Shown: positions 1-64,000 of the stretch, piece by piece
Numbering within the stretch: position 1 is the stretch's first letter
Layout of the letters: each line of letters starts with the position of its first letter
Source: Amia ocellicauda
Taxonomy: Eukaryota > Chordata > Actinopteri > Amiiformes > Amiidae
Length of the DNA stretch: 64,000 nucleotides
Direction of reading: 5' to 3'
NCBI RefSeq assembly: GCF_036373705.1
Contig: NC_089853.1
Span: 5,194,905 to 5,258,904, forward strand
Made by a program: the position numbers and the translations under genes
Notes under the pieces: model-generated
Told to the model about the DNA's origin: nothing
The model's input: the letters and a program-made list of their open reading frames with translations, nothing else
Databases searched by the model: none

Positions 1-214
1 GCCAGCCGAGGAGAAACGATTGACCGTCCTCTCAAGATACAAGACGGCTGCATCTGAAAATTGTATTCAAAGCCTTTCCTCCCCTCTCTCTTCTGCACAG
101 TGCAAAATCTAACAAACCTACAATACTTTCAGACATAAAACACCTAAATACATTAAAACTAGAAGGTAGTGAAGCAGTAGTAAATCTTGAAAGGGGTTCA
201 ACAGTTCCACTTAC

Positions 215-275
215 CTCAGCTGTAGTGAAAGAAGTGGAAATTTTCCCTAAATGGATCCGGCTCGGTTTTCCGCTC
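215..275 (-). other. candidate non-coding exon of a minus-strand gene
   Basis: On the minus strand a 61-base stretch is bounded by a good acceptor (ctctgttgcag, just above 275) and a good donor (gctgag then gtaagtg, at 214-210). One frame is open but resembles no protein I know. By position, head to head with ddb2, it could be a 5' UTR exon of PACSIN3, the usual neighbour of DDB2. That name rests on synteny only. Confidence 0.35.
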
Positions 276-3200
276 CTGCAACAGAGTAAAACAGTCTGTG
301 AAGGAGGAACGCTCAGCTCAGACGCGACCAGTTCCTCTGAACAGGGCCCAGGGGCCGAGAGAGGGCCCAGTTAATATACACAGCACAGCGGAGAGGTGGC
401 AGATTCTGGGTTCGGCAGTGAAATGCCACAAGTATGAGCAGCCTTGGAAAATCTTAATGAGGGAACTAGAAAACTAGACCACGCGTCTCATGAGCAGACC
501 AAGAATGTCCCTGCAGCAAAGGAGTGCACCCAGTCATTTACAAAGAGAGAGGGATCATAACACCACATCTGTACAACAATGCAGAACAATTCATTCAAAA
601 AACATACAATGAGGGTTACAAGAGAAACAAAAGTTGTAGGTGATGGAGGGGACATTCAATAATGACATCTTTGATGAAATAAAAAAGTGCTATGTACGTA
701 GAGATGAGTTCAGACAAGCCCAGGAGAGACAGTTATGCAACTCCCCGAGACAGTCACACCAAAAACACATTCAATATTATATGGTTTCACTTTCGGCCTT
801 TTGTTTTTTGTCCTGAAAGTGCCCCTGCAGATGTCTTTCTAAAGATAATGCACACATCACTTTGAAAAAAGTAAAGAAAATGCATATCATCTACATTATA
901 TCTATCTATATCTATATACATAACCATATCTACCTCTCTCTATATATGGATATCTATATATACACACACACACACACGCATATACATCACAGCATGGAAA
1001 ATGTCAGGAATATCAATAGTTAAGCAGAAAGCTTCAGGTTGCGCTGTAAGTAATACATGTCCCTGTAGCACCAGAAAGCAGAAGCGCTTGTGTTACGAGT
1101 GAGAGCAGCGAAGTGCGTGTCTGTGGCCAGCGATATCACACACAGCACAGTCAGGCATTCCAGCACCTATCAGGTTTAAACACGCAGGTGCAACACCAGG
1201 GAGTCTCCAACTTCAGCTCACCATTCAAATAACATGTTCCCAGAGATAACTACTGCCTGCGGAGCAGATATAAAACTGAATCCATAAGAGTGCACTCTTG
1301 GCAATTAAAACCGTCATACGGTCTTGGGGAAGATAAATACAAAACATACACATTCGTACAAGAAGCTGTATACTTCTCACAGTACGGAGCTTCCAGCAGG
1401 AGGTGGCTGTCCTACCTGAGCAAGAACAGAGGTCTATAAACAGCTCTCCGCTGTAAGATACACACGAAACCAGGGGAGACCAGTCGTCAGTTCCCAAGAC
1501 AGAGAACAAGCGGGCTATTTTTCACTCGAGCCATGGTACCTTCGCATGACTGAAGCAGCAGTGCGCTTAAAATAGGCGGCTGGGCGGTGCGACTGGCTGG
1601 CATATGTGCAATTAACTGAAGGTTAGGCCTCGCCAATTCTAGTCCACCCAATAAAGAAAAATATCTAAATCAGGCATTGCAGAAACAGCCAGCCCCAGCT
1701 GCAAATTAGGGCGAGACCGGCTTATTCTACAGGCGTCTCCGCAAACCCAGCTTCCAATAAACCTGCCAATGCCCACCAAACCCTTCAGCAGAGGTCCTGG
1801 TCGGCACCAACCTGGGACAACCTCCCAAAGCACAGGCCGAGGGAAGACAGCGCACTGCCCCCGTTCTGGATTCCAGTGTATTCCGGCAGCACGCGCAACC
1901 GGAGACACAGCTACAAAACTAGTTTCACAACTGCATTAGCCTATGCAAACGAGTTTTAAAGTTCTCCCGTTCTCCCCTGATAGTCCGACAAGGAACTTCC
2001 TGCTGCAAGTCATCGCCAACAATAGACCTCCTAGGTGCGTTTCTATACATAAACGAAAATGTGCTCCATCGTTATTGTAGAACACTTTCGGGGATTTACT
2101 CCTTTAAAATGATGAACTCTATTACAATAGGATTATTATTTTGTTTTGGTGGCTTAATTACAGACTTTAACGCACGTTTCAATGGGCACAACTGACAGGA
2201 AAAACCAGCTTCTGTAACTTCAGTGGTGACCAGTGGGAGCAAAACGCACTGTGTGTCAAACAAGACTCAACCTTAACGCCCCCAAGATCTACTGTACCTG
2301 CAATGAACTGAAGACAAACATCATCTATAATAAAATAAATAAAACATTTGTATTTATTAGAACAGTTAGTTTATTCTAAAAGAAATGGGCAGAAGAATAA
2401 ACAGACAAAATAGCATTCACGCTCTTCCATGCCAGCAGGAATGCCAGTGTCCCCAGTGAGCCATTTAGTTTGCAAGACTGAGTCCCCAACCCCCCCCCAA
2501 CCCTTCCTCACATATAGCAGCTTCCGCGATGCCGACATGGTAAAAGGACCCTCTGTCCGAGCCCTTTGCGGCTCAATACAGCTAGCTCATGAACGCTCAC
2601 TGTCTCTGAAATCCCTCGGTAGGCACGGGAACAAAGGGACACTTGTTCCACACCCATTCCCCTCAAATGTATGCCAGACACACACAAAAAAGGCACACAA
2701 TGTTTCTTTAGCTCCTGCAAGGACCTCATTTTCCACTTCATCTCAGAGCTCCCGAACACTGCAACGTCCAGCTCAAACATCCACGGATCAACTTTCCTTT
2801 TTAAAACATCATTTAACAAAATATAGATTTGCCCCAAGGGTTGCCATAATGAGTTATGGTAATGAAACAGCTTATGTTACTTGGGGCATTTTTTTTTAAA
2901 TGGAGAACACAGACGAGCTGTTCAAGATGCTGTAATCCCAGGTCCGAGGAGTGAAATGGCCGACTCCAAACTGCTGCTCAAGGATGTACTAGTGGTGCAA
3001 ATCCGAAGAGGCAGTCAATCATATTTATTGATCCACAGATCTTTAAAATTATGATTTCTTTGCTTCCAAATAAGTAGAGAAATTGCCCTTGTTTTCATGT
3101 CCTAGAGGCACACTGAACTGTGCATGACAACAACTCATGGCCCCAGGAAGCAACCAAAGGGTTTACATTCCTCTTGTGGACAAAAAAACCCAAATAACCT

Positions 3201-4930
3201 TGCTACATAACTTGAGTGTGGAGTATTTATCCATCTGTACGAGAAATATAGTTGAGAAGTCACATCCAAACATGAACTGCATGATAAAACAGAAGACCAT
3301 CACACATATTTCCAAACCTTACTTTCTGCATTATTTAACATATCCTGGAGAGCAAATTTAATTCATAAACGGATTGTATGCAAAAAGGTTTCTCAGACAC
3401 TGCCACCTCCAATGGGAACAGGTAAAACAGGGCTGTACTTTCTGCTGGAAGCACATATGACCAAATATTGTCATTACAGTGAATACATTCAAATACAAAC
3501 ATTCCCACATGCAAATGTGAAACACTATCCTTCTACAAACTGGAGATGCAACAATGCCTGGTACCCATTAAAACAACTGAACTGTATATGACATTTAAAT
3601 AACTAGTTTCACTTTGTATTAAACCTTATGGCCATTCCACATAGTTCAGAAACTTTCAGGAATGCAAACGAGTGACTGGCATGCTTCACCTCAGGTCAAA
3701 GATCCTAAACTCATACAGCCACCATGACATGGTCGCAGGTTCACCGGTTCACCCTGGAAGAAACTCAGGTGTGGCACACTGGAAGTGACTTGGGTGGCCA
3801 GGGACTGAACCGAAGAGGCAAGAAGATAAACCCACCACAAGAGCTCTGCTGAATGAGTGAGGCTAAGCGAACATGAAACCCATCAAGAGCAGGAGTACAA
3901 GAGCATATGGAAATAATAGAGAAGACCTGTATTTATTTTGCTTAACTTTGTGTCGCAGGACATAATGAAATGTATTCTTGTGGAAGAACTCCCCTCCGCC
4001 CATGCTGATTAACAATTGCAGCAATAGCACCGTTTGCGTGTACTTCACTGATAACGCACAGCATGAGGACTAACGCACACTTGCACAACACATCTGAACT
4101 TAGTCCCAATTACAGCATTTTCACACAGGCTAATGGTGAAAAGGTGATCAGCGGGACGAACAAAATACTTTCCTCTAATTTTAGGGCAAAACAGAAACAG
4201 CTTCATCCAACAGGGTTAGGATTTATGAAATCTCCATGTTGCTACAAGACAGCTGAAGACTGACCAGACACCATCCCTGGACCATCCTTGACTCACAGCA
4301 TTTTTCTCAGTCCTGACACCCACATGGACGGACTTTCTACAGAACCGCTTTCAATGATATGCGATACTTTTCAAAGTTGCTGTGATGAGGCCACCTCCAT
4401 CATTTGCTCAGCAATCAAGTACTAATCCAGTTATAAACCTGTGTAATGCGCACACGCTCATTTACGCGTGCAACACTAATAACTCAACACCCTGCGCAAA
4501 CGCGTCGCAGATCTGCATACTAAACGGTAATACGGGCAATACGGAGAGCGCAGATCTGCGACACTACGACACAGCCAGCTCGTCAAGGAAAATAAAGACG
4601 TTTCCGCCATTGGTCTGTGCTCCACATCTCCATACGCTATGGGGCCAAATGAAGTTGTTACTATATATCCCTACAGTACTTTTGTAGGAACTAGAAGTTG
4701 CCTCAAAAACATGGCCAGGGACCCTGCAATACGTTCAGCTGCACAACATCATTAGATTATTTGAAGCACAGTCCGTGCAGGAGCACATCTATGTGGAGAT
4801 TATTCACATTTTAAAGGATTCAGTTGCAACTGAATCGTGTTGTTATTAATAAGACTAATGGTCGACGGGACGCGGTTACATTATAGCCCTGCCGCCTGTA
4901 AAGAAAGCGTCACTGTAACAAGCACGTTAC
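276..4930. other. non-coding stretch, probably intron or intergenic
   Basis: No reading frame here resembles a known protein, and I find no exon bounded by convincing splice sites. It contains an AT/CA microsatellite near 890-985, a moderately GC-rich patch at about 1540-1900, and otherwise ordinary AT-rich sequence. If the flanking splice-bounded blocks belong to one minus-strand gene, this is its first intron. Confidence 0.4.
890..985. repeat. TATC/TA/CA microsatellite
   Basis: A run of tatc, tata and ca units occupies this stretch, ending in an (AC) tract. It is simple sequence with no further structure. Confidence 0.85.
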
Positions 4931-5230
4931 CTGTTGCCACTCCAGCTCCTTCCTTTGCTTCGGCGCTTTTAAGATCCCGCACTTTCACCACTGCCACGCT
5001 TTTGACAAAGAAAAAGTCAGATGATTCCCCCCGTAATGCAACACCCAACGTGCACCATTTCCCTTCTGATAAATGAATGTGGAGAAAATGTTTCCGCCTT
5101 AATCGCCTCGGATCTGGAAGAGTCCCAGCAGGAGCAGCGCGTCCGAGCCGCCGAGCTGTGCGGCAGCCGGGCACTCAGCAGCGGCAGCGCCTGGATTTAA
5201 TGCCGGCAGGGCAGGGCGACCCGGAGACGA
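4931..5230 (-). other. candidate CpG-rich first exon, minus strand
   Basis: GC- and CpG-rich sequence at about 5090-5230 contrasts with its AT-rich surroundings. Read on the minus strand it runs into a donor (ggcaacag then gtaacg) at 4931/4930. No ATG opens a credible protein, so a 5' UTR exon and promoter of a leftward gene is the simplest reading. It could splice to the 61-base block at 215-275. Confidence 0.35.
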
Positions 5231-5699
5231 CGGCCCGACATCAATGCAAGAATAGAAATAAATGCACACAACTAATAACCGGCAGTGCCCCTTGTTTTCC
5301 GCAGGCAGGCAGGCGGCAGGCAGCCTCTCCGGGCGGGGGGGTCTTCGGCGCTGTAATTGGATCTGGCGGCTCCAGCCCCTGAGCCAATTAAAGACGTTAA
5401 CCCTTTCGGCGCTGAGGGAAGCACTGCCAGGGATCCTCGGGTCCGGGTCGGGCTTTTTGCGCCAAACTCGACTAATGGTCAGCAATGGCCACGTCCCTGG
5501 CGTGAGCGTCTCCCAGGCGAGGGTGAATGTGTTTGCTTTGTTTCTGTGATTTGATGTTGTCCTGCCAGAGGTGAGAGGTCTGGAGCTGCGGGCGGGACAT
5601 TGCATCTGCACAATTTGAATTGGATACCTTCTCATGTGTGGTGAGAAGAAAGTATGACTTGAACGATACAAGGTTCTTATCTGTAGGTGATAATATAAT

Positions 5700-7090
5700 A
5701 TAGATTATTTACTGGTGAATAATGTAAAAAATACCAGTTTACATAATTAATTGAATATAATTTACATGTATCGAATCTTGCACTACTCTAAATTAAAACT
5801 ACTCCTAATCTGGATTTGTGGAACCAGCCGTTCTTTTATTATTTTGTTTTTACATGCAACAGGATAATGGTAAAGCTTTACCGACCCTTAAAAGTATAAT
5901 GGCACAAGACACAAATAGTTGTATATCATTATTATAAAGTGTCAATGGAATTGATCAATTTATATACAGTGAAATATAAGTGTAAAAAACTTAAAAATAA
6001 AAGTCTGATCTCATTAAAATAAGTAAAAGACATTCCATAAAATAAAACATTGTATTTGTAAAACATATTACAAAATATTTATTATGCATCTATAGCCTAA
6101 TTCACGCATTTGACAGTCCATATATTTAATTTAGTATTTATTACTATAATTGACCCTGAATCCCTCGCACACAATCCAGAGACGGTATATTACTGCCATC
6201 TGTTGGACTAAATGTTTACTTACAAAGGAATACAAAGTTATAAACCCCCATGTCTCTGACGTCATCACAACAGCTCCAGCCACGTGTGGAAGAAGGAGGG
6301 ATGAGATGAAGGAGTGAAAACCGATTCAACACTATATCGAGGGAGATCGAGGATACAGCAAAGCGCACACAGGGGATGTAGGTGATATATGCATTAACTT
6401 ACTAAATGTTAAGCCTTTTAATGTATTGCATTGTACGCGAAGTTGTATGACACGACTGTAGGCACGCAAAGGGCAGAAAGCAGGCTGAGCCAATGACTCA
6501 TTTACACAACCCAGTTCTTCACTGTGTTCTCGTTGATTCACTGGCGTTGCTATCGGGTGCTTTTTAACCCTCCGTGGTCCATTCAAAGCCATTTCTTTCC
6601 CAGGCTTAATTGCGAGTTTATGGAGCCAAAATAAAAATAATACATACACAGAGAAAAGAATACAGACACACATACACGAATAATACATACACAGAGAGAA
6701 AGAAATACATACATACCTAAATAGATAACGTCCCTGTATTTATTTCAGCCTGTGCTGATGTATGTATAATTGTGTGTGTGTGGTTTTTATTGCGCATGGA
6801 TAGAAGGAACAGAAGAGCAGCTGTGTTCAGAGTCACTGTCCTTGCCTGCTGGTGGGATGATTGACGGCATCATTTCTGTCACCCGACTCTTAAACGCGTG
6901 TGAAAATGCCTAAACGCGTGGCTTTGGTGTGTTGTGTGTTTCATCGGTTGCATTCTTGTTTATTTCGGCGACAGTTGGGCTTTTTTGAGGAATAATAATC
7001 CGCACTGACTGCACTGATGTTAGACGTCCTCGCAACACTTTCAGATACAACCCCGCTGTTTGATGCGACAGTGTTCAGTCGGGTGAAGCC
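5700..7090. other. AT-rich intergenic DNA and ddb2 upstream region
   Basis: From 5700 to 6240 the sequence is very AT-rich without recognisable genes. From 6240 onward it becomes promoter-like, with a CRE and an E-box upstream of the ddb2 relic. No protein-like frame was found. Confidence 0.4.
6257..6286. promoter_or_regulatory. CRE (tgacgtca) and E-box (cacgtg) cluster
   Basis: A palindromic cAMP-response element lies at 6257-6264 and a palindromic E-box at 6281-6286, about 0.8 kb upstream of the first ddb2-like exon. Both motifs are seen directly. Their use as a promoter is inferred. Confidence 0.4.
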
Positions 7091-8709
7091 GTGGTGAAGA
7101 GGAAGGAGCCGCAGCCCCCCGGATCCAGACGGGCCAAAGTGACGTCAGCCGAGGGGCCCCCGGGACCCGAGCCGCTCTGCAAGAAGCTCAGGAGGAAGAG
7201 AGACGGTACGAGCGGCCGGCGCGGTGACCCGGCTGTGCACAGATGTGGACAGATGTCAGTAGGGTTGTCAAGACGGGTGGAGCTAATGACAACTCAGATT
7301 AAACTTATGACTGAGCTAAATAATACAACTTCTGTATGAGCTAAATATAGTAAAATACTAAAACTTATAATGCCTCCTGATTTTTTTTCTTTGTTAATAA
7401 GGTGGGGGGGGGGGGGGGGTCAGTTTAATTGAGCACTATATACCACTCTTAATGATTTTATTTTTAGTGACAATAATTTGCTTAATCGTGTCAGCCCTAG
7501 CAGGCGACTATGACGACCTGAGCTCCTGCACGTCCAGGCGCTCTTGTCCCCTCCACCATGCTTTTCTCTCCCCCAACCCCCTCCAGCAGCTACAACATCC
7601 GCTCTCCCGAACAGTGTAGATCGTGTGGGGTTGCGGAAGTCAGCCACACAGAGGTCGTGCAGCTTATTTATAAAACCTCACTGGGTCAGACCATCCATTC
7701 ACAGATGCGCCAGGTATAGCTGCCAATTTCCCCAAATCTCACGGTTAAGCCTGTATTTGATAATGAAGGCTATCCACTAGTCTGGCCACGTTGCTGCTTT
7801 TTTACATGGTCCTTTAGTACTACTGTGTACAGAATCATTAAGGATATCAGTCATGAGCAGGAAGCTCCTGGTTTGAACGCAGTACACATGTAAATACTGA
7901 AAAACAATGCCCTGCATGTTTCTGGACAGAGCTCTGTAGTGAAACTCTCCTGGGTCTCGCCTCCTCTCTCTCTTTCCAGTGTCTGCAGAAGCCCTTCTTG
8001 CGCTCCTTGAGCTCCTACAAGCTCTTCCACACGGCCAGCCCGTTTGACCGCAGGGTGACCTGCCTGGAGTGGTGGTGGTGTTTTATTTTAGGGCGGGGAC
8101 ATTGTCCTGTGGGACCACGAGCTGTTAAAGCAAACGTGTTTCATACATGGGGTGAGCATCGTCACGGGGGGCTGACCCGCAGCGGCTTGTCTGACGAGTC
8201 CAGTCGTGCGTTTGTTCTCGTCTGGGAGGAAGGGTTGTTCTTCCTCATCTCCTCCTCTTCTCCAGCCTCTCTCTCCCCTCTTTCTCTCTCCGTCTGTACA
8301 GCTGTATTTCTTCATTGATTATCAGCCATGAATTCCTTAAGAGTTGAAAGGAAGCCACTTAAACCCAGAGGGAGGAAACGAAATGTGGACTGTTCTGACA
8401 TGTGACCCTGTGGTTTTGTTTGTCTAGATGGGAGCTGGGGGCTCTATCACAGACATGAAGTTTAACCCTTTCAATCCCAGTGAGCTGTTTACATCATCTG
8501 TTGGAGGCACCACCTGCTTACAGGATCTCAGTGGGAGCACTGTTAAGGTCTTTGCCAGCACTGAACTATCGAAGTAAGAAAGAAACCTCTGCATATTTTA
8601 ATAAATACAAAAAGGCTCAATTGGCAGGAGGAAAGAAAGGAATATAATTGTTATTCACAATAATATCATCCATATAAAGTAACAGTTATTACCCAAAAAT
8701 GCCTATATA

Positions 8710-9416
8710 CACTACTGGTCAAAAGTTTTTTAACACCTCAATTTTGCATTCTGAAATGGGGGGGTGGGGGATACAAAATCTCAGAAAATATTGACAAGTA
8801 TAACATATTGTGGAACAAGATCAAAACAAGAGCATCCACGTTTTGGTAGAAGCAACACACACCTGTAGAGAGCTCAAAACGTCAAGATGGAAAACTGTTT
8901 ACAAGTGTACTAATACACAATGACTTTACAGAATTGGGTCTGAACTTCTCTGTGTATGAAAGAACATCAAATAATATAAACTGGATTCATCGTTGGGTTG
9001 TTCTGAACAAAACAAGCCTAAATCCGAAACGGAGTGCTCTGTGGCCGTCTGAATGAGACCCCCCTGAGCAGACTGCGCGTTTCCCCCTCGGGCTCTGAAT
9101 GGCAGCGGCGACACGGACACTGTGAATCGGATGTGTTTGAGAATGAAACACGCTGGGAGTCAAGAGAATCAGCTTTCAAACGATGTGTGCATTGTAGGAA
9201 TACAGTGTCACTTCTATGCACAGGAGCTGCGGTAACATTGCCAAATAATGCTTCAAAGGAATGTACATTATTTTTCAGTTTTTGGTAACCTGAACTTCTT
9301 TTTTCAACCTCTGGCAGTTTATCACTTACCTTTGTACCATTGCAGGTTATTCACTGGACTTGAACTGCTTACATTTCTATAAAAACTGTGTGTTCTTAAA
9401 CTTATGACCGGTAGTG
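8710..9416. mobile_element. non-autonomous Tc1/mariner-like element
   Basis: The left end (cactactggtcaaaagtt) and right end (aacttatgaccggtagtg) are imperfect inverted repeats, each flanked by TA. The 0.7-kb interior has no intact transposase. It sits in the ddb2 intron between the two versions of the WD exon. Confidence 0.65.
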
Positions 9417-10464
9417 TAGACAATAGTGGCACTTCTCAAGTTCAAACATATGAAACTCATGAAACAGAATAATCAGGGCAGCTGTAGGTTTTTTTAAATG
9501 GAGATTCAGTTGTTTGCTTCCAGTCCTTCTCGAGGCAAATTACAAATACCTGCACAATGCATGACAATGGTAATTGGCTACTTAATGTCTTAAATCTGGC
9601 AGTACTATGGTATTGTAAAAAACAGTAAAACTTTTATAAGGTTTAAAAAATCTTTTAGTGTCAAAATATCTGTCTGCGGGTTTTGAAAAATAATAATGTT
9701 TAGTCCCAATTTGTGTTTTGATGAAAAAACAATCTGGTTTCCTGTCTCTGTTTAATGTTGTCGTCTTTAACAGTTAAGAGTCTTCATCGTCAGTGTAGTC
9801 TAGTCACAGTAAGATTCCCCTAGAAGAGGGGATTTTCAGTTACAAGAATACAGCATTAAGAGGTTTATCCCTTTCAGTAATTAGCTCGCTGTCAAAGGGT
9901 TTTAGTTGTTGTTGTTGTATCTCAATCCACACCGAAATAGAAACCGATTCCATATAGTTTTTCATAATAACGACGCAAAGGTGGATGCATCTCTCTGTAG
10001 ATCTGTGGGTCACAGACGAACATCGACACACTGAGACCCAATGAGAGGCTGAGTGCATTTCTGATTGACTGTGTGCACTTCATTGGCTAACTCCTGCCAA
10101 ACAACAAGGTCACATCTTGTAACTTATATTGAAGAATAACAATCATATCTATACACATTCATGGACTTCTTTAATCGTTTCACCTGCATGTGGTTCAGCC
10201 CATGATGTTAATTGACAAAATGGGGGGGGGGGATAAATTAATCATAACCGAGAAGACAAAACAAAAACGAAGGCTGTGTCCCTGTTGTCTGTACAGAATG
10301 CGCTGATGGATGTTCCACTTGGGGTTTGTCGGGGATGGCGACCTCGCGAGTTAGTGTCTCTGTTCGCTTGTGCTGTGCGTTTGGGGTCCATTATATCAAG
10401 CGATGTGCAATGCATCCTGGTCCCGATGTGGCCCTTTCAGCCGGCGTGCCTGTGTCTGTTGCAG

Positions 10465-10631
10465 AATGGAGCCGGACATTTTATTGGGGGCATCAATTTC
10501 AGTCCCACTGACTCGTCCAAAGTCTACACGGCGTCCGGTGACGGCAGGCTCACTCTACACGACTTTGCTGGCGGTCCGGCTCAGATACTGTCGACAGCAC
10601 CAGCCTGTGGCCATGAACACCATAATGTTTG
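10465..10631 (+). other. ddb2: second version of the ddb2 WD-repeat exon
   Basis: This exon is bounded by ttgcag and gtaaaag and reads NGAGHFIGGINFSP ... HDFAGG ... CGHEHHNV. It aligns without gaps over its first 36 residues with the upstream exon at 8428-8573 ([14 protein letters not shown] ... LQDLSG). Both begin in phase 0 and end in phase 2 (167 and 146 bases), so either could join the following FWYCSVDV exon. This is the layout expected for mutually exclusive exons or an exon duplication. It has no stop codon. Confidence 0.6.
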
Positions 10632-10690
10632 GTAAAAGAAAGGCAGACCTTAAGAACGTTTGTATGTGTGTGGGGAGGGGGTTACCCATA

Positions 10691-10722
<32 letters not shown>
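10691..10722. repeat. (TG)n microsatellite
   Basis: A run of tg dinucleotides just downstream of the second WD-repeat exon of the ddb2 relic. Confidence 0.9.
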
Positions 10723-10723
<1 letters not shown>

Positions 10724-11918
10724 TTAATTTATTATTGGAGAATATTTCATTCAAAAAATTGACAACATGCAAAATGCAATTCACTGGAAAATACACAGGC
10801 ATGTAATTTTGGCAACTCTGCGAAGTTGTTGTGTTAAGTAAGAAAGTATTTTGGAAGTTCAGTGGAGGCACTTTGATGTGTGATTCCTGAAATCAGCTCA
10901 GCGTGAGATTTTTGTTGGATCATTGTCATCCCTGCAACAAGCTCTCAGAAGCACGATGTGGAGTTAGAGTATGATTTATGCTTTGGTAATCTAAGCACAT
11001 CCCTATAATTCCACATCTCTACATTGTCGGGCGTACTTTGGCAATCGTAGAAAAGGTCTGGTTTTCATGATATTGCAGCTCCGTGCCTTTATGAGAGATG
11101 CTCCACGATCATTCGATAAATGTCATGCTGAGCTGTGAGCTGGACTCGTGTTTCGGCACAAAGGTCAGGGAAGAGTAGTGTTTCAAGAGCTTACAACTGA
11201 TTCTCCTTTGCCAAGACAATGTTAAAGTGGTAACGGCCATGAAAAGCAAGACGTGGTCTGTCCAAACCTCATGACCATTTAGTGCAGTATATATGAGTGT
11301 ATGTATGTGTCATAAGATCGTTCTTGATAATGGGGGGAGAGGTGTTAGTCTAGTTCTCCAAAGTGACTCCATGTTTAATCAATACCATATATCAAAGTCA
11401 AAATGCACAATTAATATGTTTTTTTCCCCTCCATCTGTCTGCCCTACCCCTATCCCAGTTTCTGGTACTGCAGTGTCGACGTGTCATTAAGCAGCGGGGT
11501 GGTGGTAACGGGGGACAACATAGGGAGGGTGCTCCTGCTGGGGATAGATGACAAAGAGGTGAGCGGGGGAGCAGCAATGGGGGGCTGCGGAGAAGGGAGT
11601 GCGGCGGACCTACACACACAGACTGTCCCGCAGCGACTGAAGTACATTTAGTGAAATGCGTTGTTTCTGTTTCTCCTGCCGTATGGCCTCTGCAGATCTA
11701 GAACGAGAAGCCGCACAAGGCAAAGTGTGTATTCATGATATTCTTAATTTAAAGAAACGCTAATAACAGATCCATATGTATAATTTTTTTTCCATTCTTA
11801 AACATTTTAAACCTTTGATAAATTGTGAGGAGCAGGGCTGTGGTGCTCAGCGCTGTAGTGGGACATGACGTGAAGGTCTCAGACTCACATTTTTGTAAAT
11901 TAAATTAAGCTCTTGGTG

Positions 11919-14900
11919 CTAATAATGGATCTGGCACTCCTTTTCCCAGTCCACTGGGATGACTGGCTGGGTGATCCGGAGAAAATCTTCCAGGGGACAG
12001 GCCTGGGTGCAGCCTGGCAAACGCAGTGGGAGCAGCTCCCCCCCGGTCTTGTTTTGATGGAACATCTCCACTGTCAATAATCTGCAAACAACCACAGAAA
12101 AAGCCCCTACCAGTCACTCGATTCTGTATGGCCCAACTCAATACATCTGTGTTCAAATATGGATACAGGATGCAACTGCTGTGAAGAGCAATGTTGCTCT
12201 GAGGAGCTGCAGTCCAGGAGAAAGGACATTTATTTTCAAATCGCCACCTGAGGTACACCTGGAAAAGTGTTGGTTGTTCTAAATCAGACCTCTAGTGTGA
12301 AGCCTGGGACACAGCAGCGCATCGCTTCAGATTTGATGCACTGTGGACAGTGTCACACCAACGCGTCTCCCAAGCATCAAAAGGCAGAGATCCCATTTTG
12401 TGCAAAAGAACAATACAATTACAGAACTATATTTTACAGTTAAAAGTGTTTTGGGAAAACTCCACTGAATCCTCAACTGATGAAGAGGAGGTGGAGGAAG
12501 AAGATGAAGAGATTTTGTCAGGGAATCCCTTGCCTAATCAGGGAGGAAATGCAAGCGCAAAGAGTGAGGGATACACTGTATGATCCTGAATATACTGGTG
12601 TAGCGGTGCTCGGCAATTGTTTTCTTTGTACTGAACAAATGCTCTTCACCGCATACCGTGTAAAAAAGTAAGCGTAATCTTGCTTGGATTTGTAATAGAA
12701 AAATACGTAATTTTACAGTCCTAAAAATAAAGAACATTTAATAATCATTTGTACTGTGTGTGTTTAAACATGGGTAATGAAGTGCTTTTTTCTGTATGTG
12801 CATATTTATGTATGCGTGTGCTGTTTTGAACAGGACCCACATCCCGGTTAAAACAAATCTCCAATCGGCGATATATAGAGTTTGCTAAACAACGTATAAA
12901 CTCGGATGGCTGTGGAGATGGGAGATATATTAATTATATTAATTATAGGCTATATAGGGATCAACTTCCTTTCCTAATATGAAGGAGACATTGCATACAA
13001 AAGCCATAGCCAACTATGAAAACCAGTGATGATGATGATGATTCTAATTATAAACTACTTAATACATCTGTGCGATAATGTACAACATCATAGTGGTCAC
13101 ATTACTCGGGATTGGACTGCCATTGGTCCAGAGACGCGTGGCTCTCAAGTGCCACATCAAAAATCGCTCTGGGAGAAATCTGACGCGATGCGACACGCTG
13201 GTGTGTCTCTGTCCATAGACAAACATATTCAGAATTGAGGTGAGGTGAAGCGACACGATGCACTGGTGTGTCCTGGGATCCAGGGTGTAGTGAACAGTTG
13301 ACCCTCGCCACCGCAACCCATAGACAGACACACACCTGGAGCCGACACTGGCACACTCACCCGTAATCGTCCTCATACAACTCAAAAATGTGGCAGGTGG
13401 CGTACGGGGGAGGTTTTCTTTGGTAAACGTCCAGTGCTGACTGCAGGGCCACAATCGTGGTGTCGTGCTGGGGAGGAAACAGAGCAGGGGAGAGCACTCT
13501 CATGAGTTTGCCATGTAGGTTGGGGTTGGTGGTGCGCATTCATAGGTTAGTTTAGCTGCCAGTATCCCTCCCTGATTAACAAAATCAGTTAGCAAAGGCA
13601 TTTCAATAAACAAAAAGCCCCAGCATATTCATACATTACAGGCAAACTATAACATCTACCCTATTAGAGATGCTTATTGAACTACATACCTCTAAAGATA
13701 TAGTCATTAATGTAAAAGTGGTGTGTGGAGGGCTGGGAGCTCTGATAACTCATAGGAGTAATGTCCGACAACTTGTACGTTTCCCTACAAAGATACGCAG
13801 GGTCAGAGAGCCCACTGCAGTAAAGCACTGAACCATCGACAAGAAGGACTCACCGCTGAGTAAACCAACATCTTCAGAGAAGAATTGTCAGCCGTGTCTG
13901 ATATATTTTTCAATATATGACCAAGGAGTAAGCCTATAATAGGAAACAACATAAGAAAGTTACAGAACAGCTATAAGGCTTAATTTCTGTAAACAAAAAT
14001 GTCCTACATCCCATTAAAGCAAGTCAAATATGCTACATCAACTACATACCAGAGGTAGGGGCTGAAAGCCAAAAATCTGACGAGAGACACTTATGATTTA
14101 TGTCTGTTACAATCGATACTGAAAATGATGCTTTGGTGCTTTATTTCCGAAGAATCAAAAACAACCAGAGCTGATAGACATGGCACCTTGACGCAAGTCT
14201 TCTCACCTCCCTGAAGACGGGACTTCATCTTTGTATCAAAGACTCTGAACAGCAGTTCGTAGCTGAACTGACTCAGCTTTGACAATTTGTCCATCATGGC
14301 GTCAGTCAACCAATCGGGTGTTTCCTTACCGTGTTGCCTCTGTAGAAATAAGACTGCACATGACCCAAGCACAGAGAGAATCCCTCGCATACCTCTAGCA
14401 GACACCAAGCAACAATGTAAGTTACATGAAGCGACAACTTTTAGTCCTACAGTAAAACCCAGCAACAATGAGTAGCAGTGCAGCAGCATTGCCTGTCAGT
14501 AATTCGACTTTTTCTTGAAGAGAAATAGTGTAATGATCCCCGTGAACCTGAAGGAAAAACAACTGTCACTTCCTAGTGCTTTAACACCTAAATAACTGAA
14601 TCAACTGTAAGGCTCACTTCACAGAAGAGAGTATCGTGGATCTGCCAGACGTTGTCAATAGAGAGGTTATTTGCTCCAGTGTAGTTCATCAGCTCGTTAA
14701 GAAAATCCTGAAGCACAAGAAGAATGAGAGTTAAATTGAGCCAAAAAGCAGCGCTAGTGTTTTAATATCTTAAAAAGATTGGATAAAACCGGCACATACT
14801 TCATTATCATTAGCCACGCTCAAATATTCATCGGTTTGTTTAGTTTCATTTCTCAGGTTCTCAAACAAAGGGCAGCCTGCCAGTGGGAAGAACAGCAGCT

Positions 14901-17900
14901 GAAACAAAGGGAAGAGCGTTGAATTTCCATAGGGAGCTTTTGTATTGTTCACATGCAGTGACATACAGACGGGTGACAAATTAAAGGAAAAACCTGAATA
15001 AATGAGTGGGGAAACATAACGAATGAAGATGCCTCCAAACAGGTGCACTGCATGATACAATTAAGCATTTAACATCCTATCATGATCTGTGGCATGTATA
15101 CAAATGCTGAGCAGGCCCAGCTGACCTCGATTTTGGATCAAGATGGCAAGAGGAAAGGATCTCAGTGACTTTGAAAGAGGGGTCATTACTGGGGCATGAA
15201 TGGAAGGAGCTTCAGTCACACAGACGCTCAACTGGCTCGTGTTTCAATAGGAACAGTGACTGAAGTTACATCTGCATTTAGATCTATGGGAAAGACATCA
15301 GTAAATAGGGTTGGAAACTGTGGTGGAAAGCACACATTCGATGACCGTGATACTCGTGCATTACTGCGATATGAAAGGAACAACAGAAGAGCAAGTCTTT
15401 CCCAGGTGAGTGAGAATGTCAATGCAGGACACGATCAGACTGTCAGCAAGAAGAGCCCGTCAAGAACTACACAGAGAGGGATATTATACTAGAGTTGCAG
15501 TGCATAAACCCCTCATTATAAAAACAAATGCACATTTGAGAGTTCAGTGGTTCAAAACCCATTGGCACTGGTCTACAGAGATGTGAAACAAAGTGATCTG
15601 GTCAGATGAGTCATCCTTCACCATATTCTCATCAAGGGGGCATGTGTGGGACACCAAGAGAATGGGACAGGCCTGACTGCTGGACCCCTACAGTGAGGGG
15701 GTCCGGAGGCTCTGTTGTGCTGTGGGGGGCATTACCCTGGCATGGTTTGGGTCCACTTGTCCCCTTAGAGGGAAGGGTCACTTGCAAATCATGACAAAGT
15801 TATTCTGAGTGATCACCTTTATCCTATGGTGACACATTTCTCTCCTGATGGGAGTGTCTATTCCAGGATGACAATGCCCCATCCACAGAGCATGAGGGGT
15901 CACTGAATGGTCTGATGAGTATGAAAATGATGTGAATCATATGCTATGGCCATCACAGTCACCAGATCTCAACCCAATTGAACACCTATGGGAGATTGTG
16001 GACCGACATGTTAGACAGCGCTCTCCACCACCGTCATCAAAACCCCAAATGAGGGAATATCTTTTGGAAGAATGGTGTTCATCCCTCCAGTAGAGTTCAG
16101 AGCCAAGAGCATTGAAGCTGTTCTGGTGGCTCATGGTGCCCAACACCTTACTGAGACACTTTATGTTGGTTTTTCCTTTAATTTGTCACCTGTGCATATG
16201 CTGAGATACTTGTTAAATGTAGGGGATAGATAAAGTGTGAGAAGCATGCTATATATATATATATATATACACTCACCTAAAGGATTATTAGGAACACCTG
16301 TTCAATTTCTCATTAATGCAATTATCTAACCAACCAATCACATGGCAGTTGCTTCAATGCATTTAGGGGTGTGGTCCTGGTCAAGACAATCTCCTGAACT
16401 CCAAACTGAATGTCTGAATGGCAAAGAAAGGTGATTTAAGCAATTTTGAGCGTGGCATGGTTGTTGGTGCCAGACGGGCCGGTCTGAGTATTTCACAATC
16501 TGCTCAGTTACTGGGATTTTCACACACAACCATTTCTAGGGTTTACAAAGAATGGTGTGAAAAGGGAAAAACATCCAGTATGCGGCAGTCCTGTGGGCGA
16601 AAATGCCTTGTTGATGCTAGAGGTCAGAGGAGAATGGGCCGACTGATTCAAGCAGATAGAAGAGCAACTTTGACTGAAATAACCACTCGTTACAACCGAG
16701 GTATGCAGCAAAGCATTTGTGAAGCCACAACACGTACAACCTTGAGGCGGATGGGCTACAACAGCAGAAGACCCCACCGGGTACCACTCATCTCCACTAC
16801 AAATAGGAAAAAGAGGCTACAATTTGCACAAGCTCACCAAAATTGGACAGTTGAAGACTGGAAAAATGTTGCCTGGTCTGATGAGTCTCGATTTCTGTTG
16901 AGACATTCAGATGGTAGAGTCAGAATTTGGCGTAAACAGAATGAGAACATGGATCCATCATGCCTTGTTACCACTGTGCAGGCTGGTGGTGGTGGTGTAA
17001 TGGTGTGGGGGATGTTTTCTTGGCACACTTTAGGCCCCTTAGTGCCAATTGGGCATCGTTTAAATGCCACGGCCTACCTGAGCATTGTTTCTGACCATGT
17101 CCATCCCTTTATGACCACCATGTACCCATCCTCTGATGGCTACTTCCAGCAGGATAATGCACCATGTCACAAAGGTCGAATCATTTCAAATTGGTTTCTT
17201 GAACATGACAATGAGTTCACTGTACTAAACTGGCCCCCACAGTCACCAGATCTCAACCCAATAGAGCATCTTTGGGATGTGGTGGAACGGGAGCTTCGTG
17301 CCCTGGATGTGCATCCCACAAATCTCCATCAACTGCAAGATGCTATCCTATCAATATGGGCCAACATTTCTAAAGAATGCTTTCAGCACCTTGTTGAATC
17401 AATGCCACGTAGAATTAAGGCAGTTCTGAAGGCGAAAGGGGGTCAAACACAGTATTAGTATGGTGTTCCTAATAATCCTTTAGGTGAGTGTACACCAATC
17501 AGCAATAACATTAAGACCACTGACAGGTGAAGTGAATAACACTGATAATCTCGTTATCATGGCACCTGTCACTGAGTGGGATATATTAGGCAGCAAGTGA
17601 ACATTTTGTCCTCAAAGTTGATGTGTTAGAAGCAGGAAAAATGGGCAGCGTAAGGATCTGAGCCACTTTGACAAGGGCCAGATTGTGATGGCTAGACGAC
17701 TGGGTCAGAGCATCTCCAAAACTGCAGCTCTTGTGGGGTGTTCCCGGTCTGCAGTGGTCAGTACCTATCAAAAGTGGTCCAAGGAAGGAAAAGCGCTGAA
17801 CCGGCGACAGGGTCATGTGCGGCCAAGGCTCATTGATGCACGTGGGGAGCGAAGGCTGGCCCGTGTGGTCCGATCCAACAGACGAGCTACTGTAGCTCAA

Positions 17901-19758
17901 ATTGCTGAGAAAGTGAATGCTGGTTCTGATAGAAAGGTGTCAGAACACACAGTGCATCGCAGTTTGTTGCGTATGGAGCTGCGTAGCTGCAGACCAGTCA
18001 GGGTGCCCATGCTGACCCCTGTCCACTGCCGAAAGGGCCTACAATGATGAATCACGAGTTCAAGGTGTTGCCTCCAAATTCTCCAGATCTCAATCCAATC
18101 AAGCACGTGTGGGATGTGCTGGACAAACAAGTCCGATCCATGGAGGCCCCACCTCCCAACTTAAAGGACAGGACTTAAAGGATCTGCTGCTGACGTCTTG
18201 GTGCCAGATACCACAGCACACCTTCAGAGGTCTAGTGGAGTCCATGCCTCGACGGGTCAGGGCTGTTTTGGCGGCAAAAGGGGGACCTACACAATATTAG
18301 GCAGGTGGTCATAATGCTATGGCTGATCGGTGTATATACACACACACACACACGATCGGCAAAGCAATGAGGTATGAGGTATGAGGTAATGAGGTAGAAA
18401 CATTGGACAATAATACCTTCAAACCAAAAGCTTATATTTTATCTCTTAATTGAGTGAGTTCAGTATTACCTTTTTGGGTGCAATGTGCACAGGAATGGGC
18501 TGCCACCTGATGTCATGATGGAAGATTTGATCTTTCGAAGGCAGATACAGGCCTGCTAGATTAGCCTGTGCACTCATCAGAGTCCTGTCATAATCTGTGC
18601 TGTAGACTAAAATCTACAGGTAGGGCAAAAAAAAGTTTGTAATAGACAGTGGTCTTAAAGTTGTACATTATGGGGAGGACTTCCAGTTTTCCTCCAGGAA
18701 CATGAAACTAGGCTTGAGCAATTATATTCATTGTGACATACTGCTTACTATGAATAATAATATTGTGTAACTTAAACAGTAAAAAATTACATTCATGTTT
18801 GTTTTAGACTAGAATAGATTATATGAGAGAGAATGAACAAGTCTAATATCAACCTCATGCATTAATAACAAGTGTTGTTTCAAAGAGGCACTTACCTCTC
18901 TTCGGTTGTAGCTTTCATTGAGAAAGTCATGATAGCGTTTCTTAAGCATCTGCCCCAGGTCAAAATGCTGCTTCATCCCTTTCTGGAAAACATTAGGAAA
19001 AGTCACACAGACCTGAACATGTATAGTGAATAGTTAACGGCAGCTCGGGACACCTCGTGGTTCTCTGGTAACTTGTGCACACGGTCAAGACAATTCCACC
19101 TTCCATTATACATGGTTCATTTTAATACCCACCATGTCCATTAATTTATAGAACCTACTACAAAACTAATAAAGCTCATACAGCCGTTGGTATGCTCTGG
19201 ATATTTGGATCAATAAGATCACATCATCTGCTAAGGTGATGTTCCAAAGATTTGCACAGCACAATGCTCAACAGTGTTGTATTTACTAGGTTATAGCAGC
19301 AGTTTTACACATCCTTCTGATATGAAGACGCGTTGTGTCAGCTATAAGAGGACGGTACCTTTGAGAGCTGACCGAAGCCCTGCGGCCAGGCGCTCTCCTG
19401 GTACGGGTCAGTGGGGTAGGCCTTGATTGGAGAGCGGTCACCGTGTCGATACACCTAGTGACACAAGAGGGACAATGAACTGGGTTAGAGACTAAACGGT
19501 CAGATGACATGATTCACCTCTTTCAGAACAGGCTGACTTGTGTGATAGATATTAAAATAAGTATAAATAAAAGCAACACATTCAGGCAATAAAACAGAGC
19601 TTTAGGTGCCTCTTAGTGCTTTGGCAACAGCATCGAGGTCCTGGTTACGACGTCAAGATCTATGACTTTTCTTCAGTAGAAATACCTAAACATTGACTTA
19701 CCAGGGTGACAAATTTCAGCTTGCTTCTCCCAGCTGCTGTGTGTAAAAAGAAGGACAT
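11919..19758 (-). CDS. acid phosphatase (ACP2-like) copy lacking signal start and membrane anchor
   Basis: Histidine acid phosphatase of the lysosomal/prostatic family. Exons, 5' to 3' on the minus strand: 19736-19702 ([11 protein letters not shown]), 19454-19359 ([13 protein letters not shown], the RHGxRxP catalytic motif), 18982-18896, 18613-18470 ([16 protein letters not shown]), 14898-14800, 14707-14618, 14339-14207, 13933-13854, 13467-13361 (HDTTIVALQ, the HD proton donor) and 12081-11919. All are open, phases agree, and the Cys residues around [12 protein letters not shown] and ECQI are present. Exon sizes match the complete ACP2 at 41.7-50.0 kb (96, 87, 99, 90, 133 and 107 bases in both). 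It differs in two ways. The last exon stops after ECQIHY, so there is no transmembrane segment or lysosomal tail. Upstream of [12 protein letters not shown] the original exon 1 is cut off at the edge of the duplicated prothrombin block; an ATG at 19758-19756 gives only a short, weak leader. See the finding on possible fusion to prothrombin Gla exons. Confidence 0.85.
12082..13360 (-). other. last intron of the acp2-like gene
   Basis: This lies between exons 13467-13361 and 12081-11919. It contains a short acidic frame at 12350-12583 (+) and a gat repeat near 13028, but nothing I can support as a gene or known repeat. Confidence 0.6.
14970..16192 (+). mobile_element. degenerate Tc1-like transposon
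   Basis: The ends are inverted repeats: gggtgacaaattaaaggaa at 14971 and its complement ending near 16192. The inside reads, with several stops and frame shifts, as a Tc1-type transposase (KDLSDFERG near 15150, [20 protein letters not shown] near 15700, [14 protein letters not shown] near 15960). It is inactive. It lies in the 3.6-kb intron of the acp2-like gene, in the opposite orientation. Confidence 0.8.
16270..17490 (+). mobile_element. intact Tc1/mariner (DD36E) transposon with perfect TIRs
   Basis: A 1221-bp element with perfect 29-bp terminal inverted repeats (cactcacctaaaggattatt at 16270, complement ending 17490), flanked by TA on both sides. One uninterrupted transposase frame fills it. 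The left TA lies in an (AT)n tract; the right TA is also the end of the next transposon. Intact TIRs, TSD and frame suggest a recent insertion. Confidence 0.9.
16418..17458 (+). CDS. Tc1/mariner transposase, DD36E type, 346 aa
   Basis: Cut-and-paste transposase. It has an N-terminal paired-like helix-turn-helix DNA-binding region (about residues 5-120, with [20 protein letters not shown] as a typical helix-turn-helix) and a C-terminal DDE catalytic domain. Catalytic residues as I read them are D155 (WSDES), D246 (QQDNAPCH) and E283 ([10 protein letters not shown]). That places 36 residues between the second D and the E, against 34 in classic Tc1. This spacing is that of the DD36E (Incomer) family known from vertebrates. 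No stop or frameshift is present, so the protein could be active. The start ATG lies 148 bases inside the left end and the stop 32 bases from the right end. Confidence 0.9.
   Translation: MAKKGDLSNFERGMVVGARRAGLSISQSAQLLGFSHTTISRVYKEWCEKGKTSSMRQSCGRKCLVDARGQRRMGRLIQADRRATLTEITTRYNRGMQQSICEATTRTTLRRMGYNSRRPHRVPLISTTNRKKRLQFAQAHQNWTVEDWKNVAWSDESRFLLRHSDGRVRIWRKQNENMDPSCLVTTVQAGGGGVMVWGMFSWHTLGPLVPIGHRLNATAYLSIVSDHVHPFMTTMYPSSDGYFQQDNAPCHKGRIISNWFLEHDNEFTVLNWPPQSPDLNPIEHLWDVVERELRALDVHPTNLHQLQDAILSIWANISKECFQHLVESMPRRIKAVLKAKGGQTQY
17493..18332 (+). mobile_element. internally deleted Tc1-like transposon
   Basis: The ends caccaatcagcaataacatt and, complemented, tggtcataatgctatggctg form imperfect inverted repeats flanked by TA. 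Two transposase remnants remain: 17685-18047 (N-terminal DNA-binding part) and 18109-18300 (C-terminal end, [19 protein letters not shown]). The catalytic centre between them is missing. It is non-autonomous and abuts the intact DD36E element. Confidence 0.85.
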
Positions 19759-20501
19759 GACAGACATATTTTGAACATATAAATCTATGGATTACAGACT
19801 AACATACATGTCATTTGCTTTGTCAAGGTTTGCCATGCTTTGTATTATGGTTTATTATACCTTTATGCTTTATCACAATTTAATGGTTTTACAGGATCAA
19901 ATACAATAATGTTTTATCTGAGTATTTAGTTGCAGTGCAATCTCTTGATTACAGTGGCAATAATAAAAACAAACACAAATACCGTCCAAACAATTCCTCA
20001 GTGGCTGTATATTCGTCTTGGTTCGTTTTCCTACATTAGCGTTACAGGCTGGAAAAAAGGAAAATAAATGGAAGTGGAAGAGTTAACACACAATACATTC
20101 TGCACAGGATGGCTCCTGCTGAAGGTCCGGTCTTTGAGAGAGGTCACTCCTTCAAACGTTAATTATAAATCACATGTGAGAAACCAGCCAATCATACAGC
20201 AGCATTCCCAAACATTCCTGAACCTCCTACCTTGTGTATCAATGTCATCCCGTGCAGAGAATCATCAGGATTTATAAAATGTGGGGCAATTTCACATGAT
20301 TTACATTTGTTTTTAATAGTTTTGTAACATTTAACCAGCATGAAAACACAACACAGATCAACTCTGTAGGTCAGAACCAGCGGATCCTGGACCAAAACAT
20401 TTTCACATGGAGAGAAAGGTTGATTGGTAAATTTAATGAAAATGCAGATTTTCTTTTTCACTGTTAACCTATTTGTGTGTCTAATCTGCACGTGTGGTTT
20501 A

Positions 20502-20698
20502 TATGGCAAGCCAAAGTGTCATTTAGAGATATCTCAAAATACAATTCAAGATATCTTAAATTGAATTTGAGATATTTTAAATTGAATTTGAGATATCTTA
20601 AATTCAATTTCAGATATCTGAAATAGAACAGGACGTCAATTCAAGATATCTTGAATTGTATTTTGAGATATCTCTAAATGACAATTTGGCTTGCCATA
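20502..20698. mobile_element. palindromic MITE
   Basis: The outer arms tatggcaagccaaa and tttggcttgccata are inverted repeats. The inside is a near-perfect palindrome built from a gatatct/aattgaatttgag unit, about 195 bp in all. It is absent from the corresponding place in duplication copy B (near 36070), so it was inserted in copy A or lost from copy B. Confidence 0.75.
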
Positions 20699-21129
20699 GA
20701 TTTATACTAAGTTATTTTATTAGATTTTTTTCTTAATAATTGTATAAATGTTAATTATTGTACATTAATTATTGTTTGAGGGTAAAATGTATCTTTACCC
20801 ACCAATGTATTTATATTTGTGTTGTCAGATTTTTCTACCCTAATTTTGAACTCAAGTCTTTGAGTCAAGCCCAGACCAGAATGTGTGGCTATTTATCGGT
20901 TTGTGGTGGTGCTTGTAAGCATTAACTGTGTATGTCTGACCAGATTGTGTGTATGATTGGGTCTGGGTATTTATTTACTGAAAAGTACATTGTAAACCAA
21001 TATATATTTTCTCTTTCTCTCTCTAACAAAGGACTGCTAGATTTTAATACACAGTATCAATTATACACTGGCACACATTTCTGATCATCCAGAGTGTATA
21101 GAAGCAAATCTTGTGGTAATGCTAGTTAT

Positions 21130-21440
21130 CATTTGATTGATAAAAGCAGAGTAAACAGGGGTTTAACAATTTAATGGAGTAACAGAGTTAACACTGGTGA
21201 GAGTAGTGCAGTGTTAAATAAAATAAAATAAACACTTATAAGAGTTGCTTATTTAACTCCCTGAGAGCAGAACGTTTCATGTAATGTAATAACGTTTCAC
21301 TGAGGCAGTGTAAAAATGCCAACTCTGTTGAAAGTGTTAATTTTACTTGGTGAGTGTGGATTATATAAACACTTTTTTAGAGTTAATTTTAACACTGTTG
21401 GAGTTAATTAAACACTGGTGAATTTACTGTGTTGTATAAG
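21130..21440. repeat. degenerate repeat rich in gttaacactg / gagttaat units
   Basis: Direct and inverted copies of short motifs (gttaacactgg, cagtgttaaa, gagttaattttaacactg) recur through this segment. It is a MITE-like or satellite-like repeat, specific to copy A of the duplication. Confidence 0.5.
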
Positions 21441-21833
21441 ATATGTTATTTGCAGTTTGTGCAGCCAGCACTCTCCTCTTTCCCCAACTGCTTGAGGTGA
21501 TATCTTTCATACAATTAGAGACACCTTTAACACAACCTATTATCTTATGAACCATGACCTATTCAGTCCGTATTCATATAGTCTTGGAAGGATCATCACC
21601 TGATCAATAATGTAACAATAGCAGCAATGTCAGCAGACAGACACGTGTATATTACAGAATTCATTTCAGGTTGTGGCAGTCAGTATTACACATGACATTC
21701 ATTGGCGATATCAGGAAGAGAAACACAAGAACTGTTGCCAGCTCCTCTCATTTGCACTTTGCACCAGGTTCAATAGCAGGCATTTAGAGTTCATTACAGA
21801 ATGACATACATTTTTACTTAAACAAACCCTTAC

Positions 21834-23398
21834 CCACGTATCTCTTCCAAAAGACTTCCTGAATAAGAAAAGAGAAGAAGAGACGAGTAAATGCTAATGA
21901 AGCTTAACCACAAATCAGTGTGGCCAACACTGGGCAATGGTCCAGCACTGGGACATTTCACATATTTCAGACAAGAGCTGGGAAAGATTAAAATGGCATT
22001 TGGACATAAATCTAGGTGTGACTCAAAAGTCAAGCATGAAATAGACTGCCTTTAGAGCAGGGGTCTCAAACTCAGTTCCTGGAGGGCCGTGTGTGATGCT
22101 GGTTTTCGTTCCAAGTCCTCAGTTACATAATTTGTCAATTTCACATATTTATAAAATATATTGCGAGGCATTTTACGGTTGATGGTCTAAAAGTGCATTT
22201 GATTCATGGTACAGTTGCTTATAAAATATCCCAGGGCCTGGATAGGTGTTTAAATCTGTCTAGCTAATTAAACAATTAGACCAATTAAGTAATCGAGGAC
22301 TCGGTTAGAATGAAAACCAGCATCACACACACGGCCCTCCAGGAAATGAGTTTAAGACCACTGGTTTAGAGAGTCTGTCCAAATGCGATAGTATCTCCAT
22401 CATTACAGGAGTGCCCTGGTTTGTACAGATTTGAAATTTTGTTTTTGCAAAATACAGAATGGTTATGGAAAGGTAAGCGTTCACAAAATATTGTTTGATC
22501 CACTATGTACCACTCTCCCGAGGGAAATGGACAGAGTTTGAAGGTTTGAAGGTGTAGTCTGACTGTCCATGAAATACTGTAGATGATGGTCTGCTACTAC
22601 TCACGGTCTTCCCCACGTCCTCAAAGACCTCCTGGGCTTCCTCGTGGTCACAGATCTCCTCCAGACATTCTCGTTCCAGATTCCCTGGCTTCATCTCCTC
22701 CAAAAATGAATTTGCGCGGCGCACACGGTTCAAAACCGTTGAGGCTATTTTGCTGTCAAGAAATACTAAGAGCAACCCAATCATGAAATACATTTTCACA
22801 GAAAAAAACCCTCTAAATTTTATTATACATCAACACATGTATTTAGTTAGTTCCTGCTTAGATTTATTTTTTGTGGCGTTAGATTCAAGGCTATCTGGGT
22901 TCCTTAATCTCTAGCAAGTTGAGTTTTGCGAATGCCACAGTGTCGTTGGTGAACAGAGAATGAAAGACAAATGCGATTATGGTTTGACCTGATGAATCTC
23001 AAAATCAAAATCTCAGAATCAAAAGTGTCTGTCCAGGAGCCAGGACTGGGTGCCATGATTGAAGCTGATTTTTGTTTTTTTTGCTTTTTGTGCTTAAAAA
23101 AACAAAAACAAAAAACACTAAATCAGCAAGATGTAGGAGACAAATATTGTGAATTTTACAATCAATATTGAACAGAACAGTAGTCTTGCAGTTGAAAAAG
23201 TAATTTGATTACTGAATGTTTCTCCCATTCTTTTTTCAGACTTTCAACCAGATAACAAAAATCGATCTTGATATAATTATATATATAAATTGGACTATGG
23301 AAGAGGGAAATATTTTTCTTACCATTTTTACAGACAGATATCTGGATTAAAGATGAAAAGAGAAAGATGAGAAATACAGCTGCTGTGATTCCACCCAT
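21834..23398 (-). CDS. duplicated prothrombin 5' exons (signal, propeptide, Gla)
   Basis: Three exons: 23398-23323 ([16 protein letters not shown], a clear signal peptide), 22744-22605 (propeptide STVLNRVRR, then the Gla domain [17 protein letters not shown]) and 21858-21834 (EVFWKRYV, the aromatic stack). Lengths 76, 140 and 25 bases equal those of the complete F2. All ten Gla-position glutamates (6, 7, 14, 16, 19, 20, 25, 26, 29, 32) and the C17-C22 pair are present, as is the RVRR processing site. No kringle or protease exon follows on this side. The next same-strand exons belong to the acp2-like gene, whose first acceptor is in the matching phase. It is either a pseudogene fragment or the 5' half of a fusion gene. 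Confidence 0.85.
22058..22363. mobile_element. hAT-type MITE (copy A)
   Basis: The terminal inverted repeats (caggggtctcaaactcagtt and its near-complement ending ccactg) are flanked by an 8-bp near-duplication, ctttagag / gtttagag, as hAT elements make. It lies in the intron between the Gla exon and exon 3, and the same element at 36723-36858 has lost its middle. Confidence 0.75.
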
Positions 23399-23494
23399 TG
23401 CTGCTGATGCCTGGAGGACAAGTCAGGAGAAAACTAATCTCTCCCCCTCCAAAAAAAAAAAAAAAACACACACACACAAATCAAAGATCTCCTG

Positions 23495-23507
23495 GTTAAT
23501 ATTGAAC
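23495..23507. promoter_or_regulatory. HNF1-like site upstream of duplicated F2 start
   Basis: gttaatattgaac matches the HNF1 half-palindrome pattern (gttaatnattaac) at 11 of 13 positions, about 100 bases upstream of the signal-peptide ATG at 23398. HNF1 drives liver expression of prothrombin in mammals. It is identical in the F2 copy at 37984-37996. Confidence 0.4.
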
Positions 23508-24142
23508 CCAGAGTGGAGAGGAGACTGTGTCACAACTCGTCAGGGCCACTGCTCCCTCCCTTCCCTTAAGGTCCTCATGTCCATACTGTACCACAGCACT
23601 TTGATCAGTTATCTAAAGCCGTATGCAGTGTATTACAATTGTGAAGTCCATATTCACTATTATATACTATAAATGCTGAAGCACCACATGTATGAAGGAA
23701 TTGCTAGAAACCTTTGATATAACTTTAGAAATATAATTATTACAGCCCAGGCTGATGACTTTACTGTAATGTTTTTCTGGATCTTAATGTAATGAATGGG
23801 CCAAAAAGAAATTAAGTTTAAAAAGCATTCCCATGGATCCTGAGGCTGGGAGTTTGGCACAGCTGCTCAGGGGTTAGGAGACAACACCTTGCAACAAAAT
23901 TGTAATTTGTTTTTGAAAAAGAAAAGAAGAACATCACAGGTTAAACTCAATGTTTGCGGAGAACTGCAGCTCCAAACAGGTATGCTTATTTATTCTCCTG
24001 CAGCTCCTGCCTGACTAAATATTTGTGTGCAAATATTGAGAGACTGTTGAGGGGGAGGACCCAACGTTTTATAACCATTTCAGCAAAACACCAGCAAAAA
24101 AAATATTATTAATGATACAAATCCTGACATCCTAGACCCCGC

Positions 24143-24640
24143 TCACGTTCCCGTCTCGATCTCCACAGTCTCTGCCACCGAGCTCAGCCCCTTGTCCTCC
24201 TGAAGGATCACCACGCTGCCGTGCGACTTCTCCTCCGCCACGATGATGCACTTGGAGTCATGCGTGTCTTGGATGATCATCTCGATGATCTCCTCGTTCA
24301 GCTGGATGTGGCCCCCGGGCTGGCCGTGCGCGGTCCGGGCCAGCTCGTCCGAGGAGCCCACCGCCCCGTGGAGGACGTGCTCGGCTCCGAACGCCACGCT
24401 GTTCTGGAACGGGGCAGCGGCTCTGATCACCACCTGTCTCTCGTCAGCGCCGGGCCCCATCGCCACGGCCTCGATAGCGTGCATGTACACTACGGACTGC
24501 TCCTTGGGTGGGGCGGTGCTGTCCTTCTGGTCAGAGCCTCGCCGTTGTAGGGCTTCCCGCCCGTGTGGATGCGGAGGTGTCCCAGCAGGTTCCCTCTCTG
24601 ACATAAGGTCTTGGTGCAGTGGGCGCAGGGCAGGGGCGAA
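24143..24640 (-). pseudogene. C2H2 zinc-finger gene tail (ZNF408-like by synteny), copy A
   Basis: Minus strand: one C2H2 finger (CAHCTKTLCQRGN ... HLRIHTG) followed by a GC-rich C-terminal tail ending in ETVEIETGT and a stop at 24145-24143. A frame shift separates finger and tail near GKPYNGEAL, and the 5' side is cut off at about 24640 by repeat-like sequence. In human, ZNF408 lies just upstream of F2 in the same orientation, as here. The tail itself I do not recognise, so the name rests on synteny. Confidence 0.55.
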
Positions 24641-24900
24641 AATCTGATATCAACTTTGGACGGGACAATTACATGAAATTTTCTCAAGAGCAATTCCTGA
24701 GGGGGACACCAAAAGTAGTGCTGTAACACAGAGCCTACATTGTAATATGTTAAATGTACATTTCCATTAGCATTTATTAGGAACATTTTATCAACTAGTC
24801 TTTGAGATATTAGGCTACTAGGGTTCTTACTTTGTACTGAAAAATTCTCTGATGTCCGTCTTTTTTATTTTTTCTGCCATTTTTCTACCTGGCTGGCCGG

Positions 24901-24936
<36 letters not shown>
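24901..24936. repeat. (AC)n microsatellite
   Basis: An uninterrupted run of ac dinucleotides. Confidence 0.9.
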
Positions 24937-24938
<2 letters not shown>

Positions 24939-26443
24939 AGCAGGTTATTTACAGTAGGAGATGGGCTTCTATCACCTATTATCTTCTATCATTCTATAAT
25001 GGGCTTCGATCTACCAGGTAGCTAGATAGTCAGCTAGAAAATGTGAAACGGATTGCAATGACAAGGGTTGACAGCTGTCTGAGTTCACCATTTACACAAT
25101 TTTGTAATTTTAATGTAGTTTATGTTTTCATTTTATATTGGCTGGCTTCACACAATAGCTGAATTTGGAGAGCTAGCGAGCACCAATTCCGTTTCTGTGG
25201 TGTTTGCTAGAATCTTTGCTATCGATCAGCACACAGCTGCTGCAAAGTCCCCTAGAGACAATTTAGCTTTTGCAACAAGACCATTAAAGATATTTAAGAC
25301 TTGGTAGAAGAGAGTGTAGTTCTGCTCAGTTTGGAGTTCAGTTTATCGCTAACCTTATCACAGGGACTCGAAGCACTACAGCTGCATGCTGATAAAACTG
25401 AATAAACTGACGATAGCAAAGTTTCCATCTCTGACGACGCCACATAAATGGAATAGGTTTCTAACAGCTATTGTGTGTGTGAACCCTGCCAACATAAAAC
25501 TAACTCACTATGGTGCAACTGACTGGATTTAGCTCACGTTAGCTAAGTGCATTGAGTGCCTTTCAGACAATAGACACGAACACTGTCACCTTGCCAGCTA
25601 AGGAAGACTACATTGCATTGCTAGCTTCTCTCAATTACTCTAATTCATACAGCTGCAAACACTGGTTGATGTTACTGTAGCGAGCTAGCAAACGGCAGCC
25701 AACTGCTAGCTAACATAGAGACCTGTAATTCATTGCAGCGAAAATGAAGATTGGTGATGGTTATACATGTGTTTTATTGAGTGGTAGAAGTAAAGCAATG
25801 TCTAGCATATCCTTTGTTTTAACTACTTACTGGAGGTCAGCCAGCAATGACAGACTCTGTCAGATTCCCACACATGCGCTGTACCTGCATCATGGGCCAC
25901 TGCTGAGGACTGGGGGGGAGGGGCAGTGGATCAAACCATTGTCAACCCCCCCGTCCCCCCTGGGATGTCCGCCTATGGCGCAGGGAAGGCAGGAGTTGGC
26001 CGGCCGTGTCTACCATCACAGGTGCACATCTGGGCTGCACCCGGCGGTGACAAACCGCCACGCCGAGAGACCACTCTCCAGGGTTATGTACTCGATTCAG
26101 AGGGCTTACATCAGTGCAAGGAGCTCATTACACAAGCATGGCTCGTGCTCCAGGGCTTTTTGGAAGCAGAGCGATTGGGATATTGTTGTTTTTTGTTTTA
26201 AAAACAGACAGAAAGCAATGCTGATTGTTTGAATAATGTGTTCCATAAAGACATGTAAAAGTACACATTTGTGTGTTATGTTAATTCACACTGTGTTGTT
26301 ATGACTTAGATGAAGATACGACTATATTTTAGGAGCCATTTATGCAGGTAATTCAAAAGGGTTCACAAACTGTATTGTAACATTTTGAGATAATTACTGA
26401 AATAAATGCAAAAGAAACAAGGACTTCCAAACAAAACCAAGAT

Positions 26444-26449
26444 TTTATT
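26444..26449 (-). terminator. possible polyadenylation signal (aataaa) for F2
   Basis: On the minus strand gttaataaaatc lies about 610 bases downstream of the F2 stop codon. No closer aataaa was seen. It is plausible but unproven as the end of the F2 transcript. Confidence 0.3.
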
Positions 26450-27056
26450 AACAGGATTGCGAGGTACCTCAACTTTCCCTCCAATGCTCTCATTCATGAA
26501 GACACTCAGCTGCTTTCTCCAACTTTCCCTCTCCAACTCTCTGAGCGGCGCAGCACCAACCTTCTACATACCCCCATGTCATGTGACCGCAACCCCGCAA
26601 TCACTGCTCTCCGGCAGTACCACCCACAAAACCCCTATAACTACAAACATCCCTCCCTAACCCAACACAACACTACCCCCCATACACACACACACAGACA
26701 GACAGGGTCCCCGAACTGAACACCCACCCTCCATGCACACTTTTACAACCCCTCCATCCCTTTGGTTGTCTCTAACACAGACCCACACCAGGATCGCTAC
26801 AGTATTTTGCAAATATATGTTATAAAATAATCATTATATTCCATATCTATCGGTGTGGGTTTACCTGGGAAAGTGCAGCGATTGGATAAAAGTTGAGCTG
26901 CTGATATGGTTGGTTTCATGTCCATCTCTGATGAGTTGTGTACTAACTTCAATACTAACAATGTATCAATGTTCATACTACTAACTTAACAAAATCTGAC
27001 ATCCTCGGTTTGTTCATAAGTTTGCTCAAAGAAAGGCCTTTTATGAACGGTCCAGC

Positions 27057-37892
<10,836 letters not shown>

Positions 37893-37983
37893 TGCTGCTG
37901 ATGCCTGGAGGACAAGTCAGGAGAAAACTAATCTCTCCCCCTCCAAAAAAAAAAAAAAACACACACAAATCAAAGATCTCCTG

Positions 37984-37996
37984 GTTAATATTGAAC
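37984..37996. promoter_or_regulatory. HNF1-like site upstream of F2
   Basis: gttaatattgaac lies about 95 bases upstream of the F2 ATG at 37892 and is identical to the site in copy A. The match to the HNF1 consensus is 11 of 13. Confidence 0.4.
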
Positions 37997-38167
37997 CCAG
38001 AGTGGAGAGGAGACTGTGTCACAACTCGTCCTGATGTAATTTGTGGGCAAATATTGCGAGACTCTGTTGAGGGGGAGGACCTGACATTTTATAACCATTT
38101 CAGCAAAACACCAGCGAAAAAAAATTATTATTATTAATGATACAAATGCTGACATCCTAGACCCCGC

Positions 38168-38395
38168 TCACGTTCCCGTTTCGATCTCCACAGTCTCTGC
38201 CACCGAGCTCAGCCCCTTGTCCTCCTGAAGGATCACCACGCTGCCATCCGGCTTCTTCTCCACCACAATGATGCACTTTGAATTGTGCGTGTTTTGGATG
38301 ATGATCTCGGTGATCTCCTCGTTCAGCTGGATGTGGCCCCCGGGCTGGCCGTGCGTGGTCCGGGCCGGTCGGCCGAGGAGCCCAGTGCCCCCTTT
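38168..38395 (-). pseudogene. C2H2 zinc-finger gene tail, copy B (tail only)
   Basis: Minus strand: HGQPGGHIQLNEEI ... SSVAETVEIETGT, then a stop at 38170-38168. It shares the C-terminal 70 or so codons with 24143-24640 but has diverged (EKKPDGS against EEKSHGS). The 5' side is cut off by a LINE fragment at about 38396. No zinc finger remains. Confidence 0.55.
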
Positions 38396-38419
38396 TTCAT
38401 GATGGCTTCGAATAGGGAG

Positions 38420-39045
38420 TGTTCTGCTTCAGCCTCTGTCAGCCGATCTCAGAACCAATTACTCTTACCAGGGTTGGAGATCTGGGTGTTGAGGGCACCA
38501 CACTCTCCCGGCTTCAATCATACCTTATAAATTTGACCCACTACATTTCCCTCATAGGACCCACCTCAGACTCAGCTGCTGCCCCCAGGGCTCTGTGCTG
38601 AGCGCCCAACTTTTCATCATCTTCATCTTGCTGTAACTCATTACTCACTGGCATCAACATAAGCTCCCTCCATTAACTCCAAATGGTCCAAAACTATGCA
38701 GCCCGACTTCTCACCCACACTAAGTCCTCCATGAACTACACTGGCTCCCTGTCTCCCAACACATTGAGTACCAGATCTGACCAACAAATCCCTCCATCAC
38801 CTCTCCCGCCACCTCTCAGACCTCCTGCACCCCAATAAACCCACATGCTCACTCCATTCCTCCACAGCAGGGCACTTAGTCATCCCCAGGTCCAACTCCA
38901 GCGCTTCGGCGACAGGGCCTTTTTGAGGGTCACCCCTGGGCTCTGGCACTCCCTCCCTCCAGCCATCCGTGACCCCTCGTCCATCCACCCCAAATCCACA
39001 CCCTTCTTCTTTCTGATGTTTCAGTCTGTAAAGGGGGTCCTTGAA
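38420..39045 (+). mobile_element. L2-like LINE 3' fragment, decayed
   Basis: Broken frames recall the end of an L2/Rex-type reverse transcriptase: LQNYAARLLTHTKSS near 38690, then LQRFGDRAFLRVTPGLWHSL near 38900 and PPAIRDPSSIH. There are many stops and frame shifts. Confidence 0.6.
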
Positions 39046-41674
39046 AAAATTCGGGAATGTTTTCTTGAAAATCGCAACGAATTAAGGGTAACGGACATCC
39101 ATAAGAAATAATAGTAATAGTCCAAGACGCGTTCCAACACCCCAAACTAAAAACAATGTACCCATTCAAATGTCTTTCAAGCACCATAAACCACACTTAT
39201 AATTAATTACATTCTAATTAGTTTACAAACAAATAAATGTGTAACCATTACTGTATGACTTCAGTGAATTAACCTAACATAGTATCGTAACGTTTCTAAA
39301 CACCAACACTTTTTATTTAGCATTTGAGAGAAAGTTCACTAACCGCACAGGATCAGTGTTCAGTCTGAGACGATGGGGGTGTGAGTCTAGCAACAGTTTC
39401 AAGATTTAGTGTAAAATACTTATTTTGTACCTTCACAGTCTCGGTAGTTGGACAAAGAATGGGAAGAGACAAATTAGGAGTTCAAAGATGGAGAAGCAGT
39501 GAGAAGCAGCTCGCTCTCGACTACTCGGGTTTCTCTTTTATTATTTTCATATAATCACATCATTTATAATAGCTGCTGGACACCATCCAGGGCTGATACT
39601 TACATAGTGATTTTGCAGTACTAACGTCAAAAGCCGCCGGGGAGGACAGGTGACGAAAAAATGACAACAAACAAACTTCCTGAATGCATTAGTGTCGTCT
39701 GTTTGAAATGACAAAGGAGTCGACAAATTGCGAGGTCATCCCGTAGTGGTTTTGTCTTGATTTCTATTCTTTCTTTAAATGTCAAAAGAGCAGTAAAGCA
39801 TCATTGGGTCTTTGATAAATTCCATGCATTATTAATTACGACATTATTAAGGATGACTGAGCAAAGAGCTCATTACATCATCAGCCCCCTTAAATACACA
39901 CCAAGGCCATTAATTTCCCACTTCCCTAGAAAACCCAATGAGACAACACACAGCAAGAAACACAGCTTACAGACCATATTAATCTTACAGAAACTTGCAT
40001 TTTATTTACAAAACAATGTTATGCGATTTAAAAGGAATCATGTTTCACACAGGCCTTGATTTTTCTCTCTCTACCCAATACCAACCTGGACTAAAATGCA
40101 AGCACTGCTTCTACACAAGTGTAAAAAAATGACAGTGTCACCCCCTAAAGATTTTGCATCATGTTACCCATTGCAAGTTTACCATATTTTCCAAGGACAA
40201 GAATAAAAAAACTTCAGGAAATACTACGAACTTTAGATGGATTCTGTATAAAAATAGGGACCTTAGCGTTAATAATTCTGTAGCATTCAGTGTCTTCTGC
40301 AAAACCACAAGCATAATGCATCTTTATCACGAATCATGTTGGCAAAAAATGTGCAAAAACACACCGGAGAAAACAAGAACAAGTTAATGAGCGTCGTTCT
40401 GTGTCCCGTCCGTCTGGTGAACGGGGATTTGAGTGACACCTGCAGACGATCAGGTAACATGATGAAGGACGATGCAGGGCAGAGGACAGCAGAATGGAGC
40501 CGGCTCTGCTGTTAAACACTGTCAGCCTCTGCTCTGGTGCGTTTGTAGGAATGACGGAGCAGGACCGGCAGTATCGAGGAAGTGAACCCCAAACACATCA
40601 TTAGAGCCTCTTTATTTAAGTCAGTCATTCATCAATTAGAAAAAAGAAAAGAGCGTATACATTTGGTGAAGTTTGCACAGGGGGGGCAGTCGTTGTAGTG
40701 ATGTGTCAGTCTCCAGTGTGAGAGTGTCGTGCAGAAGCACTTCTGAAGAGGTTAAAAACGTCCAGGCCGCGACGTGTCCCGCTTTAATCCGCCCCCCCCA
40801 TCTTGTCGTCCCAATGCCCCCTTACTTTCTCACTGAAAGAAGAACGGTCCGTACAGTACTAGCAGTGATACCAAAGCTAATAATGAACCTAATCCTCAAT
40901 TTTTTTAGAAATACATTTTTTAAAAGAAAGGCAGACGCGTGTAATGTCTTTCCCTGGCTCTGGCCGCACAGCCGTTGACATTTTAACGCTGGGCTTTTGC
41001 CGCTTCTCTACGACAAACTGGAATATCTTCATGTCAGACACTTAGGGGTTTTACCACAACCTGACATAAGGCGAGCAGAAGTGCCAGAACTGCAGGGAGA
41101 AAACAGTATTCATCAATCGTCAACAATAACCCACTATGAAACTGTAAACAGTGATTGAGCAATTCTCCTGGAATCTCCACCTTCCCCTTCAAACATAGTT
41201 CCTACTTTGGAGTTTAGGGGAAGGTGATCTCATTACTGGCCTGTGAATCTATTCCGTTGAAATCAAAATAAAATCAAGATAAAAACCTCCAGTAAAAAAG
41301 CAATTTTTTCACATGCCTTAAAATAAAAAAGGTCCCTTAATTTAAACATTCATTGCATTAAAACTAGATTGGAACAAAGTCATATGATCAAAATCATAAC
41401 CTCAACCTCAACGCCACACTACAGATCTTTAAAGAAGCAGAACAGGCGATTCTTGGGTGACGATGCCCGGCGGCGATCTCCCACGCGCCCGCCGCCACAC
41501 TCAACAAACAGCAAACGTGGCTCCTGTCCGTCTGTGGCAGCGGCCGCGTGGGGGATGCCCGTGTCAAGACCTGGGGACGCTCCCCCAACAGAGCGGTTCC
41601 CAGGGAGCGCGTCTCCGTCAGAGGTCCTCCTCGCTGTCCCAGGAGTCCTGTTTGCCCAGTAGCGCGAGTGATTG
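39046..41674. other. non-coding DNA and ACP2 3' UTR
   Basis: No gene-like frame is seen at 39.05-39.96 kb. From about 39.98 to 41.67 kb the sequence is the probable 3' UTR of the minus-strand ACP2, ending at a polyadenylation signal at 40001-40006. Confidence 0.45.
40001..40006 (-). terminator. possible polyadenylation signal (aataaa) of ACP2
   Basis: Minus-strand ttttgtaaataaaatgcaag lies about 1.67 kb downstream of the ACP2 stop codon. No better candidate was noticed. Confidence 0.35.
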
Positions 41675-44600
41675 TCAGGAGCGCTCGTCCCCCTCGTTGA
41701 TGACGTGGCGGTACCCCTGCACGTGGTCCCTCTGGCGGCACAGCACGGTGAACAGCAGCGCGATGAGCAGGGACAGCAGGCACCCACACACCGCCAGCCC
41801 GACGACCACCTCTGCTATGCCGTGCACAGAGACAGGAGTGGAGTACATGCATTAGATCACGGATATTCTACGCATTTCAGCACTGGGCAGCAGATTCCGG
41901 CCTGTGTCGGCTTAATTGTGTAGGTAATGTAAACATATGTGGGAAACAGACAACTTTAATGAGAGACGCTCTAAAAACACAATTACCTGTGTCCTTCAGC
42001 GTGCGCGAGATCTGGCACTCCTTTTCCCGGTCCTCTGGGACGACCGGCTTGGTGATCCGGATAAAATCCTCCAGAGGGCAGAACTGGGTGCAGCCAGGCA
42101 GAGTCACGGGGTACGGCTCCTTCCCCGTCTCATTTCGATAGAACATCGCCACTGTGAAGGACCTGGGAACAAAACCAGGGGGAAAGCGCTAAGGAAAACG
42201 GAGCTACGATTTCCAGATCCAGGTGTTGAGTGCTTTGGATTGGAAGAGAGTGTGATTACAGTGCAGTGGTCACCCTACACTGGACGCCTGTGTCCTGGAA
42301 TCAGTAAAACTGAAGTTCTGTGTATCTGTGATGGTTTACAATGTAACTAACCACCAGAAAGAATAATACGTTCCTTACAGAGCCCCCAACTCTCACTTCA
42401 ATCAGATGGGCTCCAATCTGTACAGACTTATTACACAACGAGGGTATTTAGAGGAAAGAGGCCGGCTGCACGCGGCTCGTGACACGAGCGGCAGGAACAG
42501 TCAGGGCTGATAAGCATGTGGCGACACACAGTTCCTGCTCCGTGTTTTGCAATCCCTGCTGGGATGTGACGGTACTGGAATTGGCAGAGAAGGTCTGTCT
42601 GAGAGCTACGATCTCACGCCAGGCCTGTGAGCGGAAGTGGACGGGCAGGTGGGTGAAGGGTCACTGGAGGCACTCCGAGCTCGGGACGTGTATCCTCACA
42701 GGAACGGATTTACTCACCCATTACTCTCTACGTAAAACTCAAAGATGTGGCATGAGGCGTATGGGGGCTGTATGCCACTGAACACATTCAGCGCCGCTTG
42801 GAGGGCTACAATCGTGGTGTCGTGCTGGAAAAACAACAAACAAACAGTTAAATAAATATTGCATCTAACTTTCTTCTTTTTAAAGCATTTCATTCACACT
42901 TTGACCAGAATCTAAGGTTCTCTGTGTCTGCGGAGAGCTGATCATTTTGTAGGAGTACTGCCCCTCAGCAAGTAACAATGAGGTGTAAAACACAGCTGAC
43001 ACTTGTGTACTAGCAGACACAGGGTCAAAGGGTTTAGCGCAGCATGTGGGGGTTCCACTCACCGCCGAGTAGACCATCATCTTCAGAGGGTCCACAGCAG
43101 ACAGGTTTGCAGCATCCGAGATATTTTTCACTATATGGCCAACAAGGATACCTATCCAAACGACAAAGGAGAACAGAAAGTAAATGACAGTGAAGGAAGA
43201 AGCCAGGGACCACGTGAAGCATCACTGCTTTGGGAATTCCCTGTTTAATTGGGAAAGTCCTCGGTCCTCTGCCTGCGTGTCTCAACTTTGCCCTCTTGTT
43301 AAAGCAAGTCCAGTGGAGACAATGCCATATTCAGCACAGGTACTTTGAGACCATTAAGTGAATCAGTGTGCTAGTGTTGGGTTTGCACAGGTCTACTAGT
43401 ATTCCCAAGGAAAATAAGAATGACAAAATTCCCAGCGGGTCCCCTCACCTCCCTGCAGACGGCTCTTCTCCTCCCTCTTGTAAATCCCAAACATGAACTC
43501 AAAGCTGAAGTCCTTGAGCTTCCTCAGGCGCTCCATGACGTCGGGCGTCACCCACGCAGGCAGAGTCATGTTGTGCTTAGTCTGTAAACACAGACACCTC
43601 GAAATGTGACCTCAGAACATCGACCACATCAGACCCACCTCCAGCATGAGAGGATGGGATACTTAGAAGAGGGGCATAGCATTTTTTTGGGCATAATCTT
43701 TTCTTTTGTCTCATTAATTTGACCAATATTGCATTTGTTTCCATATTGGTACCAAAAAGAACACCAGTTACAGAACTTTTATTTGATTGTTTATTTAATA
43801 AACCAGTCAAGACTGACTGCAAGTGACAAACAACTTCGGTCACATGAAGCCCCTCCTTCCTCTAATCATGAGATCAGCTGGAAGGAGATCTGCCCCAACT
43901 AGCTTTTTCACTTCTGCTTTATCAGTAATTGTGTAATCTGTTTTTGCTTCCTCCAACGAAAACCAACACAGTCTAGAGGAATCAATCCACACAGACGCGA
44001 TGCTGCCTGTCCCTCACTGGCCCTGGCGTGTCACGGCTCACATGAGTGCCGGGGGAGGGTGCTGTGCTCACCTCACAGAAGAGCGTGTCGTGGACGCTCC
44101 ACACCGTTTCCACAGAGGCGTCCTTCAGTCCCGTGTTGTTCCTCACCATGTCCAGAAACTCCTGAAGAGAAGAAGGGGAGGACGCCGACATCACGGTTAC
44201 ATTCGTCCACAACGTGTAGGATGGGTTATTAAAAGGAGGGATAAGACTGGGCTCCTACCTTGCTGGTATTCATCAGGTTCACATAAATGTCCGTTTTCTT
44301 TGATTCGTTCATCAGGAGATCATAGCGCGGACAGTCCAGCAGTGGAAACGACAGGAGCTACAATGACAGAGATGAAAGTGGAGATCACTTAGTACCTTGG
44401 AGAACTGAAGGAATAAATCTGGCAGGATGAGAGGTTGAGACACTGGTTAAATCTGGAGAGATTTTAAATAGAGAGAGAGAGAGAGAGGCAGAGACCCAGA
44501 CTTACTTTGTCTTCTGCATGAGGAACCGTGTGGACCGGAATGGGCTGCCAGGTGATGTTGGGGTTGAAGACCTGACTTCCATTAGGGGGGTACAGCCCAG

Positions 44601-47600
44601 CCAGATTGGCCTCGGCGCTCATTAGGGTCCTGTCAACATCGGTGCTGTGGACTGAAATCTGGAGGCAGGGACAAACAAAGGAAAGGAGGATCCCGATTAA
44701 AAGGCAGAAGGACAATGAATTCATGGCATTTGTTCACTACAGTGGCAGTGCAGAATAGAAAGCCCAGGAGTGACACATATACGAAGAGCAAGGCATCACT
44801 GACAGGGAATGGGAAAGTCTACGTTCACCTCTTACTCTCGGCGACATCCTTAAATGGTCGCAAGAGATCAGTTTAGAATGAAAACACTTTTTATTGTCCA
44901 GAATCGCTTACTTCTCTCCGGTTGTAGCTTTCATCGAGAAAACCTCTGTATCTTCTTCGTAAGGCCTGTCCCAGCTCAAGATGCTGCCTCATCCCCTCCT
45001 GGAAAAACACGATGGAAAAATGGTCTTCAAAAGATCCTGAACAAATGTATAAATGACCCTTTTGTACAGAATCAGAACTGACTGTTTCTCCTTGTTACAA
45101 TGCAGGTTTTAATCATCTCTAACAGGTCATTGGTAACCAGTAATTAACAAGAGTCATAGAAAACTCACGGTATGTATCAGTTAATGAGTGGTTTGTTTAA
45201 ATAAAAACTGGGATGCAAGTCAGCATCGGACCCGTGCTGCTGCTGTGAGGACCGTACCTGCGAGAGCTGACCGAAGCCCTGCGGCCAGGCGTTCTCCTGG
45301 TGAGGGTCGTTGGGGTAGGCCTTGATTGGAGAGCGGTCACCATGTCGATACACCTGTACAAGAGAAATATTTGAACTCGGTTAGGACCAGGGCCAAGAGC
45401 TCGAGCCCACATCCCACCGCAGGGAAACTAAACACGAAATATATATGCACATTTAAAACAATAAACTGAAATAGTGTCTGGTTATGTGAATGTCATCAAT
45501 ACACATGGGGGGAAAAGTGCTTTTAAAATTTAACTTTGATAAATAAAAAAGTGCTGAATAAGACTAAAAGGAAAATTAACTTATACCGTGCATAAAAAAA
45601 AATAGAAAATGATGAAGGATTTCTTGCTTTGTGGTAAATCATATGACTTCCAAAAATGTCCTCTTACATAAGGCAAGTGGTTTGCAACCCATGAACAAAC
45701 CGTGTGATTCTAATGAATGTGTGAAACCATTAAAACGGTGTTGACAAGCTTAAACACAGAGCGACACATATATTAACATTCCTTTGGCTGGAACCTGTGA
45801 GCAATGCCGCTCCACTGACACACACTGTAATTGCACTGCATCGTGGGATTATCTACCTGGGATGCCAATAACAGAAGCTGTTATTTTATATCGAAGAGGA
45901 TTAATGTGTGAGTGTGATTACAATGCGTGCGTACAAATCTCAATTCATATCCACATACTTTAATATTGAGTTTAAAAAGAAAATCTATGGGTATAAATAT
46001 AAAGGGTTTAACAGTTCATGATCTAAAGAGTGGCCGCCATTCCAGTTTCTGCTACTGGGAATAAGTGGGTATAATATCTAACATAGTGAGAGAAATAATC
46101 GAACGTTCAAGGAATGTTATGTATGTCTAGACTTTAAACATTACATATTTCCAAACTGGAAACTCAAACTGAAAGCTGATGTACATTTTTGCAGTTTATT
46201 TTAAGCAGCTGCCAGTCTTTTTTAATCACCGGACTGCAAGCGTTTAGGTTGGTCTAAAAACTGAACTTTCTGTCCAGCTGAATTCTGCACGTCCTTTCCT
46301 GTAGATTAAAACATTGTGTATCCATTTCAAATTAAACGATAGAAACAACACAAAGCCATTTATAGAAGCAACAAGGAAACAAGCAGGCCTAGTAGAGTAT
46401 CAGCATGAAATAAGTTATCTGCAAAGAGAAACTAAAACGTGCAACTACAAAGAGAGCTGTGAAAATACACAGAGATTGGCCCTGAATTTGTGGAAGGTGC
46501 CAGTTCGATTTGCGATTTGAGCTTGTATGGTTGAATTAGGTTCAACAAGCATTTGCCCTCCGCTGACAAAGGTAACACAGTACTATCTAAACAAAGAAGT
46601 AAACAATGTTTCACTGAGGTAACAAACTGGAACAACAGGAACTGCTTATTTCCTGATGAGCAGTTTGGTTAAGCCTCCAGAGACTGTAATGTAGAACCCA
46701 CCAGTGCACTGTGGACGCACTCTCCTGCAGAGAAGAATATGCCGGCCTCCCAGGGCAGCTGATAGGCTTGTTAAAAGCAACATTATTCTGCCCCTTGCGA
46801 AGTATTGTGGTGGAAATGATGCTAGCCTGTTCACCACTGTTTGCTTCCCCCCACTGCCACCCCCTCCACAACATACCAGAAACAAAAGCGAAGCTATTGT
46901 TCATTATTCTGAGTGTGAAACTGAAAATGAGGGAAAACCAAACAAAACCTGTTGGAACTGTAGTGTAGACCTCCCAGTCTGGGGTTTCCATGTCTCTGTT
47001 TAGATGCAAGTGTGTCATGAGGCACAGAAACATGTTCAAGATGGTCATTCAGAGGTTGTCATTTAATTGTCTTAAGTCACTATTAAGGCTTCTATGCACA
47101 AAGTGCTGGAAGCCTATTGTTTTTGTTAGGATTTTAATTATTGTTTTCTTTCCTTCCGACATAATTCAAAAGCCCCTAAAAAAAAGCTCACACATGCATG
47201 AAAACTCAAGAAACTCGCAAGTTTTGTTGAAACCACTTTCCTACAAATGCAGTGAAAACTACACATGCTGGTCACACGATGCTGCTGCCATATTGCATTT
47301 AGCCTCAAAATTGTGAAATGCTACGAAACCAACTGACGCATGCATATGTCACTTCATACTCATGCATGCCTTCTGCCCCACTATTATGCTTGTTCATCTG
47401 AAGTTGCTTGGTCCCACGCTTTGTCCGCCATGTTGCGTTCTCTGATTCAACCTGTGGTGCCTTCTACTCCAGACCACTAATACCCAACTGATCCACAAAT
47501 AGTCATGCAAGACACTAGTACAGAGTCCTACCAAGGTTGTTAAAGGCGAGTTGCCCCAATGAAAAACATGGGTGCCGTGGGCCAATGAGAAGAAACATAT

Positions 47601-49979
47601 GCGCAGTGTCACACATGTTACACATTTCCTGCACACTGGATTGCAGTACACACATGAAACTCTGCACATATGTTTATGTCTGTGCCTTGAACATAAAACC
47701 AGAGAATTAAGTTTGTGGGGTACATGCTTAAGCCGTAATGTTGGATTTAACGTGTCTGTGTGCGAATATGAAAAAGGCTACTGCTCCGAAAATCTAAAGC
47801 CCATCTTACATAGATCCTGCTATCTATCACATCTGCAAGAGGCAAGTGACTGCATGCAAAAACATGGCAGCCACACGTATGCAAAATATCTGTGTTTATA
47901 AACATGTGAAATTTGACCCTAAACAAATCCCATAAGCCATATTCAAAAACTCAACAAACTTGGTACAATAATAAAGGACAATGTTATGCTTGACTGTGGT
48001 GAGTTTTCTCAGCAATGTTGTCACGGTGCGGTTGCCACTTTGCTTAAGCCAAGTTGAAAGGACATAAAACACGGCTGCTGTACACCAACAAAAATTACAG
48101 CATTTAATTTCAGCCACATCATGACATTTCTTATGTAGACCTCTACCTCATCATGTGGCCAAACCTGGAAACTGCATTCTGCATCTTGAATGCCACAACC
48201 ATGAAAACTTCACATAAATGCCACAATTAAGTGAAAAATACAATGGTACCTTACATAATTGAAGCATGCAAACAATACATTAATATTAAAGTCCACGGAC
48301 ATTGCAATACGCACTTCAAATGACAAAAGAATGTATACTATATTGGATTGACATGGAAAATTACACATTTAATAAGACATGCATTTAAACTACAAACACC
48401 TGCTAATATCTGAAACCTGCTGATACAGCTCGGAAGCCTTAAATTGCGTGCAACTTCTAGTTATTTGTGTTTCTATACAATACCACTATGACCTAAAACA
48501 CATCAACACTTTGACCTATTTGTGAATCACTAATAACAAACTTGTACCCGACTGCGTTTTAGTTATTCACGGGGTGGTCAACGTTTTGTTTTGGTCTAGG
48601 CCTATGACTAATTCCAAACAAAACCAGTTAACTGCCTCAACATGGATAGAAACCTTGCAGTCACTACACACAATGTGCTTTCCCAAACAAGTGTTCTTCA
48701 GTCAGGAAACTCTCCGTCAGATACAGTGCTGCAGAAACGTTTGCCCTGAGCTCCATGTCCAACAGCCTGGGACCTCCCTTGTCCCTTGTCATCTGACCTC
48801 CACACCAAAAAACCGAGTCATTGCAGGTCTCCTCCTAATCCAATCAAAAGAAAGCCTTAGCAAATACCCTCGGCAGGAAACTAAACTGGACGTGCTGTGG
48901 AGGGCGAGCAGCAGACCCCCCCCCCCATATGCTTGTAAAAGCACAAAACGCAAACCTGGCTCTGCAGCTGGGTGGCCTGAAACTGTATCCCATCTAGGAA
49001 TCTGAACAGACCAGCCCTTCAATTATACCAGTCTTGCAACTACTCATTATCCTGGAAAATGAAAACCCTGCAAGGTATTTTAAACACAGGGGGGGAGATG
49101 CTGCAAACTGGTCATCTGATGAACTGCCTTTTCAATGCACAACACTTTCAATACTTTATTAAGGAAGACGAAGAAGAAGAAGAAGAAGTGAATATACGCA
49201 ATACTGGAACTAAACAGAATAACACATGCAAACAGACATACTATGGATGCTGTGATTGCAAATTAAAAACTCTCTCAAACTGTTCTCAGCATAAGACTCA
49301 ATGTGACAGAGGGACGTGACGAGTCTTATATGGGAAACATTATTCCCATATATGAATGTCAGTCATATATCATTGACTGTTCAGATTAGATTACCGATTT
49401 AATCTGATTCTGTTAAGCACCCTTACCCAGGTACCTAAATGCGTTACAATGTACAAACAGGTAACGCATTATTTCCACACCTTTCCTGGTGCAAGTCGAC
49501 TTCCCGAGTTTTCCTCTTGATTGCAGGTCACATGACATTGTTTGTGTCGCTTCTCAGTTCAGTCTCACGACCAAAGGCAGCGCATTTGCAGTTTGTGGTG
49601 ATTTTACTCAAACATATGGTAGGGGAAGCAATGCAGAAAAGACACCGTTTGATTTGTGGATCGTAGACGATTCAATGTAACAGGTGGACTAAGCGCTGCA
49701 GTAGGATGGTGACACTGTGTCCATCTTGGGAAAAGCTGTTGAAGACGTACCTGCTGCCCAGAGCAATGCCACCTGATAATGATGCCCGTCTGGCTTCGGG
49801 CATTTCTGTCCGCTGTCATTAACCGCGTATCCAGATCCCCGGCGATGACTTACCAGAGTGACGAACCTCAGCGTCCTGTCTCCGGCGGCGGGGTGCGACG
49901 CGACAGAGACCGCCGACAAGAGCAAGAGCAGCGACGGCGTCCTGGAGGACAGAGACGGTGACGGCAGCCCCAGCGCCAT
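41675..49979 (-). CDS. acp2: lysosomal acid phosphatase 2, complete, 11 exons
   Basis: Type I membrane precursor of lysosomal acid phosphatase, which removes phosphate from monoesters at low pH. Exons: 49979-49854 (signal peptide, [11 protein letters not shown], then LRFVTL), 45353-45258 ([13 protein letters not shown]), 44998-44912, 44658-44506 ([17 protein letters not shown]), 44357-44259, 44161-44072, 43581-43449, 43151-43063, 42824-42718 (HDTTIVALQ), 42162-41987 ([12 protein letters not shown]) and 41811-41675. The last encodes a transmembrane helix ([20 protein letters not shown]) and a cytosolic tail with GYRHV, the tyrosine sorting motif of this family. Total 1293 bases, 430 residues, all phases consistent. 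An in-frame ATG at 50045 would add 22 basic residues before the signal peptide, so I prefer 49979. It diverges from AMBRA1 to the right. Confidence 0.95.
45354..49853 (-). other. ACP2 intron 1
   Basis: A 4.5-kb intron. I see no protein-like frame, RNA gene or clear transposon; there are only short chance frames and a gaa repeat near 49170-49187. Confidence 0.6.
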
Positions 49980-49984
49980 CGCTG

Positions 49985-50110
49985 CACCAAACCGGAAGAG
50001 GCTGCGGACCCGAGAGAGACGAGCCAGCGGGCGCGGTGACGTCACGCCGGATGTGCGTCACTCGTCAGGCAGGCAGGAGTGCGGCGGCGCAGAGATACAG
50101 TGTAGCCAGA
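49985..50110 (-). promoter_or_regulatory. CpG-rich ACP2 promoter with CRE and ETS sites
   Basis: CpG-dense sequence covers ACP2 exon 1 and its upstream flank. A palindromic CRE (tgacgtca) lies at 50037-50044, about 60 bases upstream of the ATG. ETS-type ccggaag (49992-49998) and ccggatg lie beside it. No TATA box is seen, typical of a housekeeping promoter. Confidence 0.55.
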
Positions 50111-50149
50111 GGGGCGGGTTTGCGGGCAACACTCGTGTGGGGAGAAGCC

Positions 50150-53100
50150 TGGGGGGTCAGCTTGAAATGGGGGGGATTTTATGTTCTGAGTGTTTAGGTT
50201 CTTATTGATACTTTATTCCACCCAGCAGGACAATTCAGCAGCACCCCCACCCCCCGGTATACAAATCAGCAGCCCTGTATATTCCTGTAACACTCTAAAA
50301 CCAAGTTTCAGTACGAAAAAAATGTTTTTAATTTTTTGGGGGGGAAATATGTGATGGATTTTTAGAACCAGGCTGGGGGGAAATTAAGATGGGCTATAGG
50401 TATTATGTCGACAAAGCTATTTCTTAATTTTCAAAACAGGGAACCATGCAATTGAAAAAAGGTTATTATGTTCTGCAATAATGTAGGACAATCAGCACAT
50501 TAACAAATGGCTAACATATACGAAACTGTACAGAGTTGTGCAATGAAAAACATTCATACTAAACATGTGATGTAGTGCATTGTATACACATTACTTTAAA
50601 AACGGTGACAACCTATCCTTGCAAATTTAGACTGGAAGCAAACTTGGCCATTTCCACAGTTTGTGATATTAATAATCTCTTAACACTAGATTACACGTTA
50701 ACATAGAGTTAGGAAAACACATTCAATTTAAAGGTGAATATTAGCTAGTTAATATAATGTAATCTGACCTAACGGGGCCCGGGCATGCATTTCCTATACA
50801 TAGACAGACTTTTTGCGTAGATACATCTTTATGAACAGATGCTGCAATAGATGATATCAATGACATGTGATGTATCAGTGAATCGATGTGTTTCTGTGTA
50901 AGTAACCCTGTTTAACGCAGCGCAGCCGCTGAGCCGATCGCTGCGCTCGGCGCTCGACTGCCTGGCCTGCGGATCTGGGGGCGGCTGCTGCTGTCTGCCT
51001 ATTTGAATGTATTCTGGTCTCTGTGTGCACAAGCTGTAACCTCAATGTTTTTTTAAGAAAACATTTTAATACAAATCGCCAGTAAAGACGATAGACACAT
51101 AGGCGATACAGAACAAGAGCGACATTTTTTTTATCCAGTTGTATCAGAAAATATATTTTATTAGCGTTTTCTAGATACCCAGCGTCTAGGAGAAACTCCC
51201 AACAAAAAATACAGGAAAAAAAGGTAGGCCGAGGCCTTTGGGTGGGTTGGTTTTATTTCCTTTATTATTTGTAATAGCTCGATGGCACTTGGACATGTTT
51301 TAAACACTCACGCAGAGCTCGGCGTGGACTGATGCGGTTTAATATCGTGCTTTTATTATTTTTGACCGGCTTATTGTAGGAGAAGTGTGGAATAATATAT
51401 TGCTAGTATTTTATGTTGACGTTGAAGTAGTTTCTCTCTCTCTCTCTCTCGCATATAATTGAAAGGAAAGACTGTCGTTATTTTTAATTGTTTCCTTTAT
51501 GTGATTGCCTTCAAAGCGCGCATGTGTAGTCACAGAGGCTTTGTTTTGGGATACATTGTTGCCAATTGTTACGGTAGACAGTCTGATGGCTCCACTGGCA
51601 CTGAGAGGTCCGGGACATAGGTTTGCATTTTACAGACTCCATGTTAACAATTTAGTTTCTGTCTGTTTTCCTTTAGGCTGATGCTGCACTTTTCTACAAT
51701 TTCCAGATTAACAGTCATATTATTTTGTGTTATTTTAATAATGAAGTGAAGCACGTTAGACATTTACGCCGCAAATGTGTCTTTGTTGAATGTGTCTATT
51801 TGCTCTGTAAATCTCTCCTGCACTGTGTAGACCCAAATTATTAGTTTTCATTAATTTTAATTGTATTCTCCAGATATTCTTAGTCAAAGTTTGTCGGCAC
51901 AATCTAAATAATGCGTCTGTATAGCCTGGCAGCATTGGGCACTATTATAAATCACGTGAGTCTACAGAAGGCTAAAATCAGTATCGAAACACATTTTTAT
52001 TTTACACAATCTGTATCACTCTTTCTATTGGCTAAAGAATAACCTCATGTAATAGACATAAAAAATCTATATTCACAAGTTTACAGTCTTTTAGGCTGCA
52101 TTTCTGTCTGACAAACAAAATAAGTGCATTTTTCCTTCAATTCTGGTAAACTTTAAGCCACAAAATTAAATTAAAATGCTCCTCTTGCGCTCAGTTTGGT
52201 AACTGTACATTTTCAAAACAGATATTCTGTGTTTGAGTATGCTGTCATTAATTATATAGTATTTCTCAGGTTTAGGTCTCTGCAGGTCACATTTGATGTT
52301 TATTGGAGCATGTAACCCATGCCTAAACTCATCTTTGCCTGAAACGTTATGTTTTGTGTGTGGATAGATATGGGAATAATCAGAGCAGGACTGTTTGGGG
52401 GCTATTCGGTACAGGCTAGTGGAATTCAGACTAGCACCTCGACCGCACTGTGGAAATCATTTGTAATTGTTTTTATGTTATGCTAAAAAAGTGTCAGTTC
52501 TTTGTCTTTTGCTGTAATCCCAGAGCTGTTTATAAAGCTATGTTATTCGTTGCAGCATTGCATGAGAATCTGGCAAAACACGTAATGGGTACTCTGTGCC
52601 AAATGGACTAGTTTCCCAGAACAGGCTGACTCTACCTCCAAGGGCTGCAGCGACCTCCGCGATACTGGCATGTACACAGGCAAATTGCCCATGCTTCAGC
52701 TTGCCATTATACTCTTTGCTTAATGTTTTTTACTGCCAATCCATGTGTCCTTGAATCTCTGGCAAAAAACTCTGAGAATATATTCTAAGAAATCAGCCTT
52801 TTTCTTTTTTCTTTTATTACAGCTGTGGCCTGATGTTGTATGATGTGTGCCAGATGAGATCTATGTATTCTTTCCTTCCTGACAGTCCGATAAAACGCGC
52901 ACAGACTGATCGCAGTGACTTTGAGTTGTTCCCTTCACAGTTCCAAAACTGCATTACCCCGTCTCTCATCTGTGTGCAGCCGCAGAGAGAGTCATGCATC
53001 ATAGGAGGGGGGGAAAAAAATGAAAGTTAAATATGTACTGGATCCAACTGCAAATGGAAAAATAAAAAACAATCCCACTGTGGCTGGAAGCTGTGGATTG

Positions 53101-54828
53101 GAGGACGATGTAGTTGTGCAGCATCTGTTCTACATGTCACCCCCCCCCACACCAATGTTGTGACGTGTTATATGTTGGGTGTTCCTGTATCATGTTTTAC
53201 ACAGCGGCCTCAAATTAACTAGGCTTAGACTTCTTACCTGGCTGCTCAGCAAGTTAGCACAAATGCATGTGAGATGTTTTGAAAGGTTATAAAACATACA
53301 CGCATCCCAAATCTTATAAGGTCTCATGTACAAAATAAAGATAATAGATATAAATTAGTACCCGCACACTTAGGTATATGATCCAAAAAACAATTAAGGA
53401 AAACTCGGATCAATGGTTTAATCTATTTGAGATCTTAGTCTTTCAGATGTCAACCTATAGGCTTTGTCTTGTCATGATAGTGTGCAGAAAGTGATTTAAA
53501 AACTTTTTTCTGACCCTTAATAGTCTAGTGAAAGAGAGAGCGAGGAGGTTTAAAAACACACCCTAAGATACAGGCTATATCACAGTTTGCAGTATTATGC
53601 AGGTGTTCTGTTACATCATTATAATCTCTGTTTGAACTGAAGGTGTGGATGTGAAAGGGAACTTTCCCAATTTGAAAATAAAACAATTGAAAATTGTTCA
53701 AAATTAGAATTTGACAAGTTATGTTTTAATTAGGGGTACACATGAAAGTAGGGATGCTCTTATGGTTATCTTTAGCTTGGCACATTTATTTTGTATTCAT
53801 TTATTTTTAAATTAGAGAATAATTAGACTACATTAACTGTGATAAAAAAAAAAAGTCTAAACCCCAAACAATTCTTGACATCAAACGCCAGTATGATGAA
53901 ATTATAAATTCCTGGAGATCTCATCTGCAGAACTGACATAAGGGAGATCGGTGTTTAAAACGTCGTTTGGAACTGGAACTAACTTTCATTTAGATGTGTC
54001 AATTCAGTTTTTGCTGTCGTCCAGTCAGTTGTTTCAGGATCTATGCAGCCACAGAGTATAAACAATCGGCTGATCCCTTGCCTGAACTTGCAAAGAGGCC
54101 GAGTCATTTTGTGTCGATTGTACAAATTCTTCTTAGTGGCTGCGCAAGTTGTTTCTTGGTTGTGGCTCTGGATCAAGCGAGTGTGCTGCAAGCTCTCACT
54201 TGGATCTTGCCAAAAACATTGTGTAGACGTGTATTTTCTGCCAGCACCACAGCTTAGACATACTGGGCTGTAAATTAAATACCTTTTCTCCAAACCCGTT
54301 GAAACCAAAGACAATGTCATTATTTGAAGTATAACTCTGTGAGGAAAATAATGTTTGAGCTGTGATTCATTAAAGCCTAGAGAAAGTGGTTTCTTTACAG
54401 ATAAATTATCCTGTCAAACAAGCAGTTGTTTTCAGAGACTAGATTTAACCCTTTACCGCCTTCTTTTATATTGTCAGATTGGTGTAGTTTCCTCAAAACT
54501 ACAGGGGTCTTCCCCTGCTGACTGACAGCTGGTTTCATGCTGTTATAATCGGCACACATTTATTTTGTATTTCAACCAAAATGAAACTAGGTTTTTGTTT
54601 TTAGAACTGGCATTTATTCTGAAGTGCACTGTCACTGTCCAACTGTTTTAGTTTATTTTCATACTAATCATGATCCAAAGGGAACCATGTGAACATCACC
54701 GCACTTCGACATATCATCTCGGTGGCGCCAGCCTCACTTGGGTCTGATGACGAAGCCTGCGCAGGTGGTTTAAGAGAGATCTCTTCGGCAGCGGCTCCTG
54801 CTCATGTCTGGACTGTTGTCTTCTGCAG
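50150..54828 (+). other. ACP2-AMBRA1 interval, probable AMBRA1 first exon/intron 1
   Basis: A CpG-rich patch at about 50925-51000 may be the AMBRA1 promoter and non-coding exon 1, but no donor could be fixed with confidence. The rest is AT-rich with a (CT)n tract near 51430 and short chance frames. No gene is supported. Confidence 0.35.
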
Positions 54829-57800
54829 GTTCTGCATGGCCTCTGTGTAGCTGCCCTGATCTGCAGCCCAGGTCCTCAGGCTGGCGAGGAGGCCCTCAAG
54901 TAGCGATGAAGGTCACTCACCAGAAGAACTCGGTGCGCATCCTCTCGGGCCGGGAGCGCGGAGCCCAGGGCTTCGGCTCGCAGCGCCTCCTGCAGCAGCT
55001 GGTGGAGGAGAAGGCCCGCTGGATGAAATGGCAGAGTCAGGTGAGAGGGGCTTCTCCTGGCGGCCTGTGTCCGAGTCTCTGTCGTGGGTTGAAGCTAATG
55101 CTGTGGACTGTGCAATTTTAAATGTGACCCTATGGTTATGAGGACTTGAATGGATTAAACCTGAAGGATATACCTCACTTCAGACTAGGGAGGCCAAGGG
55201 CACAGTTTTCACCACCAGGAATCTCAAATGTAGTTTAAGGATTGTTTATATGTTTATATGTTTAATGTTATTTACCTTTTTTTCTTTCTTTCTCACATAT
55301 ATAGAAAGTGGAATTGCCCGACAGCCCTCGGTCCACATTCCTCTTGGCTTTCAGCCCCGACAGGTAATAAAGTGTGAAGAGTTGCGCTCTAGTTTCCCAT
55401 CTGGCTCAGAGACGCGTCCTGTGTCTCCAGATCTGGGCTGTCTGGGTTAGACGGGGACTGGATTCAATGGAGCAGATTTCTACTTGGATAACAGATGCAT
55501 TGAAAGAATTGCTTATTTTTATGTTTAGGTTACTGAGAAGTTAACTGTATTCAAATGAAGTTGGGCTTGTCATCTGTGTCCTTGAACATTTCTATTTTGA
55601 AATGTTTTTCTTTACAATTGAGCATAATGGTGAGATGTAAATTAATTTGCTTTGTTTATGCCATGTCCGGGGCAGTTTAGATTGAATTATTCTCCCGCTT
55701 TAGGACTTTAATGGCTTCCACCCACGTCAATCACAACATCTACATCACCGAGGTGAAGACGGGCAAGTGCATCCACTCGCTGGTGGGCCACCGCCGGACC
55801 CCCTGGTGCGTGACCTTTCACCCCACCATCTCGGGGCTCGTGGCTTCGGGCTGTCTGGACGGAGAAGTTCGCATCTGGGACTTGCATGTGAGTGTCTGCC
55901 TTTCTCGTCCGGACATGGCAGGGTGGCCACAATATTCAAGTACAGATGGACGTGCATAAGTTGTCTACATGTCGGATTAAAATCCCTTTTCTTATTGTGT
56001 TGACTTTATGTTCAATTAGGGTCAAAATAACGATGTATGAATGTGTTTCTCCCCCCCAGGGTGGCAGTGAGAGCTGGTTCACCGAGAGCAACGTGGCCAT
56101 TGCCTCCTTGGCCTTCCACCCCACCGCCCAGCTGCTCCTCATCGCCACCAACAACGAGATCCACTTCTGGGACTGGAGCCGCCGGGAGCCCTTTGCGGTG
56201 GTGAAGACCGCCAGCGAGATGGAGAGAGTCAGGTCAGGAGCCAGTGGTGCAGAATAGGACCAGTCAACGATTCAGTAACATGCCATGCCAGTGTTCATTT
56301 CTGGGGGAAACCCTGATATGTTTGTGCTCTGAAGAATCTTTGTGGAAGAATGCAGTTCTAGTTCCTCGATATTCCGTTCATCCACATCCGTTTTCCGATC
56401 ATAATGAAACCCCATTCGATGTTCACTTGACTGGTTTCACACACACAAATGAGCCAGTGACACAATTCATCATCTCTCGAGCTCTACTTTTAATAATAAA
56501 TAATAATCTTAATGCTATAATGAAAATGGTGTGTATGGTTAACATTGAAGGACTTTAGGTTTCTGTGAAACAAGCTCACTTTGTCTTTGTTCACCTGCGA
56601 GGAGAGTGCAGTGTTTCCTCGGGGCGTAAGCGTAGTAATCAATTTTAAAGCAGAGTAAGCCGGGCGTTTTGTTTTTAAGGAGCAGGATATGATACGAGAC
56701 ACTTTTATATGATTGGAAGCTGGTTTATTAGTTTCCGTTTCGATATCCTGATTTTTAAATAGGGTTTGTGAAAGAAAATATTTTAACTAAAAGTACATCA
56801 AGGAGTAGACTAATGGTGACGAGAGCATGAATTTAAAGGAGGTTCTCTTGGCACTGAAAACAATTGACTAAATGACTCGTGTTTATTTCAGATTGGTGAG
56901 GTTTGATCCCTTGGGCCACAACCTCTTGACAGCGATTGTAAACCCTTCAAACCAGCAGGTAAATATAACTCTTATACGAGAAGTATCCAAAAATATATTA
57001 TTGTAAGAATATTCTTATTGTATGGCACCAGTTTAAGCAAATCTGAGACTCCATCCAGTTGGTGTAGTGAATGGTAGCGTTAGAGTTTTCAAACCCTGTA
57101 CCTGCTCCTCACCTCACTGTGTGCTGAGTCTCCTCTCTGCTCTCCTCCAGAACGAGGACGACTCCGAGATCCCCATGGACAGCGTGGAGATGCCCCACTT
57201 CCGGCAGCGCTCCTTCCTGCAGTCCCAGCCGGTGCGCCGGACGCCTCTCCTGCACAACTTCCTGCACATGCTGTCGTCGCGCAGCTCGGGCACGCAGGCG
57301 GGGGAGCAGCCCCCCAGCGAGGACGGCGCCGTGCCCCCCAGCCTGCCCTCGGGCCGCTACACCACCCTGCGAGACCGGCCGGCCTACCAGGGCTGCGTCC
57401 AGCACTTGGGCATGGTGTGCTTCTGCAGCCGCTGCTCCGTGATCCGCGCGTCCCCCTCCTCTCCGCTGCCCAGCGACGACCCCGCTGGTGCCCCCCCCGC
57501 CCCCCCTGATCCCCCCTCCCATGCCACCACCTTCTCCTCGGCCCGCACCGAGCCCCGGCTGGCCCCCGAGCAGAGGGGCGCCGAGCGGCCGTCGGCGTTC
57601 AGCAGCGTCCACAGCAGCACGGCGGGCAACTCCCTGAGGAACCTGTCCTCGGGCCCCGGGCGCCGCGGCCTGCTTGGGCTCATGGCCAGCCAGCCCCTGG
57701 GCCACCAGCAGATGAGCCGGGACCCTTCTGTGCGTCTGGCGGGTGCCGACTGGACGGGCAGCATGTTGAACATCCGCACCGAGACGGGGGGCGGCGGTGG

Positions 57801-58664
57801 CGGCAGCATGCCCCCCCCCAGGACTAGCGCGTCCTCGGTCAGCCTGCTCTCCGTGCTCCGGCAGCAGGAGGGCGGCTCCCAGGCCCCCGTCTACACCTCC
57901 GCCACCGAGGGCCGGGGCTTCCACGCGGCGGGCAGCACTGGCGTGGGCACCGGTGGTGCCGGCAGCAGCAACGCCGGCACGCCCGGCACCAGCAGCGGGC
58001 ACCACCCGCTGGGAGAGCCAAGTCCCAGCAGCCCGGCCTCCATCCGCAACGTCCTGCAGTGCAACCTGAGCCGCTACTTCATGGAGTACGACCGAATGCA
58101 GGATGTGGAGCAGGCGATGGGCGAGGGCGGCCCGGCGCAGCAGAGCCAGGAGCTGCTCAACAACAACATCGACCCCGAGCGGCCCGGACCCTCCCACTAT
58201 CAGCCCCCCCACAGCAGCGAGAACAACTCCAACCTGTCCCGGGGCCACCTGAACCGCTGCCGGGCCTGCCACAACCTGCTAACCTTCAACCACGACACGC
58301 AGCGCTGGGAGCGGACCGGCCAGACCTCCGCCGCCTCTGAGGAGGGCGCCTCGTGGCAAGCGCCTAACCCGGCCTACGAGGGTTTGGGGCAGGGCGGGCG
58401 GGAACCCCAGCCCCCCGAGAGGAGAGCGCCGGCCGGGGGGACCGAGCCAAGCAGCGCGCCCCCTACCGGCGAGAGCGGTTTCCCCAGGCCAGGCTCCTCG
58501 GCCCCCGCAGGGGAGCAGACTGTGGGACTGGTCTACAACCAGGAGACGGGGCAGTGGGAGAGAGTTTACGGGCATTCCGCTACAAGCCGAACTGGGAATG
58601 TATCACAAGAGGCCTTAAACCAAGAAATGCCTGAGGAGAATTCGGACGAGGATTCTCTGAGAAG
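54829..58664 (+). CDS. ambra1: AMBRA1 (autophagy and beclin-1 regulator), 5' part
   Basis: WD40 scaffold that binds beclin-1/VPS34 and serves as a DCAF receptor of CUL4-DDB1. Exons: 54829-55040 (ATG at 54906, [20 protein letters not shown]), 55305-55363, 55704-55887 ([25 protein letters not shown]), 56060-56232 ([26 protein letters not shown]), 56892-56958 ([20 protein letters not shown]) and 57151-58664 ([38 protein letters not shown], ending EDSLRR then gtaagg). The first five form the N-terminal half-propeller. The 1514-base exon is the low-complexity, Ser/Pro-rich, GC-rich middle. About 710 residues are present. The C-terminal WD repeats and the dynein and PP2A motifs lie beyond the window. 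Splice phases agree throughout. Confidence 0.95.
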
Positions 58665-59472
58665 GTAAGGAACAGTCATTTTAATTCAAGGGAAGATTTT
58701 GAGGCTTTCAATCTGAACAGAACAGGTTCCCTGAGCAGCCTGGGCCTTCATTTACAGTCTGTGTGGCATCAATCACTCGATACAACTTTGCTGCTGAATT
58801 ATTGACAGGGAACACACGATAAGGGAGCCGTGTGGGTCTACTGAGCACGCTGAAAGCTAATTTAAGACCACTGTCACTCGTGAACGAATAAATAAACCTG
58901 CCCGGACACTGACGTAGGGTGCGAGTCTGTCGGCAACAGCACCGTCTCGTCAGCATCGCTAGGACAGAGATGTCTCCACTGCAAAGACGGGGTTGTGAGG
59001 AAGAGAATTCTTCAAAAGAGCCAATTCAGCAGCTTGTCACAGATGAGAAAAGAGGGTGATGCAGGGTAGCAGGTGATGCAGGGTAGCAGGTGAAGGAGTT
59101 AAATGTTACCCTTTGTGAGAATCTTTGCCAAGAAAGGTAGGGATTAGATTTCTGTCCTAAAGTGAACTTACACTCCTGTTTCACTTCTTTGCCTCAGTTA
59201 CATGTTACAGAAGAGACCTCTGGCTGGTATTGTCTATTATGGGACAGTGTTTCCCCCACCATTGAACAACCGAAAAAACTTCAACTTAAAAAAGCAAACG
59301 CACAAGCTCCGCCCCCCGCTTTCGTTTGTCGTAAACCCCCCCAGGCTTTTAGACGATACCAAGATTAAGATCTGACAGTGACTGTGAAAAGCAGGGAAAA
59401 GAATATAACAATGCTCAGATCCAATCAATATTGGGTCAGTTTTAAATAAATGACCATAACTATTTTTAAATG

Positions 59473-59588
59473 TGGGAACATTCAAAAATAGACTGGATAG
59501 GATCCTTGGATCACTCAGTTATTAATGGACACCAAACGAGCACGATGGGGCGAATGGGCTCCTCTCGATTGGACACTTTGTTCTTAAC
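59473..59588 (+). mobile_element. CR1-like LINE 3' tail
   Basis: Same terminal sequence as at 29318-29590 and 33660-33795 (actggataggatccttggat, accaaacgagcacgatgggg). Confidence 0.7.
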
Positions 59589-62500
59589 TCCTTCAGCTTT
59601 TACCCAGTTTGTCTTTTTGACTAGTACTTTACGGGAACAGTAAGAATTTGTAAGATTTTCATAAAATCAGACAGTCATTCTTTATTCTATTTATCTAGGA
59701 AAGAAGGTGGTAGTGTGTCTAATCATGATCAGCAATGCAGAAACTGATTCTGTAGTTTATATGCTTTCATTTGAGTGGCTCCACATGCTTGTGGCCCTTA
59801 TAATGAAGAAATGGCCCTCTTGTGAGTATCTTGTGGTACACATTTTCTCAGTTTTCTGCATAGGCAACATTCTTTCAAATGCCAATTATTCCTTAATTTC
59901 TTATGCTATTCTACACATTTCAATTTGAGTGGTATTTCAACATTTCTGAAAAAGATTTTGAATAAACTATAATGGAGGAAAAAATTCTATTTCAAAATGC
60001 ATTTTTGTATACTGTAATATAGTTTGTTTAATCATGATCCACTAAGCAGAATACTATAGTACAGGTTGTCTAGTTTTGTTTGATAGGTGTCACATACCTG
60101 TACTCCTTATAATGTCCATATTTAACACCAGATGAAATTGGGGGATTGTAAAGGGTTTTTTCAGGTTTAATCTTAACATTCAAAATATTCTTTGTTTCTT
60201 TTACAGTAGTAATCGATTACATAATCTCTGTTCATTTGTCTGCATTTAACCATTATTTCTGTAGTTAATTGATATTCTAGATTTTTTTTTTTTTTTTACA
60301 TTTGTAAACTTCAGTATTCCTGCAAACAATGTTTTTTGGTAAGAAGTGTCACTCACACTGAGGTTTCTCCTCAGCACATTTAAAGTTGTTGCCTTAAGCT
60401 GATTGTCCATTTAAGTGAAGACAAAGTGATTTAGCTCCAGCCTTCAGTGACCTTTTAATGCCGTTGGTTTGTGTTAACTCTTGTGCCGATTTTCATTTCG
60501 CTCAGGTGGAAAACCTGCTGGGGGGGTTGTGTGCCGTGGAGGATCTTTTTTTTGCCAGAAGGGAAGAATTCGGTCTCCCTGCTGCCTCCAACATCTCAAA
60601 TCGCTCCTTTGCATATATATATATTCACCGAATCGAACCGTACATCAGTCCCGCACTCCATTCTTTACTTTGACATCTTTGTAAACTGCTCTAGTCTTCT
60701 CCACAGGCTGACTCATCTTTCAAGTTTGCCTTATCTCTTTAAAGCCAAATAAAATTCCCCCCGTGTTCGCTTTGAAAACGCCTGTCTGTTTCCCGCCCTC
60801 CTTAAGATTGATTACGGTGTATCTGCGCGTCCTTATCGTGTAGAACAACACGGCTCCATTTCAGGAGTTTGTGTTTCCCCGTCCGTCTTATCTGTTCCCT
60901 CCGACGAACACCGCTCGTATCTCTTCGCTAATATCTGTCGCGTACTCCAGGCGGCATTACTAAATTGCTAAATTCATCTTGAGACTATCACACTGGTACG
61001 GGCCTGGGGCTGGAAGATATTGCTGCCTTTTGTGGACGGGGAAATAGCTCTGTGGGATGTTTCAACTCGCTAACTAAATGTGTGGCACAAATCGTGCAAC
61101 CAATTTTCATCCCTTATTCAGGAACAAGTTCACCTAAACCATGGATAAAATAAAAGGCTCTTTAGTGGTAGACAGATCCCACTTCAGTATGTATGCAGCA
61201 TGCAGGGCTCCTGTTGGCCTTTCAGGCAGTTTTGGGGCTCTCCTTTCTGCGATTCAGTGTCATTACAAAGTTAGACAATGGGATTTTAAGATGCCCAATA
61301 GCTACGGGAGAGAATAGTTAAATAGCTATAATTTCTGCTGTGAAAAGTAACTCCAGTTGCACGTAATATAGATCTGTTTAGAAACTTGTTAGTCTTCTGA
61401 ACTCATGGGAGTTCTTTAGTACAGGTGTCATGTATGTTATTGTACATGCAAGGTGGTATTACAGGGATGTGGATAGCATGTCTGTGGGCAGTTATGCTCA
61501 CAAGAAATGAACAGAAACCACTTCAAAAGGAGCGGCCAACACCAATCTGTGGTTTAGGATTAGACAATAAACTTCCCGATTTCACAGCTGCGCCACAGAA
61601 CGCGCAATGGGACGACCAGACGTAGCGTTCACACTGAGCGCAGTACAGCAAGGACCTGTGGGTTGCAGCTGCCCTGAAATAACTCACTTCATTATGGGGG
61701 GAGGAAGCTCACATCTGCATCCATTAACCGTCCACAATACTCTTCATCACGTCGTCTCTCCCTGCCGCCTTCAAGAGTCCTGGGTGTCTGAATCGGTGTC
61801 TTTCATGGTCTCTCCCCCCGCACATCCCCGCTGTTCATGTCCACTCCAGCAACAGCAGACGGTGCCGTTGCTGGTGTTTGCATGCTGCTTTGTAGCTCAA
61901 ATGTCAGAAACGAACTCTTTTGCTTTGCCTCTTGGTGTCTGCTTTCCAACTTTATTTTTTAAATCTCTTTTGTGTGTGTGTTTCACCTTGAGAACAAAGC
62001 TGGAGACAACCCCCCAGATCATCATGTTTTTAATCATCCCACACGGAAGAGGCGTCTAAATGCCAGTATGTGTCTGGCCAGCATTTAGAAATTGACCAGT
62101 AATTTATTTTAGCTTCTGATTTCACATGTTTTTTTCACCATTGAGCAAGAATGACGAAATAATTAAACTAACAGACAGGTTTGGCCCAACAATAGCAAGA
62201 TAGAAGTGTTCAGACTGAGAAATTACAGTTCAGTCTGGTCATCGAGCAGTGAGAGTGTGGCGGAGCCCCCTGGAGTTGGTAGGAAGTGAAGGAAGTAATT
62301 TGTGATCTTTGAAGACGAATTAACTCGCTTTTTTCATTTTATATTTGCCTTGAAAACCCTGTGCAGTTGTCTTCCTCTGGAGTGCAGCAGGGGGCGCAGT
62401 AGTATCGAGTAACGCAGGCCGGTGGGTTGTGGGCGCCGAGTCCCTCCTTTTCACGGGGACTGGGGCTTTAATTGGGATAGATTGCCTTATTAAAGTCTCC

Positions 62501-63764
62501 GTACAAACCATTTAATTGGTGAAACAGCAGTCCTTTTTCCACCGCAAGCCACAGAGGACAGTGGTGTTCTGTAGGGGAAAGACGAGGTGCATCTGAAATA
62601 GTCTGAAAGCCATATGTTTGTGCGTTTTTACTAATTATCAAGAGACGGGCAGACTATTTCGTTGTCACGGTTTAAGAATGTCCAGCTGTTCAGATCTCAG
62701 AACCGACAGCTATAAACGCCACGATAACTGAACAGTATTGTCTGACCAAAACGATTTCAGTGGTGCTGATGAACTCCAGCTTCATTTCAGACATTTAAAA
62801 TAATTCCAAAAGCCCTGGATTCATTATTTTAGATACAGGTGTCAGTCCCATTTAAATAACAATCAATACATAATGATATGCAACAGAAATTGGTGTAATT
62901 AGAGAATCATCTGTAATTTTGCCAGTGTTCTCGTGCTTAATCTCTGGCATTTGAGATGTAAATCACTCTGCATCTGTGACTTTAAAGTCTACTTTGCATT
63001 TGTAGATAGTGCAGGTAGCTCTTTCTAGCATCGTTAATGGTGCTTATTTATTTTATCATAACTTCATGCCTCTCCCTCCAACCCTGCATTTAGGTAATAT
63101 TGTGGACACTGTCTTCCCAATTTCAAATATCTGCCCTTCATATCGGCCACCCAATTATGAGATATTGTGACTTGACTGGATGGACTCCGTCCCTCTGAGT
63201 ATAACGACTCTCTCTGTCCCGACTGAAGGTGTGCGTCTATAATGGCTTTGCAGTTCAGGAGATGTGAAATAGAAAAAGTTAGTTTAAACTGCTTTATTTT
63301 ATTGCACACTCCCTATCTCAGTTTTCCCCCTAGTGTTGTGGGAGAACCCCCAGGCAAAGAGCATGAAAACAGTGCTTCAAATCTTTTCGTTAATTGTTTG
63401 GTGAGATTACATTTATTTATTTACATTACGATTACATTATTGTATATACTACCATTATATTCTTTCTGCATTCTATGAGAACATATGTCTTCCAGTGAGG
63501 TACGCACATCAATACTGGACGGTGGTTTGTGCCCAGCTGTGCAGAAGAAAGTGCCGCATTGATTCACAAACATGATGAGGTGTTTCTTCGGCAGTCTGCA
63601 CCAGACAGAAAAGTGCGTTTTACAAAATTAACGTTTTATGGGGTGGGTAGGGGGTATTCTTTGTTTGTCTTTCTCTACAAACTCTGTGCATGTTGTAGAG
63701 TAGTTAGTAGAGTGTCAAGTCCTTTTTGATTTTACTTCATGCATGTTGCTTATTTTTACTTTTT

Positions 63765-63832
63765 AATTGTAAAGTGCTTTGTGATGTCCTTGACATGAAA
63801 GGCACTATATAAAATAAAGGTTGTTGTTATTG
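63765..63832 (+). repeat. LINE/SINE-type 3' tail
   Basis: aattgtaaagtgctttgtga ... aaaggcactatataaaat followed by gttgttgtta is a common fish retroposon 3' end. Only the tail is present. Confidence 0.6.
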
Positions 63833-64000
63833 CAGAAGTTGATCCATGTTTAGTTTGAGTGAAGAAGTTTCCTCTGTGCTGCGAGACTTTGCAGTGACCT
63901 GACTTCACAGGAGCCCTCGCACAACCTGGGACACTTATTATTCTGCATAGCATGAAATTGATGGTTTGTGAACCTGAACGCGGTCTAAACACAGTGGAGA

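Follow-up and report, generated by a model that had tools for sequence, protein, structure and literature searches.

This locus raises the question of whether the start of a duplicated prothrombin (F2) gene and a neighboring acid phosphatase gene have become one chimeric gene. In the window, the whole 64,000-nt stretch of Amia ocellicauda DNA analyzed here, a 5'-truncated acp2-like gene (acp2-A) lies directly downstream, and on the same strand, of a partial F2 copy (copy A or F2-A) comprising the promoter, exons 1-4 and part of intron 4. The pieces, their order, the breakpoint, an open frame of 453 codons and the retained catalytic and Gla residues are all present in the DNA. A rearrangement would have put the prothrombin promoter and first four exons onto acp2-A, exon 1 of which was cut inside its signal peptide. 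The locus is a credible, predicted chimeric gene, and we put at about 0.4 the probability that this F2-acp2-A gene yields a secreted, Gla-tethered acid phosphatase.

Locus layout and the joined reading frame

All window features described here are on the minus strand. By block comparison the distal flank (23542..24637) consists of the 3' end of a zinc-finger gene, presumably znf408-like, plus upstream F2 sequence. It is followed by a copy of the F2 proximal promoter and 5' UTR (23399..23541), delimited by comparison with two other prothrombin genes, F2-B and F2-C. The copy differs from F2-B at 0 and from F2-C at 1 of 138 aligned bases, and GGTTCAATATTAACC, which we take to be an HNF1-like site, is present in all three promoters, in agreement with the promoter copy reported in the preliminary description. 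F2-B (27057..37892) is a complete prothrombin-like gene of 14 exons and 609 residues with an altered activation region and is near-identical to copy A across exons 1-3. F2-C is another full prothrombin gene 0.5 Mb away, adjoining a zinc-finger gene, and its locus is probably the original prothrombin site. One of the three prothrombin copies apparently cannot be activated by the usual route. The phosphatase was compared with acp2-B (41675..49979), a complete 11-exon paralogue having a signal peptide and a membrane tail.

Translation of the joined frame places the start codon and signal peptide in F2-A exon 1 (23323..23398), the propeptide and Gla domain in exon 2 (22605..22765; also Pfam Gla) and the end of the Gla module in exon 3 (21834..21858), which ends in phase 1. 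Exons 1 and 3 and the same-strand order are as first described. The end of exon 2 was also correct, whereas its start is 21 nt earlier than the 22744 first given, a start that would drop F-16. With the corrected exon, the translated propeptide contains F-16, A-10 and L-6, the carboxylase docking residues of Gla-protein propeptides, plus a basic cleavage site. A fourth prothrombin exon (19983..20048) had been missed. Alignment and translation show it to be open, in phase 1 at both ends and to encode a small Cys-Cys loop; relative to both F2-B and F2-C it carries a 9-nt in-frame insertion that preserves the frame and both cysteines. The remaining F2 intron 4 (19763..19982) extends to the breakpoint at ~19763, where F2 homology stops.

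The ten acp2-A coding exons, each read from translation, are the remaining part of exon 1 (19702..19736, translated across the join), exon 2 with RHGDRSP (19359..19454), exons 3 (18896..18982), 4 (18470..18613), 5 (14800..14898), 6 (14618..14707), 7 (14207..14339) and 8 (13854..13933), exon 9 with HDTT (13361..13467) and exon 10 (11919..12081), which ends in a stop codon and by translation and tblastn is without a membrane tail. As first described, an AG precedes each piece and a GT follows the first nine, and the frame crosses the join and runs without internal stop to the stop codon at 11919. Together F2-A exons 1-4 and these ten exons form one 1362-nt open reading frame having consensus GT/AG sites throughout. 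The product is 453 residues, or 431 upon skipping of exon 4, which leaves the frame open, rather than the ~424 first estimated.

The predicted 453-residue protein has, in order, a signal, a propeptide, a Gla domain and a phosphatase; the RVRR site, ten Gla-domain glutamates, both phosphatase motifs and the lack of a membrane tail were read from the translation as previously reported. Pfam detected only Gla (PF00594, 1.4e-19, 70.4 bits against a cut-off of 27) and His_Phos_2 (PF00328, 6e-41), with no kringle and no trypsin-like protease. The closest solved structures were rat prostatic acid phosphatase (1.8e-104) and prothrombin (4.9e-19). R11, H12, R15, R79, H257 and D258, which we take to be catalytic, are all kept in acp2-A (6/6 positions tested), as are cysteines at the six positions tested, presumably those of the disulfides. 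When two heads were each joined to the ten acp2-A exons, only 2 of the 20 joins, both to exon 1, gave a whole enzyme; the two joins to exon 8 were also in frame but retained only the C-terminal part. Of the fusion as first described, the continuous reading frame, the complete domains and the undamaged proximal promoter are supported, and its splicing, translation and usefulness are predictions.

The breakpoint and the candidate splice sites

A tblastn search within the window aligned 19767-19702 with acp2-B residues 21-42 (E 0.013, 50% identity); in DNA comparisons of this exon 1 remnant with acp2-B, 22/33 and 17/33 bases were identical. As the acp2-B homology continues upstream of the AG at 19737, the proposed acceptor sits inside the old first coding exon. 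The stretch 19737..19767, assigned by tblastn, consists of leftover signal-peptide codons of that exon, is pyrimidine-rich and ends in the AG that is the candidate acceptor; the F2 homology runs on into its first bases before ending. The first acp2-like exon had been described as having its own acceptor. We rejected a native acceptor because this region is former exon 1 coding sequence, and the alignment indicates that the acceptor is a by-product of exon 1 truncation, not an ancestral splice site.

The breakpoint cuts the acp2-A signal peptide, leaving a longest hydrophobic run of 6 residues and no signal of its own. The first description had acp2-A lacking its signal start and promoter; in-frame ATGs survive at 19767 and 19758 in the old exon 1, so what was lost is the signal peptide and not strictly every start. 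A tblastn search of the window with acp2-B exons 1 and 11, listing up to 60 stretches for each, found neither the missing first half of acp2-A exon 1 elsewhere nor a membrane-tail exon for acp2-A, the best listed matches besides acp2-B and the exon 1 remnant having E values of 0.47 and 0.062. The earlier argument that the missing signal and tail fit a role in a fusion is weak, because the breakpoint that made the join also removed the signal, and secreted prostatic acid phosphatase likewise lacks a membrane tail.

Splice profiles were trained on 48 acceptors and 49 donors, many from near-identical paralogues, so the scores are inflated. The candidate acceptor has a moderate score of 7.21 (rank 33/49); the runner-up AG in the same remaining intron scores 2.70. 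The F2 and acp2 blocks themselves are genuine homologues. In the window 191 of 8079 AGs score at least as well as the candidate and one of three phases fits, so an in-frame join is not improbable, with phase agreement at the join having roughly a 1-in-3 chance. The F2-A exon 4 acceptor is strong (18.19). We rejected a main transcript in which exon 3 is joined directly to the phosphatase part, given this acceptor and the intact exon 4 ends. The exon 4 donor (ACG/gtattt, identical in F2-B and F2-C) is weak at 4.7, so some skipping of exon 4 could occur. The acp2-A exon 2 donor (AAG/gtaccg) scores 1.04, the lowest of 49, versus 8.45 for its acp2-B counterpart. The formerly coding acceptor and the weak donors of acp2-A exon 2 and F2-A exon 4 are points against the fusion.

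Age of the join, constraint and competing explanations

Across 24380-24139 copy A differs from F2-C at 3/242 and from F2-B at 27/239 sites, the zinc-finger fragment being nearest the F2-C locus; across 24138-23542, which is partly poorly aligned, A and C differ at 77/572. In exons 1-3 and the intervening introns copy A and F2-B show 0 to 3 differences per block. The block adjoining the breakpoint has 16 A-only differences in 527 sites, and neither F2-B nor F2-C has the changes in exon 4, the insertions in intron 3 or the join. The named comparison blocks exclude three repeat stretches (22369-22048, 21443-20331 and 19889-19885). From these comparisons copy A is a gene-conversion mosaic, partly F2-C-like and partly F2-B-like, and hence neither its age nor selection on the fusion can be fixed. 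Exons 1-3 suggest a recent join and the breakpoint-adjacent block an older one. Conversion between F2-B and F2-C blurs which copy A changes are new, and some of the 16 A-only differences could be apparent ones made in this way.

The preliminary description had proposed dN/dS for both halves. Between acp2-A and acp2-B dN is 0.28 and dS 0.94-1.07 (343 codons), which indicates that the phosphatase was long under constraint, although this ratio mostly reflects time before the join, with dS near saturation and one genome sampled. In the F2 half, copy A exons 1-4 have 5 A-only changes in 319 sites versus 32 in 2030 noncoding sites (the all-noncoding totals of the copy comparison include poorly aligned stretches), and four of the five alter the protein, giving no sign of constraint. 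The acp2-A sequence evolves faster than acp2-B: unique changes number 48 versus 24 with human ACP2 as outgroup (chi2 8.0) and 38 versus 23 with rat prostatic acid phosphatase (chi2 3.7), and at the 181 sites where these outgroups agree, 22 versus 11.

This acceleration and the weakened exon 2 donor speak for a reading in which acp2-A died when the rearrangement took away its start, the F2 fragment is a dead 5' copy and any fusion transcript is incidental. We give this explanation a little less than even odds. It accounts for the open frame by short elapsed time and by refreshing of exons 1-3 through gene conversion with F2-B, consistent with their near-identity, introns included. In simulations of decay using assumed indel rates, the 1100 nt of exon 4 plus acp2-A stayed open with probability 0.75-0.82 at 0.2% lineage divergence and 0.23-0.82 over 0.2-1%, so a young join would be expected to have an open frame in any case. 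The probability falls to 0.01-0.22 at 1.5-3%; over all 1362 nt it is 0.18 at 1%, 0.04 at 2% and 0.006 at 3%. Against a dead pair are also the older-looking breakpoint-adjacent block with its 9-nt in-frame insertion and the catalytic and disulfide residues kept in acp2-A.

It is improbable that acp2-A is expressed alone from the ATG at 19767 or 19758, giving a phosphatase that stays inside the cell or is poorly secreted, with the F2 fragment irrelevant. Both ATGs are in frame upstream of the mature enzyme, but the hydrophobic run left compares with runs of 13 to at least 15 residues in four compared signals, the maximal 8-mer hydropathy is 1.97 versus 2.65-3.31, and F2 intron 4 rather than an acp2 promoter is immediately upstream. 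A copy A misbuilt from reads of the other two prothrombin copies or a second haplotype would explain the mosaic but is very improbable, given its unique exon 4, intron 3 and join sequences, its position within a 55.6 Mb contig and the lack of a fourth F2 copy among the 112 genome matches listed (40 of 328 candidates scored). Likewise, no second acp2-A copy was found among 17 genome matches (25/25 candidates scored): 15 on C4 are all within the window, and the two on C7 are, we assume, perhaps acp3. Scans for tRNAs and tandem repeats contributed no further evidence.

Predicted function and comparison with known systems

In the chimeric gene reading the copied prothrombin promoter would start liver transcription and exon 4 would be joined to the acceptor AG at 19737, which scores highest in the remaining 246-nt intron. 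The prothrombin signal would secrete the product and the propeptide direct carboxylation, with cleavage at RVRR giving a predicted mature Gla-tethered acid phosphatase of 411 residues (47.6 kDa before sugars). Through its Gla module it would bind calcium and attach to phosphatidylserine membranes, keeping there an enzyme resembling prostatic acid phosphatase that may, for instance, dephosphorylate AMP or lysophospholipids on the surface of activated cells. It is rather unlikely that the gene makes a working, vitamin K-dependent acid phosphatase, secreted by the liver and acting at phosphatidylserine-exposing membranes, with a splice acceptor made from signal-peptide codons by the rearrangement. 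If expressed, the product would join the Gla proteins as one whose catalytic part is a phosphatase; a membrane-targeting module would have been transferred to a new enzyme in a single step, and signal-peptide coding DNA would have been reused as a splice acceptor. Prostatic acid phosphatase acts as an ectonucleotidase (PMC2617779), so a form of it anchored by Gla could generate adenosine on the surfaces where blood clots. Even if the fusion is not expressed, the locus clearly documents sequence exchange between the three prothrombin copies.

In chimeric genes formed by tandem duplication and exon shuffling (e.g. PMC5460883), a partial duplicate gives a neighbor its promoter and 5' exons, as here; unlike those, F2-acp2-A is a gene predicted from DNA sequence. 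The acp2-A sequence has the same catalytic residues and disulfides as ACP2 and ACP3, and its exon structure parallels that of acp2-B. Its end without a membrane tail resembles that of ACP3, the secreted prostatic enzyme. Unlike in ACP2 and ACP3, the phosphatase of the fusion has lost its own signal peptide and would have a Gla module in front of it.

In passages of PMC9643190 the Gla domain is accompanied by EGF, kringle, trypsin or laminin G domains, and the word phosphatase is absent from the main text of that paper. Factors VII, IX and X, proteins C, S and Z and the PRRG family have a membrane-binding Gla domain, as predicted for the fusion; in the coagulation proteases it accompanies an enzyme, whose place in the fusion would be taken by a phosphatase. 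From prothrombin the fusion has direct copies of the promoter, the signal peptide, the propeptide, the Gla domain and the exon 4 loop. Prothrombin continues into two kringles and a trypsin-like protease, whereas the fusion has neither and would carry a phosphatase as its catalytic part.

Gene order and the joined reading frame

Along the minus strand of the window (C4:5194905-5258904, in a genome of 988 Mb) lie, in order, the complete acid phosphatase gene acp2-B (49979-41675), the complete prothrombin gene F2-B (37892-27057), the partial prothrombin copy F2-A (about 24637-19763) and the 5'-truncated phosphatase acp2-A (19736-11919). The flanking plus-strand genes at about 10.3-10.6 kb and 55.7-58.7 kb are, by their translations, presumably DDB2-like and AMBRA1-like, respectively. 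F2-A contains exon 1 (23398-23323), exon 2 (22765-22605), exon 3 (21858-21834) and exon 4 (20048-19983), whereas acp2-A consists of 10 coding pieces with consensus ends. The preliminary description, which proposed in-frame splicing of F2-A exons 1-3 to acp2-A, omitted exon 4 and began exon 2 21 nt too late, an error that left the frame unaffected but lost part of the propeptide. As exon 4 both starts and ends in phase 1, the fusion is open either with it (1362 nt, 453 aa) or without it (1296 nt, 431 aa).

Breakpoint and candidate splice sites

Alignment to F2-B and to F2-C, a third prothrombin copy at about C4:5769870-5777808, showed that the F2 homology of F2-A stops at about 19763, in intron 4. 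From there on the DNA translates as [22 protein letters not shown]; tblastn in the window places this peptide on acp2-B residues 21-42 (E 0.013), the second half of the signal peptide plus the start of the mature enzyme. Therefore, the breakpoint lies inside the old signal peptide. The last 33 nt of the acp2-A remnant match acp2-B at 22/33 bases and the preceding 33 nt at 17/33; the upstream part of the exon 1 remnant is weak at the DNA level, and its assignment is suggested by protein alignment and position. By the same tblastn alignment, the AG at 19737 previously proposed as the phosphatase acceptor falls within the old acp2-A exon. The original sequence observation largely stands and is strengthened by exon 4. 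Its mechanism must be reworded: splicing across the join would rely on a newly created acceptor, laid bare when the break fell within the phosphatase signal peptide.

When scored with a profile trained on the other 48 acceptors in these genes, the candidate AG reached 7.21 (rank 33 of 49) and the next AG in the same intron 2.70; window-wide, 191 of 8079 AGs scored at least as high as the candidate. The donors of acp2-A exon 2 (1.04, the lowest of 49) and F2 exon 4 (4.7, common to the other F2 copies) are weak. The proximal promoter copy reported for F2-A is indeed intact, and F2-A retains distal upstream sequence that F2-B lacks. A transcript from this promoter would lack an F2 exon 5, and hence the next known downstream exons are those of acp2-A. 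Only 2 of 20 tested joins gave a whole enzyme, both to acp2-A exon 1.

Likely origin of the prothrombin copies and apparent exchange among them

F2-C lies next to a zinc-finger gene, on the side of its 3' end. This gene resembles znf408, the neighbor of prothrombin in human; the F2-C site is therefore likely the original prothrombin locus. Both F2-A and F2-B carry fragments of this neighbor. The 40 kb examined around F2-C contained acp2-like matches no stronger than E 0.26. F2-A is a mosaic. Its zinc-finger fragment differs from that of F2-C at 3/242 sites and from that of F2-B at 27/239, whereas intron 1 differs from F2-B at 3/556 sites and from F2-C at 117/533, and intron 3a at 0/390 and 93/356, respectively. 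In the block adjoining the breakpoint, from intron 3b through intron 4b, A-only differences occupy 16/527 sites. This pattern points to repeated gene conversion. Near-identical tracts adjoin tracts about 20% diverged (window 19.8-24.6 kb and 35.4-38.4 kb), apparently through patchwise exchange among the three copies.

Several other features of these genes were observed. F2-B lacks a normal activation site, having [18 protein letters not shown] (31249-31132), three codons shorter, where F2-C has ELLESYLGSR|VVKGVDAELG (presumed cleavage position marked). F2-B and F2-C differ with dN 0.046-0.049 and dS 0.069-0.078, 62 of their 87 coding differences falling in exons 9, 10 and 12, and F2-B may be a non-activatable paralogue. 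Exon 2 of the acp2 copies (19454-19359 and 45353-45258) is identical at 88/96 bases versus about 55-78% for the other eight shared exons, which suggests either conversion of the exon or strong constraint. The repeat in acp2-A intron 4 (16264-17492) is probably a young mobile element, as it shares 99.5% identity across 1229 bases with a repeat about 12 kb from F2-C. F2 intron 2 carries a short element with inverted ends (22043-22376 in F2-A; 36708-36871 in F2-B), longer in F2-A and absent from F2-C, that accounts for most of the at least 112 genome matches listed (40 of 328 candidates scored).

Constraint and the predicted protein

The acp2-A and acp2-B proteins are identical at 210/343 residues (dN 0.28, dS 0.94-1.07), values that speak for long-standing constraint, though chiefly from the time preceding the join. 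The acp2-A protein has changed faster: with human ACP2 as the reference it has 48 unique changes to 24 in acp2-B, with rat PAP 38 to 23, and at sites where these two agree 22 to 11. In F2-A, A-only changes occur at 5/319 sites of exons 1-4 and 32/2030 noncoding sites, and four of the five exonic changes alter the protein; by these measures no constraint on exons 1-4 is visible. For exon 4 plus acp2-A, the chance probability of an open frame is 0.01-0.22 if the join is old (1.5-3% per lineage, as the adjoining block suggests) and 0.75-0.82 if it is young (0.2%, as exons 1-3 suggest). We consider the odds of a working gene versus a remnant close to even.

The predicted joined protein gave Pfam matches to Gla (1.4e-19) and His_Phos_2 (6e-41), and PDB matches to prothrombin (residues 17-117, 4.9e-19) and rat prostatic acid phosphatase (residues 115-450, 1.8e-104). 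As first described, its translation has ten glutamates at the usual Gla positions and a propeptide with RVRR; F-16, A-10 and L-6 are also present. The phosphatase part retains six catalytic residues and six cysteines and has seven sequons. Without its first 42 residues the protein would have 411 aa and a mass of 47.6 kDa. No Gla-phosphatase was found among the titles and abstract beginnings listed from open-licence literature, a scope that does not establish absence from print. In the portion of PMC9643190 consulted, the Gla domain accompanies EGF, kringle, trypsin or laminin G domains.
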